From Flagellimonas abyssi (GTDB lineage Bacteria > Bacteroidota > Bacteroidia > Flavobacteriales > Flavobacteriaceae), in assembly GCF_019457905.1 (NCBI RefSeq), contig NZ_JAHZSV010000013.1, positions 62,001 to 126,000 on the forward strand: DNA of 64,000 bases. Reading direction: 5' to 3'. Below, piece after piece: positions 1 to 64,000 of this stretch. Each line of letters begins with the position of its first letter. The stretch's first letter is position 1. The position numbers were made by a program, and so were the translations under genes. The notes beneath the pieces were generated by a model. The model ran no database searches, was not told where the DNA came from, and worked only from the letters and a program-made list of their open reading frames with translations.

Positions 1-536
1 AAAATCAGAAAGCAGACCAAAATCCCCACCAAAAATGCAATGATTTGATTATCGGAAAGGGTAGAGGCAAATATCCCGATGGATGTGTAACAGGCCATCA
101 AAAACAACAATCCAAAGTAAGAGCCCAGTACGACGCCAAGGTCGTAATTGCCCTCTGTCATTCCCAATCCAGATATGGCGAAAACATACACTATCGTCGG
201 GATTACTGCGATAACGCACAAAAGAAAGGCGCCCCAAAATTTCCCGAGTACCAATTTCCAGATGGAGATGGGTTTGATCAACAGCAATTCCAGCGTACCC
301 ATTTTCCGTTCTTCGGAAAAGCTCTTCATGGTTATGGCGGGCACCAAAAAAATAAAAATCCAAGGAGCCAGCAAAAAGAAGTTGCTCAAATCGGCAAAGC
401 CGTAATCAAAAATGTTGTATTCGCTTTTGAAGACCCAAAGGAACAGTCCATTGAGCAGTAAAAACGACCCCACGATCAAATAACCGATGGGCGATGTGAA
501 AAAAGACCGTACCTCTCTCTTAAAAATTGCGAACAT
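1..536 (-). CDS. gldF: GldF, gliding-motility ABC transporter permease (partial, 3' end off window)
   Basis: Reading leftward from the ATG at 536 there is an uninterrupted frame of 178 codons that leaves the window at base 1, so the C-terminus is missing. The start MFAIFKREVRSFF, the hydrophobic stretches after it and the segment SFSEERKMGTLELLLIKPIS are typical of ABC-2 permeases of the GldF type. GldF is the inner-membrane permease of the GldA/F/G complex linked to gliding and type IX secretion in some Flavobacteriia. The start overlaps the stop of the preceding gene by one base (TAATG), which suggests translational coupling. gldG would be expected just outside the window. Confidence 0.85.
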   Translation of the reverse strand, partial: MFAIFKREVRSFFTSPIGYLIVGSFLLLNGLFLWVFKSEYNIFDYGFADLSNFFLLAPWIFIFLVPAITMKSFSEERKMGTLELLLIKPISIWKLVLGKFWGAFLLCVIAVIPTIVYVFAISGLGMTEGNYDLGVVLGSYFGLLFLMACYTSIGIFASTLSDNQIIAFLVGILVCFLI

Positions 537-838
537 TAAGATGGGTTTGTTGATTGAATTTTATGAACACTCCAAGCTTCGGGTTTATCGGCGAACAATT
601 TTTTGGTATTGCCCCAAACCCCTTTAAAGAAATCCGAGTTTCTATAGTTGTCCAGATGGGCTTCCGTATCCCAAAAACTATAGGTGAAAAATATGTTGGA
701 ATTCGTAATGTCTTGATACAGTTCTACCATATTACAACCATCGAAAGACAAGATGCCATTTTTAGATTCTTCAAAGATTCGCTCAAAACTAGCAATATTT
801 TCGGGTTTAAAAGTCAGTTTTACAATGCGTATCAACAT
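536..838 (-). CDS. Antibiotic biosynthesis monooxygenase (ABM) domain protein, 100 aa
   Basis: A 100-residue single-domain protein with the ferredoxin-like ABM pattern: a first strand MLIRIVKLTFKPE, a helix with FERIFEESK, a central MVELYQDITNSNIFFTYSFWD and a C-terminal AWSVHKIQS strand. The family includes quinol monooxygenases and heme-degrading or purely ligand-binding proteins, so the substrate cannot be named. It starts directly after the stop of the SAM hydroxide adenosyltransferase (TAAATG, no gap) and its own stop overlaps the gldF start by one base. It is therefore the middle cistron of a tightly coupled three-gene unit. No signal peptide is seen and it is probably cytoplasmic. Confidence 0.75.
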   Translation of the reverse strand: MLIRIVKLTFKPENIASFERIFEESKNGILSFDGCNMVELYQDITNSNIFFTYSFWDTEAHLDNYRNSDFFKGVWGNTKKLFADKPEAWSVHKIQSTNPS

Positions 839-1669
839 TTACAGGAAATTTATGGTTACCGTGTCCCTGTAATTCAGTCCAAGGAGCGAAGATGCTCCCC
901 CAACGGAATTCAGGTCACTTTTATAAATGGCGAGCTCAATATAGCCGGCAGAATTGAACAGGGCGAGCGCATCTCCTGGACCTTTGCGCTGGTTCCGTTC
1001 CAAATTATAGTTGATGATGCCGTTATAGCTCTGGTGCACTTGCCGTATTTTGGTGGTCCGTGCAATAATCTCAAAATCACGACCGCTACGATAGGCCTCA
1101 AAAAGACTTTTCTGGATATTGGTGACCACATTCCCGTAGTTATCAATATAAATAACATTGCCCGTAATGGATTTGCCTTCATTGGTGATGCGTGGTTCAA
1201 AATCGCGTAGCTCTTTCAAGTTTTCGAAGGGTCGGCCTATAACTTCTAGTTTCCCGCCGCGAGCAATATGGCAGGCTACCTGAACAAAAATGTGGAGTAC
1301 GGGAAAAGCACCGGCTTCCGCATTGGGTAGATTGATTTCCACGACTTTTTCGGGTTGAACCTCGGAAGTTATCAAGGAAATAACACCACTGTTGGCGCTT
1401 ACAAAATACTGCCCGTCCACTTGAACCACAATATGCTCGTTTTCTGGTGAAATTTCCGAATCCACTCCAACAATATGAACCGTTCCCTTTGGGAACGAAC
1501 GGTAGGCGTTCCTAAGGATATAGGCACATTCCTGAATGTTGAAAGGACTAATGGAGTGCGAAATATCAACAATACTAATATCAGGGATGTTGCTCAGTAT
1601 TGCCCCTTTAACAGCACCCACAAAGTGGTCCTTGTATCCAAAATCGGTAGTTAGGGTTATGATTGGCAT
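839..1669 (-). CDS. SAM hydroxide adenosyltransferase (DUF62 family)
   Basis: A 276-aa protein with the N-terminal signature TLTTDFGYKDHFVGAVKGAI and conserved blocks SISPFNIQECAYIL, GTVHIVGVDSE, SANSGVISL and YIDNYGNVVTN. These identify the family related to the bacterial fluorinase and chlorinase, whose common members use hydroxide to split S-adenosylmethionine into adenosine and methionine. The asparagine-rich C-terminal block is present, and the length is usual for the family. It is the first gene of the leftward unit ending in gldF. It is divergent from phoH across about 120 bp, and no clear -7 box was found for it. Confidence 0.85.
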   Translation of the reverse strand: MPIITLTTDFGYKDHFVGAVKGAILSNIPDISIVDISHSISPFNIQECAYILRNAYRSFPKGTVHIVGVDSEISPENEHIVVQVDGQYFVSANSGVISLITSEVQPEKVVEINLPNAEAGAFPVLHIFVQVACHIARGGKLEVIGRPFENLKELRDFEPRITNEGKSITGNVIYIDNYGNVVTNIQKSLFEAYRSGRDFEIIARTTKIRQVHQSYNGIINYNLERNQRKGPGDALALFNSAGYIELAIYKSDLNSVGGASSLLGLNYRDTVTINFL

Positions 1670-1714
1670 ACAATACTGTTGATATGTTTTTCCGCGTTCA
1701 AATTGATTTTTAGT

Positions 1715-1722
1715 TAAGTTTG
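1715..1722 (+). promoter_or_regulatory. -7 box TAnnTTTG upstream of phoH
   Basis: TAAGTTTG matches the Bacteroidota -7 consensus. Transcription would begin near 1728, downstream of the upstream in-frame TTG at 1720. The phoH start is therefore placed at 1789. A clear -33 TTTG is not seen. Confidence 0.5.
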
Positions 1723-1788
1723 TTTGTAAAATTAGTCAAAAAAGAAAGAATTAAATTCTTCAAAAACAACTGTAACACCTCACAATTT

Positions 1789-2748
1789 TTGAACGAACTA
1801 ATAATTGAACTTACGGATATTAGCCCCCAGGAATTTTTTGGACAACAAAATTCCAATATCGAGTTGCTTAAAAAGTATTTTCCTAAACTTAAGATTGTGG
1901 CTCGGGGCAACAAAATCAAGGTATTTGGTGATGAAGAGCTTTTGGAAGAGTTCGACAAGCGCTTTGACGAGCTTACCAGCCAATTTGCCAAATACAACAA
2001 ACTCGATGAAAACATGATCGAGCGAGTGCTTACCAGTAGTAGCAAGGAGGAATATACATCTTCCAAAAGTAGTGGTGATGTTTTGGTGCACGGTGTCAGT
2101 GGCAGATTGATAAAGGCCCAGACCGCCAATCAAAGACGATTGGTGGATGCCTGTAAAGTGGACGATATGGTCTTTGCCATTGGTCCTGCCGGTACCGGTA
2201 AGACCTACACCGGTGTTGCCTTGGCCGTAAAAGCTTTGAAAGAAAAACAAGTGAGGCGTATTATTCTTACACGACCTGCTGTGGAAGCAGGTGAGAACCT
2301 AGGTTTTCTTCCCGGCGACCTTAAAGAGAAGCTAGATCCCTATATGCAGCCTTTGTATGATGCACTTCGTGATATGATTCCTTCTGAAAAATTGGAAAAG
2401 TATATCGAGGACGGTACAATCCAGATTGCGCCGATGGCCTTCATGCGCGGACGCACTTTGGATAATGCCTTTGTAATCTTGGACGAGGCGCAGAATACCA
2501 CCCACGCCCAAATGAAAATGTTCCTGACACGTATGGGTAAAAACGCCAAGTTTTTGTTGACAGGCGACCCCGGGCAGATAGATTTGCCACGTAGGGTAAT
2601 TTCAGGTCTCAAAGAGGCTTTGCTTATTTTGAAGAATGTGGAGGGCATCAGTATCATTTACTTGGATGATAAAGATGTGATACGGCACAAATTGGTGAAA
2701 AAGGTGATTGATGCCTATAAAAACATAGAGCACCAAAATCAATACTAA
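1789..2748 (+). CDS. PhoH family ATPase
   Basis: A 319-aa PhoH-like P-loop protein, probably an RNA-associated ATPase related to superfamily 1 helicases. The Walker A motif GPAGTGKT lies at about residues 132-139, Walker B is the segment VILDEAQN, and the sensor-like block LLTGDPGQIDLPRR follows. The TTG at 1789 (LNELIIELTDIS) is preferred as the start because family members usually begin here and because the -7 box at 1715 would place the transcript start downstream of the other in-frame TTG at 1720. purC follows after six bases, and the two probably form an operon. The role of PhoH in Bacteroidota remains loosely defined. Confidence 0.88.
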   Translation: MNELIIELTDISPQEFFGQQNSNIELLKKYFPKLKIVARGNKIKVFGDEELLEEFDKRFDELTSQFAKYNKLDENMIERVLTSSSKEEYTSSKSSGDVLVHGVSGRLIKAQTANQRRLVDACKVDDMVFAIGPAGTGKTYTGVALAVKALKEKQVRRIILTRPAVEAGENLGFLPGDLKEKLDPYMQPLYDALRDMIPSEKLEKYIEDGTIQIAPMAFMRGRTLDNAFVILDEAQNTTHAQMKMFLTRMGKNAKFLLTGDPGQIDLPRRVISGLKEALLILKNVEGISIIYLDDKDVIRHKLVKKVIDAYKNIEHQNQY

Positions 2749-2754
2749 AAAAAT

Positions 2755-3708
2755 ATGGGAATGAATACGCTTATGTCCACGGATTTTAACTTTCCTGGAC
2801 AAAAATCGGTTTATAAAGGAAAGGTAAGAGAGGTTTATACATTGGACAACGATATTTTGGTGATGGTGGCCACAGACCGCCTTTCTGCATTTGACGTGGT
2901 GATGCCCAAGGGAATTCCCTACAAAGGTCAGATTTTAAATCAAATAGCCACCAAAATGATGAAGGATACCGAGGATATTGTTCCCAACTGGTTGATGGCC
3001 ACTCCAGATCCCAATGTAGCTATCGGAAAGGCTTGCGAGCCCTATAAAGTGGAAATGGTGATCAGGGGCTACATGTCAGGCCACGCCTCTCGTGAGTACA
3101 AAGCTGGTAAAAGATTGCTTTGTGGGGTGCCAATGCCCGAAGGGATGAAAGAGAACGATAAGTTTCCGGAACCCATCATCACGCCGGCTACCAAAGCGGA
3201 AAAGGGAGATCATGACGAGGATATTTCCAAAGAAGATATTTTAAAACGAGGTATTGTATCCAAAGAAGATTATGAAGTCTTAGAAAAATATACCCGTGCT
3301 CTTTTTCAAAGAGGAACCGAAATCGCGGCCAAACGAGGATTGATTTTAGTTGATACCAAATATGAATTCGGTAAGACCAAAGATGGTGAAATTGTGTTGA
3401 TTGATGAGATACATACTCCGGATTCATCACGTTATTTTTATGCAGAGGGTTACGAGGAACGTCAGGATAAAGGAGAAGCTCAAAAACAATTGTCCAAAGA
3501 ATTTGTTAGACAATGGTTGATTTCCAATGGATTCCAAGGACTGGAGGGGCAATCGGTTCCCGAAATGTCGGATGAGTACATCGAATCGGTGTCCAATCGA
3601 TATATCGAACTTTATGAGAATATTACTGGAGAGAAATTTGTGAAAAGTGATATCTCTGATCTACAGGAAAGAATTTTATCCAATGTAACCGCATATTTGG
3701 CAAAATAA
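2755..3708 (+). CDS. purC: Phosphoribosylaminoimidazole-succinocarboxamide synthase
   Basis: A 317-aa SAICAR synthetase, which joins CAIR and aspartate with ATP in de novo purine synthesis. Recognisable blocks are [52 protein letters not shown]-like [13 protein letters not shown], and [13 protein letters not shown]. The length fits the longer PurC class common in Bacteroidota rather than the roughly 240-aa E. coli form. The ATG at 2755 and the one at 2761 are both possible starts. It lies six bases after phoH, and a strong terminator follows it at 3742. Confidence 0.95.
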
Positions 3709-3741
3709 TCATTGCACACTTGTTATGTGACCAATAAAAGA

Positions 3742-3769
3742 AAGGGAATTCTGTGAATTCCCTTTTTTT
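3742..3769 (+). terminator. Rho-independent terminator after purC
   Basis: A perfect 10-bp stem, AAGGGAATTC with GAATTCCCTT, has a 3-nt loop TGT and is followed by a T run. Confidence 0.88.
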
Positions 3770-3850
3770 GTTGCCTCAATAGTAATAAATCTTAAAACTA
3801 AATTGATATATTGACATGGCACAAAGGAATTAACTAAACAAACCAACACC

Positions 3851-4114
3851 ATGTCAGAAAAACAAAAAAAGGCTACCGCATATTGGAGAGAGAATTTAAA
3901 GTATTTGACGATTTTACTCCTCATATGGTTCTTGGTCTCCTACGGGGCCGGCATTCTCTTTAAGGATGCGTTGGATTCCATCCGCATTGGAGGCTTTAAA
4001 CTGGGATTTTGGTTTGCCCAGCAAGGAGCTATCTATGTATTTGTCATTCTCATTTTTGTATACGTTCGGCTTATGAACAAGTTGGACAAAAAATACGGCT
4101 ACAACGAGGATTAA
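3851..4114 (+). CDS. DUF4212 small subunit of a sodium/solute symporter
   Basis: An 87-aa protein with two predicted membrane segments, roughly residues 18-38 and 52-74, and the conserved beginning KKATAYWRENLKYL plus FKLGFWFAQQGAIYVFVILIF. This small subunit is regularly encoded directly before VC_2705-type members of the solute:sodium symporter family and is thought to assemble with them. It lies 20 bp upstream of the large subunit and begins the acetate module that ends with acs. Confidence 0.88.
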   Translation: MSEKQKKATAYWRENLKYLTILLLIWFLVSYGAGILFKDALDSIRIGGFKLGFWFAQQGAIYVFVILIFVYVRLMNKLDKKYGYNED

Positions 4115-4134
4115 CCAATCATTAAAACTTTATT

Positions 4135-5850
4135 ATGAGTGATGTTCAAATTTGGACCTATGCATTGGTCGCACTATCCTTTGGTCTGTATATAGGAATT
4201 GCCATTTGGTCCCGGGCTGGTTCCACAAAAGAATTCTACGTGGCCGGTGGAGGAGTGTCTCCTTTGGCCAACGGAATGGCAACCGCAGCCGATTGGATGT
4301 CGGCGGCCTCCTTTATCTCCATGGCAGGAATCATATCCTTTGCAGGGTATGACGGAGCTGTGTATTTAATGGGATGGACTGGTGGCTACGTGCTTTTGGC
4401 CCTTTTATTGGCACCATACCTAAGAAAGTTCGGAAAGTTTACCGTGCCCGATTTTATCGGGGAACGTTACTATTCCAAAACGGCACGTGTTGTTGCAGTT
4501 ATCTGTGCGCTTATTGTTTCCTTTACCTATGTGGCGGGGCAAATGCGAGGAGTTGGAATCGTATTTTCTAGATACCTCGAGGTTGATATAAACACAGGCG
4601 TCGTTATCGGAATGGTGATTGTATTGTTCTATGCCGTTCTCGGGGGGATGAAGGGAATTACCTATACCCAAGTGGCCCAATACTGCGTATTGATATTTGC
4701 CTTTATGGTGCCCGCTATATTTATTTCAATCCAAATGACGGGTAACCCTGTTCCCCAGTTAGGTTTTGGGGATACCTTATCCGATGGGTCCGGGACTTAT
4801 CTTTTGGATAAACTGGATGGTCTTTCCGAAGAATTGGGTTTTGCGGCATATACGGATGGTAGCAAAAGTACCGTAGATGTGTTTGCAATAACACTTGCTT
4901 TAATGGTGGGTACGGCGGGACTGCCACATGTGATTGTACGATTTTTTACCGTAAAACGGGTCCGAGATGCCAGAAAATCGGCGGGATTGGCCCTCTTGTT
5001 CATTGCAATACTCTACACAACGGCACCAGCAGTGGCCGTTTTTGCCAGAACTAATCTTATTGAAACGGTAAGTGGAAAAGAGTATGATCAAATGCCAGAA
5101 TGGTTCAGTAGGTGGGAAAAAACAGGGTTGATTGCGCACGAGGATAAAAACGGTGACGGAAAAATACAGTACGTGGCATCTCCAGAGGTAAACGAACTTA
5201 CGGTAGATCGCGACATCATGGTATTGGCCAACCCGGAGATTGCCGACCTTCCCGCTTGGGTCATTGGCTTGATTGCCGCAGGAGGACTTGCCGCGGCACT
5301 GTCAACCGCTGCAGGGTTATTGCTAGTGATTTCTTCCTCGGTTTCCCATGATTTGATAAAGAACGTCCTTAAACCTGATCTTTCGGAAAAAGCGGAGCTA
5401 TGGGCGGCCCGACTTTCGGCAGCTGTGGCGGTTGTAGTAGCTGGTTACTTTGGCATAAATCCGCCCGGATTTGTGGCTGCAGTAGTCGCTTTGGCCTTTG
5501 GTTTAGCTGCGGCATCGTTTTTCCCTGCCATTATTCTAGGGATTTTTTATAAAAAGATGAACAGTAAAGGTGCCGTCTCCGGAATGATTGTTGGTCTTTG
5601 CTTAATGCTTTTCTATATGCTCAAATTCAAGTTTGGAATATTTGATGGAGGTCAAGAAGCAGTGGCTGGCCTACAGGAAAATTGGTGGTTCGGAGTTTCA
5701 CCAGAAGGGTTCGGAAGTATCGCTATGATTGTCAATTTCGTGGTGGCCATCATTGTTAACACGTTTACGGCTGATCCTCCGGAGGAAGTACAGGAAATTG
5801 TAGAAAATATTCGGGTTCCAAGTGGGGCGGGAGAGGCAATTGAACATTAG
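4135..5850 (+). CDS. Sodium:solute symporter, VC_2705/ActP-like large subunit
   Basis: A 571-aa multispanning symporter. The segment EFYVAGGGVSPLANGMATAADWMSAASF near residues 33-60 is typical of acetate/cation symporters of the SSS family, as are RVVAVICALIVSFTYVAGQMRGVG and the C-terminal helices. Acetate or a related short carboxylate is the likely substrate because acs follows immediately. An extramembrane loop at residues 337-348 reads DKNGDGKIQYVA, an EF-hand-like calcium loop lacking the usual final glutamate. The protein should sit in the inner membrane together with the DUF4212 subunit. Confidence 0.88.
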   Translation: MSDVQIWTYALVALSFGLYIGIAIWSRAGSTKEFYVAGGGVSPLANGMATAADWMSAASFISMAGIISFAGYDGAVYLMGWTGGYVLLALLLAPYLRKFGKFTVPDFIGERYYSKTARVVAVICALIVSFTYVAGQMRGVGIVFSRYLEVDINTGVVIGMVIVLFYAVLGGMKGITYTQVAQYCVLIFAFMVPAIFISIQMTGNPVPQLGFGDTLSDGSGTYLLDKLDGLSEELGFAAYTDGSKSTVDVFAITLALMVGTAGLPHVIVRFFTVKRVRDARKSAGLALLFIAILYTTAPAVAVFARTNLIETVSGKEYDQMPEWFSRWEKTGLIAHEDKNGDGKIQYVASPEVNELTVDRDIMVLANPEIADLPAWVIGLIAAGGLAAALSTAAGLLLVISSSVSHDLIKNVLKPDLSEKAELWAARLSAAVAVVVAGYFGINPPGFVAAVVALAFGLAAASFFPAIILGIFYKKMNSKGAVSGMIVGLCLMLFYMLKFKFGIFDGGQEAVAGLQENWWFGVSPEGFGSIAMIVNFVVAIIVNTFTADPPEEVQEIVENIRVPSGAGEAIEH

Positions 5851-5914
5851 AATAGCTGTGAAATCACTCCGTTTTTCCTTATTTTTAAAGCAGCTTAAAA
5901 TTTAATTGAACATA

Positions 5915-7822
5915 ATGAGTAACTACCACATTAAACACTTGGAGGAGTATTTTCAGGTGTATCGAAAATCCGTAAGGAACCCTGAAGGATTTTGGGAAGA
6001 AGTAGCAGAAGAACACTTTCATTGGCGAAAAAAATGGGATTCAGTTTTAGAATGGGACTTTACAAAACCAGAGGTTAGCTGGTTCAAAGGGGCCAAATTG
6101 AACATTACCGAGAACTGTATCGACCGCCACCTCCGGATAAGGGGAGATAAAACGGCTATTCTTTTTGAACCGAACGACCCTAACGAGGAAGCAGAACATA
6201 TAACTTACAGCCAACTTCACGAGCGTGTTTGCAAATATGCGAATGTGTTGAAGGAGCAAGGTGTTGAAAAGGGGGATAGGGTAGTTATTTATTTACCAAT
6301 GATTCCTGATTTGGCTATCTCTCTTTTGGCCTGTGCTCGTATTGGGGCCATTCATTCTGTAGTTTTTGCAGGGTTTTCATCAACCGCATTAGCAACAAGA
6401 ATCAACGATTGTGGCGCTAAAATGGTACTTACTTCAGATGGTTCTTACCGAGGAAAAAAGGTTATTGATCTAAAAGCAATCGTGGATGAAGCTTTGGAAA
6501 GTTGCCCTGATGTGAAAACTGTGTTGGTTTCTAAACGAACCGGAGGGGAAGTAAACATGAAAGGCGGTAGGGATGTTTGGGTTCAACCCCTATTGGATAA
6601 AGCATATTCTGATTGCGATCCGGAAATAATGGATGCTGAAGACCCATTGTTTATTCTTTATACCTCTGGCTCTACAGGTAGGCCCAAAGGAATGGTTCAC
6701 ACCACGGGAGGTTATATGGTTTATACTGCCTACACCTTTAAAAATGTATTCCAATATCGCGAAGAGGATGTGTATTGGTGTACTGCTGATATAGGGTGGA
6801 TTACTGGACACTCTTATATTGTATATGGGCCATTGGCCAACGGGGCCACAACGGTAATGTTTGAAGGTGTTCCGTCTTACCCGGACTTTGGACGCTTTTG
6901 GGATGTGGTACAAAAACACAAAGTAACGCAGTTCTACACGGCACCTACGGCAATACGGGCATTGGCCAAAGAGAATCTGGATTTTGTGACCAATCACGAT
7001 CTTTCCAGCCTTAAAGTTCTGGGTACTGTGGGAGAGCCGATCAATGAAGAAGCATGGCATTGGTACAATGATCACGTAGGTGATAAAAAATGCCCCATTG
7101 TGGATACTTGGTGGCAAACAGAGACCGGAGGTATCCTTATTTCACCAATACCTTTCTCCACACCAACGAAGCCGACGTATGCTACTTTGCCCATGCCAGG
7201 TATTCAACCGGCACTGATGGATGAAAATGGTAAGGAAATCAAAGGAAACCAAGTTGATGGAAGGCTTTGCATCAAGTATCCATGGCCATCCATTGCAAGA
7301 ACCATCTGGGGTAATCACCAGCGATATAAGGACACCTATTTTTCTGCTTTTGAAGGGAAATATTTTACCGGTGATGGAGCACTCAGGGATGAGGTGGGCT
7401 ACTATCGAATCACCGGTAGGGTTGATGATGTTATCATCGTGTCCGGTCATAATTTAGGAACGGCACCCATCGAAGATGCCATAAACGAGCATCCAGCCGT
7501 GGCCGAATCCGCCATTGTTGGTTTCCCACACGATATCAAAGGAAATGCATTGTACGGTTATATTATTCTGAAGGAAACAGGGGAAGATCGTAATCGTGAT
7601 AACCTCAAAAAGGAAATCAATCAATTGATTACCGAACATATTGGACCCATTGCCAAGCTGGATAAAATCCAGTTTGTGGAAGGATTGCCAAAAACACGAA
7701 GCGGTAAGATCATGAGGAGAATCCTTAGAAAGATAGCTTCCAAGGATACAGGCAACTTGGGGGACACTTCAACTTTATTGAATCCGGAAGTAGTGGAATC
7801 GATAATGAAGGAGAGTCTTTAA
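5915..7822 (+). CDS. acs: Acetate--CoA ligase (AMP-forming)
   Basis: Acetyl-CoA synthetase, about 635 aa, which makes acetyl-CoA from acetate, ATP and CoA through acetyl-AMP. Visible motifs are YTSGSTGRPKGMVH (AMP binding), DTWWQTETGG, the hinge/CoA region FTGDGALRDEVGYYRITGRVDD, and PKTRSGKIMRR, whose lysine is the usual acetylation site in this family. The ATG at 5915 is preferred over the in-frame TTG at 5906 because MSNYHIKHLEEY resembles the usual N-terminus. It is the last gene of the symporter-acs unit and converges with the DUF294/exonuclease pair. Confidence 0.95.
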   Translation: MSNYHIKHLEEYFQVYRKSVRNPEGFWEEVAEEHFHWRKKWDSVLEWDFTKPEVSWFKGAKLNITENCIDRHLRIRGDKTAILFEPNDPNEEAEHITYSQLHERVCKYANVLKEQGVEKGDRVVIYLPMIPDLAISLLACARIGAIHSVVFAGFSSTALATRINDCGAKMVLTSDGSYRGKKVIDLKAIVDEALESCPDVKTVLVSKRTGGEVNMKGGRDVWVQPLLDKAYSDCDPEIMDAEDPLFILYTSGSTGRPKGMVHTTGGYMVYTAYTFKNVFQYREEDVYWCTADIGWITGHSYIVYGPLANGATTVMFEGVPSYPDFGRFWDVVQKHKVTQFYTAPTAIRALAKENLDFVTNHDLSSLKVLGTVGEPINEEAWHWYNDHVGDKKCPIVDTWWQTETGGILISPIPFSTPTKPTYATLPMPGIQPALMDENGKEIKGNQVDGRLCIKYPWPSIARTIWGNHQRYKDTYFSAFEGKYFTGDGALRDEVGYYRITGRVDDVIIVSGHNLGTAPIEDAINEHPAVAESAIVGFPHDIKGNALYGYIILKETGEDRNRDNLKKEINQLITEHIGPIAKLDKIQFVEGLPKTRSGKIMRRILRKIASKDTGNLGDTSTLLNPEVVESIMKESL

Positions 7823-7846
7823 AAAGGCTTGTTCAATAAAATGAAG

Positions 7847-7880
7847 AAGGACCTCTTTATCTTAGGAGGTCCTTTATTTT
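7847..7880. terminator. Terminator between acs and the exonuclease gene
   Basis: A 9-bp stem, AAGGACCTC with GAGGTCCTT, is followed by T-rich sequence on the plus strand. The hairpin overlaps the stop and last codons of the minus-strand exonuclease gene, so it may serve both directions. Confidence 0.72.
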
Positions 7881-8507
7881 TTGAGGTTTTAGTTTTTCAA
7901 TGGTTCTCAAAAAAGCTATAGCTGTAATAAAGGCGTCGCCTAAAGCTGTATGTCTATCTTTTCTGGAGATACTGAATTTTTTGGCAAGGTCGTCCAAGGA
8001 GTATCTTTCCTTTTTTTGGACCACAGAAGAAATCAAAAGGGTTCTAATGTATAGGGATTCAGTGTCCAATGTCTTGTTTTTGAGTTTGGGCAATCCGTTC
8101 CTTTTGAGCGCGGCATTGATCATATTGACATCGAACATCACATGGTGTCCCACCAGTATATAACTTTTGACATATACCAAAAATTGCTTCAGGGCTTCAA
8201 GTTCGGAAATAGTGTTCTTCTTACTTTTCTTAAGGATTCCATGGATTTCAGCACTTTCGGAATCATAGTGTTCCTGTTGGATATAAACTTCAAAAGTGTC
8301 CTTGACCACAATATTGTTGTCCTTAAGCTTTAGGGCACCTATACAGAGCATTCGGTCCTTTGTGAAACTAAAACCGGTGGTCTCCGTATCCAACACTACA
8401 AAAATATTTTCATGGATATCCTCTGGAAGCTTTTCTTTGAAATGCTCCTCATAGGCCCGCCAGAAATCGGGCAGTTCCAGCGGTTTCTTTTTGGAGAACG
8501 GCCACAT
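7857..8507 (-). CDS. DEDDh 3'-5' exonuclease (DnaQ-like)
   Basis: A 216-aa exonuclease. ExoI is VVLDTETTGFSF (D and E metal ligands), ExoII is VGHHVMFDVNMIN, and ExoIII is KDRHTALGDAF, giving the DEDDh set. Such stand-alone proteins resemble DNA polymerase III epsilon or oligoribonuclease-like enzymes. The start overlaps the stop of the DUF294 gene by one base (TAATG), so the pair is probably translated together. This pairing with a cNMP/CBS/DUF294 protein next to acs and its symporter is known from other bacteria, which makes replication proofreading an unlikely main role. The substrate is unknown. Confidence 0.85.
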   Translation of the reverse strand: MWPFSKKKPLELPDFWRAYEEHFKEKLPEDIHENIFVVLDTETTGFSFTKDRMLCIGALKLKDNNIVVKDTFEVYIQQEHYDSESAEIHGILKKSKKNTISELEALKQFLVYVKSYILVGHHVMFDVNMINAALKRNGLPKLKNKTLDTESLYIRTLLISSVVQKKERYSLDDLAKKFSISRKDRHTALGDAFITAIAFLRTIEKLKPQKIKDLLR

Positions 8508-10426
8508 TAGCGTAAAAGGTTTTTTACTTGGAACCTCACCTCTATCAAGGATTGAATTTCCTTGACAGTCTTGAAGGTTCTCTTCAGTTTGATTTTTTCT
8601 TCTTTGTTCAATTTATCCAAAGCAATATATCGGCCCGAATCGTTATGCAACAGCCCCTGTCTCGTTCTAAATTTCAACAATGCTTTACTGGCATAGGAGC
8701 AAGCGAGATAAAGCTCTTTATTATTGGGCTCCAATTCTGCGAGTTTTTCATAACGTTCGGCTGTATTGTTGATAGATTTGATGGAGTGGGATAAAATCAA
8801 TACCCGTGCAGCATCTATAATGGGCATTAGGGCACGAAGTTTTAAATCGAAAAAATCCTTGTGCTCACCATCTTGCTCTACAAGAAAATCCCTAAAAAAA
8901 CCAGAAGGAGAAGGGTTTTGCAGTGCACCGCTTGCCAAATGGGTAAAAAATAGGGGATATCCCTGTACACTGTCAAAAATACTTTGTGAGAGTTCATCGG
9001 CCAATGCCTTGTCACCAAAAGTAACATTGTAATCAAAAAATATGGATGATAAAAGTATTTCATCTGGCCCAGGGTTATGTATCCAATGTCTTGTTACATC
9101 CTTCCATTCACTAAGGCTATGGCACCACGAAAGGTTGGAAGCCATCATATCCGCTGGACAATATTCAAAACCAATGGTATTTAGCATTTTGGAAATCCGT
9201 TCGCCCAATTTTAAGAAATAGGACCGGGTAACTTCTAAATTCTCCTTTGGTACATCTTCAAAAATAATGGCGTTGTCTTGGTCAGTGTTCAATAATTGTT
9301 CGCCACGACCTTGGCTGCCCATGCTCAACCAAGTAAATTTTACAGGGGGTTCTTTTTCCATTTTCGACAATGCGATTTTTACCACCTGCTTCGTGGAGGC
9401 ATCATTGAGTTCGGAAATAATTTTGGAAACTAGTCCCAACGGAATGTTCTGTTCCAAATAACCTTGAAGCAGATTCATGATTCCATGTCGAATGCTGCGT
9501 AGTCTTTTTGCTTTGGAAGCCCTTTTTATGGCGCGTAAAAGTACTGCGGGGTTGTTCCCGACAGCTACCATTATATCATGTTTGGATAAGATTCCTGCCA
9601 CTTTTGAGTCCGTAGTCCCATCCTCTGTGAGCACTAAATGACTGATATCGCTCTTCATCATGGCCATTTGCGATTGCGCCAAAGTAAGTCCTTTGGGGTA
9701 GGTGATAATGGGAGATGACATTATAGATTGGGCGGATGCAGTAATGGGATATAATCCTGTTGCCACTTTTTTCCGGATATCCTTGTCCGTTATGATACCC
9801 ACGGGAAGGTCTTCCCGAACCACCAACATACAACCTACATTGTGCTTGGTCATTTTGTTGGCAATGGTCTTTACTTGTGTGCCCTCCTTGCAAGTGATGA
9901 GCTTGGTTGAATATTTAATGGGCTGCAAATCCAGCATTTTGTCGCTGGAATATTGATTGGAATCGATGTTGTCCCCATAGAGCTTGCCACGATGTTTAAT
10001 GGAATAGGGGTTTCCCGTATTGGAAGCAAAGCTTTCTATCAAAAAATTCCCGATACGTTTGTTTTCGAGAGCCAGTGGCTTGAAATCTTTGATGGGAATG
10101 GCGTAGAGGATGGTTTCTTCATAGGCCTTCGCTTCCAATTTATAACTTTCATTGGCCAGCAAGGGGCGCAATCCGAACACATCACCTTCATCACAAATAT
10201 CCAATATCTGGCTTGAACCTGATTTGGAAAGTGCCACGGCACCTTTGTTCACCACATAAAAATTGTCGTGCGGACTTTCACCTTGGGAGAAAACCACCGT
10301 GTTGGTCTCTTTGTGGATTATGGTGACCTCAATGGACAACTGCTCCAGCTGTTTGGATTCCATGGCATTGAAGGGGGGGTAGCTTTTTAGAAAATCGGCA
10401 ATACGCTCGGATATGGTGTTTTTCAT
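8507..10426 (-). CDS. cNMP-binding / CBS / DUF294 nucleotidyltransferase-like signalling protein
   Basis: A 639-aa soluble protein in four parts. A cyclic-nucleotide-binding-like domain (about residues 15-130) contains VVNKGAVALSKSG. A tandem CBS pair (about 165-290) contains HNVGCMLVVREDLPVGIITDKDI. A DUF294 nucleotidyltransferase-like domain contains GSQGRGEQLLNTDQDNAI, which fits a GS...DxD active site, and a helical DUF294 C-terminal domain follows. The architecture recalls GlnD-type sensors and points to control by nucleotides, perhaps of acetate uptake or activation. Neither ligand nor target can be read from sequence. It is coupled to the exonuclease by a one-base overlap. Confidence 0.85.
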   Translation of the reverse strand: MKNTISERIADFLKSYPPFNAMESKQLEQLSIEVTIIHKETNTVVFSQGESPHDNFYVVNKGAVALSKSGSSQILDICDEGDVFGLRPLLANESYKLEAKAYEETILYAIPIKDFKPLALENKRIGNFLIESFASNTGNPYSIKHRGKLYGDNIDSNQYSSDKMLDLQPIKYSTKLITCKEGTQVKTIANKMTKHNVGCMLVVREDLPVGIITDKDIRKKVATGLYPITASAQSIMSSPIITYPKGLTLAQSQMAMMKSDISHLVLTEDGTTDSKVAGILSKHDIMVAVGNNPAVLLRAIKRASKAKRLRSIRHGIMNLLQGYLEQNIPLGLVSKIISELNDASTKQVVKIALSKMEKEPPVKFTWLSMGSQGRGEQLLNTDQDNAIIFEDVPKENLEVTRSYFLKLGERISKMLNTIGFEYCPADMMASNLSWCHSLSEWKDVTRHWIHNPGPDEILLSSIFFDYNVTFGDKALADELSQSIFDSVQGYPLFFTHLASGALQNPSPSGFFRDFLVEQDGEHKDFFDLKLRALMPIIDAARVLILSHSIKSINNTAERYEKLAELEPNNKELYLACSYASKALLKFRTRQGLLHNDSGRYIALDKLNKEEKIKLKRTFKTVKEIQSLIEVRFQVKNLLR

Positions 10427-10554
10427 ACTACTAATTTAAGCCTTGGTTTCATTTTCAAGAAATTATTGCTCCATAACCTTTTGATGGATAATTGTCTCAT
10501 GTATACTGTATTCCTCAAAGTAATCACCAACTTTTTACCTTGCCCATAAACACC

Positions 10555-10562
10555 TATCTTTG
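10555..10562 (+). promoter_or_regulatory. -7 box upstream of the cyclophilin-FKBP gene
   Basis: TATCTTTG matches TAnnTTTG about 50 bp before the start codon. No good -33 match is seen. Confidence 0.55.
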
Positions 10563-10614
10563 CCCATCGGAAAAACAAGAATCCAATTTTCTAATAATCT
10601 ATTAATCATATACA

Positions 10615-11547
10615 ATGCAAGACGGAATCTACGCAAAGTTCAATACTTCCAAAGGTGAAATATTGGTGAAGCTTACGCATGATAAAACACCTGGAACGGT
10701 TGGCAACTTTGTTGCACTGGCAGAAGGGAATATGGAGAACAGTGCTAAGCCACAAGGAAAACCGTATTATGATGGACTAAAGTTCCACAGGGTAATTGCC
10801 GATTTTATGGTTCAGGGCGGATGTCCTTCCGGAACTGGAACCGGAGACCCAGGATACAAGTTTGATGATGAATTCCATCCAGATTTGGTGCATGATGGAC
10901 CTGGAGTACTATCCATGGCCAACGCAGGGCCCGGTACCAATGGGAGCCAATTTTTTATCACTCATGTAGCCACCCCATGGTTGGACAATAAGCATACTGT
11001 GTTCGGTCGTGTTGAAGAAGGTCAGGATGTTGTGGATGCCATTTCTCAAGGAGATTCGATTGAAACCTTGGAAATTGTAAGGGTAGGTGAAGAGGCCCAA
11101 AAATGGAACGCTATTGAGGCTTTCCGTACATTTGAAGGTGCAAGGGAAAAGCGTATCGCAGAGCAAAAGGCTGCCGCTGAGGCTGAAATGGAAAAGTTGG
11201 CCGCCGGTTTTGATAAGACCGATAGTGGGCTTCGTTATAAGATTATTCAAAAAGGTAGCGGTGCCAAAGCAGAAAAAGGTAAAACCGTATCCGTGCATTA
11301 TGAAGGTGCTTTGACGAATGGTCAAGTATTCGATTCATCCTATAAAAGAAAGCAACCCATAGATTTTTCATTGGGCATTGGACAAGTAATTCCCGGTTGG
11401 GATGAAGGTATCAGTTTGCTAAAAGTTGGTGACAAGGCCCGTTTTGTGATACCATCGCACTTAGCCTATGGAAGTACCGGAGCAGGCGGAGTTATTCCAC
11501 CCAACGCAACATTGATTTTTGATGTAGAATTGATGAACGTGAAATAA
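10615..11547 (+). CDS. Dual-domain peptidylprolyl isomerase (cyclophilin-FKBP fusion)
   Basis: A 310-aa protein carrying two unrelated prolyl-isomerase folds. Residues 1 to about 160 form a cyclophilin, shown by [20 protein letters not shown] and [13 protein letters not shown] charged alanine-rich helical linker follows (about 165-200, [20 protein letters not shown]). The rest is an FKBP domain with [29 protein letters not shown] and [13 protein letters not shown]. No signal peptide is present, so it probably acts in the cytoplasm on nascent or stressed proteins. Fused immunophilins of this kind have been reported from flavobacteria. A promoter precedes it and a terminator follows. Confidence 0.93.
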
Positions 11548-11569
11548 GAAATTTCACATCAAAACATAG

Positions 11570-11597
11570 AAAGCCTTCAGTAATGGAGGCTTTTTTT
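11570..11597 (+). terminator. Terminator after the prolyl isomerase gene
   Basis: The 9-bp stem AAAGCCTTC with GGAGGCTTT contains one T-G wobble and is followed by seven or more T. The T run overlaps the stop codon of a minus-strand microprotein. Confidence 0.8.
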
Positions 11598-11679
11598 ATT
11601 TGGCCCGGTTTACGCTCAAAAACAATAAACAGGCGTTAAGTGCGAGTAGTGCAACAAGAATGCTTAAAAAAGTTGTCAT
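11596..11679 (-). CDS. Single-membrane-segment microprotein B, 27 aa
   Basis: A very short frame, beginning MTTFLSILVALLALNACLLF and ending LSVNRAK. It has one hydrophobic segment at about residues 4-21, and a small basic tail, as in bacterial small membrane proteins. Fourteen of 27 positions are identical to the microprotein encoded 72 bp upstream on the same strand (M-TF, LL, NA, LL, SVN and the terminal K). That similarity across a duplicated region is the main reason to think both are real genes. Its stop lies in the T run of the opposing terminator. I do not recognise the family and know of no function. Confidence 0.6.
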   Translation of the reverse strand: MTTFLSILVALLALNACLLFLSVNRAK

Positions 11680-11751
11680 GGTTGTAACGTGTTTATTAGG
11701 TAACAGTTCAACGGTAAAAAACCCTACCTATTGCCCTAATCGACTTTTTTG

Positions 11752-11838
11752 TTACTTTTTTGAACCATTGACACTCCATACCAATAGCAGGGCATTGACA
11801 ATCAATAAAAACGAAAGTACTCCGAAAAAGGTATTCAT
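11752..11838 (-). CDS. Single-membrane-segment microprotein A, 28 aa
   Basis: A short frame beginning MNTFFGVLSFLLIVNALLLV and ending WSVNGSKK, with one hydrophobic segment at about residues 4-21 and a lysine-rich end. It is a paralogue of the 27-aa microprotein just downstream: 14 identities over 27 aligned residues with no gap in the core. The pair lies between the cold-shock gene terminator and the prolyl isomerase terminator. No perfect -7 box was found upstream, so expression could come from read-through of the cold-shock transcript or from a divergent promoter. Function unknown. Confidence 0.6.
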   Translation of the reverse strand: MNTFFGVLSFLLIVNALLLVWSVNGSKK

Positions 11839-11931
11839 TTATTGTTAGGTTTATATGGTTATGGGGAACAGTGTTTGTTTATTCCTTAGATAGGAAACTT
11901 TGGAATGGTTGCGTAGAATTTGAAAAAAAGC

Positions 11932-11961
11932 AAAAAAAAGCCTGGGCAAAAGCCCAGGCTT
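11932..11961 (-). terminator. Terminator after the cold-shock gene
   Basis: A perfect 10-bp stem, AAGCCTGGGC with GCCCAGGCTT, has an AAAA loop. An A run on the plus strand gives a U tract for the minus-strand transcript. Confidence 0.88.
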
Positions 11962-11986
11962 GTCTAGAAAAAAAGTTTATTATAAC

Positions 11987-12181
11987 CTAATCCGCAACTT
12001 GTACGTTAACGGCGTTCAATCCTTTTTTACCTTGTTGTAGTTCGAATTCTACAACGTCACCTTCTCTGATTTCATCGATTAAACCTGAAATGTGTACGAA
12101 GTGATCTGTGTTTGAACCATCTTCAGTGATAAATCCGTAACCTTTAGAATCATTGAAGAATTTTACTGTTCCTTTACTCAT
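11987..12181 (-). CDS. Cold-shock protein (CSD family)
   Basis: A 64-aa cold-shock domain protein starting MSKGTVKFFNDSKGYGFI. RNP1 is KGYGFI and RNP2 is DHFVHIS, and the C-terminus GKKGLNAVNVQVAD is typical. It binds single-stranded nucleic acid and probably acts as an RNA chaperone. The gene has its own promoter (-7 box at 12211, about 30 bp upstream) and a strong terminator at 11932. The RNP2 histidine-for-valine variation is common in Bacteroidota members. Confidence 0.93.
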   Translation of the reverse strand: MSKGTVKFFNDSKGYGFITEDGSNTDHFVHISGLIDEIREGDVVEFELQQGKKGLNAVNVQVAD

Positions 12182-12210
12182 AATATAAATTGAAAAAATT
12201 AAATTGGCTC

Positions 12211-12218
12211 CAAAGGTA
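12211..12218 (-). promoter_or_regulatory. -7 box of the cold-shock gene
   Basis: On the minus strand it reads TACCTTTG, a match to TAnnTTTG. A TTG lies 15 nt further upstream. Confidence 0.6.
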
Positions 12219-12263
12219 CGTTTAATTTATTGGCAATCAGTTTTTTTCTTCAAATAAAAAAAA

Positions 12264-12902
12264 TTAAGCTGTTGGATCAGGCGTCAAACGTAGGTATGGT
12301 TTTACTTCTTCCACCCCTTTTGTAAAAATATTTTTCGCTTCTTCTGTAGGTATGGCAGGGCTAACTACCACTTTTTCACCGTTTTTCCAGTTGGCTGGAG
12401 TAGCTACTTTATGGTTTGCTGTTAACTGCAATGAATCCACAACTCTGAGCAATTCGTAAAAATTACGTCCGGTAGAGGCGGGATAGGTGAGCGTAAGTTT
12501 GATTTTTTTATCTGGATCGATAATGAATACTGAACGAACGGTCAACGTATTGTCCGCGTTAGGGTGGATCATATCATAAAGATCGGACACCTTTCGCTCT
12601 ACGTCTGCAACTATCGGAAAATTCACCTCAGTGTTTTGGGTTTCATTGATGTCCTTTATCCATTCCAAGTGTGAAGCGGCACCATCGACACTCAAAGCCA
12701 TCATTTTTACATTTCTTTTGTCAAACTCATCCTTGAATTTGGCCGCGGTACCCAGTTCAGTTGTGCAAACGGGCGTGAAATCAGCAGGGTGGGAGAACAA
12801 AATTCCCCAGCTATCCCCAAGATATTCATAAAAATTCAATGTTCCTTCTGAAGTTACCGCAGTAAAATCCGGAGCGGTATCTCCCAATCTTAAAGTTGCC
12901 AT
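12264..12902 (-). CDS. 1-Cys peroxiredoxin (Prx6 type)
   Basis: A 212-aa peroxiredoxin that reduces peroxides. The peroxidatic site HPADFTPVCTTE places the cysteine at residue 46, with the PxxxTxxC pattern. There is no second cysteine anywhere in the protein, so it must be a 1-Cys enzyme recycled by an external thiol. Length and the C-terminal extension (VKPYLRLTPDP) fit the Prx6 group. No signal peptide is seen. It is a monocistronic gene divergent from the DinB-like gene, with a -7 box at 12939. Confidence 0.93.
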   Translation of the reverse strand: MATLRLGDTAPDFTAVTSEGTLNFYEYLGDSWGILFSHPADFTPVCTTELGTAAKFKDEFDKRNVKMMALSVDGAASHLEWIKDINETQNTEVNFPIVADVERKVSDLYDMIHPNADNTLTVRSVFIIDPDKKIKLTLTYPASTGRNFYELLRVVDSLQLTANHKVATPANWKNGEKVVVSPAIPTEEAKNIFTKGVEEVKPYLRLTPDPTA

Positions 12903-12938
12903 ATATTTTAATTTTTAGGTTTATAAATTAGTACTCTA

Positions 12939-12946
12939 CAAAATTA
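12939..12946 (-). promoter_or_regulatory. -7 box of the peroxiredoxin gene
   Basis: On the minus strand it reads TAATTTTG, matching TAnnTTTG, about 37 bp before the start codon. Confidence 0.5.
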
Positions 12947-13047
12947 CTAGATTATTTGGTTGTCTAGTTGTAAATCAGTTAAAAGTGTATTAAAATACGG
13001 CTTTTTGATGAAGTGTGTTATTGCCAAAAAGTTATTATTTTTAGTTT

Positions 13048-13590
13048 ATGGAAAATGAAACCTTGGAACAACTGCGCTATCCGATAGGAAAATTTGAGAT
13101 TCCTGATGCTATTACAAGTGATAATCTCGAAAAATGGATCACTGATTTGGAAACACTCCCTCAAAGATTGAGCGATTTGGTTGCCCCGCTTTCGGAGCAA
13201 CAACTCGAAACTCCTTATCGTCCCGGAGGTTGGACGGTACGGCAGTTGGTCCATCATATTTCTGATAGTCACCATAACAGCTATATACGTTTTAAGTGGG
13301 CTTTGACAGAGGATACTCCGACCATAAAGGCCTACAATGAAAAGGCTTGGGCGGAGCTGTTCGATACAAGAACCGCTCCAATACTCATGTCGTTGTACCA
13401 TTTGAGTGCCATACATGCCAAGTTGGTGTATTTGTTGAAGGGGCTTTCAGAAGAGGATTTGCAACGGAGTTTTATCCATCCAGATGGAAACCAAAAAACC
13501 AATTTAAAGGAGAACATTGGGCGTTATGCATGGCACGGTAATCACCATTACTCGCATATCTTAAATTTGGTTGAACGCAAAGGGTGGTAG
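13048..13590 (+). CDS. DinB-fold / YfiT-like putative metal-dependent hydrolase or thiol transferase
   Basis: A 180-aa four-helix DinB-superfamily protein. The N-terminal LRYPIGKFEIPD and PYRPGGWTVRQLVHHISDSHHNSYIRFKWAL match the YfiT group, whose Bacillus member BstA is a bacillithiol S-transferase. Metal-binding histidines are plausible in VHHISDSHH and in YAWHGNHHYSHI near the C-terminus. The real substrate in Bacteroidota is not known. It ends one base from the convergent GNAT gene and starts 145 bp from the divergent peroxiredoxin gene, so a thiol or stress role would fit the setting. Confidence 0.85.
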   Translation: MENETLEQLRYPIGKFEIPDAITSDNLEKWITDLETLPQRLSDLVAPLSEQQLETPYRPGGWTVRQLVHHISDSHHNSYIRFKWALTEDTPTIKAYNEKAWAELFDTRTAPILMSLYHLSAIHAKLVYLLKGLSEEDLQRSFIHPDGNQKTNLKENIGRYAWHGNHHYSHILNLVERKGW

Positions 13591-13591
13591 G

Positions 13592-14134
13592 CTAAAGTTC
13601 TTTGGTCAAAATATACATGGGCTTCTCTTCTGGTTTTACATGGGGAAGTGTTACTTCGCTCTCCCTTTTGATGATAAAGCCATTTTTTTGATAAAACTGT
13701 ACCGGTTTGCCTTTTTGCATGGCATCCAGCCAAATGACTTTTTTGTTCAGTGCCCTGGCCGTTTCTTCAATAAACTGAATCAATTGTTTGCCAATGCCTT
13801 TGCCTGAATGCTCTTTCAAAAGATAGATTTTTTCGGCTTTTAATGCCTCGGTATCCGATATTTCATCAATGCCACAGTCTTTTAGCAATTTAAGGACGCC
13901 AACCGTTTCTTCTCCCAAGTTGACCAGAAAATTCAAAACATTGGGGTCTTGTAGTTCACGTTCTACAACATCAGACGTAAAACCATTTGAAATGTATGGT
14001 GTTGGGTCTTCATTTTCCCATAAATGGAGGTAATTCTCGCGATAGGATTTAATGCCAATGGTCAAGTAGGTTGTATGGTTGTCGTGGTTGACAGGAACTA
14101 ATGTTACGGTATTGTCCAAAACATCACAGTTCAT
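13592..14134 (-). CDS. GNAT family N-acetyltransferase
   Basis: A 180-aa GCN5-related acetyltransferase. The acetyl-CoA binding loop is seen in IYLLKEHSGKGIGKQLIQFIEE (motif A), followed by KVIWLDAMQKGKPVQFYQKNGFI, the usual C-terminal motif B. The substrate is unknown. The start MNCDVLDNTVTLVPVNHDN lies six bases from the stop of the thioredoxin-fold gene, so the two probably share a transcript. Confidence 0.87.
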   Translation of the reverse strand: MNCDVLDNTVTLVPVNHDNHTTYLTIGIKSYRENYLHLWENEDPTPYISNGFTSDVVERELQDPNVLNFLVNLGEETVGVLKLLKDCGIDEISDTEALKAEKIYLLKEHSGKGIGKQLIQFIEETARALNKKVIWLDAMQKGKPVQFYQKNGFIIKRESEVTLPHVKPEEKPMYILTKEL

Positions 14135-14140
14135 TTATAG

Positions 14141-14701
14141 TTAGGTGTTTTTCCATTTGATATTACATCCCAAACTCGGTTTTTGGTCTTGCTCAACCTC
14201 TTTTCCTTCCAGAATAGCGTCCATTGCTTTTTTAAGATCGGATCCTGTTAGGGGAACATCGTTTCCAGGTCTGGAGCCATCAAGTTGCCCCCTATAAACC
14301 AAGGTTAGTTGAGGATCAAAAAGATAAATATCCGGTGTACAAGCTGCATCGTAGGCTTTGGCGACCTCTTGGGTTTCATCATACAGATACGGAAACGTAT
14401 ACCCCTCTTCTTTTGCTTTTTGTTTCATAAGATCTGGGGAGTCCTGGGGGTAGTTTTCCACATCGTTACTCGATATAGCGACAAACGCAATACCTTTTTC
14501 TTGATACTTCTTGGCCAATTCAACAATCATTGGGTTTACGTGAAGTACAAAAGGGCAGTGGTTGCATATGAACATTACTACCGTACCCTTTTCACCTTTT
14601 GCACTGTTCAACGATATGGATGTGCCGGAAATGGTATCGAAAAGTTTAAAATCAGGTGCCTTGGTGCCCAAGGGAAGCATGTTGCTGGGTGTCCTAGCCA
14701 T
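14141..14701 (-). CDS. Thioredoxin-fold redox protein (redoxin/AhpC-TSA type)
   Basis: A 186-aa protein with the AhpC/TSA-type beginning MLPLGTKAPDFKLFDTISG and an active-site CxxC at Cys46-Cys49 within FICNHCPFVLHV. Downstream blocks FVAISSNDVENYPQDSP and ACTPDIYLFDP fit the widespread Bacteroidota thioredoxin family protein often called peroxiredoxin-like. No signal peptide is evident, so a cytoplasmic thiol reductase or peroxidase is likely. It precedes the GNAT gene by six bases. Confidence 0.87.
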   Translation of the reverse strand: MARTPSNMLPLGTKAPDFKLFDTISGTSISLNSAKGEKGTVVMFICNHCPFVLHVNPMIVELAKKYQEKGIAFVAISSNDVENYPQDSPDLMKQKAKEEGYTFPYLYDETQEVAKAYDAACTPDIYLFDPQLTLVYRGQLDGSRPGNDVPLTGSDLKKAMDAILEGKEVEQDQKPSLGCNIKWKNT

Positions 14702-14741
14702 GGTTCTTAGTTTTTTGTTGTGGTAACGCTATGGTAAAAAT

Positions 14742-14773
14742 AAAAAAACGACCTGCAAAATACAGGTCGTTTT
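14742..14773 (-). terminator. Terminator after the PUR-like gene
   Basis: An 11-bp perfect stem, AAAACGACCTG with CAGGTCGTTTT, with a 7-nt loop. The plus-strand A run gives a U tract on the minus strand. Confidence 0.82.
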
Positions 14774-14795
14774 AAATTATTGAAGGAATTGTTTT

Positions 14796-15176
14796 TTAGA
14801 TATCGTCAAAACTCACATCGGTAAAATTGCTACCGGTGGCAGTTCCATTTTCACTGAAAGTTTCTTCTTCATCCTCCTTTTTAAAATCTTTTTGGTGGCG
14901 TTCGGAGATGACCTCGCTTCCTTTTTCATCAATGATGTAGTCCATCATCTCTTCCATAATCTCACGGAAAGCGCTAAAATCCTCTTTGTACAAATAAATT
15001 TTATGCTTTTTGTAATGGAAAGAACCATCATCGTGAGTAAACTTTTTACTCTCTGTTATGGTAAGGTAATAGTCTCCGGCCTTGGTGCTTCTGACGTCGA
15101 AAAAGTAGGTTCTTCTTCCTGCTCTTAAGACTTTCGAATAAATCTCTTCCTGATCCATTGTATCTTTCTGGCCCAT
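14796..15176 (-). CDS. PUR-like DNA/RNA-binding protein (DUF3276)
   Basis: A 126-aa protein with the PUR repeat KVLRAGRRTYFFDVRSTKAG and YYLTITESKKFT, followed by KHKIYLYKEDFSAFREIMEEMMDYI and an acidic disordered tail. Bacterial PUR-alpha-like proteins of Bacteroidota and spirochaetes bind nucleic acid through this fold. The cellular target is not established here. An in-frame ATG six codons downstream (MDQEE) is an alternative start. The gene appears monocistronic with a strong terminator. Confidence 0.9.
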   Translation of the reverse strand: MGQKDTMDQEEIYSKVLRAGRRTYFFDVRSTKAGDYYLTITESKKFTHDDGSFHYKKHKIYLYKEDFSAFREIMEEMMDYIIDEKGSEVISERHQKDFKKEDEEETFSENGTATGSNFTDVSFDDI

Positions 15177-15251
15177 ATGGTATAGTGTATTTAGTACTAT
15201 GTTGAATTACGTTACCAAAAATGTAAAAAAAAAGCTAATTCAGCAACTTTT

Positions 15252-17006
15252 TTATGATTCTTTGCCCGAAAGCTGATTAATGTAAAGGTCTTTATAATAC
15301 CCATCAGTATTGTTCAGTTCTTCATGTGTGCCTTCTTGTATGATGCTTCCATTGTCCAATACGATAATCTTATCCGCGTTTTTGGCAGATGATACCCTAT
15401 GGCTCACAATCAATGTGGTCTTGCTTTTTGAAACTTTTTTCAAATTATTGAGAATCTCTTCCTCCGTTTCGGTATCCACTGCAGAAAGGGAATCATCGAA
15501 CAAATAGATTTTTGGGTCTTTGAGCAATGCCCGGGCAATGGAAACACGCTGTTTTTGTCCTCCACTCAACGTAATGCCGCGTTCGCCCAAAATAGTATTG
15601 TATTTTTTGGCAAACCCTTCAATGTTTTTATGGACGACCGCTTTTTTTGCGACCGCTACAATTTCATCATGGGTGGCGTTCTCATTACCAAAACGGATAT
15701 TGTTCTCAATAGTGTCCGAGAATAGAAAAGCATCTTGCGGTACGGCACCGATAGAACTTCGTAAACTGTCCAAATTTAGATTTTGAACGGGTATTCCATC
15801 AATCAATACTTCGCCTGAAGAGGTGTCGTACAAACGTGCCACCAAATCCAATATGGTAGATTTTCCGGAACCTGTTTTTCCTAAAATGGCTACGGTCTGG
15901 CCTGCTTTTACCGAGAACGAAACATTTTTGAGGGCAGTGATGTTGGTGTCCTCGTAAGTGAAAGTCACATTCTTGAATTCGATATCGCCTTTGATCGGGG
16001 TAGGCTCCTTTACCATATTTTGGATGGAGGGTTCCTCTTTCAAAAATTCGTTGATTCTTTTTTGTGAAGCTTCTGCGCGTTGTACAATGGATGTTAGCCA
16101 TCCTACAATGGCAACGGGCCATGTAAGCATATTGACATATAATATAAATTCTGCAATAATTCCAATGGTTTCAATTTCCCCATTGATGTATTGGCGTCCT
16201 CCAATATATATAACGAACAGGTTGCTCACCCCGATCAATAATATCATCAAAGGAAAGAACCATGCATTTACTTTGGCCAAGGCCATACTGGTATCTTTTC
16301 CCTCTTGGGCCAAATCGCGTAGTTCATTATTGATACGAGGCTCAATACTGTATGCTTTGATTACAGAAATTCCTGAAAAGGATTCTTGGGTAAACGTGGA
16401 AAGGGTGGATAGAAATTCCTGCACTTTGGTGCTCCTTTTGTGGATTATCTTGCTGATTTGATATATCAAAACCGATAAGATGGGTAACGGGAGCAGGGTA
16501 TAGGCTGCAAGAGTGGGAGCTTTTATGAACATTAGGGGAATCAAGCAGACAAAAAGGGTCAAGGTCTGTATACCGTACATAATGGCAGGCCCACCGTACA
16601 ATCGCACCTGGTTGATGTCCTCGCTGATTCGGTTCATTAAATCCCCGATTCGGTTTTTCTTGTAAAAATTAAGACTGAGGAGCTGGTAATGGTCGAACAC
16701 CTCGTTTTTGAGGTCATATTCAATATATCGAGATACATTTATAATGGTCTGGCGCATCAGAAAAGTGAACAATCCTGATAAAAAAGCTGCGCCGACAATA
16801 ATCAAAATGTACTGGAGCAGTAATCCTTTGGCATCGGACAACGTAATCACATCCGACATAAAATCCTCCACGGCCTGGATGGATTTGTTCACGTAAGAAG
16901 GCATTACAAGGGAAAAAATCCGTGCAATTATGGTAATCAATATACCCAATAGCAGTTTAAGCCAATATTTCTTAAAATATTTATTTAAGTGCTTCAGTTC
17001 TTTCAT
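15252..17006 (-). CDS. ABC exporter half-transporter (fused permease and ATPase)
   Basis: A 584-aa type IV ABC exporter. The N-terminal membrane domain spans about residues 1-310, and the ATPase domain follows with Walker A GKTGSGKST (376-384), signature LSGGQ (480-484), Walker B IYLFDDS and H-loop His536. The residue after the Walker B aspartate is Asp505 instead of the catalytic glutamate, as in degenerate subunits of heterodimeric MdlA or BmrC-type exporters. No partner gene is adjacent. The substrate is unknown, with lipids or drugs usual for the family. A -7 box lies at 17056, and the gene is divergent from nusB. Confidence 0.92.
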   Translation of the reverse strand: MKELKHLNKYFKKYWLKLLLGILITIIARIFSLVMPSYVNKSIQAVEDFMSDVITLSDAKGLLLQYILIIVGAAFLSGLFTFLMRQTIINVSRYIEYDLKNEVFDHYQLLSLNFYKKNRIGDLMNRISEDINQVRLYGGPAIMYGIQTLTLFVCLIPLMFIKAPTLAAYTLLPLPILSVLIYQISKIIHKRSTKVQEFLSTLSTFTQESFSGISVIKAYSIEPRINNELRDLAQEGKDTSMALAKVNAWFFPLMILLIGVSNLFVIYIGGRQYINGEIETIGIIAEFILYVNMLTWPVAIVGWLTSIVQRAEASQKRINEFLKEEPSIQNMVKEPTPIKGDIEFKNVTFTYEDTNITALKNVSFSVKAGQTVAILGKTGSGKSTILDLVARLYDTSSGEVLIDGIPVQNLNLDSLRSSIGAVPQDAFLFSDTIENNIRFGNENATHDEIVAVAKKAVVHKNIEGFAKKYNTILGERGITLSGGQKQRVSIARALLKDPKIYLFDDSLSAVDTETEEEILNNLKKVSKSKTTLIVSHRVSSAKNADKIIVLDNGSIIQEGTHEELNNTDGYYKDLYINQLSGKES

Positions 17007-17055
17007 AAGAGGGAGAAAGGTGGTTTTTTAGCTTCGATGTAAGCAGACAATCCCG

Positions 17056-17063
17056 CAAATATA
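17056..17063 (-). promoter_or_regulatory. -7 box of the ABC exporter gene
   Basis: Reads TATATTTG on the minus strand, about 50 bp before the start codon. Confidence 0.58.
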
Positions 17064-17138
17064 TACCATACCTCACAAAGTAAATGTTATAAAACTGATA
17101 AGAAAGTAACTTTGGTAGGTAAGAATCAAATATAAGAT

Positions 17139-17146
17139 TACTTTTG
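17139..17146 (+). promoter_or_regulatory. Promoter of nusB (-7 box, with TTTG at 17111)
   Basis: TACTTTTG matches TAnnTTTG. A TTTG lies 24 nt upstream as a candidate -33 element. A second match, TAACTTTG, is at 17107. Confidence 0.6.
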
Positions 17147-17187
17147 CGGTGTGAAAGCCAAATAATGACTTTAAAAGTTCTTTAAAC

Positions 17188-18135
17188 ATGTTAACCAGAA
17201 GGCACATTAGGGTAAAAGTGATGCAATGTATCTATGCATTGGTGCAATCCAAGGACGATTCGCTTCAAAAGCAGGAAAAGTTCCTAAGAGTGAGTATAGA
17301 AAATATGTATGTTCTATATCTTTTGATTTTAAGCCTTTTGGCAGAACTGCACCGTTTGGCCGAGAAACATGTAAGCCACGCTTCCAAAAAATACGTGGCC
17401 ACCGAAGAGGATAAATATCCCAATCCAGAAAAATTTGTAAAAAACCGATTGCTTTTGCAACTGGTCAACAACGAGGCATTGAAGAATGAACTCTCCAAGC
17501 GCAAACTGGACAATTGGTACCTGAACGATGAATATGTAAAGATCATCTACAGGGAAATCATGGCCAGTGATATTTATAAGCAATATATGCTGAACGGAGC
17601 CGATGATCATACTGATGACCGTGATGTGGTGCTACAATTGTTCAAAGAGATTATAGCTCCCAACGAAAAAATCTACGATTACTTTGAGGACGATAAGCTT
17701 ACTTGGGTAGATGATTTCCCCATTGTAAATACTTTTTTGGTCAAACGTCTTAAAAAGGCCAAGCCAGATTCTGGAGACCGTTTCTTTTTACCTGCATTGC
17801 TCAAGGATCAACAGGATTTGGATTTTGCCAATGACCTTTTGACCAAGACACTTCTTAACGATGGTAAATGGGAGAAAGAAATTGAAGGAAAAACTCCGAA
17901 TTGGGACAACGACCGTATTGCTGAGATTGACTCCATTATCCTTAAAATGGCAATATGCGAGTTACTTAACTTTCCCTCCATTCCAGAAAAAGTGACCCTG
18001 AACGAGTATTTGGAGATTGCCAAAGAGTATTCTACACCCAAGAGTAGTATATTTATAAATGGGGTGTTGGATAAGTTGGCAAAAGAGTACAAATCGGATG
18101 GAAGGCTGCAAAAAATAGGTAGGGGTCTACAATAA
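17188..18135 (+). CDS. nusB: Transcription antitermination protein NusB (long Bacteroidota form)
   Basis: A 315-aa NusB. The N-terminus LTRRHIRVKVMQCIYAL and the C-terminal part with DSIILKMAICELLNFPSIPEKVTLNEYLEIAKEYS and FINGVLDKLAKEY match NusB, which binds boxA RNA with NusE (S10) in rRNA antitermination. E. coli NusB is about 139 aa. Here an insertion of roughly 150 residues lies between the N-terminal helices and the conserved C-terminal half, as is usual in Bacteroidota. It heads a nusB-DUF1573-yajC operon. Confidence 0.93.
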   Translation: MLTRRHIRVKVMQCIYALVQSKDDSLQKQEKFLRVSIENMYVLYLLILSLLAELHRLAEKHVSHASKKYVATEEDKYPNPEKFVKNRLLLQLVNNEALKNELSKRKLDNWYLNDEYVKIIYREIMASDIYKQYMLNGADDHTDDRDVVLQLFKEIIAPNEKIYDYFEDDKLTWVDDFPIVNTFLVKRLKKAKPDSGDRFFLPALLKDQQDLDFANDLLTKTLLNDGKWEKEIEGKTPNWDNDRIAEIDSIILKMAICELLNFPSIPEKVTLNEYLEIAKEYSTPKSSIFINGVLDKLAKEYKSDGRLQKIGRGLQ

Positions 18136-18173
18136 ACAATAATTCCTTAATTTTGGGAAAACAAATTTTAATC

Positions 18174-18650
18174 ATGAAAAGAATAACAACAATTTTGAGT
18201 TTGATCGCAGTGGTTACCCTAACCAGTGTATCATGCAAGGACAAAGCATCGCAAAAGATAGTTGCTGACAATGTTGAAAGCGCTGTAAGCAGAGATGAGG
18301 CCGATAAAAAAGTTCCTGTAATGACCTTTGAGAAAACCGAGCACGATTTCGGTACCATCCAAAGAGGAACACCTCAAGAAACCGTATTTACATTTACCAA
18401 TACAGGTGATGCCCCATTGATCATTACCGATGCTAAAAGTAGCTGTGGCTGTACAGTGCCAAACCCTCCAAAGGAGCCTATTGCACCGGGTGAAAAAGGT
18501 GAGTTGTTGGTGAAATTCAACGGTTCTGGTCAAAATCAGGTGACCAAAACCATTACGGTAACAGCAAACACCGCCAAAGGTTCTGAAATCGTAAGAATCA
18601 AAGCATTTGTACAAGCACCAGAAGCTACACCAGCTGGTCCTGTAAAATAA
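18174..18650 (+). CDS. DUF1573 lipoprotein
   Basis: A 158-aa protein beginning MKRITTILSLIAVVTLTSVS followed by Cys, a lipoprotein signal with a lipobox before the cysteine. The ATG at 18174 gives this signal directly and is preferred over an in-frame TTG at 18153. The mature part has the DUF1573 immunoglobulin-like (ASH-type) pattern: HDFGTIQRGTPQETVFTFTN, the SSCGCTVP motif and PIAPGEKGELLVKF. Function is unknown; the family is abundant in Bacteroidota envelopes. It lies between nusB and yajC. Confidence 0.9.
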   Translation: MKRITTILSLIAVVTLTSVSCKDKASQKIVADNVESAVSRDEADKKVPVMTFEKTEHDFGTIQRGTPQETVFTFTNTGDAPLIITDAKSSCGCTVPNPPKEPIAPGEKGELLVKFNGSGQNQVTKTITVTANTAKGSEIVRIKAFVQAPEATPAGPVK

Positions 18651-18664
18651 TTTAAAAGACCTAA

Positions 18665-18955
18665 ATGGAAAACTTACAACAGTTTTTACCGCTGATATTG
18701 ATTTTTGCCGTGGCATACTTTTTTATGATTCGCCCGCAGATCAAACGTCAGAAGGATGAGAAAAAATTCGCTTCCGAATTAAAAAAAGGAGACAAAATTA
18801 TTACCAAGAGTGGTTTGCACGGTAAGATTGTGGAATTGAACGACAAGGATTTTTCCTGTGTCATTGAGACCATGGCTGGCCGTTTAAAGTTTGATCGCTC
18901 TGCCATTTCCATGGAAATGAGCAAAAAATTAAATACTCCCGACGAAAAGAAGTAA
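18665..18955 (+). CDS. yajC: Preprotein translocase subunit YajC
   Basis: A 96-aa protein with one N-terminal membrane segment (FLPLILIFAVAYFFMIRPQ) and the typical cytoplasmic part KKGDKIITKSGLHGKIVELND. YajC associates with SecDF and the Sec translocon. It is 14 bp after the DUF1573 gene, and a terminator follows at 18980. Confidence 0.95.
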   Translation: MENLQQFLPLILIFAVAYFFMIRPQIKRQKDEKKFASELKKGDKIITKSGLHGKIVELNDKDFSCVIETMAGRLKFDRSAISMEMSKKLNTPDEKK

Positions 18956-18979
18956 GCGAAAACAGTATATTACATCAAG

Positions 18980-19019
18980 AACGTCCCTTAGGAATTACAT
19001 TTCGAGGGACGTTTTTTTT
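18980..19019 (+). terminator. Terminator of the nusB-DUF1573-yajC operon
   Basis: A 9-bp stem, AACGTCCCT with AGGGACGTT, has a 16-nt loop and is followed by a run of T. Confidence 0.8.
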
Positions 19020-19046
19020 GTATCTTATCCCAAATTTTGAAAAAAT

Positions 19047-20396
19047 ATGGGAACCAGAAGACAGTTTGTAAAGCAAAGCAGTTTGGGAGCTGCGGCCATG
19101 GGAGCATCAATGGTATTGCCAACGGAGTTGCTGGCATCGATTAGAAAAACCATCAGTCCAAATGATAAAATTCAGGTTGGCCTTATTGGTTGTAAAGGAA
19201 TGGGCTTTTCCGATTTGAGTTCTATGTTGCAGAACAGCGAGGTCGAAGTTGTAGCCCTTTGCGATGTGGATGAAAATGTACTTCGCGAAAAAACTGCCGA
19301 ACTGGAAAAGGGAGGAATCAAAAAGCCTAAATGGTATTCCGATTACCGAAAACTGTTGGAAGATAAAGATATTCATATCGCGATTATTGGAACGCCGGAC
19401 CACTGGCATTGCCTACAACTTACCGATGCCATTGATGCCGGTAAGGATGTATATTGTGAAAAGCCCATAGCCAATTCAGTGGCAGAGAGCGATGCCATGC
19501 TTGCCAAGGTAAATGCAAGCGACAGAATGGTGCAGATAGGACAATGGCAACGCAGCGAACCCCATTTTGTGGATGCCATCAGCTATGTGCATTCCGGTAA
19601 GTTGGGTCAGATAAGACTGGTAAAAACATGGGCGTACCAAGGTTGGATGTCATCCGTTCCCGTGGTGCCCAATGGCCCTGTACCTGCTGGCGTAGATTAT
19701 GATATGTGGTTGGGACCTGCGGAGAACAGACCCTTCAACCCAAACAGGTTTCACTTTAATTTTAGATGGTTTTGGGACTATGCAGGAGGATTAATGACGG
19801 ATTGGGGTGTTCATTTGATTGATTACGCTCTTTTCGGAATGAAAGCATCTACGCCCAAATCTGTGATGGCCATGGGAGGTAAGTTTGCCTACCCCAACGA
19901 TGCGGCCGAAACCCCTGATACTTTACAAACCATTTATGATTTTGGTGATTTTTCCCTGCTTTGGGAGCATGCCACCGGGATTGATGGTGGCAATTACGGG
20001 CGTAACCACGGTATTGCTTTTATCGGGAACAATGGAACTTTGGTGCTCGACCGTGGTGGCTGGGAGGTGATCCCGGAGCATGATCGTCCACATTGGAGTC
20101 AAGATTTGGGACCAAAAATAGAAGCTGTACCCTTACAGCAGGGTGTTGGCCAAGGTTTGGGATTGCACACACAAAACTTTTTAGAAGCGGTAAAGTCGAG
20201 GGATAAATCAATCTTGAAGGCACCGATTAAAATCGGTTATGATGCAGCTGTGGTGAGCCACATGGGTAACATTGCTTACAAAACAGGGGAACGTTTGTTC
20301 TGGGATGCGGAGAACAACAAGTTCAACCATTCGGAAGCCGATGCTCTAATATCCAAGCAATACCATAATGGATGGAAGTTCCCGAAGATGGGGTAA
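19047..20396 (+). CDS. Tat-exported Gfo/Idh/MocA family oxidoreductase
   Basis: A 449-aa oxidoreductase. The N-terminus MGTRRQFVKQSSLGAAAMGA carries a twin-arginine motif, so it should be exported folded with its NAD(P). The Rossmann part starts at IQVGLIGCKGMG, and the family motif EKP lies in VYCEKPIANS, which supplies the catalytic or cofactor-binding lysine. A C-terminal alpha/beta domain contains WDYAGGLMTDWGVHLIDYALFG. Secreted members in Bacteroidota usually act on sugars or cyclitols. No sugar-utilisation genes are adjacent, so the substrate is open. Confidence 0.9.
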   Translation: MGTRRQFVKQSSLGAAAMGASMVLPTELLASIRKTISPNDKIQVGLIGCKGMGFSDLSSMLQNSEVEVVALCDVDENVLREKTAELEKGGIKKPKWYSDYRKLLEDKDIHIAIIGTPDHWHCLQLTDAIDAGKDVYCEKPIANSVAESDAMLAKVNASDRMVQIGQWQRSEPHFVDAISYVHSGKLGQIRLVKTWAYQGWMSSVPVVPNGPVPAGVDYDMWLGPAENRPFNPNRFHFNFRWFWDYAGGLMTDWGVHLIDYALFGMKASTPKSVMAMGGKFAYPNDAAETPDTLQTIYDFGDFSLLWEHATGIDGGNYGRNHGIAFIGNNGTLVLDRGGWEVIPEHDRPHWSQDLGPKIEAVPLQQGVGQGLGLHTQNFLEAVKSRDKSILKAPIKIGYDAAVVSHMGNIAYKTGERLFWDAENNKFNHSEADALISKQYHNGWKFPKMG

Positions 20397-20442
20397 AAGA
20401 CAGGTTTTTGGTTGAAATTAACAGTGACTGACGGAGCTCGAC

Positions 20443-21429
20443 TTACCGTTCAGCGTCTGTGGCAACTGTTATTTTTCCATTTTGCCACCCTTTGGGTAGA
20501 TGTAGGTTCATTCCAGTTTTATTTTCAACATCGATTAAATCATTCCTAAGGGAAATACTTCGTAATCCGATAACATTTCTATTGTTGTTTGTCGTTTCCA
20601 AAGCTGTATCATCCGTAATGGCTCCAAGAAATCCATAGGATGTTAATGCATGATTATTTAAAGCTGCAGTTCGCCAATCTTCTATTTGGGCTAATTCGTA
20701 CGGTGATATTTCACCCTGTTTCAGTGCATTTAATAATTTTGGCCTTAAATAAGCGTAGATGGTATCTTTCGAATTATAATTTACGGATATTGAATTATGG
20801 TGACTTAAAATCACGGATCCCCATAGGTTGTTCCCTGTAAGCCGTTCACCTGGATAACCATACTCTTTTAAAATTTGCTCCAGTTGTTCTAACTGCTGCT
20901 CGCTATGAGGGGCAAATTTTTTTTCTGAATACCTCCTTTTGGCTTTTTGTCCAATTCTGAACAATGCCCCAAGTGCTTTTTTCTGGTCCTTTTTGAACAT
21001 TTCATGGACTTGTTCCTTGAGCAGAGGATTTAGTCCCGATAAGTATATTTGGTGGAGGGAATCATATTCGGATAAAAGCTTTGACCATTCCGAAGATTTT
21101 TTTAATGACTGTAAATTGTCATTTTTTTTGATGCTTTTCAGTGTCCAACCAGCTTTGATTCCCATTCTCGTGAATTGTAATCCTGATTGATAATCATTTT
21201 GATATGCACTGAGCTCAGTAGCAACTTTGATGTCTCTTAAAAACGAGAAATCAAACTGTTTAAATAGAGAATCAAATGTATCAATCGCAGAAGAGTATTT
21301 TCCTTCAGCAATCAGCTGTTCACACTCAATTACTTTGGAATGGTAGTTCAGGTAGTTTTCTTGGGCTTTACTTTTGACAGAAAACAAAAGACAGCCAATA
21401 AAAATAAGGGTCAGTGAAAATTTAGCCAT
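20443..21429 (-). CDS. Secreted protein with DUF6624-like C-terminal domain
   Basis: A 328-aa protein. The ATG at 21429 gives a good signal peptide (MAKFSLTLIFIGCLLFSVKS then AQE), so the longer frame reaching 21573 is not preferred. The middle (EQLIAEGKYSSAIDTFDSLF and AYQNDYQSGLQFTRMGI) resembles TPR-like helical pairs. The C-terminal third, with LEQILKEYGYPGERLTGNNLW and LLNALKQGEISPYELAQIEDW, resembles DUF6624. It is probably periplasmic. Function unknown. The gene stands alone between convergent and same-strand neighbours. Confidence 0.7.
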   Translation of the reverse strand: MAKFSLTLIFIGCLLFSVKSKAQENYLNYHSKVIECEQLIAEGKYSSAIDTFDSLFKQFDFSFLRDIKVATELSAYQNDYQSGLQFTRMGIKAGWTLKSIKKNDNLQSLKKSSEWSKLLSEYDSLHQIYLSGLNPLLKEQVHEMFKKDQKKALGALFRIGQKAKRRYSEKKFAPHSEQQLEQLEQILKEYGYPGERLTGNNLWGSVILSHHNSISVNYNSKDTIYAYLRPKLLNALKQGEISPYELAQIEDWRTAALNNHALTSYGFLGAITDDTALETTNNNRNVIGLRSISLRNDLIDVENKTGMNLHLPKGWQNGKITVATDAER

Positions 21430-21598
21430 AAAACAAAAGAATGCATTTTGACTATAAATGGCTGTCAATGAATCGTTAAATGTGGTTTCAAGGTTAAATC
21501 TGTAGTTAAGATTAACCAATATATTCTTTTTGAGCTGCTGTTGATGATTATCGGAGAATGTGTTTGTCGGCAACTAAGAACTTGAGCAAAAAATAGTA

Positions 21599-22570
21599 TT
21601 ATTTTTCAATAATGCCAATATCCTTAGAATGTGCTATGGCATCGCTACTGTTATTAAAATAAAGATACTTAACGTTTAAGGACCTAACGTTCTTTAAAAT
21701 GCTTTTTACCTTTTCTTTAGGTTTGTTGCCCGTTTGGCGTATATAAATTGCTTTGATGTTTTTAGGGAAAACCTTGCATATACGTTCATAAAGGTAGGGG
21801 TCTTTTTGTGAATCATCGCCCAACAATACATAATCGAGTTCCGGGTAAAAGGAAATGATATCTTTAATTTTCTCAAATTTGTGATCGTGACTTCCGCCTC
21901 CTGTGAAAAAGAAATCCCCGAGTCCAGTTTTGATTTTCTTTAATTTGACCACGGCTTTGGGCAATCTGTATTTATTGGCGATGGCAACTATGAACGAATA
22001 AAGGTTCCATTCGCTACTGGAAACATAAAAAAATGAATTAAAGGAATTATTATCCTTTAGTCCGGCCATACTTAATGCTTGGTAATGTGAAGGTACATCA
22101 TCGAATATTTTTCGCTTATCAATATTTTGAGTCAACATCACATAAAGTTTTTTAAAGATATTGGAACTGTGCGATATCAAAAATGTATCGTCAATATCGG
22201 AAATAATTCCATATCTGCCAGTATGTGGTTTTAAGATTTCGCCATTGGTCACAATATTAAATTTACCATAATCGCATCTCACACTACAGGGATACCAGCC
22301 GCTTGTCAATGGTTTGTCAAAAGGGATTCTAAAATTAAAATAACCATCTTTCATTGTTTTGGTCGATACCGATTCACCTTGAAATTGAAGTGTGACCTTT
22401 TCATTGGATAGTGGTTTTACCGTAAACATTTTCAGTATGGAGAAGGCATGTTTAATGGCTCTCCTTTCAATGCTGTATTGGCTAGGTGCCCAAGATTTGA
22501 AAACATGTCCCGAGATTATTAATTCCTTGTTATTCATATAACCACGATAAATGCTTATATCCACCTTCAT
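21599..22570 (-). CDS. App1-like phosphatase (DUF2183), putative phosphatidate phosphatase
   Basis: A 323-aa protein. The HAD-type catalytic motif DxDDT is at residues 125-129 in GIISDIDDTFLISHSS. Later HAD-type blocks are FFYVSSSEWNLYSF, FFFTGGGSHDHKFEKI and YVLLGDDSQKDP. The N-terminal part contains a beta-rich region, with LQFQGESVSTKTMKDGYFNF, seen in bacterial members. Yeast App1 dephosphorylates phosphatidate. The gene is divergent from a diacylglycerol kinase, which catalyses the opposite reaction, so a phosphatidate role is reasonable but unproven. No signal peptide is seen. Confidence 0.82.
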   Translation of the reverse strand: MKVDISIYRGYMNNKELIISGHVFKSWAPSQYSIERRAIKHAFSILKMFTVKPLSNEKVTLQFQGESVSTKTMKDGYFNFRIPFDKPLTSGWYPCSVRCDYGKFNIVTNGEILKPHTGRYGIISDIDDTFLISHSSNIFKKLYVMLTQNIDKRKIFDDVPSHYQALSMAGLKDNNSFNSFFYVSSSEWNLYSFIVAIANKYRLPKAVVKLKKIKTGLGDFFFTGGGSHDHKFEKIKDIISFYPELDYVLLGDDSQKDPYLYERICKVFPKNIKAIYIRQTGNKPKEKVKSILKNVRSLNVKYLYFNNSSDAIAHSKDIGIIEK

Positions 22571-22589
22571 ACGAACTGTTGCTGAAAAA

Positions 22590-22605
22590 ATGATAAATTT
22601 ATCAT
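22590..22605. promoter_or_regulatory. 16-bp palindrome in the App1/DAG kinase intergenic region
   Basis: ATGATAAATTTATCAT is a perfect inverted repeat placed centrally in the 57-bp gap between the two divergent start codons. It may be an operator for both genes. This is inferred from symmetry and position only. Confidence 0.45.
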
Positions 22606-22627
22606 TAGGATAATATATTAAAATATA

Positions 22628-23509
22628 ATGAAAGAGAATCTTCTATTAATCATAAACCCAACTGCAGGTTCTATTAATGTAAGTGAAGTAATGGACTTGG
22701 TTGATGAATGGTCCAATGAATCCAGATTCAATATTGAAACCTATAAAACTTCTGGAAAAAATGACGAAAAGAAGATTGAGAAATTACTACAGGACAAAGC
22801 ATATGTACGAGTAGTTGCAGCTGGTGGTGATGGAACCATAAATATGGTAGCTTCCAAACTTTTGAACAAAGATATTGTATTGGGAATTTTAGCTTGTGGT
22901 TCCGCAAATGGACTGGCTACTTCTATGCAAATTCCAAAAAACTTGAACCAGCAATTTGATATCGCCTTGAATGGTGATCCTTTAACCATTGACAGTCTTT
23001 TTATCAATGATATATTTTGTGCCCATATCGCAGATGTTGGAATCAATGCTGAATTGATTTATAACTATGAAAAGTCAGGGGCTAGTGGAATGTGGGGGTA
23101 TGCCGTTCAAAGCATTCCAACCTTGTTGAAATCCAACTACCCTTATAAATTCAAGATTTCCATTGAGGATAAGGTGATAGAAAGAGAAGGTGTACTGCTG
23201 GTTTTTTCCAATGCCAGAAAATATGGAACGGGAGCCATCGTAAATCCAGAGGGTAAGATTGATGATGGCAATTTTGAAGTGATTTTGTATAAAAAATTAG
23301 GTGTTCGTGAAGTTTTGGAAACCTTTCGAGGCAACAGTCTAAAAAAAGAGACTTCCATGGAAATGTATCAAGCCACGTCTGTATCGGTCGAATGCGAATC
23401 ACCGATCGCCCTTCAGGTAGATGGTGAATTTATTGGCAAATACAATACTTTTTCGGTCCATATACAACCACAGAGTTTACAATTGGCCGTTCCCAAATCA
23501 GTCAGGTAA
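22628..23509 (+). CDS. Diacylglycerol kinase family lipid kinase (YegS/DagK-like)
   Basis: A 293-aa lipid kinase. The N-terminal IINPTAGS, the nucleotide-binding GGDGT at residues 66-70 within VVAAGGDGTINMVASKL, and GILACGSANGLATSM are the family core. The C-terminal half, with VNPEGKIDDGNFEVILYKK and LQVDGEF, completes the two-domain fold. It is expected to phosphorylate diacylglycerol or a related lipid at the inner membrane face. It is divergent from the App1-like phosphatase and shares a 57-bp promoter region with it. Confidence 0.88.
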   Translation: MKENLLLIINPTAGSINVSEVMDLVDEWSNESRFNIETYKTSGKNDEKKIEKLLQDKAYVRVVAAGGDGTINMVASKLLNKDIVLGILACGSANGLATSMQIPKNLNQQFDIALNGDPLTIDSLFINDIFCAHIADVGINAELIYNYEKSGASGMWGYAVQSIPTLLKSNYPYKFKISIEDKVIEREGVLLVFSNARKYGTGAIVNPEGKIDDGNFEVILYKKLGVREVLETFRGNSLKKETSMEMYQATSVSVECESPIALQVDGEFIGKYNTFSVHIQPQSLQLAVPKSVR

Positions 23510-23629
23510 AGAAAACAGGTAATTAGAAAGGATGGAAAGCTTTTTGGGTTCACCTATCGTTAAAGGTATGATTCGTTTTAATTATGATGACCGATGCCTT
23601 GTTTCAATTGACTGATGATGAGATGCCGA

Positions 23630-24220
23630 TTACCTATACCCATCATTCAACCCGACACCATCTTTGATCATGGGAAGTATTTTTTCCAACCTGCGCAGTT
23701 TGGTTTTTTCTTGTTTGGCCTCGGCAATGTACTCACAGAACTCTTTTTGTTTGTATGGAGTGAAATTTTCAAAGGAAGATTTTAAAACGGAATCACTGTC
23801 AAGTTTGGATTGTAGCAATTCGGGAATCTCTATCTCTTTGGTTTTCTCGGCTTTTATTTCCAATCCTTTTTTTTGATTTTCCAAGGCTTCGTTCATATAG
23901 GCCAGTACAGCCTTTTCGTTGACTTCTTCCAAATCGTGGAACTTCCAATGGCGCATCCCCTTGGTCTTGCCATCCTGTGCATTCTCCAAAACCTTTTTTG
24001 GATCCTTTAAAAATACACCATTAAAAAACCAAACACCGAAATAACTCTTGAACTTTCCAATGCCAAATACATTTTTGCCATCCAACGTATAAACAGGTAT
24101 ACTCCATTTAAAGTCCTCTACGGCTTCTGTTTTTAGGGCAATCTCTCGCAGTAGAGCAATGCCGCCCTTATACGGATGCTCGCTTTCGTAAAAAGACTCC
24201 AGTTTTTCGATTTTATCCAC
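23630..24220 (-). CDS. YdeI/OmdA-type protein with N-terminal DUF1801-like domain
   Basis: A 196-aa protein. The first half (LREIALKTEAVEDFKWSIPVYTLDGKNVFGIGKFKSYFGVWFF, read in two blocks around residues 25-70) matches the DUF1801/YdhG fold. The second half contains IPELLQSKLDSD and FENFTPYKQKEFCEYIAEAKQEKTKLRRLEK, the bacteriocin-protection YdeI/OmdA region. Function is poorly defined. It starts two bases after pepT ends, so it is probably the distal gene of a pepT operon. Confidence 0.8.
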   Translation of the reverse strand: MDKIEKLESFYESEHPYKGGIALLREIALKTEAVEDFKWSIPVYTLDGKNVFGIGKFKSYFGVWFFNGVFLKDPKKVLENAQDGKTKGMRHWKFHDLEEVNEKAVLAYMNEALENQKKGLEIKAEKTKEIEIPELLQSKLDSDSVLKSSFENFTPYKQKEFCEYIAEAKQEKTKLRRLEKILPMIKDGVGLNDGYR

Positions 24221-24222
24221 AA

Positions 24223-25452
24223 CTATCTGATTTGACTAGCGGTAAGTTCGCAAATTTTGGCGATAACCAGCACAGCTTTTTCCATGCTTTCCAAGGGAAC
24301 GTACTCGTATTTGCCATGGAAATTGTGCCCACCGGCAAAAATGTTGGGGCAGGGCAGTCCCATAAAACTGAGTTGGGAGCCATCGGTCCCTCCACGGATA
24401 GGTTTAATGATTGGTTCTATTTGGAGAGATTTCATAGCTTCTTCCGCTATTTCTACAATATGAAAGACCGGTTCCACCTTCTCTCTCATATTCTTATACT
24501 GGTCCTCAATGGTCAGGCTGATGAACTCTCCATATTTTTTGTTGAGTTTTTCCTTTATGTCGTTTAAAAGGTCTTTTCTGGCTTGAAAATGTACAGCATC
24601 GTGATCACGGATGATAAGTTCTATTTCTGCTTTTTCAATTTCCCCCTTGATTTTGTGAACATGGAAAAAACCTTCCCGACCCGTGGTGTGTTCGGGTACT
24701 TCGCTTGGGGGCAAATGGGTTAAATAGTCGTTGGCAATCCCAATGGCGTTTACCATTTTGTTCTTTGCATATCCGGGATGCACACTTTTTCCCGATACGG
24801 TAATCTTGGCCTTTGCGGCATTGAAGTTTTCATATTCCAGCTCGCCAACTTGGCTACCATCCATGGTGTAGGCCCATTCGGCGCCAAATTTTTCCACATC
24901 AAATTTGTGGGCACCGCGTCCAATTTCTTCATCGGGAGTAAAGGCAATCCTAATTTTTCCATGTTTGATCTCAGGATGTTGAATCAAGTATTCCATTGCA
25001 GTAATAATTTCGGCAATACCTGCTTTGTCATCAGCGCCCAAGAGAGTCGTGCCATCCGTGGTAATCAATGTCTGCCCTATGTAAGCCTTTAAATCTTCAA
25101 AATAATCCGGAGATAGAACAATGTTGTTCAACTTGTTGAGCACAATATCTTTCCCGTCATAATTTTCAATGATCTGTGGTTTTACATTTCTGCCCGAGAA
25201 ATCCGGGGAAGTATCAAAATGAGACACAAATCCAATGGTAGGTACTTTTTTATCAGTATTGCTGGGCAAGGTTGCCATTATGTAGGCATTTTCGTCGATT
25301 GAGACCTCCTGCATACCGATTTGGTGCAGTTCCATCACTAATTTTTTCGCTAGGTCCCATTGTTTTTCTGTACTTGGAGTGGTCTTGGAATAGGGGGCGC
25401 TCTGTGTGTCAGTGGTCACGTAATCTAAAAATCGGGACAATAACTTTTCCAT
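24223..25452 (-). CDS. pepT: Peptidase T
   Basis: A 409-aa M20-family tripeptide aminopeptidase with two zinc sites. Visible landmarks are [14 protein letters not shown] (His ligand), [13 protein letters not shown] (bridging Asp), [15 protein letters not shown] (catalytic Glu pair), [17 protein letters not shown] and [18 protein letters not shown] near the C-terminus. Length is normal and it is cytoplasmic, releasing N-terminal residues from tripeptides. A -7 box lies at 25473 and the YdeI-like gene follows within two bases. Confidence 0.95.
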
Positions 25453-25472
25453 GGTCGGGTGTCGAGTTTCAT

Positions 25473-25480
25473 CAAAAATA
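25473..25480 (-). promoter_or_regulatory. Promoter of pepT
   Basis: Reads TATTTTTG on the minus strand, with a TTTG 23 nt further upstream (25504-25507 on the plus strand). Confidence 0.6.
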
Positions 25481-25556
25481 AGGCTTATTCAAACGTAATT
25501 TTGCAAATCAAGGGCATTAATAAGTATCTTTCACGAACCATTAAAATCAACTTCAC

Positions 25557-25976
25557 TTGAAACCGCTGGTATATTTTCTTTTTTTGATATCTGGATTTTA
25601 CGGAACCGCCCAGATGGATTGTATTTTAGGTGTTGGCGGTAGGGATAACGAGACCATTACCAAAGTTTTTGAGCTCACTGAAGAGCAAAAGGACAACTTG
25701 AAAAATTGGAGTGCCGAACTAAAGATCAGGAACGATATTTTTAAGGAACGGGCAGAGTACCTAATGAAACAAAACGAGGATAGCTCGCCCGAAGTTCTGA
25801 TTGAAGTGTCCAAAAAGTACCAATCCTTTATCGATAGCATGGCAAAAAATGTCCATATGATGGATAAAAGACTGCTGGAAAGTTTCACCCAAACACAATA
25901 TGATAGGTATTTGAAGCTGTGCAACCAAATGACCCTGCGCCCCATCTATGTAAATAGGTCTGTTGACGAAAATTGA
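25557..25976 (+). CDS. Small secreted helical protein, 139 aa, possibly Spy/CpxP-like
   Basis: A protein starting at a TTG codon with a short signal peptide (MKPLVYFLFLISGFYGTAQ). The mature part is charged and helical, with FELTEEQKDNLKNWSAEL and later FTQTQYDRYLKLCNQM, two segments that recall the LTxxQ repeats of Spy/CpxP periplasmic proteins. The resemblance is weak and the family is not certain. The gene ends 57 bp before pyrD, which has its own promoter. Confidence 0.6.
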   Translation: MKPLVYFLFLISGFYGTAQMDCILGVGGRDNETITKVFELTEEQKDNLKNWSAELKIRNDIFKERAEYLMKQNEDSSPEVLIEVSKKYQSFIDSMAKNVHMMDKRLLESFTQTQYDRYLKLCNQMTLRPIYVNRSVDEN

Positions 25977-26007
25977 CCGAAATGTTAAGAACTGTTTTAA
26001 GAGTTTT

Positions 26008-26015
26008 TATTTTTG
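26008..26015 (+). promoter_or_regulatory. -7 box of pyrD
   Basis: TATTTTTG matches TAnnTTTG and lies 17 bp before the start codon. Confidence 0.6.
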
Positions 26016-26032
26016 TCCAAAATCCATTCTGA

Positions 26033-27073
26033 ATGTACAAAATCCTTATTCGTCCGGTACTTTTTTTGTTTGACCCAGAAGCCGTGCACCACTTTACTTT
26101 TAGGGCTATAAAGTTTTTTTCAAGATTGGGTTTGGGCAGTATTTTTCGAAAGATTTTTGTTGTTGATGACCCGAGATTGAAACGGGAAGTATTTGGAGTG
26201 AGATTTAAGAATCCAGTTGGTTTGGCCGCTGGTTTTGATAAAGATGCCAAATTGTACAACGAGTTTTCGGATTTTGGGTTTGGATTTGTGGAAATCGGAA
26301 CTGTAACTCCGAAACCACAGCCGGGGAACCCTAAAAAAAGATTATTCAGATTAAAGGATGATAAGGCCATTATAAATAGAATGGGGTTCAACAACAAAGG
26401 GGTTTTTGAGGCTGTTGAGCAGTTGAAGAAAGGGCACCGTGTAATTGTTGGAGGTAATATTGGAAAGAACAAAGTAACAGCTAACGAGGACGCATTGAAG
26501 GATTATCTCATCTGTTTTGAAGCTTTGTTTGATCATGTGGACTATTTTGTGGTAAATGTGAGTTCACCCAATACGCCAGGCCTAAGAGAGTTACAGGATA
26601 GGGAGCCGTTGACCAATTTGCTCAAAAAGCTAAAAAGTCAGAATAAAAAACTGGCCAAGAGCACGTCCAAGAAAGAGAAACCGATATTATTGAAGATTGC
26701 CCCTGATTTAACGGACGACCAACTGTTGGACATCATCGAAATTGTTGCCGACACAAAAATTGATGGTGTAATTGCCACAAACACTACTATTGCGCGAAAC
26801 GATTTAAAATCACATCTTACCTTATCTGAAGAAACTGGAGGATTAAGCGGTAAACCCTTAACTAATAGGAGTACAGAGGTAATCCGATTTTTGGCCGATA
26901 ACAGTAGAAAAGCATTTCCGATTATTGGGGTGGGAGGTATTCATTCAGAAGCCGATGCATTGGAAAAATTGGAGGCAGGCGCGGATTTGGTTCAACTTTA
27001 TACCGGTTTTATTTACGAGGGCCCTGCACTTATCAAAAAAATCAACAAAGCCATTTTGGAGAAAATGGGTTAA
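26033..27073 (+). CDS. pyrD: Quinone-dependent dihydroorotate dehydrogenase (class 2)
   Basis: A 346-aa enzyme of pyrimidine synthesis. The N-terminal membrane-associating helix ([12 protein letters not shown]) marks class 2. FMN-binding and catalytic blocks include [60 protein letters not shown] (catalytic Ser region), ATNTTI and [27 protein letters not shown]. It should reduce the quinone pool at the inner membrane. The LysE-type transporter gene follows after six bases. Confidence 0.95.
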
Positions 27074-27079
27074 GAAAAT

Positions 27080-27736
27080 ATGTACGGTTTGCTACTATTT
27101 CTGGAAACCATCAATACCCCTATATTGATTGGCTTTTTAGTCTCATCTTTGGTACTCGCCATTTCGCCGGGACCTGATAATATTTTTGTACTTACCCAAA
27201 GTATCAGTAACGGCACAAAATCTGGTTTGGCCACTGTTTTTGGATTGGTTTCGGGCTGTTTGGTGCATACCACACTGTTGGCTTTTGGGGTGTCCGAAAT
27301 CATTAAACAAAGCGATACCTTGTTTTTTGTCATCAAATTGTTTGGTGCCATATATTTATTGTATTTGGCCTATCAAGTTTATCGTAGCGATGCTTCAATT
27401 CTTTTGGATAACAAAAACAAAACTGTTAAATCACCCCGAAAACTTTTTTGGACTGGGTTCACCATGAATGTGCTCAACCCCAAGGTCACTATCTTTTTTT
27501 TGGCATTTTTTCCTGGTTTTTTGTTCAGTGACAGTCTCAGTACCGTTGTTCAATTTTATATTTTGGGATTGCTTTTTATGCTTTCTGCCCTTATTGTTTT
27601 CGGTACAATTGCAGTTTTGGCGGGTAAAATCACCAAGTATCTTTCGCGTCATCAAAAAACAGGATTCTATTTAAAATGGGTGCAGATAGTTGTTTTTGTG
27701 GGGATTGCTCTTTATCTATTTCTGTCGGAGAAATAA
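27080..27736 (+). CDS. LysE/RhtB family translocator
   Basis: A 218-aa inner-membrane protein with about six membrane segments and the family signature ISPGPDNIFVLTQSISNGTKSGLATVFGLVSG near the N-terminus, then FWTGFTMNVLNPKVTIFFLAFFPGF. The family exports amino acids and related metabolites. The substrate is unknown. It is six bases after pyrD and is followed at once by the HMG-CoA lyase gene, so the three may be cotranscribed. Confidence 0.9.
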   Translation: MYGLLLFLETINTPILIGFLVSSLVLAISPGPDNIFVLTQSISNGTKSGLATVFGLVSGCLVHTTLLAFGVSEIIKQSDTLFFVIKLFGAIYLLYLAYQVYRSDASILLDNKNKTVKSPRKLFWTGFTMNVLNPKVTIFFLAFFPGFLFSDSLSTVVQFYILGLLFMLSALIVFGTIAVLAGKITKYLSRHQKTGFYLKWVQIVVFVGIALYLFLSEK

Positions 27737-27757
27737 GTGCTATTTTTACGGGAGACT

Positions 27758-28621
27758 ATGCAAAAAGTTAAACTCATAGAATGTCCAAGGGATGCCATGC
27801 AGGGTATCAAAACCTTTATCCCCACGGATGAAAAGGTAAAGTATATCCAATCCTTGTTGGGTTGCGGTTTTGATACGATTGACTTTGGAAGTTTTGTATC
27901 CCCCAAGGCTATACCGCAGATGCAGGATACAGCAGAGGTTTTGGCAAAGTTGGATTTGTCACGCACTCGAAGTAAACTTTTGGCTATAGTGGCAAATGTA
28001 CGAGGCGCTCAAGATGCATGCGAACACAAAGCAATCGATTATCTAGGTTTTCCTTTTTCCATTTCCGAAAACTTTCAGATGCGGAATACCCACAAGACCA
28101 TCGATCAATCGGTGGAAACGTTAAAGGGAATCTTGGAACTGGCAGATGCAAACAATAAAGAAGTGGTCACCTATATTTCCATGGGGTTTGGGAATCCCTA
28201 CGGAGATCCTTGGAACGTGGAGATAGTGGGGGAGTGGACCGAAAAACTGGCCGAAATGGGAACCAGAATACTATCATTGTCGGATACCATTGGCAGTTCT
28301 ACATCCGAGGTCATAGATTATTTGTTTTCCAACTTAATCCCCAAATATCCAGATATTGAATTCGGGGCCCATTTGCACACAACGCCCACAAAATGGCACG
28401 AAAAGGTGGATGCGGCCTATAAAGCCGGTTGCCGCCGTTTTGATGGAGCTGTGCAAGGTTTTGGCGGTTGCCCAATGGCCAAGGACGAATTGACGGGCAA
28501 TATGCCCACCGAAAAAATGCTCTCCTATTTTACCACGGAAAAAGCCGATTCAGGTGTCAACTGGATGGTTTTTGAAGCTGCCTACAATAAGGCTACGGAA
28601 TTGTTCTCTGTGTACCATTAA
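27758..28621 (+). CDS. Hydroxymethylglutaryl-CoA lyase
   Basis: A 287-aa enzyme of the HMGL/DRE-TIM family that splits HMG-CoA into acetyl-CoA and acetoacetate, as in leucine degradation. Visible motifs are VKLIECPRDAMQGI (the usual ECPRDGLQ region), FGSFVSPKAIPQMQDT, LSLSDTIGSST, FGAHLHTTPTKWHEKVDAAYKAGCRRFDGAVQGFGGCPMA, with the catalytic cysteine in GGCPMA. The ATG at 27758 is chosen over an upstream GTG at 27737 because MQKVKLIECPRD is the usual start. The rest of the leucine pathway is not in this window. Confidence 0.92.
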   Translation: MQKVKLIECPRDAMQGIKTFIPTDEKVKYIQSLLGCGFDTIDFGSFVSPKAIPQMQDTAEVLAKLDLSRTRSKLLAIVANVRGAQDACEHKAIDYLGFPFSISENFQMRNTHKTIDQSVETLKGILELADANNKEVVTYISMGFGNPYGDPWNVEIVGEWTEKLAEMGTRILSLSDTIGSSTSEVIDYLFSNLIPKYPDIEFGAHLHTTPTKWHEKVDAAYKAGCRRFDGAVQGFGGCPMAKDELTGNMPTEKMLSYFTTEKADSGVNWMVFEAAYNKATELFSVYH

Positions 28622-28655
28622 ACCTTTTCAGAATAGATAAAATCACTCTTCATTT

Positions 28656-28674
28656 ATTTAGATTGAGTCTAAAT
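28656..28674. promoter_or_regulatory. Operator-like palindrome ATTTAGA-N5-TCTAAAT
   Basis: A perfect 7-bp inverted repeat around a 5-nt centre, ending 3 bp before the -7 box at 28678. A near-identical site lies upstream of the convergent gene at 29595-29613. The position fits repressor binding over the promoter. Confidence 0.6.
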
Positions 28675-28677
28675 TGA

Positions 28678-28685
28678 TATATTTG
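28678..28685 (+). promoter_or_regulatory. -7 box of the 172-aa membrane protein gene
   Basis: TATATTTG matches TAnnTTTG and lies 22 bp before the ATG, just after the palindrome. Confidence 0.62.
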
Positions 28686-28707
28686 ATGCTTCCAACGATT
28701 CACCTTT

Positions 28708-29226
28708 ATGAAGTACAACGGACTATTGCCCAATTTACCCAAAGAACTGCGTGTTTTTATTGCAACTTTCGTGATTGTTCTCTCAGTGGGATATTTCACA
28801 GGATTGCTTTTTATCCAAGAAACCGAGTCGACAACCCCAGTTGGGATTGAAGAAAATTACTTGGGCAATGAAGAGGATGAAGATGCCGAGGTGATGAAAT
28901 TTAAAAAAGGAAATCGGGAAATGTTGACGGTCGTTCACACACACGTGCTATCCATGTCCCTTATATTTTTTCTATTGGGTATATTGGTTTGGCTTACAAA
29001 GGCAACAAAGAAACTAAAGCTATTTTTGACCCTAGAACCATTTCTTTCCATTGTTCTAACCTTCGGTGGTATCTATGTGATGTGGTCCGGAGTCAGCTGG
29101 TTTAGGTACATCGTTGTTTTTTCCGGAATTTTGATGACCGTTACCTATACGGGCTCGGCAATTTTGGTGCTTTGGCAATGTTTATTCCCGAACAAATTCA
29201 AAATATCAGGTATCAGTTCTCGATGA
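28708..29226 (+). CDS. Uncharacterised four-helix membrane protein, 172 aa
   Basis: I do not recognise the family with confidence. Hydrophobic segments lie at roughly residues 17-37, 75-97, 104-124 and 131-155. A loop rich in acidic residues (EENYLGNEEDEDAEV) lies between the first and second. The second helix begins with LTVVHTHVLSMSLIFF, whose two histidines could bind metal or heme. The promoter carries an ATTTAGA-N5-TCTAAAT palindrome, suggesting a regulated gene. Its 3' end overlaps the convergent DUF6686-like gene by 14 bp. Confidence 0.75.
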   Translation: MKYNGLLPNLPKELRVFIATFVIVLSVGYFTGLLFIQETESTTPVGIEENYLGNEEDEDAEVMKFKKGNREMLTVVHTHVLSMSLIFFLLGILVWLTKATKKLKLFLTLEPFLSIVLTFGGIYVMWSGVSWFRYIVVFSGILMTVTYTGSAILVLWQCLFPNKFKISGISSR

Positions 29227-29563
29227 ATTGATAGTCGATTTCATCATGACTTAATAACTCTACCCCTTGCTTTTCAAAGCACAATAAGCTTAATAGTTCG
29301 CTGACCTCTTCCTTGTTTACCAAGATGATGAAGTGCTTTTTGCCCACGGAGATTGGAATTTTACGTTGATGGCTCCAGTTTTTCAAGTGTTTTTCCCAAT
29401 AGGGAATATCCAGTTGCTCAATGTGTTCCCTTAAAGCGTCGAGCTCCCATTCATACAACTCAAAACAGAGGTTGTTGTATAATAATTGAAATAATTTGGT
29501 GTGGTCACAGAAAGTCAATACACCATTTTTCGACCGGTTCATTACATTCAAAAATCTGCACAT
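29213..29563 (-). CDS. DUF6686-like protein, 116 aa
   Basis: A small soluble protein starting MCRFLNVMNRSKNGVLTFCD. Three cysteines in the first 35 residues (MCRF, TFCDH and NLCFEL) and the pattern KLFQLLYNNLCFELYEWEL resemble DUF6686, a Bacteroidota family of unknown function. An upstream in-frame start at 29623 is rejected because the sequence there would place the -7-like box TACCTTTA (29581-29588) and the palindrome 29595-29613 inside the gene. The gene converges with the 172-aa membrane protein gene and both carry similar palindromes. Confidence 0.7.
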   Translation of the reverse strand: MCRFLNVMNRSKNGVLTFCDHTKLFQLLYNNLCFELYEWELDALREHIEQLDIPYWEKHLKNWSHQRKIPISVGKKHFIILVNKEEVSELLSLLCFEKQGVELLSHDEIDYQFIEN

Positions 29564-29580
29564 AAAAAAGGTTTGAACCC

Positions 29581-29588
29581 TAAAGGTA
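29581..29588 (-). promoter_or_regulatory. Probable -7 box of the DUF6686-like gene
   Basis: Reads TACCTTTA on the minus strand, matching five of the six fixed bases of TAnnTTTG. It lies 18 bp before the ATG at 29563. Confidence 0.4.
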
Positions 29589-29594
29589 ACAATT

Positions 29595-29613
29595 ATATAG
29601 AATGATTCTAAAT
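29595..29613. promoter_or_regulatory. Second operator-like palindrome ATTTAGA-N5-TCTATAT
   Basis: Read on the minus strand, its arms match the site at 28656-28674 in 13 of 14 bases with the same 5-nt spacing. It lies 6 bp upstream of the probable -7 box of the DUF6686-like gene. Confidence 0.58.
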
Positions 29614-29684
29614 AATTGAACAAATTTCTGGGAGTCGGAAAAAATGTAATCCAGGCACAGCGAGGTAATCCAATAAATTAGTGG

Positions 29685-29692
29685 TATATTTG
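29685..29692 (+). promoter_or_regulatory. -7 box of guaB
   Basis: TATATTTG matches TAnnTTTG and lies 23 bp before the ATG. Confidence 0.65.
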
Positions 29693-29715
29693 CACGCAAT
29701 TAATCCGTAATTGCA

Positions 29716-31188
29716 ATGGAAGCTCACCAGAACAAAATTGTTGGAGAAGGACTTACGTACGACGACGTTCTTCTTGTGCCGGCATACTCCGAAGTACTTC
29801 CCCGAGAAGTAAATATTCAATCAAAATTTACAAAGAACATCACCATAAATGTGCCCATTGTTTCCGCAGCGATGGATACAGTGACCGAATCCCGTATGGC
29901 CATAGCCATGGCAAGGGAAGGCGGTATTGGTGTGCTTCACAAAAACATGACCATTGAGCAACAGGCACTTAAGGTCAGAAAAGTAAAGCGGGCAGAGAGT
30001 GGAATGATCATGGATCCTGTCACTCTGCCATTGGAATCCGTGGTGCGCGATGCCAAAGCAAGCATGAGAGAGCATAGTATCGGTGGAATTCCCATTGTGG
30101 ACAGCAACAAAAAGCTGATTGGTATTGTGACCAATCGCGATCTTCGTTTTGAGAAAAATGACGATAGGCCCATTGCGGATGTAATGACGTCCGAAAATTT
30201 GGTGACTGTCGCCGAGGGTACTTCACTTCAACAGGCAGAAGTGATCCTGCAAGAGAACAAAATTGAAAAGCTTCCAGTAATAAACGACAATGACGAGCTT
30301 ATAGGCCTCATTACCTTTAGGGATATTACAAAACTTACCCAAAAACCCATAGCCAATAAGGACCAGTACGGACGATTGCGCGTAGCTGCTGCCATCGGCG
30401 TTACTGCAGATGCCGTAGACCGCGCAGGAGCATTGGTGAAATCGGGTGTGGATGCCATCATTATAGATACTGCTCACGGACACACCAAAGGTGTTGTCAG
30501 TATCTTAAAAGAGGTCAAGAAATCCTTTCCGGAATTGGAAGTTGTGGTAGGTAACATTGCCACGGCCGAGGCTGCCAAATATTTGGTGGAAGCTGGTGCT
30601 GATGCCGTAAAAGTAGGTATTGGACCTGGTTCTATTTGTACCACTCGAGTGGTTGCCGGTGTGGGTTTTCCACAGTTCTCAGCAGTTTTGGAGGTTTCTG
30701 CGGCATTAAAAGGTACGGGAGTCCCTGTTATTGCAGATGGGGGAATCCGGTACACTGGTGATATTCCAAAAGCCTTGGCCGCTGGAGCCGATACCGTAAT
30801 GTTAGGGTCATTATTGGCCGGGACCAAGGAGTCACCTGGAGAGACCATTATTTATGAAGGTCGTAAGTTCAAATCCTACCGTGGAATGGGTTCTGTTGAG
30901 GCTATGAAGCAAGGTAGTAAGGACCGTTATTTCCAAGATGTTGAGGACGATATCAAAAAATTGGTTCCCGAAGGTATTGTTGGGCGTGTGCCTTACAAAG
31001 GCGAGTTGGTGGAAAGTATGCATCAATTTATTGGAGGACTACGTGCCGGTATGGGCTATTGTGGAGCCAAGGATATTGAGACCTTAAAAAACAATGCGCA
31101 ATTTGTGAAGATAACATCCAGCGGAATTCACGAGAGCCATCCGCATAATGTTACGATTACGAAAGAAAGTCCGAACTATAGCAGATAA
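29716..31188 (+). CDS. guaB: Inosine-5'-monophosphate dehydrogenase
   Basis: A 490-aa IMP dehydrogenase, which oxidises IMP to XMP in guanine nucleotide synthesis. The N-terminal [17 protein letters not shown] is typical. A CBS pair (about residues 95-205) contains [25 protein letters not shown]. The catalytic cysteine loop is [11 protein letters not shown], and the flap region contains [10 protein letters not shown]. All expected parts and a normal length are present. It has its own promoter and no adjacent guaA. Confidence 0.96.
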
Positions 31189-31205
31189 GAAATAAGGCCA
31201 AAGTG

Positions 31206-31228
31206 GCTGGGGAATTTTATTTCCCAGC
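31206..31228. terminator. Hairpin between guaB and the convergent thioredoxin gene
   Basis: The stem GCTGGGGAA with TTTCCCAGC has one G-T wobble and a 5-nt loop, and it overlaps the last codons of the minus-strand gene. There is no clear T run, so termination is only probable. Confidence 0.45.
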
Positions 31229-31732
31229 ATAGCTTTGCCAGTCCTTGTCCTTGTAGATGTTCTCGCCAAAATATTTGGCAATCTGCATAAAGGGTTCCAC
31301 TTGTTGATAACCAGGAACGGGAGACAGCATATTTAGAGATTCATCCAAGAAAACAACGGTCGGATAGCTCATTTTTCCTTGCAAAAGTGCCGCTGCCAGC
31401 TCGTGGTAGCCTCTTCTTCCCGAGGGGACGTACTTAAAAGTCTTGCCTTGATATACAATTGGTTCTTTACCTTCAGCGTCCATTTTTACCATATAGAAGT
31501 TGTCCTGCATGTATTTGGATACTTCGGGGTTTTGAAAAGTGTTTTGATCCATTTTTTTGCACCATCCGCACCAGTCCGTATAAACATCCACAAATATTTT
31601 TTTGGGTTTGGCATCCGTTTTGGAAAGTTCAACAGCTTCCTCCCAGGAAATCCAATTAATATCTTGGGCTTGTACATTTAAGCCCGAGAATACTAGAAAA
31701 AGTAAGCAGATTTGGGTAAAAATTGAGCGCAT
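31217..31732 (-). CDS. Periplasmic thioredoxin-family protein
   Basis: A 171-aa protein with a signal peptide (MRSIFTQICLLFLVFSGLNV then QAQ) and a thioredoxin fold. The active-site CGWC lies at residues 55-58 within VYTDWCGWCKKMDQNTF. The block SYPTVVFLDE supplies the cis-proline loop. It probably reduces disulfides or supports cytochrome or protein maturation outside the inner membrane. The gene is monocistronic, with a -7 box at 31772. Confidence 0.9.
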   Translation of the reverse strand: MRSIFTQICLLFLVFSGLNVQAQDINWISWEEAVELSKTDAKPKKIFVDVYTDWCGWCKKMDQNTFQNPEVSKYMQDNFYMVKMDAEGKEPIVYQGKTFKYVPSGRRGYHELAAALLQGKMSYPTVVFLDESLNMLSPVPGYQQVEPFMQIAKYFGENIYKDKDWQSYAGK

Positions 31733-31771
31733 AGTCTTGGTTTTTTTGACGTAATCGTCATCATATCAATA

Positions 31772-31779
31772 CAAAGCTA
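31772..31779 (-). promoter_or_regulatory. -7 box of the periplasmic thioredoxin gene
   Basis: Reads TAGCTTTG on the minus strand, matching TAnnTTTG, 40 bp before the start codon. Confidence 0.58.
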
Positions 31780-31834
31780 ACGAAAATTGTGCCAAAAAAG
31801 TATTGCCTTTAACAGTCTAATAATGCTTTGTGGG

Positions 31835-33073
31835 TTATTTTACAGTTTGCTTTTTTGATGGTTCAAAAAGCTCCTTCACATCAACTTGATTGTTCAAGAT
31901 GTCATCAAAAGTCTCCCTTTTTCTAATTAAATGCGCTTTTCCTTGATACCACAGTACCTCTGCAGGCCTATATCTGGAGTTGTAATTGCTGGCCATGGTG
32001 AAGCAATAGGCACCTGCATTTTTAAAGCAAAGGATATCCCCTTCGGATATTTCATTGATTCTTCGATTGCTTCCAAAGGTATCCGTTTCACAAATGTACC
32101 CCACTACGGAGTAATAACGCTCCCTGCCTTTTGGATTGGAGATATTTACAATTTGATGAGTAGACCCGTACAACATGGGGCGAATCAAATGGTTGAAACC
32201 TGAATCGATACTGGCAAAAACGGTAGAGGTGGTTTGTTTTACCACGTTTACTTTGGCCAAAAAGAAGCCAGCTTCACTAACCAAGAATTTCCCCGGTTCG
32301 AAAGCAAGGGTAAGTTCTCTGCCGTATTCTTTGCAGAACTCATTGAATCTTTTGGTCAATTTTTTGCCCAACTCATCCACATTGGTCTGTATATCACCTT
32401 CTTTATATGGAACTTTAAAACCGCTGCCAAAGTCGATAAACTCTAAGTCCTTGAAGTTTTTTGCAGTTTCAAAAAGAATTTCTGAAGCGTAGAGGAATAC
32501 ATCAATATCCAAAATATCACTACCTGTGTGCATGTGGATACCGTTGATATTCATGTTGGTCAACTCCACAATACGCAATAAGTGTGGAATCTGATGTACG
32601 CTGATTCCAAATTTGGAATCGATATGTCCCACGGAGATGTTGGAATTTCCTCCCGCCATCACATGAGGGTTGATACGGATACAAACGGGAATGTCAGGAT
32701 GCTTACTTCCAAACTGTTCCAAAATAGAAAGGTTGTCAATATTCACTTGAACCCCAAGCGCTGCGGCTTCCTCAATCTCTTCCAAAGAAACCCCGTTAGG
32801 GGTGAAAATGATAGATTCCGGCTTAAAACCGGCCAAAAGCCCCAATTTTACTTCTTGTATGGATACCGTATCCAGACCACTTCCAAGGCTGTTCAACAAT
32901 CGTAGGATGCTAACATTCGACAAAGCCTTGGCCGCATAGTTCAGCTTTAGATTGGGTACGCCCTTAAAAGCATTGGTGAGCTTTTTGTATTGTGATGTGA
33001 TCTTATCGGCATCATAAACATATAGCGGTGCGCCAAATTGCTCGGTTAGCTGAAGTAAGTCCTTAGAATTCAT
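31835..33073 (-). CDS. lysA: Diaminopimelate decarboxylase
   Basis: A 412-aa PLP enzyme of fold type III that converts meso-diaminopimelate to lysine. The PLP lysine lies in LNYAAKALSNVSIL. Other landmarks are FTPNGVSLEEIEEA, GIHMHTGSDI, FIDFGSGFKVPY, AFEPGKFLVSEAG and the C-terminal GAYCFTMASNYNSRYRPAE. The ATG at 33073 is preferred over one at 33118 because the -7 box at 33092 puts the transcript start between them. dapD of the same pathway is 17 kb away. Confidence 0.94.
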   Translation of the reverse strand: MNSKDLLQLTEQFGAPLYVYDADKITSQYKKLTNAFKGVPNLKLNYAAKALSNVSILRLLNSLGSGLDTVSIQEVKLGLLAGFKPESIIFTPNGVSLEEIEEAAALGVQVNIDNLSILEQFGSKHPDIPVCIRINPHVMAGGNSNISVGHIDSKFGISVHQIPHLLRIVELTNMNINGIHMHTGSDILDIDVFLYASEILFETAKNFKDLEFIDFGSGFKVPYKEGDIQTNVDELGKKLTKRFNEFCKEYGRELTLAFEPGKFLVSEAGFFLAKVNVVKQTTSTVFASIDSGFNHLIRPMLYGSTHQIVNISNPKGRERYYSVVGYICETDTFGSNRRINEISEGDILCFKNAGAYCFTMASNYNSRYRPAEVLWYQGKAHLIRKRETFDDILNNQVDVKELFEPSKKQTVK

Positions 33074-33091
33074 ATTGTACGGTATTTTGAG

Positions 33092-33099
33092 CAAAACTA
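33092..33099 (-). promoter_or_regulatory. Promoter of lysA
   Basis: Reads TAGTTTTG on the minus strand, with a TTG 20 nt further upstream (33120-33122). It fixes the lysA start at 33073. Confidence 0.62.
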
Positions 33100-33234
33100 T
33101 ATTTTGTTGTTTATACACGCAAGAAATAAAACATTTTTATCAAAATATAACAAGTTGTTTGATTTAAAACAACTATAGGTTTTATGGAGTTGCGGGTTTA
33201 GGTTTTCATCTGTATTTTTAGGCAAATCGCAATA

Positions 33235-33873
33235 ATGAAACTACCCTTATTCCCATTACAGTCGGTATTTTATCCGGGAGAAACGGTGCCGCTACATATT
33301 TTTGAAGACCGTTACAAACAATTGATAAACGATTGTAGAAGAGAGGCCATGACCTTTGGTGTTCCGGTTTATATCAACAATTCTATTTCCTATGGCACCG
33401 AGGTGCAATTGGTAGAAGTCGTGAACACATATGATACCGGTGAGATGGATGTCGTTTGCGTGGCGCGTCAAGTTTTTAAGGTACTGAGCTTTGAAAAGCA
33501 GATGGAAGGTAAGCTTTATGGTGGCGGTGAGGTCGAGTTTTTGGATGTCGAGAACGATGCCGACGAAAACTTAAGGGATGAGGTGCTTCAAAAAGTGGAG
33601 GAACTATACGATATTATGGATGTGCCATTTGCAAAAACATCGCCAAAACAATTCAACAGTTATTCGTTGGCCCACAAAATGGGTCTCTCCTTTGAGCAAG
33701 AATATGAATTATTACTGATGACCAAAGAAACGGACCGCTTGAATTTTATCAAGGCCCATTTAGAAACAACGACCCATGTTCTCAATAAGGTGAATCGAAC
33801 CAAAGAGGTGATTGAAATGAACGGGCATTTCAAAAATTTTGATCCTTTGGACTTTCAAGATTTTAAGTTGTAG
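33235..33873 (+). CDS. Stand-alone LON substrate-binding-domain protein
   Basis: A 212-aa protein consisting of a LON N-terminal domain with no AAA or protease part. It begins MKLPLFPLQSVFYPGETVPLHIFEDRYKQLI, the classic LON-N signature, and ends in a helical region (HLETTTHVLNKVNRTKEVIEM). Such proteins may bind unfolded proteins or act as adaptors. Function is not known. It lies between lysA (divergent) and sucC (same strand, own promoter). Confidence 0.88.
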   Translation: MKLPLFPLQSVFYPGETVPLHIFEDRYKQLINDCRREAMTFGVPVYINNSISYGTEVQLVEVVNTYDTGEMDVVCVARQVFKVLSFEKQMEGKLYGGGEVEFLDVENDADENLRDEVLQKVEELYDIMDVPFAKTSPKQFNSYSLAHKMGLSFEQEYELLLMTKETDRLNFIKAHLETTTHVLNKVNRTKEVIEMNGHFKNFDPLDFQDFKL

Positions 33874-33958
33874 TGATTCCATGGAACAAAAGATGCAATT
33901 TATAGGTGCTTATCTTTAATTAATCATTTAACATCTTCAATTTGTCAGCGGTGTTTTC

Positions 33959-33966
33959 TATTTTTG
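33959..33966 (+). promoter_or_regulatory. -7 box of sucC
   Basis: TATTTTTG matches TAnnTTTG, 26 bp before the ATG. Confidence 0.6.
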
Positions 33967-33991
33967 TCTTCAAACAAAAGTAAATTCACAG

Positions 33992-35185
33992 ATGAATCTT
34001 CACGAATATCAAGGAAAAGAGATTTTAGCGAGTTTTGGAGTTAGAATCCAGAGAGGGATAGTTGCCCACAACGCCAAGGAAGCGGTAGATGCCGCAAAAC
34101 AACTTACTGAAGAAACCGGAACCGGATGGCACGTAATCAAAGCGCAAGTACATGCTGGTGGCCGAGGTAAGGGTGGTGGTGTAAAACTAGCCAAAAACTT
34201 GAAGGAAGTAGAAGAGTTGGCAGGTAACATTATAGGAATGAACTTGGTTACCCCACAAACGTCTGCCGAAGGTAAAAAAGTACACCAAGTTTTGGTGGCC
34301 GAGGATGTTTACTATCCTGGTGACAGCGAAACCAGCGAATTTTATATGTCCGTTCTTCTAAATAGAGGTACGGGAAGAAACATGATCATGTATTCTACCG
34401 AAGGAGGTATGGATATTGAAGAAGTGGCCGAAAAAACACCACATTTGATTTTTACTGAAGAGGTGGACCCGGGATTGGGCCTATTGCCTTTCCAAGCAAG
34501 AAGAATCGCTTTCAATCTTGGACTTTCCGGAACTGCATTCAAAGAAATGGTAAAATTTGTGATGTCTTTGTACAAGGCGTATGTTGAGAGTGATTCCAGT
34601 CTTTTTGAGATCAACCCGGTTTTGAAGACTTCCGATGATAAAATTATGGCAGTTGATGCCAAGGTGACCATAGACGATAACGCACTTTACAGAAGAAAGA
34701 CTTATGCAGAAATGCGTGACCTTCGGGAAGAAAACCCAATCGAGGTTGAAGCTCGTGAAGTTGGTCTTAACTATGTTGATTTGGATGGTAATGTAGGTTG
34801 TATGGTAAACGGTGCCGGATTGGCAATGGCCACTATGGACTTAATAAAAATGGCCGGTGGTGAACCTGCCAACTTCTTGGATGTTGGAGGTACCGCGGAT
34901 GCCAAAAGGGTAGAGGAAGCCTTCCGTATTATTCTTAAGGATACGAACGTAAAAGCAATATTGATCAATATCTTCGGAGGAATCGTTCGTTGTGATCGTG
35001 TTGCCCAAGGTGTTGTGGATGCCTATAAAAATATGGGAGATGCCATCCAAGTGCCAATTATTGTAAGATTGCAAGGAACCAATGCCGAGTTGGCGAAGGA
35101 AATTATCGATAACTCTGGCTTGGCGGTACATTCAGCTGTACAATTTAAAGAAGCTGCAGATAAGGTAGAGGAAGTGTTGAGCTAG
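33992..35185 (+). CDS. sucC: Succinate--CoA ligase, ADP/GDP-forming, beta subunit
   Basis: A 397-aa TCA-cycle subunit. The ATP-grasp domain begins MNLHEYQGKEILASFGV and contains VHAGGRGKGGGVKLAKN. The C-terminal CoA-ligase domain contains NVGCMVNGAGLAMATMD, ANFLDVGGTADA, ILINIFGGIVRCD and PIIVRLQGTNAE. The alpha subunit gene sucD is not adjacent, and a 14-bp terminator closes the unit. Separation of sucC and sucD is usual in Flavobacteriia. Confidence 0.96.
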   Translation: MNLHEYQGKEILASFGVRIQRGIVAHNAKEAVDAAKQLTEETGTGWHVIKAQVHAGGRGKGGGVKLAKNLKEVEELAGNIIGMNLVTPQTSAEGKKVHQVLVAEDVYYPGDSETSEFYMSVLLNRGTGRNMIMYSTEGGMDIEEVAEKTPHLIFTEEVDPGLGLLPFQARRIAFNLGLSGTAFKEMVKFVMSLYKAYVESDSSLFEINPVLKTSDDKIMAVDAKVTIDDNALYRRKTYAEMRDLREENPIEVEAREVGLNYVDLDGNVGCMVNGAGLAMATMDLIKMAGGEPANFLDVGGTADAKRVEEAFRIILKDTNVKAILINIFGGIVRCDRVAQGVVDAYKNMGDAIQVPIIVRLQGTNAELAKEIIDNSGLAVHSAVQFKEAADKVEEVLS

Positions 35186-35205
35186 TTCTACCACTTTAAA
35201 AATGG

Positions 35206-35241
35206 AAAAGGGCAACGTTTTATTAACGTTGCCCTTTTTTT
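35206..35241 (+). terminator. Terminator after sucC
   Basis: A perfect 14-bp stem, AAAAGGGCAACGTT with AACGTTGCCCTTTT, has a 5-nt loop and a T run. Confidence 0.93.
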
Positions 35242-35531
35242 ATTCCACAATGTATCCGTCATAAATTTTAGTGCTTTTCTAGACTGTTAACAGTATTCCC
35301 TACGTATTCAATGTGTTCCTTATCATCCTTTGAGTTCTTTATAAAGAAAGGGGTTCATTCACTAATATTGTTGCAGAGGTAACTACATTAAACATTTGTT
35401 AAATCGTTAAAGAGTGTAACAATTATGTTTTTTTATCGTCTTATTTTTGAGGTGTCATTAAAAAGGGAGTTTAATCAACCCTAAATATTGACACATTGTT
35501 AATCATCAATTTTAATCAAAAAACAAAAATC
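35242..35531. other. 290-bp intergenic region with two perfect palindromes
   Basis: No convincing gene is present. The stretch holds the palindromes ACTGTTAACAGT (35283-35294) and TTCTTTATAAAGAA (35335-35348) and a -7 box at 35442. The rest is AT-rich sequence without obvious repeats. The palindromes may be operators for the downstream secreted-protein gene. Confidence 0.5.
35442..35449 (+). promoter_or_regulatory. -7 box of the 111-aa secreted protein gene
   Basis: TATTTTTG matches TAnnTTTG. The leader would be about 75 nt. Confidence 0.52.
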
Positions 35532-35867
35532 ATGAGAAAATTTAAAACTGGTACAGTAGCATTGGTATTTTTTGCAACTATGAGTGCTTTTGCAACAAAG
35601 GGAAAGAAAGCTACAAACGACAACAACCTTTCCGGTCAGATTTATGAAATGTTGAAGGACAATCAATTTAATGCCGACCAGAATGAGTTGACAGCAGAAG
35701 TGAAGTTCATCGTTAACGAAAAAGGTGAATTGATCGTACTTTCTGTAGAGACAAAAGATGAAGTTTTGGAAGGTTTCGTAAAAAGTCGATTGAACTATAA
35801 AAAAGTGCAATTGGACAACGTTGCTCCCGGTAGAGTTTACGAAATCCCAGTAAGAATTACCGCTTAA
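35532..35867 (+). CDS. Small secreted protein, 111 aa, TonB-C-like fold suspected
   Basis: The ATG at 35532 gives a signal peptide (MRKFKTGTVALVFFATMSAF then ATKG). An upstream in-frame TTG would only add a non-signal extension. The mature part (NELTAEVKFIVNEKGELIVLSV and FVKSRLNYKKVQLDNVAPGR) resembles short flavobacterial proteins that look like a TonB C-terminal domain: strand, turn with NEKGEL, helix, strand. It is often multicopy in this group. Function is unknown. The gene has a long regulated-looking upstream region and a clear terminator. Confidence 0.78.
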   Translation: MRKFKTGTVALVFFATMSAFATKGKKATNDNNLSGQIYEMLKDNQFNADQNELTAEVKFIVNEKGELIVLSVETKDEVLEGFVKSRLNYKKVQLDNVAPGRVYEIPVRITA

Positions 35868-35895
35868 TAAACGGGAATTGTTTGAGTTAGTTAGA

Positions 35896-35922
35896 AAAAG
35901 CCCTGAATTTCAGGGCTTTTTT
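35896..35922 (+). terminator. Terminator after the 111-aa secreted protein gene
   Basis: A 10-bp stem, AAAAGCCCTG with CAGGGCTTTT, has an AATTT loop and a T run. Confidence 0.88.
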
Positions 35923-35984
35923 GTGTACTAAAATGAGCTGTTTTGGAGTTATCTATTTAGGACTCCAAACCAAAACCTTAATTT

Positions 35985-36386
35985 ATGGGTAGTTATGAGG
36001 AAAAACTGAGCATTCTCTCCGAGTTGATCGCCTTTGCAAGGGTAGATCATTCCCTGAAACAATCGGAATATGATTTTTTACTTAAAGTAGCCCATAGTCT
36101 GGAGATGGATAAAGATGTTCTCGATAGTCTCCTCAAACAAAAATCTCCCAAAATTCGATTAAAAACCCAAGCAGAACGGATTGTACAGTTCCATAGGCTT
36201 ATGCTTTTGATGAACATAGATCAGGAACAACATAAAAAGGAGATTGATACACTTTATAATATTGGGTTGAAAATGGGCTTGCCTCCATCTGCCATAAGTC
36301 AGGTGTTGGAGGTTATGCATCGCTACCCGGACAATATTGTTCCACCCGATGTGCTTATAAATATCTTTAAGGCATATTATAACTAA
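35985..36386 (+). CDS. TerB-like helical protein
   Basis: A 133-aa all-helical cytoplasmic protein. The beginning YEEKLSILSELIAFARVDHSLKQSEYDFLLKVAHSL matches the TerB-like fold, where acidic residues after the first helix can bind metal. The second half, from RIVQFHRLMLLMNIDQEQHKKEIDTLYNIGLKMGLP, repeats the pattern. Function in Bacteroidota is unknown, and no other tellurite-resistance (ter) genes are nearby. It ends at the edge of the hsp20 upstream region. Confidence 0.82.
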   Translation: MGSYEEKLSILSELIAFARVDHSLKQSEYDFLLKVAHSLEMDKDVLDSLLKQKSPKIRLKTQAERIVQFHRLMLLMNIDQEQHKKEIDTLYNIGLKMGLPPSAISQVLEVMHRYPDNIVPPDVLINIFKAYYN

Positions 36387-36432
36387 TGTCAAATTGGCAT
36401 CTTTTCTAATTTATTTCATGTCAAATAGGCAT
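36386..36432 (+). promoter_or_regulatory. Tandem ATGTCAAAT(T/A)GGCAT sites upstream of hsp20
   Basis: Two 15-bp copies at 36386-36400 and 36418-36432 differ at one base. Their centres are 32 bp apart, about three helical turns. Each is an imperfect palindrome, ATGTCA-N3-(T/A)GGCAT. They are probable activator or repressor sites for hsp20. Confidence 0.6.
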
Positions 36433-36442
36433 GTGTTTTCTG

Positions 36443-36458
36443 TTGGTATAAGTTTTGT
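36443..36458 (+). promoter_or_regulatory. Candidate hsp20 promoter (sigma-54-like or variant -7 box)
   Basis: TTGG and TTGT with ten bases between the GG and the GT resemble a -24/-12 promoter, although -12 has GT rather than GC. The same DNA contains TA-N3-TTTG, one base longer than the usual -7 box. Either would start transcription near 36467. Confidence 0.4.
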
Positions 36459-36502
36459 CTTATACATGGTGATTTGAATGTTTAACTAAAAATTGAATCG
36501 CC

Positions 36503-36928
36503 ATGAGTATAGTAAAAAGAAATAACCTGTTTTTTCCATCCTTGATGAACGATTTTGTAAGTCCTGACTGGTTCGGCGGAACTGAAAAGTGGAATACATC
36601 GGTTCCCGCAGTAAACATAAAGGACAATACAGAAGGATATGAATTGGAACTTGCCGTTCCAGGTATGAAAAAAGATGATTTTAAAGTTGAGATTGACAAT
36701 GATGTCTTGACCATTTCCAGTGAAATGAAAACTGAGAATGAAGAGAGCAATGATAATTATACAAGAAAGGAATTCTCATATTCTTCATTTAAAAGAGCCT
36801 TTACATTGCCTGAGACCGTAGACGGTTCCAAAATCGACGCTAAGTACGAGGACGGAGTGTTGAAATTGACATTGCCCAAAAAACAAGAGGCTTTGCCAAA
36901 ACCAAAAAGATTGATAGAGATTGCATAA
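36503..36928 (+). CDS. Hsp20/alpha-crystallin small heat-shock protein
   Basis: A 141-aa small heat-shock protein. The alpha-crystallin domain spans roughly residues 32-125, with VPAVNIKDNTEGYELELAVPGMKKDDFKVEID at the start, FKRAFTLPETVD in the middle and the signature YEDGVLKLTLPKK at the end. A short flexible N-terminus and a C-terminal tail (PKPKRLIEI) complete it. It holds unfolding proteins in solution under stress. The upstream region has tandem 15-bp repeats, and a GC-rich terminator follows. Confidence 0.95.
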   Translation: MSIVKRNNLFFPSLMNDFVSPDWFGGTEKWNTSVPAVNIKDNTEGYELELAVPGMKKDDFKVEIDNDVLTISSEMKTENEESNDNYTRKEFSYSSFKRAFTLPETVDGSKIDAKYEDGVLKLTLPKKQEALPKPKRLIEIA

Positions 36929-36987
36929 GACATTAGAACACCAACTATAGGTGTTTCATGATGGTTGGATTAGTTGGTTAGTTGAGG

Positions 36988-37019
36988 AGCGCTCCTGCAT
37001 ATGCGGGGGCGCTTTTTTT
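36988..37019 (+). terminator. Terminator after hsp20
   Basis: The stem AGCGCTCC with GGGGCGCT has one T-G wobble and is followed by seven T. Confidence 0.83.
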
Positions 37020-37086
37020 GTTTTTTAAAATAATTAATAAAAAAAATCTTACATTTAAAGTAAGTTTAACCATTAACTATTTAATT

Positions 37087-37857
37087 ATGAAAAATTTTAT
37101 TAAGACTACAATTATCAGATTGTTTTATGTGAGCTGTATTGTCCTCACACTAAGTTCATGTGCAAAAGAGGAGACACCTGCTTTTGAAAATCAAAATCTT
37201 GAAACTTTAGAGGTGGATAATCCGGTTATTATGGATGGGGAAGGTTTAAATAATAAATCTTCATCTTCTACTACAGCTAAGACCACATGTGATATATTAG
37301 GGACTACTACCCCACAAGCTGGAAATCAATATTCCTTTACTTATTCCTCAAATATTTCAAATCCTACGGTTACATGGACCGTTGAGAGTGGAGCTATCAC
37401 ACTGATAAGTAGTTCGGGCAATTCTGCTACTTTCCAATTTGCTTCTAACTTTAATGGGGGAAGTATAAAAGCATACGGGACCAATGGCTCTCTTGAATGC
37501 TCTGATATACAGTCTTTCAAGCGTGTTCCGAGTATTAGCTGTCCTGGTCAATCTTGTTTGGGTATTTCACATGTAGAAGGATGTATTGATTTCCTTGCCT
37601 ATTTACATTGCGCTAACAATGTGGTATCGGTCGACTGGGAATATACCATTGGACCCTATAATCATGTATCGTTCGGCAGCACAAATAACCCCAATGGTAA
37701 TTATACGATACCGCAGGCATTATATCTTCCTACAAATAATTGGAGCAATTATGATCTATGGATTTATGCTTATATAACATTGTCCGATGGCAGTACTTGT
37801 ACTATATCTAAAAAAACAGTTCTGACGAATTGTGGCCCTGGTGGAGGAAATCAATAA
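37087..37857 (+). CDS. Cysteine-rich lipoprotein with PKD-like domain, 256 aa
   Basis: The ATG at 37087 gives a lipoprotein signal ending LTLSSC with the lipobox cysteine. The first mature part (AGNQYSFTYSSNISNPTVTWTVESGAITLI, around residues 80-110) looks like a PKD- or Ig-like beta domain. The rest contains eight further cysteines, including CPGQSC and LHCANN, and no domain I recognise. An even number of cysteines in an exported protein suggests disulfides. The gene is AT-rich with codon use that looks less biased than its neighbours. It sits alone between two terminators, consistent with a recently gained or fast-evolving surface protein. Confidence 0.75.
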   Translation: MKNFIKTTIIRLFYVSCIVLTLSSCAKEETPAFENQNLETLEVDNPVIMDGEGLNNKSSSSTTAKTTCDILGTTTPQAGNQYSFTYSSNISNPTVTWTVESGAITLISSSGNSATFQFASNFNGGSIKAYGTNGSLECSDIQSFKRVPSISCPGQSCLGISHVEGCIDFLAYLHCANNVVSVDWEYTIGPYNHVSFGSTNNPNGNYTIPQALYLPTNNWSNYDLWIYAYITLSDGSTCTISKKTVLTNCGPGGGNQ

Positions 37858-37864
37858 TTAAATA

Positions 37865-37900
37865 GAAAATGGCCCGCAATTATAATTACGGGCCATTTTC
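37865..37900. terminator. Bidirectional terminator between the lipoprotein gene and uvrB
   Basis: A 12-bp stem, GAAAATGGCCCG with CGGGCCATTTTC, has a 12-nt loop. It serves the convergent genes on both strands. Confidence 0.8.
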
Positions 37901-39888
37901 TATTCCTTTTCCTGAAGCATTTTTATCTCGTCCCTTAGTTTGGCGGCTTGCATAAAATCGAGCTCTTTGGCCGCTTTTTCCATGGCTTTTCGCTTCTCCC
38001 TGATTAATTTTTCCTTTTGATCTTCAGTTATATATTTTAAATCAGGTTCGGCAGCTCTCAATTCTTCCTTTTGAAAGTGGTAGGTGGATACGGAATTTTT
38101 GGCTAATGCGCTATCCAGGTTTTTCTTTAATGCTGTTGGGGTGATGTTATTCTCCTTGTTGTACGTCATCTGCTTGTCCCGACGGTAATTGGTTTCGTCA
38201 ATGGTCTTTTGCATGCTTTCGGTGATTTTGTCCGCATACATTATGGCCTTTCCGTTTAAGTTACGCGCGGCTCGGCCCACGGTCTGTGTCAGGGAACGGT
38301 TACTGCGTAAAAAACCTTCCTTATCTGCATCCAAAATGGCCACCAGGGATACTTCTGGTAAATCCAAACCTTCACGTAAGAGGTTTACACCTATCAGCAC
38401 ATCAAAAAGCCCTTTTCGTAAATCCTGCATGATTTCAACTCGCTCCAGTGTATCCACATCACTATGGATATAGCGACAACGGACATCTATCCGTGTTAGA
38501 TATTTGGTAAGTTCCTCCGCCATTCGTTTGGTCAGGGTGGTGACCAATGTACGCTCATCCAGTTCTACCCGTTGCTGAATCTCCTCTACCAAATCATCGA
38601 TTTGGTTTTCACTGGGCCTAACTTCGATAATGGGGTCCAATAATCCAGTTGGACGGATAATCTGTTCCACATAAACCCCTTCACTGAGTTCCAGTTCGTA
38701 ATCTGCCGGTGTGGCACTTACATAAAGCACTTGGTTTTGAAGTGCTTCAAACTCTTCAAATTTTAAAGGACGGTTATCCATGGCCGCAGGCAAACGGAAA
38801 CCATATTCCACCAAATTTTCTTTTCTGGAACGGTCTCCGCCGTACATGGCGTGCACTTGGGGTATGGTCACGTGGCTTTCATCTATGACCATCAAATAGT
38901 CATCTGGAAAATAATCCAACAAGCAGAAGGGCCGCGTTCCTGGTTTTCTCCCATCCAAATACCTGGAGTAATTCTCGATTCCGGAACAATATCCCAGTTC
39001 TCGAATCATTTCAAGGTCGAAATTAGTACGTTCTTCCAAACGTTTGGCTTCCAGAGGTCGCCCTATTTCTTTGAAGTAATCTATCTGCTTCACAAGGTCG
39101 TCCTGTATCTCCTTAATGGCATTCTGGAGTACATCGGGAGAGGTAACGAACATGTTTGCCGGGTAGATGTTCAGAGTATCATAAACCTCGATTACATTAT
39201 TATTGTATGGGTCCAATGCTTCGATTTCTTCGATTTCATCACCAAAAAAATGGATACGGAACGCATGGTCTGCATATCCGGGGAATACATCCACTACATC
39301 TCCCTTTACCCTAAAGTTCCCGTTTCTAAAATCAGCGGTGGTTCGGGCATATAGGCTTTGCACCAACTGCTTTAAAAACTTGGTTCTTGAAATGACCTGG
39401 TCCCTATGAATGGTAATGACGTTTTTCTGGAACTCTATTGGATTACCGATACCGTACAGACAGGAAACCGAAGCGACTACAAGCACATCACGCCTTCCGG
39501 ATAGAAGGGATGAAGTGGTGCTCAATCTCAACTTTTCGATATCCTCGTTAATGGAAAGGTCTTTTTCAATGTAAAGTCCGCTCGTGGGGATATAGGCCTC
39601 TGGCTGATAATAATCGTAGTAGGATACAAAATATTCCACCGCATTGTTGGGAAAAAATTGCTTGAACTCCGAATACAATTGTGCCGCCAGGGTCTTGTTG
39701 TGGGCCAATACCAAGGTAGGTTTCTGAACAGATTCCACCACATTGGCAACGGTAAATGTTTTTCCGGACCCGGTAACCCCGAGCAAGGTTTGATGTTGAG
39801 CCTTGGATTCAATTCCCTCTACCAATTGTCGTATGGCCTCGGGCTGATCGCCCGTTGGCTTAAAGTCGGAAACTACCTGAAATTTCAT
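37900..39888 (-). CDS. uvrB: Excinuclease ABC subunit UvrB
   Basis: A 662-aa nucleotide-excision repair helicase-like protein. Walker A GVTGSGKT is at residues 37-44. The damage-probing beta-hairpin region contains YFVSYYDYYQPEAYIPTSGLYIEKD, and later helicase motifs are VIDESHVTIPQVH, SATPADYE and QTVGRAARN. The C-terminal UVR motif (KAMEKAAKELDFMQAAKLRDEI) that contacts UvrC is present. Length is normal for the family. uvrA and uvrC are not in the window. Confidence 0.97.
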   Translation of the reverse strand: MKFQVVSDFKPTGDQPEAIRQLVEGIESKAQHQTLLGVTGSGKTFTVANVVESVQKPTLVLAHNKTLAAQLYSEFKQFFPNNAVEYFVSYYDYYQPEAYIPTSGLYIEKDLSINEDIEKLRLSTTSSLLSGRRDVLVVASVSCLYGIGNPIEFQKNVITIHRDQVISRTKFLKQLVQSLYARTTADFRNGNFRVKGDVVDVFPGYADHAFRIHFFGDEIEEIEALDPYNNNVIEVYDTLNIYPANMFVTSPDVLQNAIKEIQDDLVKQIDYFKEIGRPLEAKRLEERTNFDLEMIRELGYCSGIENYSRYLDGRKPGTRPFCLLDYFPDDYLMVIDESHVTIPQVHAMYGGDRSRKENLVEYGFRLPAAMDNRPLKFEEFEALQNQVLYVSATPADYELELSEGVYVEQIIRPTGLLDPIIEVRPSENQIDDLVEEIQQRVELDERTLVTTLTKRMAEELTKYLTRIDVRCRYIHSDVDTLERVEIMQDLRKGLFDVLIGVNLLREGLDLPEVSLVAILDADKEGFLRSNRSLTQTVGRAARNLNGKAIMYADKITESMQKTIDETNYRRDKQMTYNKENNITPTALKKNLDSALAKNSVSTYHFQKEELRAAEPDLKYITEDQKEKLIREKRKAMEKAAKELDFMQAAKLRDEIKMLQEKE

Positions 39889-39953
39889 AAAGTAAAAATA
39901 CTAAAGGTAGCCACCAAATAGAAGCAAAGCTCTAATATTCTTAGTTGATGTTG

Positions 39954-40787
39954 TTACAAATCGCGTTTCTTCAACAAGGCGTAGGATAAATAGATGAAAA
40001 TGGCCGTCCAGATAATGACTATGAAGAACTCGTACCAATACACATGGTAGTCGAACTTCATATCCTCTCCAATCTGTTGTCCAATATTTTGTACCGCAGA
40101 GAGTCTTGTAAAGGGTTCTTTGATCAAATTGGACATGGATTCCAACGGAAAGAAGCGTTTTACTGCTTTAGCGGCTTCCCAACTCATCACTTTCCATCCC
40201 AACAAGCCAAATACCACTTGCTCAAATATGGTCCATAGGATGAGGAAACCGAGTGCAAAGGCAGAGCGTTTCACCAAAATCCCCAAGAAAAGACAGAATG
40301 AGAAGAATCCGACCAACTTGATAAAGAAAGCGGGCAAAAACTCCAAATCAGAGAATATAATGGACATTTCATTGTAGTCCGAATATGCCAAACCAAGAAT
40401 CATGGAGACCACGAAAACAAATATGGTGGATATCAGTGCAAAGGATATTACCGTAAGAACTTTGGAAGTAATGAATTCCTTTTTAGATAATCCGTCTATC
40501 AAATTTTGTTTTATGGTCTTGTTGCTGTATTCGTTGGACATCATGGAAACGATAACAATGGCCAAAAACAGTTTAAACAATGCAGTGACAAAGGTGTTGA
40601 AGTGCCAAATGTATGGGAAGTTAAATATGCCTTGGTCGGCAAGATGGAACTCTACCGGGCCAATATCAAACTTAATGGCTGCAATGAGGGCAATGGAAGT
40701 CAGGAGCACAAAATAGGAGATAATAAGTACCTTGCTGGCCCTATTGTTCCACAGTTTTATAAATTCTATTTGTAGGAGACGTAACAT
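39954..40787 (-). CDS. ABC-2 type transporter permease
   Basis: A 277-aa membrane protein with about six membrane segments and an N-terminal LLQIEFIKLWNNRASKVLI, the usual cytosolic start of ABC-2 permeases. The middle contains MMSNEYSNKTIKQNLIDGLSKKEFITSKV. It lies 12 bp after the ATPase gene, so the two make one exporter. The substrate is unknown. Bacteroidota use such pairs for lipids, peptides or antimicrobials. Confidence 0.88.
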   Translation of the reverse strand: MLRLLQIEFIKLWNNRASKVLIISYFVLLTSIALIAAIKFDIGPVEFHLADQGIFNFPYIWHFNTFVTALFKLFLAIVIVSMMSNEYSNKTIKQNLIDGLSKKEFITSKVLTVISFALISTIFVFVVSMILGLAYSDYNEMSIIFSDLEFLPAFFIKLVGFFSFCLFLGILVKRSAFALGFLILWTIFEQVVFGLLGWKVMSWEAAKAVKRFFPLESMSNLIKEPFTRLSAVQNIGQQIGEDMKFDYHVYWYEFFIVIIWTAIFIYLSYALLKKRDL

Positions 40788-40799
40788 TCGTTTTTTTGA

Positions 40800-41696
40800 T
40801 TATTGGTTCTTGGTCAGGGTTAAAAATTGTTCCTCAAGGCTTTCTTTTCGCTTTACAAGATGGGATAGGGTAATCCCTTTTTCAAACAACATTTTGTTCA
40901 AACTTTCGGCATCCATTTCCTCTTTTAAATAAGCAGTCAGCGTTCCATTGAAGTTTTCTATTTTGCCAAAACTGGCACTTTTTTCCAATAGGGTTTGCAA
41001 TTGGTCCAAGTCGGTAGACCTTAATTCAAAAAAACCATGACTTGCCAACATGCTGTCTACCGGACCGGAGTAGAGGTTTTCCCCTTTTCTAAGGATGATA
41101 ACATGGGAACATACCTTTTCCACCTCGTCCAATAAGTGCGATGCCAATAAAATGGTGGTACCCTGGTTAGCTATAGTTTTGATGATTTCCCTGATTTGAT
41201 GTATTCCCTGAGGGTCCAAGCCATTGGTGGGCTCGTCCAAAATCAATATTTCAGGGTCGTTGAGCAGGGCCGATGCAATAGCCATACGTTGTTTCATCCC
41301 CAAAGAATACGTCTTGAACTTACTGTTGCGACGGTCCCACAGCCCGACCAGCTCCAGTTTTTCCTGAATTTTTGTTTCTGGTACATCCTTTATTTTGCAT
41401 ACCAACCTTAAGTTTTGAATAGCATTCATGTACGGATAAAAATTGGGGCGTTCAATAATGGCCCCCACTTTTTTTAGGGCATCATGGGTAGTTGTTGAAC
41501 CGTCGAACCAACTAAATTCTCCAGAAGTACGGTTTACAACGTTCAAAATAATGCCCAATGTGGTCGATTTACCACTTCCATTGGGTCCCAAAATGCCATA
41601 AACGTTCCCCTTTTCAATGGTAAAGGAGAGGTCGTTGACTGCGGTGAGATAACCAAATTTTTTGGTAAGATGGCTTACGGTAAGTATTGTTTCCAA
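40800..41696 (-). CDS. ABC transporter ATP-binding protein
   Basis: A 298-aa ATPase with Walker A GPNGSGKST, Q-loop near AIIERPNFYPYM, signature YSLGMKQR, Walker B ILILDEPTNGLDPQG and the H-loop ILLASHLLDEVEKV. The C-terminal extension of about 80 residues is usual in the CcmA/DrrA-type group. It forms a unit with the permease 12 bp downstream. It is divergent from the kinase-like gene across 77 bp. Confidence 0.93.
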   Translation of the reverse strand: METILTVSHLTKKFGYLTAVNDLSFTIEKGNVYGILGPNGSGKSTTLGIILNVVNRTSGEFSWFDGSTTTHDALKKVGAIIERPNFYPYMNAIQNLRLVCKIKDVPETKIQEKLELVGLWDRRNSKFKTYSLGMKQRMAIASALLNDPEILILDEPTNGLDPQGIHQIREIIKTIANQGTTILLASHLLDEVEKVCSHVIILRKGENLYSGPVDSMLASHGFFELRSTDLDQLQTLLEKSASFGKIENFNGTLTAYLKEEMDAESLNKMLFEKGITLSHLVKRKESLEEQFLTLTKNQ

Positions 41697-41773
41697 AAGA
41701 TGCTATCGTTTTTTGAATGGTTTATACTAACTTGACGAAGTATATTACAATTTGTTACAAATAATCGAATACA

Positions 41774-42850
41774 ATGTCGGAAGAAAAGTTGATGTCGAAA
41801 AAGAAACCTGCCTATCCCATAAGCAAGGAGCTTGATGAATATTTGAAATATTACAACCGAAAAATAGAGATTCCCATCCATTATGATGACCTTCTCCGGT
41901 TCTCGGGAAGTGTTGCCGTGTATGATGCCAATGATGAGGATACCCTATGGGTACGGGTTTTTTATCCAGAGTTTGATCGGGATGAAATCGATTTGGCCCT
42001 AAAGCGGGTCTATTCCAATTTTGTTTCCGATGGTAGCGATAAGATTTTCCAATATTTGAACGTGGACTATGTGGATTATTGCACATTTGGGAACTCTAAA
42101 CCCTTCAGGATCAAGGTTCGGAATATTCTGAACGATAACTACACCTTGTTCTATGTAAAAAAAACCGATGCTTCCCGTGTGTATGGATTGGAGTTGGAGC
42201 ATATGTTGTCGCCGTACAACCTCAATTTTGTCATTTATCAAAATACATTGATCGAGGAGCATATTGTAGGTATTCCCGGTGATGTGTTCTTCAAAAAAAA
42301 CCTGCCCGAATGCTCAGAATTTGATAAAGCGCAGATTGCCAAGGAATTCGTAAAGTTCAATGAACGTTGTATGATTAGGTTGTTGGGCGATATGCGCTCG
42401 TACAACTATGTGATTGTGCCCACACACGATTTTGATAGTGTGAACTACAAGATAAGGGCCATCGATTTTGACCAGCAATGTTATGAAGGAAAAATAAAAG
42501 TGTACCGGCCACAATTTTTTAAGGAGAACAAAGTAATGGTGGATTTGGTTCAGAGCAAATTGACGGTCGACTCTGTGAATCAATATATTGTGGAAGAACG
42601 CTCCATAATCGCCAAAAGAATATTGAGCTGGGGTAGAAGGCTCAAGCGACTGTTGGATGTGTGCGAAGTTGATACCATTGCTCCGCCGGAAAACACCGAA
42701 ATGTTAAAAACGCAGCTATTGGACCTAACTGGAGATATTAACTTCCGAGACAGCAAAACCATGGGCGAAGTGTTGATACATGCCCTGGATTTTGTGAAGC
42801 GTAACTACGAAGACGTAAGTATGCGACAGATTATAGAAAAAAAATTCTAG
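41774..42850 (+). CDS. Uncharacterised protein with kinase/APH-type catalytic motifs, 358 aa
   Basis: I know of no functional assignment. Several segments fit a protein-kinase-like or aminoglycoside-phosphotransferase fold. LFYVKK (residues 125-130) may be the beta-3 lysine strand. Glu140 or Glu142 would then be the helix-C acid, and LIEEHIVGIPGDVF (159-172) resembles the hinge. LLGDMRSYNYVIV (203-215) matches the catalytic loop D-x4-N, with Asp206 and Asn211, and AIDFDQ (229-234) matches the metal-binding D-F-G/D. There is no signal peptide. The 3' end overlaps the convergent nucleoid-associated gene by four bases. The substrate is unknown. Confidence 0.7.
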   Translation: MSEEKLMSKKKPAYPISKELDEYLKYYNRKIEIPIHYDDLLRFSGSVAVYDANDEDTLWVRVFYPEFDRDEIDLALKRVYSNFVSDGSDKIFQYLNVDYVDYCTFGNSKPFRIKVRNILNDNYTLFYVKKTDASRVYGLELEHMLSPYNLNFVIYQNTLIEEHIVGIPGDVFFKKNLPECSEFDKAQIAKEFVKFNERCMIRLLGDMRSYNYVIVPTHDFDSVNYKIRAIDFDQQCYEGKIKVYRPQFFKENKVMVDLVQSKLTVDSVNQYIVEERSIIAKRILSWGRRLKRLLDVCEVDTIAPPENTEMLKTQLLDLTGDINFRDSKTMGEVLIHALDFVKRNYEDVSMRQIIEKKF

Positions 42851-43905
42851 CTCTTTTGCTCTTTGTTGAAATACACTAGATAGTAGTACATCTGGCGTTC
42901 CTCGTCCCAACCTTTTTCCACAAATTTTTCTGCGGATTCCGGGTTGATGAAATCCATTTTTATCTGGATGTTGGTGTCCAGATTGATGACATTCTTGATT
43001 TTTTTACGGGCATCGCTCACAGCTTTGTTCGCGATATCAAAATTGGAAACATCCTCAATGCTATATTTTGGACCTTTCTCAACCTTGTAGTGCTTGAATT
43101 CCGGTATGAGTTCAGGGTTTTCCATCACCTCGTTCAAGAATGAGGTCTCCTCAAAATTATCGTTTTTGGCAAAGTGGTTCACTGCACGGTTCATGAACAA
43201 GACCTCTTGTTGCTTGTCCTCGGCCGGTAATACCACATCCTTGGCGAAGTTTTGGCAGAACTTCAGGTAATTCTTGGTGTAGAAGTTGTCATCGGTCAAT
43301 GGCAGCACTCCCAAAAAGTTTTCCAGCCAGTATTTGGCATCATAACGGTTGCTATCTACGGAAAGAACTTTAAATCCTTCTTCTTTGTTGATGTTGAAAA
43401 CGATGCATCCCTTGTCAAGCTTATTGATGTTGATACCTTGTCGAATCAAGATCTCCAAGTTGTGCTCATTTTCTTCAAATTGAAGGAAATCGTGCTTTAA
43501 CTCACTTTTAAAAATACCAACGGCATCCGTTTTTTGATTATCTATCACCATATCCGAAAAATGGACCACGTATACCTCACCGCTTTTTATATGTGGGTGG
43601 TTGGATTGCTCAAAAAGATAAGTGGTAATCTTTTTGGAAAGCCTGTGGTTGTCAGATGGATTTTCAAAAATACCAGTTACCGCCGCATGCACCTCATTGA
43701 ACTCCAAATCTACATCGTGACCAAATTTGTAGTAATTTTCCTCTTTTTCCCTAAACGGTTTAAAAAAGTATTCCTTTAAAAGTCCTGCCATTTCATCGTT
43801 CAGCGAAAAAGGTTCTGCGGATAAAAAGGCAGACTCATTTTTACTTTTGTTGCCAACACGATGAAGTGAAATACTTTCAATTTGGGCGTTATATAGGTTT
43901 AGCAT
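42847..43905 (-). CDS. Nucleoid-associated protein (NdpA/YejK family)
   Basis: A 352-aa protein of the 37-kDa nucleoid-associated family. Recognisable parts are ISLHRVGNKSKNESAFLSAEPF near the N-terminus, EVYVVHFSDMVIDNQKTDAVGIFKSE in the middle and the block AVNHFAKNDNFEETSFL. E. coli YejK is bound to the nucleoid but its role is unclear. The gene overlaps the convergent kinase-like gene by four bases. Confidence 0.87.
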   Translation of the reverse strand: MLNLYNAQIESISLHRVGNKSKNESAFLSAEPFSLNDEMAGLLKEYFFKPFREKEENYYKFGHDVDLEFNEVHAAVTGIFENPSDNHRLSKKITTYLFEQSNHPHIKSGEVYVVHFSDMVIDNQKTDAVGIFKSELKHDFLQFEENEHNLEILIRQGININKLDKGCIVFNINKEEGFKVLSVDSNRYDAKYWLENFLGVLPLTDDNFYTKNYLKFCQNFAKDVVLPAEDKQQEVLFMNRAVNHFAKNDNFEETSFLNEVMENPELIPEFKHYKVEKGPKYSIEDVSNFDIANKAVSDARKKIKNVINLDTNIQIKMDFINPESAEKFVEKGWDEERQMYYYLVYFNKEQKS

Positions 43906-43949
43906 GTTAAGATTAAATGTTAATGGTTAAAACTTGGTCAAGAGTTAGG

Positions 43950-44456
43950 TTAGTTCCAGTTTTCATCAAAGTCCATGTCGTCGTAGCTGTCCAAAAGGTC
44001 GTCATAGTTTCCGTCTTCCTCCTCATTGGAGTCTGCTTCGAACTTTTTTTCCGGCGGGGCATCCGGTAGTTCACCAAAGGTGAACAATACATTTGGGTAT
44101 ATTCTCCCATCTTCTTTTTCAACAATATCTGCAAGTTCCACAAAAAACGTCCACATGCTAAAAAAGTCGTAAACATAAATCAACTTCGGATTATTTTCGG
44201 TCATCACATCATCCAAAGTAGTTTCGTTCATCAACCGGATATCGGAACCGTTCTCGCTCATATCAAAAAGAGCAATTTCCTCATCTTGGTTCCATTCCTC
44301 ATCACAAGTATAAAAAGAGGCCATTTCACTTCCCTCAAAACCAAAAGCTTGTGTTATGGCATTGTGAAAATCCTCCAAGGTATTTTGGTCTTCAATTTCG
44401 ATATCTCGAAAGATATCTTCCTCAGCATCAAGTATTATCCTGATTTTATAAATCAT
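43950..44456 (-). CDS. pRiA4b ORF-3-like / IS1096 TnpR-like domain protein
   Basis: A 168-aa acidic protein. The N-terminal MIYKIRIILDAEEDIFRDIEIEDQNTLEDFHNAITQAFGF and the later IYVYDFFSMWTFFVEL match the family named after plasmid pRiA4b ORF-3. The tail is strongly acidic and low-complexity. Despite the family name, nothing around it indicates a plasmid or transposon, and chromosomal copies are common. Function unknown. A -7 box lies at 44479. Confidence 0.82.
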   Translation of the reverse strand: MIYKIRIILDAEEDIFRDIEIEDQNTLEDFHNAITQAFGFEGSEMASFYTCDEEWNQDEEIALFDMSENGSDIRLMNETTLDDVMTENNPKLIYVYDFFSMWTFFVELADIVEKEDGRIYPNVLFTFGELPDAPPEKKFEADSNEEEDGNYDDLLDSYDDMDFDENWN

Positions 44457-44478
44457 CCATCAAATTTTAGAGTGGGCA

Positions 44479-44486
44479 CAAAGGTA
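44479..44486 (-). promoter_or_regulatory. -7 box of the pRiA4b ORF-3-like gene
   Basis: Reads TACCTTTG on the minus strand, 22 bp before the start codon. Confidence 0.6.
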
Positions 44487-44499
44487 CAATAAATAGACC

Positions 44500-45513
44500 T
44501 TATTTGGAGAACCTGTGCAGGGTAAAAGTCATGGCTGCTAAAAGGAAAAATGCACCTATTTGATGTGCGATTCCCAGCCACAGCGGCACGGCGTAAACCA
44601 AAGTGAGCACACCCAATACAAATTGCGTAAAAACCAAGGCCAACAATACTTGTAATCCTTTTTCTTGAAGTGTAGTCCTCTGAATTTTACGGGTTCTGTA
44701 CCAAATCAAAGCTATTGCACCAACTACAATATATGCCAAATATCGATGGACAAACTGTACGCCGCTCTTACCTTCATAAAAGTTTTTGATCACGGGTTGC
44801 TGTTCAATATAAACGGTTTCATGAATCAACTTGCCATCGCTCATCAGCGGCCAATGGTTGTGGATGAATCCTGCATCCAAACCGGCAACAAAAGCACCCC
44901 AGATAATTTGAAGCAACAAAAGCACAAGTCCGACCCTGATCAAGTTCCGGATTTTCAGATTGATTTCTTTCTTGTAGGGGTAAATGAGGTCTAGTGCCAC
45001 CCACAGGCTATAAGCAAAGGTGAGAAAGGCCGTCGTTAAGTGTGCGGCCAACCTAAAGTGGGATACATCCGGACGGTCCACAAGCCCGCTTTTTACCATG
45101 TACCAACCGAGAAACCCTTGAAACCCACCTAAAAAGAGCAGGACCAGACATTTTTTTACGGTCGGACTGTCCAATTTCTTCTTGAATAAAAAATACAGGA
45201 ACGGAATGATGAACACAATCCCTATAAACCTTCCAATAACCCTGTGAAGCCACTCCCAAAAATAGATGTCCTTGAATTCCTCAATTCCAAAATGATAGTT
45301 GAGCTTTTGGTACTCAGGATATTGTTTGTACAGGTCAAAGGCTTCCTGCCATTCTTGCTCATTCATTGGGGGAATGGTACCGTGAATCAATTTATAGTCG
45401 GATATGGAAAGCCCAGAATGGGTAAGGCGAGTAATACCGCCTACCAAAACCATTACAAAAATGAGAAAACACCCAGTTAACAACCAATACACTACATATT
45501 TGCTCTTTTTCAT
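44500..45513 (-). CDS. ctaA: Heme A synthase (COX15/CtaA)
   Basis: A 337-aa inner-membrane protein with eight predicted helices. Family motifs are LVGGITRLTHSGLSI at the N-terminus, FWEWLHRVIGRFIGI with a heme-ligand histidine, DVSHFRLAAHLTTAF, FVHRYLAYIV and IAHQIGAFFLLAAMTF, giving the expected four histidines in two half-repeats. It oxidises heme O to heme A for cytochrome oxidase. The start overlaps the upstream nucleotidyltransferase stop by four bases (ATGA). No oxidase genes are nearby. Confidence 0.94.
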   Translation of the reverse strand: MKKSKYVVYWLLTGCFLIFVMVLVGGITRLTHSGLSISDYKLIHGTIPPMNEQEWQEAFDLYKQYPEYQKLNYHFGIEEFKDIYFWEWLHRVIGRFIGIVFIIPFLYFLFKKKLDSPTVKKCLVLLFLGGFQGFLGWYMVKSGLVDRPDVSHFRLAAHLTTAFLTFAYSLWVALDLIYPYKKEINLKIRNLIRVGLVLLLLQIIWGAFVAGLDAGFIHNHWPLMSDGKLIHETVYIEQQPVIKNFYEGKSGVQFVHRYLAYIVVGAIALIWYRTRKIQRTTLQEKGLQVLLALVFTQFVLGVLTLVYAVPLWLGIAHQIGAFFLLAAMTFTLHRFSK

Positions 45514-46940
45514 TCGGAGTGGACTTTTAGGTTCAATTTTTTGCCTTTTTCCAACATAAACTGGTAGGCGGCCTCATATTCGTTCGGAATTTCGCCTTCC
45601 AAAATCGCTTCTTTGATGGCATCTTTGATGATGCCGATTTCCTTGGAAGGTTTCAAGTTGAAGGTCTTCATGATCTCCTCACCGGAAACAGGGGGCTGAA
45701 AGTTCCGAACGTGGTCACGCTCTTCTACTTCCACTATTTTTTGGCGTACAATCTTAAAATTGTTCTTGTATTTTTCTTGTTTGCGAGGATTTTTTGTTGT
45801 GATGTCCGCCTCACAAAGTGTCATAAGGTCTTCCACAAAATCTCCGGCATCAAAAACCAACCGCCGAACCGCGGAATCCGTGACGTGATCTTCGGACAAA
45901 ATAATGGGTCTTGAACTCATCAATACCATTTTTTGAACGAATTTCATTTTCTCGTTCAAAGGCAACCGCAACCTCTTGAAGAGTTTGTACACCATTTTTG
46001 CCCCTACAAATTCATGGGCATGGAAGGTCCAACCGATTTTTTTATGGAATTTTTTGGTGGGTGCCTTGCCGATATCGTGAAGCAATGCCGCCCATCGCAA
46101 CCAGAGGTTGTCCGTGGTTTCGGAAATATTGTCCACGACCTCCAAGGTGTGCCAAAAATTATCTTTATGACGTTGACCTTCTATCTCTTCTATACCTTGT
46201 AAAGCGGTAAGCTCTGGCAATATTAAAGGTAGAAGCTCAGTTTTGTGCATCAACGAAAATCCTATGGACGGTTTGGAACTCATCAATATTTTGTTGAGTT
46301 CGTCCACGATACGTTCCTTGGAAACAATTTTGATACGGTCTTTGTTCTCGGTAATGGCCTGAAGCGATTGTAGCTCAATGGTAAAATGCAGTTGTGTTGC
46401 AAACCGAATGGCACGCATCATCCGTAGCGGGTCGTCGGAATAGGTAATGCCCGGCTCCAAAGGGGTTCGAATGATTTGCCTATCCAAGTCCGCTAAACCA
46501 TCAAACGGGTCTAAAAGTTCTCCAAAATTGGATTGGTTAAGGGCCAGGGCCATCGCGTTTATGGTGAAATCGCGGCGGTTTTGGTCGTCTTCCAAAGTGC
46601 CATCTTCCACAATGGGTTTTCGGCTATCTCGATTGTAGCTTTCTTTTCTGGCACCTACAAACTCAAGCTCTAAATCTTTATGCTTGATCATCGCGGTTCC
46701 AAAATTCTTGAATACGGATATTTCTGGTTTGCCCTTAAGTTTCGAGGCTACTTTTTTGGCAAGTGCTATTCCGCTTCCAACAGCGACCACATCAATATCT
46801 TTTGGCGTATTTCTTTTTAAGAAATAATCGCGAACAAAACCACCGATAACGTAGGAGTCCACGCCCAGTTCGTCTGAAGCTTCGCCGATAAGTTTAAAAA
46901 TAGGATGTTGTATTGCCGCTGTATGGAATTCCTTCGCCAT
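45510..46940 (-). CDS. CCA tRNA nucleotidyltransferase / HD-domain protein
   Basis: A 476-aa class II nucleotidyltransferase. The catalytic head contains SYVIGGFVRDYFLKRNTPKDIDVVAVG, with the DxD metal ligands, and EDDQNRRDFTINAMAL. The HD domain contains RWAALLHDIGKAPTKKFH. It could be CCA-adding enzyme, poly(A) polymerase or both; the HD domain often gives phosphohydrolase activity. A single such gene in Flavobacteriia is usually annotated as CCA-adding. It lies two bases after the threonylcarbamoyl-AMP synthase and overlaps ctaA by four bases. Confidence 0.9.
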   Translation of the reverse strand: MAKEFHTAAIQHPIFKLIGEASDELGVDSYVIGGFVRDYFLKRNTPKDIDVVAVGSGIALAKKVASKLKGKPEISVFKNFGTAMIKHKDLELEFVGARKESYNRDSRKPIVEDGTLEDDQNRRDFTINAMALALNQSNFGELLDPFDGLADLDRQIIRTPLEPGITYSDDPLRMMRAIRFATQLHFTIELQSLQAITENKDRIKIVSKERIVDELNKILMSSKPSIGFSLMHKTELLPLILPELTALQGIEEIEGQRHKDNFWHTLEVVDNISETTDNLWLRWAALLHDIGKAPTKKFHKKIGWTFHAHEFVGAKMVYKLFKRLRLPLNEKMKFVQKMVLMSSRPIILSEDHVTDSAVRRLVFDAGDFVEDLMTLCEADITTKNPRKQEKYKNNFKIVRQKIVEVEERDHVRNFQPPVSGEEIMKTFNLKPSKEIGIIKDAIKEAILEGEIPNEYEAAYQFMLEKGKKLNLKVHSE

Positions 46941-46942
46941 TG

Positions 46943-47503
46943 TTATTCCCGAATAACCTTCACCTGTCCGTCGTTGCTCAATTTAATGATAGAGGAGGGG
47001 GAAGGGTTTATATTTTCATCCGGCAAATTTACCACATAGTCCACTCCTTTTAAAATTTCTTCATCGATATCCTTGAATTGTTTTGGGGTGGGATTGCCCG
47101 AAATGTTGGCGGATGTGGAAACAATGGGTTTCCTGAATTTATTGATGAGGTACTGGCAGAATTTATCGGAAGCCACACGAATCGCCAGTGTATTGTCTTC
47201 TGCGACCAGATTTTCCGCTATCCCAATGGGTTCATCAAATACAATGGTGGTAGGTTTGGTTGCCAGGTCCATGATATCGTAAGCGACTTCGGGCACTTCT
47301 TTTACATGGCGCTCCAACATGGCCTGGTTGGCCACTAAGCAGATAAGTGCTTTGGTGTCTTCGCGCTTTTTAAGAGCGTACACTTTTTTTACGGCTTCGG
47401 GATTAGTGGCATCGCAGCCTATGCCCCAGACGGTATCGGTAGGGTAGAGGATGAGCCCGCCTTCTTGCAGCACTTTATTGCAGTTGTTGATTTCTTCGAT
47501 CAA
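46943..47503 (-). CDS. L-threonylcarbamoyladenylate synthase (TsaC/Sua5 family)
   Basis: A 186-aa YrdC-fold protein, with GGLILYPTDTVWGIGCDATNPEAVKKVYALKKR at the N-terminus and later STSANISGNPTPKQF. It makes threonylcarbamoyl-AMP for the t6A modification of tRNAs reading ANN codons. The short form lacks a Sua5 C-terminal domain. It begins four bases after the glycosyltransferase and is followed by the CCA-type gene, so one minus-strand operon may run from 48323 to 44500. Confidence 0.92.
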   Translation of the reverse strand: MIEEINNCNKVLQEGGLILYPTDTVWGIGCDATNPEAVKKVYALKKREDTKALICLVANQAMLERHVKEVPEVAYDIMDLATKPTTIVFDEPIGIAENLVAEDNTLAIRVASDKFCQYLINKFRKPIVSTSANISGNPTPKQFKDIDEEILKGVDYVVNLPDENINPSPSSIIKLSNDGQVKVIRE

Positions 47504-47507
47504 TGTT

Positions 47508-48323
47508 TTAGAATTTTAGTTGAAAATGGTCGGTCAAAGCCTGCCATTGTACTCTGTTTTTATCCATACCAATATTTCCTTTTTTTAATGAGACTTTTTG
47601 TGACCCCAAAATGGGTATGGGCTCTTTTTCACTGTTATGGGCTTGTATGGATTGTGTTCCTTTTAACAGCCCCATTATTTTGAACCATAGATCGTCCGCA
47701 TTGGGGGCAAGCCTTAAAAATAACCCCCTGTCAAAAACTTGTGTATCCATGGTGTTTGGGGGATAGAGAGTGCCTCCCGCACCGATGGGCAGAATAAGTT
47801 TTTTGTTTTTGCATTCTGCTAGATTGGAATTCCATTGTTTGTAAGGTAGTAGCTCTCCAGATTCATTGTAGGTTATGCAGCGGGTTTGGTTTGCGATGAT
47901 TTTATCAGGGTTCTCTTGATGGGCTTCATAAAGGTTTGACAGCCATTTTTGGCGATACATCATATCATCATCACAAGTAGCAATAATTTTTTCAGGGTAT
48001 AGTTTTAAAGGCTCCACCAATTTTCTATGTGAACTGTAGTAATCGGTAAACTCTATACTGAAGATATTTCCAACTAGGTCGGTAAGTTTTTTTGGAACTT
48101 TATTTTTTAGGTCTTCATGCAGCCACAGCAAAATTTTTTCGGGCAGCACATCTTGATTCAATAAACTTCGAATTGTAAGGTGCACTATGTTCAGCCTGGA
48201 TGGAATCGATGCCAGCGAAACAATAACCGGAACGCATTTTTTATGAGAAATCAGCCTTTCTTTGGATTGCCTGGTTAGATTGGCCTGATAAAAAAGTGAA
48301 ACAGGAATTTCCTTGACCTTCAT
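47508..48323 (-). CDS. GT-A type glycosyltransferase, 271 aa
   Basis: A putative glycosyltransferase. PVIVSLASIPSRLNIVHLTIRSLLNQDVLPEKILLWL at the N-terminus is a GT-A-like start, and ATCDDDMMYRQKWL carries a metal-binding DxD. The substrate is unknown. No membrane segment or signal peptide is seen. It has its own -7 box at 48342. The divergent neighbour is another glycosyltransferase, suggesting a role in surface polysaccharide or lipopolysaccharide. Confidence 0.78.
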   Translation of the reverse strand: MKVKEIPVSLFYQANLTRQSKERLISHKKCVPVIVSLASIPSRLNIVHLTIRSLLNQDVLPEKILLWLHEDLKNKVPKKLTDLVGNIFSIEFTDYYSSHRKLVEPLKLYPEKIIATCDDDMMYRQKWLSNLYEAHQENPDKIIANQTRCITYNESGELLPYKQWNSNLAECKNKKLILPIGAGGTLYPPNTMDTQVFDRGLFLRLAPNADDLWFKIMGLLKGTQSIQAHNSEKEPIPILGSQKVSLKKGNIGMDKNRVQWQALTDHFQLKF

Positions 48324-48341
48324 TCTAAGAGTTTAGAATCA

Positions 48342-48349
48342 CAAAATTA
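48342..48349 (-). promoter_or_regulatory. -7 box of the 271-aa glycosyltransferase gene
   Basis: Reads TAATTTTG on the minus strand, 19 bp before the start codon. Confidence 0.55.
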
Positions 48350-48376
48350 AGCATATGAGATAACATTTAATATTTC

Positions 48377-48384
48377 TATTTTTG
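48377..48384 (+). promoter_or_regulatory. -7 box directly before the GT2 gene at 48390
   Basis: TATTTTTG ends five bases before the ATG at 48390. Transcription would start at or next to the start codon, giving a leaderless message. Confidence 0.5.
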
Positions 48385-48389
48385 CCCAG

Positions 48390-49223
48390 ATGAACCCAAA
48401 CGAAACAGAATTACCTAAAATATCAGTAATCATTAGCACCTATAATGCCGAAGAGTGGCTGAAAAAGGTGTTGTGGGGGTTCAATTGCCAGCTTTTCAAG
48501 GATTTTGAGGTGGTTATTGCGGATGATGGTTCTGGTCCCAAGACCAAGGAATTATTGGAAAAGATGTCCGATGAGGTTTTTTACAACATTGTCCATGTGT
48601 GGCAAGAGGATGATGGCTTCCAGAAATCTAGGATTTTAAATAAAGCGGTCGAAGCCTGTAATGCTGATTACATTATTATGACGGACGGTGATTGTATTCC
48701 ACGTGAGGATTTTGTAGAGGTGCATTACATTAACAAAGAGCAGGGGTATTTTATTTCGGGCGGGTATTATATGCTTCCGATGAACATTTCCAGAATGATT
48801 ACTTTGGAGGATATCGAAAAGCAGAAATGTTTCAACATTAATTGGCTTAAGGAAAAAGGTATTCCCAAGACTTTCAAGAACAACAAGCTTACCGCTAGTG
48901 GAATAATATCTAAGTTATTGAACACGGTTACTCCGACCAATGCCAGTTGGAACGGCCATAATTCCTCAGGTTGGAAAAAGGATATATTAAACGTAAACGG
49001 CTTTGATGAACGCATGCAGTATGGCGGACAGGACCGTGAATTGGGCGAGCGTTTGTTCAATTTTGGGATTAAATCCAAACAATTGCGCTATAGTGCAGTC
49101 TGTGTGCACTTAGACCACAAGAGAGGTTATAAAACGCCAGAATCCATTGCTAAAAATCAAGCTATACGCAAAGAGACTAGGTCAAACAAAATGGTGTGGA
49201 CATACTATGGCATCACCAAATAG
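48390..49223 (+). CDS. Family 2 glycosyltransferase
   Basis: A 277-aa GT-A glycosyltransferase. ISVIISTYNAEEWLKKVLWG, VVIADDGSGPKTKELLE and IIMTDGDCIPREDFVEVHY (DxD) form the nucleotide-sugar site. The C-terminal part, with WNGHNSSGWKKDILNVNGFDERMQYGGQDRELGERL, resembles the galactosyltransferase C-terminal (Glyco_transf_7C) region. The -7 box is so close that the transcript may be leaderless. Its 3' end overlaps the next, convergent glycosyltransferase by 19 bp. Confidence 0.9.
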   Translation: MNPNETELPKISVIISTYNAEEWLKKVLWGFNCQLFKDFEVVIADDGSGPKTKELLEKMSDEVFYNIVHVWQEDDGFQKSRILNKAVEACNADYIIMTDGDCIPREDFVEVHYINKEQGYFISGGYYMLPMNISRMITLEDIEKQKCFNINWLKEKGIPKTFKNNKLTASGIISKLLNTVTPTNASWNGHNSSGWKKDILNVNGFDERMQYGGQDRELGERLFNFGIKSKQLRYSAVCVHLDHKRGYKTPESIAKNQAIRKETRSNKMVWTYYGITK

Positions 49224-50008
49224 TAGGCCAGCTCGTTCTTTTTTTCCAGTCTTTTTAGCTCTCTGAACCTTTCCAAAACGCCAAGGGCGTTCAAGTAACA
49301 AATGCTCCATCCTTTTTTGCCGTCCAAAATCCCTAAACGGAGGATATAGTGGTTGAAGAATTTCCAGACGGGCTTTACCGTCATCAATACATAGTTAAAA
49401 TGTTTTTCCTTGTAGAAATCCTCTTTGGCCTTTAATTGGCCATACTTAAGCATTTTCCCTTTGTAGTCCTCATAGTTTTTGTAGCAAAAATGAGTCAATT
49501 TTTCTTTAAGGATTCCAGATTTGCCATCCACTACCAAAGTTTCATGAACAATTTTTTGATCGGTAAAATGAGCTTTGCTTTTTCGGAAAAGCCTATAATT
49601 TTTGTCCGTTTGCCAACCACTGAAATTCAAAGGTTCGTTTTGGAACATAAACTTTCGATAGAACCAATAAGCTTCGTGGGCATCTGGATTATTAATGGTT
49701 GCTAAGATTTCCTTTTGAAGACTTTCCGTAACCACTTCATCGGCATCCAAGAATAAAACCCAATCGTTGGCTGCTTGTTTAAGCGTAAACGACTTTTGAG
49801 CGGTGAAATTTTCAAAAGGGTTTTGAATCACTTTTACTTTTGGATGGTTCAAAAGATACTCGTAAGTGCCGTCGGTACTGTAAGAGTCAACGACTAATAT
49901 TTCATCAGCGAAAGAAACGGAATCAATACATTTTTCAATGTAGCCCATTTCATTATAGGTAATCACAAGTGCTGATATTTTTTGCTTTGGGGTGCGCAAT
50001 TCAGCCAT
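49205..50008 (-). CDS. Family 2 glycosyltransferase, WaaE/LPS-core type
   Basis: A 267-aa glycosyltransferase. ISALVITYNEMGYIEKCIDSV, DEILVVDSYSTDGTYE and DWVLFLDADEVVTESLQ match the group that includes WaaE/KdtX enzymes adding glucose to the LPS inner core. The AQKSFTLKQAANDWV block before the DAD motif is characteristic. The acceptor in Bacteroidota is unknown. A -7 box lies at 50038. The 3' end overlaps the convergent GT2 gene by 19 bp. Confidence 0.9.
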   Translation of the reverse strand: MAELRTPKQKISALVITYNEMGYIEKCIDSVSFADEILVVDSYSTDGTYEYLLNHPKVKVIQNPFENFTAQKSFTLKQAANDWVLFLDADEVVTESLQKEILATINNPDAHEAYWFYRKFMFQNEPLNFSGWQTDKNYRLFRKSKAHFTDQKIVHETLVVDGKSGILKEKLTHFCYKNYEDYKGKMLKYGQLKAKEDFYKEKHFNYVLMTVKPVWKFFNHYILRLGILDGKKGWSICYLNALGVLERFRELKRLEKKNELAYYLVMP

Positions 50009-50037
50009 AATTTATTGGTGTAGTGTTTAATATTTTA

Positions 50038-50045
50038 CAAATCTA
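50038..50045 (-). promoter_or_regulatory. -7 box of the WaaE-like gene
   Basis: Reads TAGATTTG on the minus strand, 30 bp before the start codon. Confidence 0.58.
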
Positions 50046-50173
50046 TAACAAAAAAGTAGCGTAAAAATTGTTTAGGCGTTTCTTTTTCTTACAAACAATC
50101 AACACGTAAACACCCCTACTTCGTTTTTGTTAAAATCTCAAATTTTAATCCCGTTAGGTATTTTATAGACACC

Positions 50174-50217
50174 AAAAAAACAATAGGGTTGCTTCAATCT
50201 AACGAAAAAAGCAACCC
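50174..50217 (-). terminator. Terminator after dapD
   Basis: On the minus strand a 9-bp stem, GGGTTGCTT with AAGCAACCC, has a 14-nt loop and is followed by a T run (plus-strand A run 50174-50180). Confidence 0.75.
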
Positions 50218-50267
50218 CATATAAAGACTTGACTCTAAAATTCTGCTGAGATGCAGATTAATTGTGG

Positions 50268-51083
50268 CTACACAGCAACTTTGTGCTCGCGAAGCGCATT
50301 GTTCAGCGATGTTTTTTTGTCCGTACTTTCCTTTCTTTTACCAATGATCAAGGCACAAGGCACCTGATATTCGCCAGCAGGGAATTTTTTCGTGTAACTG
50401 CCGGGAATAACAACAGATCTTGCTGGTACTCTACCTTTTAATTCCACAGGTTCATCACCTGTCACATCAATTATCTTGGTGGATGCCGTCAAAACAACAT
50501 TCGCGCCCAAAACTGCTTCTTTTTCTACTCGGACACCTTCCACCACAATACATCTGGAGCCGATAAAAGCATTGTCCTCAATAATTACCGGAGCTGCCTG
50601 TAAAGGTTCCAAAACCCCACCTATACCGACACCACCACTTAAGTGAACGTTTTTACCAATTTGGGCGCAACTGCCCACCGTGGCCCAAGTGTCCACCATG
50701 GTTCCTTCATCGACATAGGCGCCGATGTTTACATAACTCGGCATCAAAATAGTGCCCTTAGAAATATAAGCTCCGTGTCTTGCCACCGCATGGGGAACCA
50801 CGCGAACACCTTTTTCTTTATAGCCTTTCTTCAACGGAATTTTATCGTGATATTCAAAAATACCAGCTTCTAGAACCTCCATTTTTTGGATGGGGAAGTA
50901 CAGTACCACCCCCTTTTTTACCCATTCGTTTATCTGCCAGCCGTCCTCTGTGGGTTCAGCACACCGTAGCTCTCCTGAATCAATAAGCTTTATCACTTCG
51001 CGTATGGCGTCTTGAGTCTTTTCTTCCTCCAGCAACTCCCTATTGTCCCACGCTTTTTCAATGAGCGTTCTTAATTCTGTCAT
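50268..51083 (-). CDS. dapD: Tetrahydrodipicolinate N-succinyltransferase
   Basis: A 271-aa left-handed beta-helix acyltransferase of lysine/diaminopimelate synthesis. The N-terminal helices (MTELRTLIEKAWDN) are followed by hexapeptide repeats, visible in VNIGAYVDEGTMVDTWATVGSCAQIGKNVHLSGGVGIGGVLEP. The ATG at 51083 is the usual family start, and it is supported by the -7 box at 51101, which excludes the in-frame ATG at 51116. Its presence means the succinylase branch is used. It is divergent from ruvX. Confidence 0.95.
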   Translation of the reverse strand: MTELRTLIEKAWDNRELLEEEKTQDAIREVIKLIDSGELRCAEPTEDGWQINEWVKKGVVLYFPIQKMEVLEAGIFEYHDKIPLKKGYKEKGVRVVPHAVARHGAYISKGTILMPSYVNIGAYVDEGTMVDTWATVGSCAQIGKNVHLSGGVGIGGVLEPLQAAPVIIEDNAFIGSRCIVVEGVRVEKEAVLGANVVLTASTKIIDVTGDEPVELKGRVPARSVVIPGSYTKKFPAGEYQVPCALIIGKRKESTDKKTSLNNALREHKVAV

Positions 51084-51100
51084 TTTTCTTAAAGTTTTGA

Positions 51101-51108
51101 CAAAGATA
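51101..51108 (-). promoter_or_regulatory. -7 box of dapD
   Basis: Reads TATCTTTG on the minus strand, 17 bp before the ATG at 51083. Confidence 0.65.
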
Positions 51109-51162
51109 AGCCCCATGACAGAATTATGGTTGCCATTTTTAAGCGCATAACATTTTTAAGGT

Positions 51163-51170
51163 TATTTTTG
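51163..51170 (+). promoter_or_regulatory. -7 box of ruvX
   Basis: TATTTTTG matches TAnnTTTG and lies 13 bp before the TTG start. Confidence 0.6.
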
Positions 51171-51183
51171 CCAAAAAATTATT

Positions 51184-51594
51184 TTGGCTAGAATTTTGGC
51201 TTTGGATTTTGGAAAGGTACGGACCGGAATAGCGATTACCGATGAACTTCATTTGATTGCTTCTGGATTGACCACCATTGAAACCAAGGACTTGTTATCC
51301 TTTTTGGACGAGTACACCCAAAAAGAATCTGTTGAACTTTTTGTTGTGGGGCTGCCCAAGCAAATGGATAACACCGCTTCCGAGTCCGAGGAGCTTATCC
51401 AGGTTTTTTTGAAAAAGCTGAAGGCCAAGTTTCCTTCCATTCCCGTGGAGCGACAAGATGAGCGGTTCACCTCCAAAATGGCATTTCAATCCATGTTGGA
51501 CAGCGGAATGAAAAAGAAGAAAAGAAGGGATAAGGCCCTAGTCGATGAAATAAGTGCCACGCTCATATTGCAGGCCTACTTAAACAGATTTTGA
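51184..51594 (+). CDS. ruvX: Holliday junction resolvase-like protein RuvX/YqgF
   Basis: A 136-aa RNase H-like nuclease using a TTG start. ARILALDFGKVRTGIAITD supplies the first catalytic Asp, VVGLPKQMDNTASE the second block, RQDERFTSKMA the third, and KALVDEISATLILQAYL the last Asp. The family acts in rRNA 5'-end processing in some bacteria as well as in recombination. It is the first gene of a ruvX-def unit, four bases before def. Confidence 0.93.
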   Translation: MARILALDFGKVRTGIAITDELHLIASGLTTIETKDLLSFLDEYTQKESVELFVVGLPKQMDNTASESEELIQVFLKKLKAKFPSIPVERQDERFTSKMAFQSMLDSGMKKKKRRDKALVDEISATLILQAYLNRF

Positions 51595-51598
51595 TTTT

Positions 51599-52189
51599 AT
51601 GATTTTACCCATAGTAGCTTACGGAGATCCCGTTTTGCGAAAAAAGGCGAAGGATATTACATCAGAATATCCAAAACTTGACGAATTGATCACCAATATG
51701 TGGGAGACCATGTACAATGCTCATGGCGTTGGCCTGGCCGCTCCCCAAGTGGGACTTCCTATCCGAGTGTTTATGGTCGATACGACTCCTTTTGCCGATG
51801 ATGATGAGTTGACCGAAGCTGAGCAAAAGCAGCTCGATGGATTCAAAAAAGTATTCATCAATGCCACGATTGAAGAGGAAAACGGCAAAGAGTGGGACTT
51901 TAACGAAGGTTGTTTGAGCATACCCGATATCCGCGAAGATGTAAAACGAAAGCCAGAAATCACCATCAATTATTTGGATGAGGACTTTAAGACCCACACG
52001 GAAACCTACGATGGGCTATTGGCCCGGGTGATTCAGCACGAATACGACCATATCGAAGGTGTTTTGTTCACCGATAAGCTTTCAACCCTAAAGAAACGAC
52101 TGATAAAAAACCGATTGGACAAAATTTCCAAAGGAAAAATCAGTGTGGATTACCGAATGAGGTTTCCCAACATCAAAAAAGGACGTTAA
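51599..52189 (+). CDS. def: Peptide deformylase
   Basis: A 196-aa metalloprotease that removes the formyl group from nascent proteins. The three motifs are HGVGLAAPQVGLPIR, NEGCLSIPDIREDV (metal-binding Cys) and VIQHEYDHIEGVLF (HExxH-type His pair, here HEYDH). The insert DTTPFADDDELTEAEQKQLDGFKK is usual in Bacteroidota enzymes. It lies four bases after ruvX. Confidence 0.95.
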   Translation: MILPIVAYGDPVLRKKAKDITSEYPKLDELITNMWETMYNAHGVGLAAPQVGLPIRVFMVDTTPFADDDELTEAEQKQLDGFKKVFINATIEEENGKEWDFNEGCLSIPDIREDVKRKPEITINYLDEDFKTHTETYDGLLARVIQHEYDHIEGVLFTDKLSTLKKRLIKNRLDKISKGKISVDYRMRFPNIKKGR

Positions 52190-52215
52190 AAAAATCGCAG
52201 TTTGCGATAAAAACA

Positions 52216-52223
52216 TATTTTTG
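52216..52223 (+). promoter_or_regulatory. -7 box of the DUF5606 gene
   Basis: TATTTTTG matches TAnnTTTG and lies 22 bp before the ATG. Confidence 0.6.
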
Positions 52224-52245
52224 CGCGCATAAAATTATTATTTGA

Positions 52246-52692
52246 ATGGCATTAGACAAGATTTTATCCATTGGAGGTAAACCAGGACTTTACAAATTAT
52301 TGACCCAAACCCGAGGTGGCTTTGTTGGCGAATCCCTATTGGATGGCAAACGTGTAACCGTTGGATTAAGAAGCAATGTAAGCGTGCTGTCCGAAATAGC
52401 CATTTATACCTTGGAAGAAGAAGTTCCTTTAAAGGAAGTTTTCCAGAAAATAAAAGAAAAAGAGGGAGGCAAAAAAACTTCCATCAGTCACAAAGCTGAA
52501 AAAATTGAGTTGGAAGAGTATTTCTTCGAAGTACTTCCCAATTATGATGAGGATCGCGTATATGCTAGCGACATCAAGAAAATCATACAGTGGTACAACA
52601 TCCTTCTCGACAACAACATCACTGATTTTGTTGAAGAAGAAAAGGATGCCGAGGAACCTACTGTATCTGCTTCCGAAGAAGAGGAAGAATAA
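52246..52692 (+). CDS. DUF5606 family protein
   Basis: A 148-aa protein found widely in Bacteroidota. It begins MALDKILSIGGKPGLYKLLTQTRGGFVGESLLDG, a small beta-rich domain, continues with a helical part (EYFFEVLPNYDEDRVYASDIKKIIQWYNILL) and ends in a glutamate-rich tail. No function is known. It follows ruvX-def, a common order, but has its own promoter. Its stop is three bases from the end of the convergent hexosaminidase. Confidence 0.88.
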   Translation: MALDKILSIGGKPGLYKLLTQTRGGFVGESLLDGKRVTVGLRSNVSVLSEIAIYTLEEEVPLKEVFQKIKEKEGGKKTSISHKAEKIELEEYFFEVLPNYDEDRVYASDIKKIIQWYNILLDNNITDFVEEEKDAEEPTVSASEEEEE

Positions 52693-52695
52693 ACA

Positions 52696-54273
52696 CTATT
52701 CTTTTTCCCAGTCCACCAACTTTGTTGGGTAATAGTTGATCTGCATGGATTCCAGATAAGGAACCTGTGCTGCGAGACGTTTTTTATAGTCGTCCCAATT
52801 AAGGTGTTCACTAGGCGACCATCCCAATTCGGCATATCCAATCAATCTTGGGAACGCCAAATATTCCAATTCGGTTCCATTGCTAATGGTTTCGGACCAT
52901 AACGGAGCTTCAATGCCGAGAATATTTTCTTTGGCAAGCCCTTCGGCATAGGTTTCTGGGTCCCATTGGTACCCTACATCAACAGGGATGTAACCGGCCC
53001 AGTTTAAGCCATATTCTGAAATGGAATCATATTTCATGTCCAAATAGGCCTTTTTTGCAGGCGAAATAATGATTTTGGAACCATTTTCGGCAGCCTTCAA
53101 TGCATTTTTAGGCTCGTTCCATAATTGTGCAATCGAGTTAGGGTCAATATCCGCTTGTGCTATTTCGTCCCAACCAATCATTCTTTTGTTGTGCTTTTGA
53201 ACCAACTTGCCCACTTTTTCCACAAAAAGAATATAGTCGCTCTTTCTGGTTACATGGCTTTCATCACCGCCAATATGAAAATAGGGGCCAGGGGTCATCA
53301 TGGCAATTTCACCAATAACATCATCCAGAAAGCTGTAAACCGTATCTTTTTGGGCATCAAAAGAACTATAGCCCACTTTCATGTCGGTACGAACACGTGG
53401 GGTCTCTGCTCCCGCATAGTGCAAAAATGGATAACTCAACGATGCCGAATTGGTATGTCCGGGCATATCAATCTCAGGTACAATGGTAATATGTCTGTCA
53501 GCAGCATAAGCTACTAGGTCTTTGTATTCTTCTTGGGTGTAAAAGCCGCCTTCACCACCGCCAACTTCGCTAGCACCACCGACCTCGGTCAGTTTTGGCC
53601 AAGACTTGATTTCAATACGCCACCCTTGATCGTCCGATAAATGCAAGTGCAACGTGTTGAATTTGTAATATGCCAAGGCATCTATATATTTTTTGACCTC
53701 ATCTATGGTGAAAAAGTGACGGGCCACGTCCAACATGGAACTGCGGTATGCGTATTTTGGAGCATCCATTATTTTTCCTGAAGGAATTACCCATATAGGG
53801 TGGTCTGCAAGCGTATCATTGCTCTTTTCCGGAATGAGTTGCCGAAGCGTTTGCACCCCTCTAAAAGCACCCGCGGCAGTTTTGGCGTTCAGTAAAATAG
53901 AATCTTTTTTAATGTAAAGTTGATAGGCTTCGGGATTTTCCAAATCCACACTGTCCGATTGGTTAATGTAGATCAATCGCTCCAATTTATCTTCAGATGA
54001 TGAGTTTACGGTAACATCAAGTCCTATTTTGGATTTAATGCTTTCGGATAAAAACTGGCCCACTTTCTCAAATTCGGGATTTGTGGTCGAGGTATAAATG
54101 GCAGTTCCTGCATCCAGACCAAAAGCGTTTCCAGTTGGAATGGTTTTAATGGGTTTTGGAATTAACGGAGCATTGGCTAAGTCTGTTTTTGGAAAATTGA
54201 TTTCCTCTTTTTTGGTTTGGCAAGCTGCCATGCAGATAACTGCAACGAACAGCAAAATTGATCTATAAATCAC
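52696..54273 (-). CDS. Lipoprotein beta-N-acetylhexosaminidase (GH20)
   Basis: A 525-aa exported glycosidase. The signal MIYRSILLFVAVICMAAC has its lipobox cysteine at residue 18. An N-terminal GH20b-type domain (about 35-165) precedes the TIM barrel, which begins near YRSSMLDVARHFF. The catalytic pair Asp337-Glu338 is in FHIGGDESHVT. It should release terminal GlcNAc or GalNAc from chitin oligomers, glycans or peptidoglycan at the outer membrane. The SGNH hydrolase gene lies 12 bp upstream on the same strand. Confidence 0.94.
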   Translation of the reverse strand: MIYRSILLFVAVICMAACQTKKEEINFPKTDLANAPLIPKPIKTIPTGNAFGLDAGTAIYTSTTNPEFEKVGQFLSESIKSKIGLDVTVNSSSEDKLERLIYINQSDSVDLENPEAYQLYIKKDSILLNAKTAAGAFRGVQTLRQLIPEKSNDTLADHPIWVIPSGKIMDAPKYAYRSSMLDVARHFFTIDEVKKYIDALAYYKFNTLHLHLSDDQGWRIEIKSWPKLTEVGGASEVGGGEGGFYTQEEYKDLVAYAADRHITIVPEIDMPGHTNSASLSYPFLHYAGAETPRVRTDMKVGYSSFDAQKDTVYSFLDDVIGEIAMMTPGPYFHIGGDESHVTRKSDYILFVEKVGKLVQKHNKRMIGWDEIAQADIDPNSIAQLWNEPKNALKAAENGSKIIISPAKKAYLDMKYDSISEYGLNWAGYIPVDVGYQWDPETYAEGLAKENILGIEAPLWSETISNGTELEYLAFPRLIGYAELGWSPSEHLNWDDYKKRLAAQVPYLESMQINYYPTKLVDWEKE

Positions 54274-54285
54274 GTTTGTTTAGTT

Positions 54286-54930
54286 TTAGTCTATATAGTT
54301 TTTGATCACATCGTACCAGATGTCATACCCTTTATCATTCATGTGCAGGCCATCTTCAATAAAAATATCTTGTTTCACTTTTCTGTTGTCCAGCATCGGA
54401 TACCAAACATCCACAAAATCTATTTTCTCGTTTTTTGCAGCCAGTTTGTCAAGTTTACGGTTTAGTCTTCGGTACCTGCCCCTGTAATTCCAACGGGCAA
54501 TACTTGGTTTGGCAGAAATCAAAACAATCTCCATATTTGGATTCCTTTGTTGAAGTATGCCAAGAATGTATTCGGCCCTTTGCACTATTTTTCGGGGTCT
54601 CTTCTTGGCAAAAATATCGTTGTCGCCCTCATAAATAAAGACTTTTACAGGATTGTAGTTCAAGATAAGCTCATCCAAATAAAGCTCAAGGTCGGAAAAT
54701 TGAGAGCCTCCAAAACCTGTGTTCAATACTTGGTGCTCTGGAAAACGTTCCTGGACATCGTCCCAAAAACGAATGCTCGAACTTCCCGTAAAAACAATCG
54801 TCGGTCGGGACGAATCCCAAAGGGAATCATTCTTTTGCTGGATTGCCTTTACTTCATTTTCAAAGGGATTATCGGTTTGACACATGGCCATCGCAGGGAT
54901 CATGAGCAACGCAATAATAAGATGTTTCAT
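54286..54930 (-). CDS. Exported SGNH/GDSL-type esterase
   Basis: A 214-aa hydrolase. The ATG at 54930 gives a signal peptide (MKHLIIALLMIPAMAMCQ, possibly lipidated at Cys17); a longer frame to 55092 lacks one. Block I is FTGSSSIRFWDD, where the nucleophile would be Ser51 (GSS replaces GDS). The Gly block is NTGFGGSQ, block III is EGDND, and the Asp-His pair is DGLHMNDKGYD. It may deacetylate or de-esterify sugars. The neighbouring GH20 enzyme, 12 bp downstream, makes an amino-sugar polymer a reasonable target. Confidence 0.88.
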   Translation of the reverse strand: MKHLIIALLMIPAMAMCQTDNPFENEVKAIQQKNDSLWDSSRPTIVFTGSSSIRFWDDVQERFPEHQVLNTGFGGSQFSDLELYLDELILNYNPVKVFIYEGDNDIFAKKRPRKIVQRAEYILGILQQRNPNMEIVLISAKPSIARWNYRGRYRRLNRKLDKLAAKNEKIDFVDVWYPMLDNRKVKQDIFIEDGLHMNDKGYDIWYDVIKNYID

Positions 54931-55058
54931 TCTACTGGTTTTGCCTAAAATGAGGTTCAAGATAGTAATATTTTTCCGTAAGTAGGCTTTGTTGAAAAAT
55001 ACCGAAATACTTTTCATAAGTAAATTTTGACGATGGAATTTCAACCAATCGGACTTCG

Positions 55059-55066
55059 TATTTTTG
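55059..55066 (+). promoter_or_regulatory. -7 box of mazG
   Basis: TATTTTTG matches TAnnTTTG and lies 16 bp before the ATG. Confidence 0.6.
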
Positions 55067-55082
55067 GACAAAATCCAAAGCC

Positions 55083-55856
55083 ATGAACACAAGATCGGAA
55101 CAGTTGGCCGCCTTTGACCGCCTTTTGACCATTATGGACGAATTGCGCGAAAAATGTCCGTGGGACAGGAAGCAGACGATGCAAACCCTTCGCCATCTGA
55201 CCATTGAGGAAACCTACGAGTTGGGCGATGCCATACTGGACAATGATTTGGAAGAAGTAAAAAAGGAATTGGGCGATATTTTACTGCATATTGTTTTTTA
55301 TGCCAAAATCGGTTCGGAAACCCAAGATTTTGATATTGCCGATGTGGCCCATGGTATTTGTGAGAAACTCATCAACAGGCACCCGCACATTTATGGGGAC
55401 GTAAAGGTGGAAAATGAGGAAGAGGTAAAGCAGAATTGGGAAAACATCAAATTAAAAGAAGGCAAAAAGAGCGTGCTCGAGGGTGTGCCCAACGGATTGC
55501 CATCTTTGGTAAAAGCCAACCGAATCCAAGATAAAGTGGCAGGTGTCGGATTTGATTGGGAAAAACCCGAACAGGTTTTTGAAAAATTGAAAGAGGAGCT
55601 TGGCGAGCTTCAAGAAGAGGTGGAGGCCAATGATGCCGACAAAATGGAATCCGAATTCGGTGATGTGCTATTTTCCATGGTGAACTATGCCCGTTTTCTA
55701 AAAATCAACCCAGAGAATGCATTGGAGCGTACCAATAAAAAGTTCATCAACCGGTTTCAATATTTGGAGCAAAAAGCCAAAGAGGCTGGAAAAACCATGA
55801 GCGATATGAGTCTGGCCGAAATGGACGTGTTCTGGGAAGAGGCGAAGCAACTTTAA
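55083..55856 (+). CDS. mazG: Nucleoside triphosphate pyrophosphohydrolase MazG
   Basis: A 257-aa tandem-domain MazG. The N-terminal repeat shows KCPWDRKQTMQTLRHLTIEETYELGDAI and KKELGDILLHIVFYAKI, with the ExxE...ExxD metal ligands. The second repeat shows LKEELGELQEEVE and ESEFGDVLFSMVNYARFL. It hydrolyses (d)NTPs to NMPs plus pyrophosphate and can lower alarmone or damaged nucleotide pools. It is divergent from the SGNH hydrolase gene and monocistronic, with a -7 box at 55059. Confidence 0.94.
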   Translation: MNTRSEQLAAFDRLLTIMDELREKCPWDRKQTMQTLRHLTIEETYELGDAILDNDLEEVKKELGDILLHIVFYAKIGSETQDFDIADVAHGICEKLINRHPHIYGDVKVENEEEVKQNWENIKLKEGKKSVLEGVPNGLPSLVKANRIQDKVAGVGFDWEKPEQVFEKLKEELGELQEEVEANDADKMESEFGDVLFSMVNYARFLKINPENALERTNKKFINRFQYLEQKAKEAGKTMSDMSLAEMDVFWEEAKQL

Positions 55857-55907
55857 ATTTGTCCGTAAGCTAACATAAAGTTTGGAGACAAATGTCACCA
55901 ATCTGGC

Positions 55908-55915
55908 TATATTTG
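55908..55915 (+). promoter_or_regulatory. Promoter of the MATE transporter gene
   Basis: TATATTTG matches TAnnTTTG, with TTTG at 55881-55884, 23 nt upstream, as -33. The GTG start is 22 bp downstream. Confidence 0.68.
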
Positions 55916-55937
55916 CCATCCTTTTTAAGTATCCGTT

Positions 55938-57305
55938 GTGTTTCAAAACTACACCAAAGAATTTGCCTATAATCTCAAATTGTCCTACCCCGTAATCTTG
56001 GGGATGCTGGGCCATACCTTTGTGGCCTTTGCGGACAACATTATGGTGGGGCAGTTGGGAACCGCCGAACTGGCAGCCGTTTCTTTGGGAAACAGTTTTG
56101 TTTTTATCGCCATGTCCCTTGGTATTGGATTTTCCACGGCCATTACGCCTTTGGTCGCCGAAGCGGATGGAGCGAAAGACCGAGCGGCAGGCAAAAGTGC
56201 CCTGAAACACGGTTTGGTGCTTTGTACCCTATTGGGATTGTCCCTTTTTGGATTGATTCAAGTTTCCAAACCCTTGATGCATCATATGGAGCAGCCTCCT
56301 GAGGTAGTGGAACTTGCCATGCCGTATTTGGATTTGGTGGCTTTTTCGCTGGTGCCTTTGATCATATTCCAGGCTTTTAAACAGTTTTCTGATGGTCTGT
56401 CGCAGACCAAATACCCCATGTACACTACTATTGTGGCCAATGTGGTCAACATCACCTTGAATTATCTGCTCATTTTTGGTTCCTTCGGATTTCCCAAAAT
56501 GGGGATTGTAGGGGCAGCCGTGGGCACTTTGATTTCACGTGTGATTATGGTCGCGTTTATTTGGTATCTGCTCCAACGAAAAAAGAAGTTTGAATTCTAC
56601 GTGACCCATTTCAACTTTAGAAGTATTGAAAAGAAAGTGATGAAAAAAATCATCAACCTTGGTTTTCCATCCGCTTTGCAGATGTTTTTTGAAGTTGCCA
56701 TTTTTACCGCAGCCATTTGGTTGAGCGGGGTATTGGGCAAAAATGCGCAGGCCGCCAATCAGATTGCCTTGAACTTGAGCAGTATGACGTTTATGGTAGG
56801 AACTGGACTCAGCGTTGCAGCAATGGTCAGGGTCGGGAACCAAAAAGGACTTCAAAACCACAAAGAACTCAAGCGCATCGCCGAATCGGTATTTTTCTTG
56901 ACCCTGCTTGTGGAAATAGCCTTCGCGGCCATTTTCTTGATCGGACGGCATTGGTTCCCCACCATTTATTTGGATGTGGACGATATCGCAAATCAGGCTG
57001 ATAATACCGAAGTGATATTTATTGCTGCCAAATTGTTGTTGGTTTCGGCATTTTTTCAGATTTCCGATGGGCTTCAAGTAGTGGTTTTGGGAGCGCTACG
57101 CGGTCTGCAAGATGTGAAGGTGCCCACACTCATTACGTTCATCGCTTATTGGTTGATTGGTTTCCCGATTTGTTTTTATTTGGGCTTGCACACTAATTTG
57201 GAAAGCACAGGGATTTGGATCGGATTGCTGTCGGGCCTTACCGCATCGGCCGTAATGTTGTATCTTCGATTCAACTTTTTGACGAAGAAATATATGAATC
57301 TATAG
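55938..57305 (+). CDS. MATE family efflux transporter
   Basis: A 455-aa inner-membrane antiporter with about 12 helices, starting at GTG. FQNYTKEFAYNLKLSYPVILGMLGHTFVAFADNIMVGQLGTAELAAVSLGNS near the N-terminus is a classic MATE beginning, and the internal repeat resumes at KKIINLGFPSALQMFFEVAIF. NorM-type members export drugs or metabolites in exchange for Na+ or H+. The substrate is unknown. The cupin gene follows after nine bases. Confidence 0.94.
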   Translation: MFQNYTKEFAYNLKLSYPVILGMLGHTFVAFADNIMVGQLGTAELAAVSLGNSFVFIAMSLGIGFSTAITPLVAEADGAKDRAAGKSALKHGLVLCTLLGLSLFGLIQVSKPLMHHMEQPPEVVELAMPYLDLVAFSLVPLIIFQAFKQFSDGLSQTKYPMYTTIVANVVNITLNYLLIFGSFGFPKMGIVGAAVGTLISRVIMVAFIWYLLQRKKKFEFYVTHFNFRSIEKKVMKKIINLGFPSALQMFFEVAIFTAAIWLSGVLGKNAQAANQIALNLSSMTFMVGTGLSVAAMVRVGNQKGLQNHKELKRIAESVFFLTLLVEIAFAAIFLIGRHWFPTIYLDVDDIANQADNTEVIFIAAKLLLVSAFFQISDGLQVVVLGALRGLQDVKVPTLITFIAYWLIGFPICFYLGLHTNLESTGIWIGLLSGLTASAVMLYLRFNFLTKKYMNL

Positions 57306-57314
57306 ACGTGTAGA

Positions 57315-57794
57315 ATGAAAAGTTCAATTTTTACTCTTTTAATTTTAACCTCAATATCGGTATTTTCCCAAAATTCTGAATATAATGTTTCTTCATACCT
57401 TACAGAAGGCACTAAAGCTCCAAACACGCATTACATAGGAGAAGCCTGGCTAAATCCTATTATTCACAATGATGCAGAGCTTGGTTATAATATCACAAAA
57501 GCAACCTTTAAAGCCAATTCCACCTTGGATTGGCACAAACATAGTTCTGCCCAAGTTCTTATAATTGTTGATGGAGAAGCATATTATCAAGAAAGAGGTA
57601 AAGAACCTATGATACTAAAAGCAGGCGATGTTATTAAATGTGAAAAAAATATTGAGCATTGGCATTCCTCAACAAAGTTCAGTGATGTTACGTATTTGGC
57701 TTTGTATAGTGGCGAACAGCCAACAACGTGGATTGAAGTACTGTCACAAGAATATTATGACGAGGTAGCAGAAAAGCTAAAAACTAATAGATAA
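57315..57794 (+). CDS. Secreted single-domain cupin
   Basis: A 159-aa protein with a signal peptide (MKSSIFTLLILTSISVFSQ) and a cupin fold. Motif 1 is LDWHKHSSAQVLIIVDGEAYYQERG, supplying HxH and a downstream metal ligand position. Motif 2 is GDVIKCEKNIEHWHSS. It resembles the carboxymuconolactone-decarboxylase-linked cupins seen in Bacteroidota. The substrate is unknown. It lies nine bases after the MATE gene, probably cotranscribed. Confidence 0.88.
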   Translation: MKSSIFTLLILTSISVFSQNSEYNVSSYLTEGTKAPNTHYIGEAWLNPIIHNDAELGYNITKATFKANSTLDWHKHSSAQVLIIVDGEAYYQERGKEPMILKAGDVIKCEKNIEHWHSSTKFSDVTYLALYSGEQPTTWIEVLSQEYYDEVAEKLKTNR

Positions 57795-57846
57795 AGGCGC
57801 TTGAATTAAAAAGATTCCAACAATTTGAAATCTAACTATTTGATAA

Positions 57847-58074
57847 ATGGAACTACCTAAATTTTTATTGGCCGACAATACGGATTTTCCCGAGGCCATT
57901 TTTATCGTTCACACGGAATACCCACGATTCATTATTAACCTAGAGAATGATGAAGTCGAATGGATGGAAGAATTCTCCAAAGAAGATGAAGCCGATTTAA
58001 TGGACGAAACAGAAAACCTGATTGAGGCAGCCACTGCTTTTTATGATCGAGAAGTCTCCAGATACGACGATTAA
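57847..58074 (+). CDS. Small acidic conserved protein, 75 aa
   Basis: A short acidic protein (MELPKFLLADNTDFPEAIFI at the start, many Glu and Asp later) with no membrane segment and no motif I recognise. Its ATG follows the cupin by about 50 bp. Its stop overlaps the PAP2 start by one base (TAATG), which strongly supports it being a real coupled gene at the head of the PAP2-GT39 unit. Function unknown. Confidence 0.78.
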   Translation: MELPKFLLADNTDFPEAIFIVHTEYPRFIINLENDEVEWMEEFSKEDEADLMDETENLIEAATAFYDREVSRYDD

Positions 58075-58643
58075 TGATCGAACAAGTACTGCAATACGAT
58101 AAAGAACTGTTTTTGTTCCTTAACGGATTGGGAACCGAAGCGTGGGACGGCTTCTGGATGTTCATAACGACGACCAGAAACTCTGCGCCACTTTATCTAC
58201 TGTTATTCTATTTATCTTACAGAACCTTTGGTTGGAAGGGAACAGGAATTATTTTGGTGTCCATCGCTTTGCTGATTACTTGCACCGATCAACTGTCCAA
58301 CTTTTTCAAGTATGGCATCGGTCGTTTGCGTCCCTGCCACGAACCCGAAGTAAGCAGTGCAATGCGCTTGGTAAAAAGTTATTGCGGCGGACAATTTGGG
58401 TATTTTTCTGCCCACGCGGCCAACTCATTTGGCCCAGCGATTTTCTTTACGGTGTTGTTCATAAATAAAGTGAAATATATTTCTTGGGTTTTGCTGTTTT
58501 GGGCCTGTATTGTGGCCTATAGCCGTATTTATATTGGCGTGCATTATCCGTTGGACGTGCTGACAGGCGTCTTGGTAGGGTCACTTTTCGGTTGGTTGTG
58601 GGCCAAGTTGGCTATATTTGCTTTCCAAAAAACAGGGGTATGA
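58074..58643 (+). CDS. PAP2 family membrane phosphatase
   Basis: A 189-aa protein with about five helices and the three PAP2 motifs: KYGIGRLRP (Lys79-Pro87), FSAHAANS with Ser112 and His114, and SRIYIGVHYPLD (Ser150-Asp161 with His157). These are the phosphatase ligands of lipid phosphatases such as PgpB, LpxE and undecaprenyl-diphosphate phosphatases. Coupling by overlap to the GT39 gene suggests that it acts on lipid A or on the undecaprenyl carrier. The second motif is SAH rather than the usual SGH. Confidence 0.92.
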   Translation: MIEQVLQYDKELFLFLNGLGTEAWDGFWMFITTTRNSAPLYLLLFYLSYRTFGWKGTGIILVSIALLITCTDQLSNFFKYGIGRLRPCHEPEVSSAMRLVKSYCGGQFGYFSAHAANSFGPAIFFTVLFINKVKYISWVLLFWACIVAYSRIYIGVHYPLDVLTGVLVGSLFGWLWAKLAIFAFQKTGV

Positions 58644-60298
58644 TTTCGACCGCCAGATACTGGTTTTATATTGGATTGATTGTCTTGGTGTACATCATTG
58701 GGATGTTCGCGACCCTGTTCGAGAACGATTCCGCCCAATTTGCGGTCATGGCCATGCGAATGGCGCAGGAAAATGATTTTTTGAGCCTGTTTAAAGGACC
58801 TGAAGAATATCTGGACAAGCCACATATGCACTACTGGTTGGCCGCACTTTCCTATAAAATTTTTGGTGTTCACGATTGGGCGTACCGCATTCCAGGTATT
58901 TTGTCCACTTTGTTGGGGGCTTATAGCTGCTACGGACTTGGAAAATTACTATATAATAAGGATGTAGGTCGGTTCGCCTCATTGATTTTTATGACGGCTC
59001 AAACCATGGTTTTGGCCAACATTGATGTCCGTACCGATGCTGTGTTGACAGGATTCACCATATTTTCCATCTGGCAATTGGCGACCTATATTGAAAAGGG
59101 AACACTAAAAAGTATTGCTTTGGGGGCCTTTGGAGCGGGAATGGCTTTTTCCACCAAAGGGCAGATTGCCTTGGTCGTGATTGGTATTTCCATTCTTTGC
59201 CACTTGGCTTATACCCGAAAGTGGGGACGATTGCTCAATTGGAGAATCTTAGTGGCCGTTTTGGTATTTGGATTGACGATTGCCCCAATGCTGTATGCGT
59301 ATTACCATCAGTTTGATTTACATCCCGAAAAAGTGATTCGTGGCAAGGACAATCGAAGCGGTATCTTCTTTATTTTTTGGGAGCAGAGTTTTGAACGTAT
59401 GAGTGGAGAGGGCGTTGGGAAGAACAGTAGTGATTTTTTCTTTTTCTTCCATACTTTTTTGTGGGTTTTCCTGCCTTGGACGGTTCTTGCTTTGATTGGC
59501 TACTGGACGAAGGTAAAAGCCTTCTGGGAAGCCAAGTTTGCTTACAGACCCAATTTGGAATTTCTGACCGTGGGCGGGATTTCCATTTTGTTCCTTCTCA
59601 TCAGTTTTGCGCAGTTTAAATTGCCGCACTACATGAACATTTTGATGCCTTTGTATTCGATTTTATCCGCAGCTTTTCTATTTGTTCTGTATCAGGATCA
59701 GAAATTGAAGATGGCCAAGGTGATTTTGGGCATCCAATATTTTATATTGGGATTGGTGGTGGTCTTTGCGCTGTTGGTGAGCTTCTACGTCTTCAAATTG
59801 GAGCATTGGTACAGCTATTTGTTATTGTTGATAGCGCTCGCATTGGTTGCATATTTAATCATCCAAAAAGAAACTCCCTACACAAAAATTTTAACGATAG
59901 GCATTTTGAGTTCAGTTCTGTTAAACGGTTTAATGAATGCCCATTTTTACCCCAAACTGCTCGATTATCAAGGTGGTTCCAATATGGCAGAAAAGGTACG
60001 GGAGAACAATATTCCCGTGGACAATATTTATAAGATCTCGGAAAGATATTCTTGGTCGTTGGATTTCTATAACAAAAAGCCGGTTGAAATAGTTTCAATA
60101 CCGGAAATTGCCAAAAAGGAGGATGTTTGGGTCTACGCCACGGATGACGAATTAAAACAATTGAAAGACAATGGAATTGCTTGGGACGAGCAAATTACCG
60201 TGGATCAGTTCCGTATCACCCGATTGCAGATCAAATTCCTAAATCCGAATACCCGAGAAGATAAATTGAACAAAATGCATTTGGTGCATTTGGACTAG
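58640..60298 (+). CDS. ArnT-like family 39 glycosyltransferase
   Basis: A 552-aa polytopic membrane enzyme. The first periplasmic loop has the acidic catalytic motif TLFENDSAQFAVMAMRMAQ, and YLDKPHMHYWLAALSYKIFG follows, as in ArnT and protein mannosyltransferases. It should move a sugar from an undecaprenyl-phosphate carrier to lipid A, protein or a glycan on the periplasmic side. The ATG at 58640 overlaps the PAP2 stop (ATGA), so the two are coupled. Its 3' end overlaps the convergent flippase-like gene by four bases. Confidence 0.9.
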   Translation: MISTARYWFYIGLIVLVYIIGMFATLFENDSAQFAVMAMRMAQENDFLSLFKGPEEYLDKPHMHYWLAALSYKIFGVHDWAYRIPGILSTLLGAYSCYGLGKLLYNKDVGRFASLIFMTAQTMVLANIDVRTDAVLTGFTIFSIWQLATYIEKGTLKSIALGAFGAGMAFSTKGQIALVVIGISILCHLAYTRKWGRLLNWRILVAVLVFGLTIAPMLYAYYHQFDLHPEKVIRGKDNRSGIFFIFWEQSFERMSGEGVGKNSSDFFFFFHTFLWVFLPWTVLALIGYWTKVKAFWEAKFAYRPNLEFLTVGGISILFLLISFAQFKLPHYMNILMPLYSILSAAFLFVLYQDQKLKMAKVILGIQYFILGLVVVFALLVSFYVFKLEHWYSYLLLLIALALVAYLIIQKETPYTKILTIGILSSVLLNGLMNAHFYPKLLDYQGGSNMAEKVRENNIPVDNIYKISERYSWSLDFYNKKPVEIVSIPEIAKKEDVWVYATDDELKQLKDNGIAWDEQITVDQFRITRLQIKFLNPNTREDKLNKMHLVHLD

Positions 60299-61167
60299 TC
60301 CACGGATTCCAGTTTTGGTTTTTTAAAGTGATAGATCACCCCAAACAGCGAAGTTAGGGCAGTAATTAAAAAGAAAGCGAAGCTAATCCCAATGGATGTG
60401 CTCTCATCTAATCCCAGCCATTTTGCCCCGTATAAAAAGGTAACCTCCCTACTGCCAATCCCTCCAATGGTCAAAGGAATTACGGAGACAATCGAAGAAA
60501 CCAGAAATACAAACAGGTATTCAATGGTATCCAAACGTACGGACAAAGACTTCAAAATGAAAAGTACACTGACCAATTGTGCCAATTGTACTAAGGCCGA
60601 AAATCCCACGGATTTCCAAAAAACGGGTAGGGTGGTGGAAAAAAAGGTCTTGTTCACGAACCAAAACACAACCACACTCAATGGAATGGCAGCTACAATC
60701 AACCCATAAAAGCTTTGGAAAAATTCATTTTTGGACAACAGGGCAAGAACACAAGCATATACAAAAAGCAACAACATCCCGCTTAAACGATCCAGCAGCA
60801 AACTGGACACCACTTTTTTGGTGCCGGGTTGATATTCTTTCTGTATCACGTAGCCTTTGTAGGCATCTCCGCCAATGCCTCCAGGCAGGAACAGGTTGTA
60901 GAACATTCCCAACAAGTAAAGCTTCAAATTGCTCAACTGGGAAATCTTTGCTCCGATTTGATGGAAATATAAGTTGGTTCTAAAAGCCGATAAAACTTTG
61001 GACAATACAAAAAACAGCAACGCTAAGAATAAGTATAGTGGGTCGCTCTTTTTTAGCGTTTGGAGCACATCCTTCAACTCTATTTTGGTAAAAATAAAGT
61101 AAATCAATACTGCACTGATAATAATTTTTAGAGCAGTAATGCTCTTTTTACGCAGCTTTTCCGTCAC
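60295..61167 (-). CDS. Lysylphosphatidylglycerol synthase TM-domain / flippase-like protein (UPF0104)
   Basis: A 290-aa membrane protein with about eight helices. FLLGMFYNLFLPGGIGGDAYKGYVIQKE-like text (YLLGMFYNLFLPGGIGGDAYKGY) and VSVIPLTIGGIGSREVTFLYGAKWLG are family signatures. The lysyltransferase domain of MprF is absent, so only the flippase-like membrane part is present. Members near polyprenyl-glycosyltransferases may flip lipid-linked sugars. Its start overlaps the GT2 stop by 20 bp. Confidence 0.88.
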   Translation of the reverse strand: MTEKLRKKSITALKIIISAVLIYFIFTKIELKDVLQTLKKSDPLYLFLALLFFVLSKVLSAFRTNLYFHQIGAKISQLSNLKLYLLGMFYNLFLPGGIGGDAYKGYVIQKEYQPGTKKVVSSLLLDRLSGMLLLFVYACVLALLSKNEFFQSFYGLIVAAIPLSVVVFWFVNKTFFSTTLPVFWKSVGFSALVQLAQLVSVLFILKSLSVRLDTIEYLFVFLVSSIVSVIPLTIGGIGSREVTFLYGAKWLGLDESTSIGISFAFFLITALTSLFGVIYHFKKPKLESVD

Positions 61168-62110
61168 CTATGCTGATTTTTTTAATGCGATATGGTCGCT
61201 TCTGCTGTGATTCGTAGTAGGTACGAATCAAAAGTTCCATCACAATTCCGATGGTGAACAATTGGATTCCACCAACAATAAACATCATCCCGAAAATAAG
61301 CAATGGTCTGGTTCCGATATCCTGTCCAAATCCGAGTTTCACAATCAATAAGTAAACGTTGATCAAAACCCCAAGGATTACCAGTAGCACCCCAAAGATT
61401 CCGAAGAGATGGATGGGGCGTTGGAAGTATTTTCTAATGAACAGTAACAGCATCATATCGGCCACTACCTTAAAAACCCGTTCCAAACCGTATTTGGAAA
61501 CCCCAGCGTGCCTGGCGTGATGTTTTACCGGAACTTGTTTTATCTGTGCACCTTCCAAATGGGCCAAAAGTGTGATGAACCGGTGCATCTCGCCATACAA
61601 ATTCAGGCTTTTCGCTATATCCTTGGTGAAAACCTTGAGCGCACAGCCATTGTCCTTAATGTCAAGTTTGGTAACCCTCCGTACCAAAAAGTTAGCGATT
61701 TTGGACGGTATTTTTTTGACTTGGGAGTCCTTTCTTTTCTGACGTATGCCCGTAACGAGGTCATATTCTTCGGTAATGGCGTATTCCAACATTCCCGGAA
61801 TATCGGAGGGGTCGTTTTGCAAATCCCCGTCCATGGTGATAATATATTCTCCTTCGGCATAATCGATTCCTGCTGCCAAGGCCAAACTCTGGCCGTAGTT
61901 CTTTTTCAATTCAATCAAATGGACTCTTTTATCATCCATTTCCTTGACCTTGATGCGGGTTTTATCCGTGGAAAAATCATCCACGTATACAATTTGATAG
62001 TTGTATCCCTCAAGGCTCTCGTTGATTTTTTGGGTCAAAAGGACCACATTGTCCTCCTCGTTGTACAAAGGAACCACTATGGATAAAAGGGAGTCGGTAA
62101 CAGTGCTCAT
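61148..62110 (-). CDS. ArnC/DPM1-like membrane glycosyltransferase (GT2)
   Basis: A 320-aa glycosyltransferase. LLSIVVPLYNEEDNVVLLTQKI, YVDDFSTDKTRIKVKEMDD and ITMDGDLQNDPSDIP (DxD) form the catalytic domain. Two membrane helices near residues 225-290 follow, as in ArnC and polyisoprenyl-phosphate sugar transferases. It is expected to load a sugar on undecaprenyl phosphate for the GT39 enzyme encoded nearby. It is coupled to the flippase-like gene by a 20-bp overlap. A -7 box lies at 62128. Confidence 0.92.
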   Translation of the reverse strand: MSTVTDSLLSIVVPLYNEEDNVVLLTQKINESLEGYNYQIVYVDDFSTDKTRIKVKEMDDKRVHLIELKKNYGQSLALAAGIDYAEGEYIITMDGDLQNDPSDIPGMLEYAITEEYDLVTGIRQKRKDSQVKKIPSKIANFLVRRVTKLDIKDNGCALKVFTKDIAKSLNLYGEMHRFITLLAHLEGAQIKQVPVKHHARHAGVSKYGLERVFKVVADMMLLLFIRKYFQRPIHLFGIFGVLLVILGVLINVYLLIVKLGFGQDIGTRPLLIFGMMFIVGGIQLFTIGIVMELLIRTYYESQQKRPYRIKKISIGDGKAA

Positions 62111-62127
62111 TCAGTATAAAATCTGTG

Positions 62128-62135
62128 CAAATTTA
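62128..62135 (-). promoter_or_regulatory. -7 box of the ArnC-like gene
   Basis: Reads TAAATTTG on the minus strand, 17 bp before the ATG. Confidence 0.62.
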
Positions 62136-62145
62136 TTGCTTTTAT

Positions 62146-63189
62146 TTAAAGTTCCTTGGTAATCTTGTCCAATAGGACTTTTGCGGCGTAGAACGGCGAA
62201 ATTTTGTGGTCTTCGATTTCTGTCAACAATTGGGCCTGTTCTATTTTAAAAGTTTCTTTTTGATGGAAAAATTGTTTGATGTATTCGTCCACCGTTTGAA
62301 GAAACCAGTTCTTGTTCTGTTGCTGTCGGTTCTTTTCAAAAAAGCCATTTTTCTTGTTGTGCTCGACAAATTGCTGCACCATTCCCCAGATTTCTTCAAT
62401 GCCTGTTTTTTCCACCGCGGAACACTTCATCACTTTGGGCGTCCATCCATTGGCTTTGGGCGGATACAGGTGCAATGCTCTGGAAAATTCGCTTACGGCC
62501 AGCTTGGCGTGCTCCAAATTACTGCCATCCGCTTTGTTTATGGCTATGGCATCGGCCATTTCCATAATGCCCCTTTTTATGCCTTGCAGTTCGTCGCCAG
62601 CACCTGATAATTTTAAAAGCAGGAAAAAATCCACCATGCTGTGTACCGCTATTTCACTTTGGCCAACACCTACGGTTTCTACCAAGATCACATTGTAGCC
62701 AGCAGTTTCACAGAGGATGATACTTTCACGGGTTTTTTGCGCCACACCGCCCAAGGAGGTTCCGGAAGGGGAGGGGCGGATAAAGGCGTTTGGGTCCTTG
62801 GCCAAGGTTTCCATTCGGGTTTTATCGCCTAAAATGCTTCCCTTGCTCAAAGAGCTGGTGGGGTCCACGGCCAAAACGGCCACCTTGTTGCCTTGGTCTG
62901 TAAGGGTTTTGCCCAAGGTTTCGATAAATGAGCTTTTACCGACCCCGGGAACTCCCGTAATTCCCAAACGAATACTGTTCGTGGGTCGGGTAAGACACTT
63001 TTCAATAACGGCGTTTGCTTTTTCAAAATGGGCCGTCCTTGTGCTTTCCAAAAGGGTTATGGCTTTGGCAAGCATAGCTTTGTTACCATCAAAAATACCT
63101 TGTGCCAAGGCATCGGCAGAAAGCTCTTGTTTTCTGAGCGCCTTGATTTTGGAAATGGTGTTCGAAGGTGTTTTATTATCGTCTGCCAA
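62146..63189 (-). CDS. meaB: Methylmalonyl-CoA mutase-associated GTPase MeaB
   Basis: A 347-aa G3E-family GTPase that guards and reloads B12 on methylmalonyl-CoA mutase. Walker A GVPGVGKSS lies at residues 79-87, followed by VLAVDPTSSLSKGSILGDKTRM, RPSPSGTSLGGVAQKTRE, the Walker B-like ILVETVGVGQSE and the base-recognition INKADGSN. The mutase genes are not in the window. The gene ends 35 bp before the ArnC-like gene begins; that gap holds the -7 box of the latter. Confidence 0.95.
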   Translation of the reverse strand: MADDNKTPSNTISKIKALRKQELSADALAQGIFDGNKAMLAKAITLLESTRTAHFEKANAVIEKCLTRPTNSIRLGITGVPGVGKSSFIETLGKTLTDQGNKVAVLAVDPTSSLSKGSILGDKTRMETLAKDPNAFIRPSPSGTSLGGVAQKTRESIILCETAGYNVILVETVGVGQSEIAVHSMVDFFLLLKLSGAGDELQGIKRGIMEMADAIAINKADGSNLEHAKLAVSEFSRALHLYPPKANGWTPKVMKCSAVEKTGIEEIWGMVQQFVEHNKKNGFFEKNRQQQNKNWFLQTVDEYIKQFFHQKETFKIEQAQLLTEIEDHKISPFYAAKVLLDKITKEL

Positions 63190-63400
63190 GCGTACGGTTC
63201 ATCAGTTTATACGAATTTATGAAGATTTTACGGGTTTGTCAGTTCTTTGGTCTGTTTGAAGGCGGATTTCCAATCTATCCATTTCACAAAAATTTAATAT
63301 CTATTTGAGCTGACATCCGCTAGCAAATTGGTACCTTATTCGTTTAATGATTGGCAACTGCAAAGCTGCCGATTTTTATGAACCTATAAACATTTAAAAG

Positions 63401-63826
63401 ATGAAGACTATTTTTGAGGCCCAGGCCACCAATACAGGAGGAAGATCAGGACACGTAAAGAGCGAGGACGGTGTTTTGGACTTTCCCATCAGCATGCCGA
63501 ATTCTAAGGGAAAGCCTGATCCAAAATCTACAAATCCGGAGGAGCTGTTTGCCGCCGCATATTCTACTTGCTACGCAGGTGCAGTGGAGGCTGTTGCCAA
63601 AAGCCATGATATTGATGATCTTGGGGATTTTAGCGTTACGGCCATAGTTGCCTTTAATAAGGAAGACGATGGATTTTTCTTAGAGGTTACTTTGGATACG
63701 TATTTGCCCACGGTAGATAAGGAAACAGGTGAAACTATTATCAACGAAGCCCACGATATGTGTCCTTACAGCAAGGCAACGCGTGATAATATCACAGTTC
63801 ACCTAAATTTGTTGTTGGACGAATAA
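63401..63826 (+). CDS. Ohr/OsmC-type organic hydroperoxide reductase
   Basis: A 141-aa thiol peroxidase. The first redox cysteine is in AAAYSTCYAGAVEAVA and the second in EAHDMCPYSKATRDN, as in Ohr enzymes. The beginning MKTIFEAQATNTGGRSGHVKSEDG and the PEELFAAAYS helix support Ohr over OsmC. It detoxifies organic hydroperoxides using lipoylated or thiol donors. No OhrR regulator is adjacent. Its 211-bp upstream region shows no convincing -7 box, and a terminator follows. Confidence 0.92.
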   Translation: MKTIFEAQATNTGGRSGHVKSEDGVLDFPISMPNSKGKPDPKSTNPEELFAAAYSTCYAGAVEAVAKSHDIDDLGDFSVTAIVAFNKEDDGFFLEVTLDTYLPTVDKETGETIINEAHDMCPYSKATRDNITVHLNLLLDE

Positions 63827-63848
63827 TTGGTTTAACTTCTTAATAATG

Positions 63849-63881
63849 AGCCCTGTTGATTTTTCAACGGGGCTTTTTTTT
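63849..63881 (+). terminator. Terminator after the Ohr/OsmC gene
   Basis: An 11-bp stem, AGCCCTGTTGA with TCAACGGGGCT, contains one T-G wobble and is followed by a T run. Confidence 0.85.
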
Positions 63882-63911
63882 GTTAAAATTGAATAAAAAA
63901 CGCCCTAATTT

Positions 63912-63941
63912 GCAACGTTGCATTTTTTGCAACGTCATTAG
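63912..63941 (+). promoter_or_regulatory. ECF-sigma-type promoter pointing off the right edge
   Basis: GCAACG (63912-63917) and CGTCATTAG (63933-63941) are separated by 15 nt. This pattern resembles promoters found before ECF sigma factor genes in Bacteroidota. The gene it would serve lies beyond 64000. Confidence 0.45.
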
Positions 63942-64000
63942 TACAGAACAACTAAAAAACCAGACATAGAACCAAGTGTGCTCCATATCGAGCTTGTAGA

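What the first reader, a model, noticed from the sequence alone, without database searches (positions are those of the whole stretch)
11596..11838. Tandem paralogous membrane microproteins (27 and 28 aa)
Two minus-strand frames, 72 bp apart, encode single-helix proteins with 14 of 27 aligned residues identical (M-TF, LL, NA, LL, SVN, K). A region of this length between two terminators would not yield two related hydrophobic frames by chance. They are short enough to be missed by standard gene callers. A membrane role, perhaps as a small regulatory partner or in envelope stress, is inference.
Basis: partly seen in the sequence, partly recalled or inferred. Interest (0 to 1): 0.72.

Follow-up and report, generated by a model that had tools for sequence, protein, structure and literature searches.

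The report
Tandem membrane microproteins with stress promoters
Two tiny neighbouring genes in a marine bacterium encode related 27- and 28-residue membrane proteins of an unnamed family, and one of them carries the same promoter sequence as the gene for a predicted cell-envelope stress regulator, so it is probably switched on when the cell surface is disturbed.

Summary
Both minus-strand frames exist, 72 bp apart, 14 of 27 residues identical. They are real genes: both were read in 28 of 28 selected same-genus loci (Flagellimonas/Muricauda), with dN/dS about 0.10 (A) and 0.16 (B) in close pairs. They belong to a family of small single-helix proteins (M..FF..L..LL..N..LL..S.N), seen here only in Flavobacteriaceae, with no match above a Pfam or NCBIfam cut-off.

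New: each gene has its own conserved promoter-like element. A has ACGCAACC-N14/15-[TC]ATCT. [quoted passage not shown] B has another element, GTAGGGT-N15-TGTTA. Of 140 short family genes, 65 carry the first, 62 the second, none both, 13 neither by the strict pattern.

So A very probably belongs to a small envelope-stress-like ECF regulon, and B is its separately controlled paralogue. Both are probably inner-membrane helices that act on a membrane partner. Expression, stress signal, partner and effect are inferred, not shown.

The parts
11752..11838 (-). Gene A, 28 aa, MNTFFGVLSFLLIVNALLLVWSVNGSKK; one hydrophobic helix, neutral N-terminus, Lys-rich C-terminus
   Evidence: conserved frame, start and stop; dN/dS 0.096 in 40 close pairs
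11596..11679 (-). Gene B, 27 aa, MTTFLSILVALLALNACLLFLSVNRAK; paralogue of A
   Evidence: conserved frame; dN/dS 0.155 in 15 close pairs; 14 of 27 identical to A
11887..11914 (-). Motif 1, putative ECF-type promoter of A: ACGCAACC (11907-11914), 14 nt, TATCTA (11887-11892); 48 nt before the A start codon
   Evidence: alignment; ACGCAACC in 28 of 28 and the full element in 27 of 28 genus loci; place
11701..11727 (-). Motif 2, putative promoter of B: GTAGGGT, 15 nt, TGTTA; 21 nt before the B start codon
   Evidence: full element in 28 of 28 genus loci; place
11938..11961 (-). Intrinsic terminator of the upstream cold-shock gene, separates it from A
11987..12181 (-). Cold-shock-domain protein gene, 64 aa (conserved neighbour, not part of the system)
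   Evidence: CspE/CspC-like below cut-off in NCBIfam; neighbour in most genus loci, absent next to A in L021, L035, L036
10615..11547 (+). Cyclophilin + FKBP-type peptidyl-prolyl isomerase gene, 310 aa, convergent neighbour
   Evidence: below NCBIfam cut-offs; neighbour in all genus loci listed
11568..11595 (+). Terminator of the FKBP gene; ends next to the stop codon of B

Best explanation
A and B are two real, paralogous single-pass inner-membrane microproteins. They probably sit with the N-terminus outside and the short basic C-terminus inside. A is transcribed from its own ECF-type promoter (motif 1). That promoter is read by the recA-linked ECF sigma factor, whose operon carries the same element. 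The sigma factor is probably held by the operon's last product, a protein with a cytosolic N-terminus, one membrane helix, a long tether and an outer-membrane barrel, and is freed when the envelope is disturbed; A is then made. B is transcribed from a second, different conserved promoter (motif 2) under another, unknown signal. Each protein would act by packing its polar face (Asn15, Ser22, Asn24) against a helix of a membrane partner and changing its activity or stability. Shown by sequence: genes, selection, family, both elements, the shared element at the sigma operon. Inferred: that motif 1 is a promoter for this sigma, topology, stress signal, partner and effect.
For: Coding and selection. 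Family. Motif 1 at A: ACGCAACC in 28 of 28, full element 27 of 28 genus loci; motif 2 at B 28 of 28. Outside the window genus too: of 70 short family genes there, 32 have motif 1 and 27 motif 2; over all 140, 65 and 62, none both. Longer relatives are a contrast: motif 1 in 0 of 45 C-type and 1 of 36 other genes over 50 aa. In 11 genus genomes the looser pattern hits 32 places against 13 for the reversed pattern; 10 of 11 genomes have the A site. In the 5 genomes whose second site I read, it stands before lipoprotein, ECF sigma, TM+barrel beside recA (L317-L321). Sigma: Sigma70_r2 and r4_2 above cut-off; barrel: PF13568 above cut-off. Motif 1 stands before the operon in 26 of 27 best sigma relatives in other genera. 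Spacing of both elements is nearly fixed (27-28 and 26-27 nt). Tail charge is positive and N-terminal charge about 0 for the 56 motif-1 and 62 motif-2 short genes without Cys.
Against: No RNA, protein or mutant data. The strict pattern misses 13 of 140 short genes; one lies at a contig end, six keep ACGCAAC with a changed -10, others look degenerate or unrelated. In genomes such as G063, G143, G199 and G087 the sigma operon has motif 1 but the family gene I saw there has no motif 1. No convincing family member was found in 15 genomes of g147/g151 although two g147 loci have the element 1.1-1.4 kb before the sigma. L335 has the operon without the element. The sigma of motif 2 is unknown; in the own genome a strict motif 2 occurs once with the right spacing, against 2 hits for the pattern and 6 for its reverse. 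The nine short Cys-bearing relatives have acidic tails (mean -4.7), which does not fit the same topology. The loci are related to each other, so counts are not independent events.
Confidence: 0.72

Rival explanations
1. Small hydrophobic toxins of type I toxin-antitoxin pairs, kept in tandem and silenced by an antisense RNA.
For: Size, hydrophobicity and tandem duplication resemble Ldr/Ibs-type toxins (recalled).
Against: Kept at the same place next to the same neighbours across genera with strong purifying selection, unlike the patchy spread of such modules (recalled). The conserved noncoding blocks are explained as two sense promoters; no conserved block suggests an antisense promoter. No Rfam family at the locus reached its gathering score.
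Confidence: 0.06
2. Leader or attenuator peptides whose translation, not product, matters.
For: Short frames near a terminator; weak sub-threshold hits to leader families at both terminators.
Against: Residues are conserved while synonymous sites are near saturation; the family has members with 30-residue tails with a conserved C-terminal YKKAV/I; each gene has its own promoter and B is followed by a convergent gene, so there is nothing downstream to attenuate.
Confidence: 0.04
3. A structural or assembly subunit of a constant membrane complex, with the alternative promoters only tuning its amount.
For: C-type relatives have a housekeeping-like TAnnTTTG box (38 of 45), and the family is seen beside unrelated genes, so the partner is probably encoded elsewhere and common.
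Against: The two short paralogues keep two distinct non-housekeeping elements over many genera, which fits conditional use better.
Confidence: 0.2
4. Motif 1 is the binding site of another regulator and not the promoter of the recA-linked ECF sigma.
For: No expression data; one operon without it (L335).
Against: Fixed spacing of 27-28 nt, AAC in the upstream half and TCTA (GTCTA in L063, L140) in the downstream half are ECF hallmarks (recalled), 22-54 nt before most start codons, and the element sits before the sigma's own operon in 26 of 27.
Confidence: 0.15

Closest known systems
[quoted passage not shown] the 2024 PNAS paper is not held)
   Same: Operon order sigma then a protein with N-terminal cytosolic part, one TM helix, long tether, C-terminal barrel; Bacteroidota only in that paper's words
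   Different: The paper's passages name no microprotein target and no promoter element; here the sigma lies beside recA, often with a lipoprotein gene first; ECF21 membership not tested
Sigma-E regulon of Escherichia coli with its small RNAs (recalled)
   Same: Small autoregulated ECF-type regulon; in 6 of 9 genus genomes a third site starts a putative short RNA
   Different: Anti-sigma of another build; target here is a microprotein; no regulon measured
MgrB, AcrZ, MgtS, KdpF type small membrane regulators (recalled)
   Same: Single helix, under 60 residues, at least one of them stress-induced, act on a membrane partner
   Different: No sequence relation tested or claimed; partner unknown; tandem paralogues with two promoters
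F. psychrophilum sigma motifs SM4-SM6 (PMC9723704, passages read)
   Same: ECF-type promoters known in the family; [quoted passage not shown]
   Different: The passages do not print a GCAAC upstream box (term 'gcaac': 0 hits) and tie SM6 to T9SS genes

Membership tests
Conserved Flavobacteriaceae microprotein family (defined here) | M..[FI]..xxL..LL..N..LL..S.N in one short frame | tested here: met
   alignments A1 and A3; both A and B are rows
Any curated protein family | Score above curated cut-off | tested here: not met
   A and B: Pfam 0 hits at E<=10; NCBIfam none above cut-off; PHROGs best E 0.39; PDB profile best E 0.34
ECF sigma regulon of the recA-linked sigma | Same promoter element at target and at the sigma operon | tested here: met
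ECF sigma regulon of the recA-linked sigma | Transcription of A depends on the sigma | not testable with these tools
   no expression data
Dma/Das system (for the sigma operon, not for A/B) | ECF sigma gene next to a TM + tether + OM-barrel protein | tested here: met
   Pfam Sigma70_r2/r4_2 and OMP_b-brl_2; layout by eye; barrel protein or part of it found in 29 of 29 best loci
Dma/Das system (for the sigma operon, not for A/B) | Sigma belongs to ECF21 | not tested
   NCBIfam gave only broad sigma-70/ECF superfamily above cut-off
Type I toxin | Antisense RNA antitoxin and toxicity | not testable with these tools
   no conserved antisense element seen
Lipoprotein | Lipobox Cys at the helix end and basic N-terminus | tested here: not met
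   A and B have Val at that place and no N-terminal charge; relatives at other loci have Ser-Cys

The most novel reading that the evidence does not exclude
A family-wide Flavobacteriaceae envelope-stress output has gone unannotated: one microprotein scaffold is wired to different alternative promoters, with A answering a dual membrane-spanning anti-sigma system and B a second stress input, and A feeds back on that system in the inner membrane, for instance by packing against the single helix of the barrel-tethered anti-sigma factor.
Probability: 0.15. Interest if true: 0.82.

Novelty: new variant of a known kind. Interest (0 to 1): 0.62.

Why it matters
Very small membrane proteins are hard to find and Bacteroidota stress regulons are poorly mapped. 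[quoted passage not shown] The claim can be tested with one sigma deletion and one reporter.

Tried and rejected
Family names: Pfam, NCBIfam and PHROGs gave nothing above cut-off for A or B, and the PDB profile search gave only chance hits to CP43. The C-type gene was first taken as a fluoride-channel helper because it precedes crcB; rejected, since in some loci crcB is absent or far away and the gene stays (L176, L179). A weak fourth hit in the own genome (G000:C2:168398, E 0.257) showed no family-like gene in the frames listed. Rfam at the locus: only sub-gathering hits. Strict motif 1 with TATCTA occurs once in the own genome and a shorter pattern six times against four for the reverse, which first suggested no regulon; loosening the -10 box and comparing genomes showed the sigma operon. 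Four of the six hits were not followed up. Papers: searches found no description of these microproteins; only passages of PMC9723704, PMC13088901 and PMC12045153 were seen. No structure prediction was run: A and B are below 30 residues and the C-type and sigma-operon proteins came from loci that the tool does not admit.

Full report
What is there. The window holds two minus-strand frames, A (11752-11838, 28 aa) and B (11596-11679, 27 aa), 72 bp apart. They share 14 of 27 residues. Upstream is a cold-shock gene with its own terminator, downstream a convergent peptidyl-prolyl isomerase gene. None of 3000 shuffles gave two frames this alike.

They are genes. A search of 59 genomes found relatives in all 36 genomes of the window's genus, own genome included, though not always of A or B themselves; elsewhere only 3 weak hits (39 of 59 in all). 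In 28 of 28 chosen genus loci both frames are intact. Synonymous sites are near saturation while replacements are rare: pN/pS 0.22 and 0.24 over 378 pairs, dN/dS 0.096 (40 pairs) and 0.155 (15 pairs) among close ones. Named relatives place the genus as Flagellimonas/Muricauda/Allomuricauda. Of 80 named loci fetched by the neighbouring isomerase gene, 21 hold two family frames and 11 hold one in the 2.5 kb after that gene, at 17 bits or more; one more has a weak frame (L162) and one has too little sequence (L104). They include Cellulophaga, Arenibacter, Maribacter, Zobellia, Croceitalea, Eudoraea and Pricia; 17 of 18 loci named Flavobacterium have none.

A family. A profile finds matches in 106 of 299 family genomes at E<=0.01, the weaker of which may be chance. 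Searches drawn from the order and the phylum gave 10 of 246 and 6 of 247 genomes, all hits in the same family; how many of those genomes lay outside the family was not shown. A 59-aa C-type paralogue lies 41 kb away in the own genome, 16 bp before a crcB-like gene; among the 30 best C-type loci 29 hold at least one of the expected neighbours (MazG-like, 62-aa TM protein, CrcB, GlnK, AmtB, aminotransferase; names by eye) and the other is cut by a contig end. C-type tails end in YKKAV/I in most rows. Another branch ends the helix in Ser-Cys-Asn and, in 8 of 10 loci read, sits next to a uracil-DNA-glycosylase-like gene, the other two next to a RecR-like gene (names by eye). A search with that branch matched 189 of 299 genomes at E<=0.001, including C-type genes. 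In 15 genomes of two genera (g147, g151) no convincing member was seen; matches there were mostly parts of longer frames, judged from the table only. The short-frame profile has no curated name.

Two promoters. An alignment of 28 genus loci shows two fixed noncoding blocks: ACGCAACC-N14/15-[TA]ATCT(A) before A and GTAGGGT-N15-TGTT(A) before B. ACGCAACC is in 28 of 28, the full first element in 27 of 28 (L029 has a changed -10), the second in 28 of 28. Over all deduplicated family genes in my loci (221 at 24 bits or more), 140 are short; 65 have motif 1, 62 motif 2, none both, 13 neither. Split: window genus 70 genes (33, 35, 2 neither), elsewhere 70 genes (32, 27, 11 neither). Of the 13, one is at a contig end, and several keep ACGCAAC with another -10 box, such as GCGTCTA in L063 and L140. 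All 9 short Cys-bearing genes next to the glycosylase have motif 1, so the element follows the family to another place in the genome. C-type genes instead carry a TAnnTTTG box (38 of 45), none has motif 1, and two at the RecR-like locus match motif 2.

The sigma factor. In 11 genus genomes the pattern ACGCAACC-N13-16-ATCT gives 32 hits against 13 for the reversed pattern; 10 of 11 genomes have the hit at A. The other recurring hits flank recA. In five genomes read, one stands before a lipoprotein gene, an ECF sigma gene and a TM + barrel gene (L317-L321). Pfam confirms sigma regions 2 and 4 and the barrel. The best relatives of this sigma in 29 genomes of 28 genera were fetched: 26 of the first 27 have motif 1 directly before the operon, L335 does not, and two of genus g147 have it 1.1-1.4 kb upstream, in the one I read (L351) before a lipoprotein-like gene that leads the operon. 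A weaker paralogue (L352) has none. I therefore read motif 1 as this sigma's promoter; this is inference from shared sequence, not expression.

How it may work. The barrel protein has the layout described for Dma proteins of Bacteroides, which hold ECF21 sigma factors and whose loss raises vesicle formation (PMC13088901, passages). By analogy an envelope signal frees the sigma, which makes more of its own operon and of A. A and B have a neutral N-terminus and a basic tail (mean tail charge 2.4 and 2.0), which by the positive-inside rule (recalled) puts the tail in the cytosol. The invariant Asn15, Ser22 and near-invariant Asn24 suggest a polar face that packs against a partner helix. What the partner is remains open; the family's changing neighbours suggest that it is encoded elsewhere.

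Limits. All regulation is read from DNA. Loci are related, so counts overstate independent events. The regulator of motif 2 is unknown. In some genera the sigma operon has motif 1 but the family gene seen there does not, so the wiring is not universal.

Noticed in passing
L317:5323-5467 (own genome, between recA and trhO): A third motif-1 site is followed by about 110 nt and a strong terminator with no sizeable frame: a putative sigma-dependent small RNA. Present in 6 of 9 genus genomes looked at, replaced by a lipoprotein gene in L319, absent in two; absent in 7 loci of other genera. Fold z-score -2.19, 5 of 200 shuffles as stable; no Rfam family at gathering score.
   Followed up: partly
L305:1150-1620 (minus): In one genus genome motif 1 and a motif-2-like element stand about 65 nt apart before a glycosyltransferase-like gene, with no microprotein frame between them.
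   Followed up: partly
L031:3076-3255 (minus): 59-aa C-type paralogue directly before a crcB-like gene, with a conserved C-terminal YKKAV/I and a long conserved housekeeping-type promoter.
   Followed up: partly
L204, L223, L225, L227, L228, L230, L231, L232 and L203: Short relatives with Ser-Cys at the helix end and, in most, an acidic tail: they might be tiny lipopeptides, but lack a basic N-terminus.
   Followed up: no
L317:3717-4160 (minus): Lipoprotein that leads the sigma operon in many genera but is missing in at least seven loci where motif 1 sits directly before the sigma; no Pfam family.
   Followed up: no
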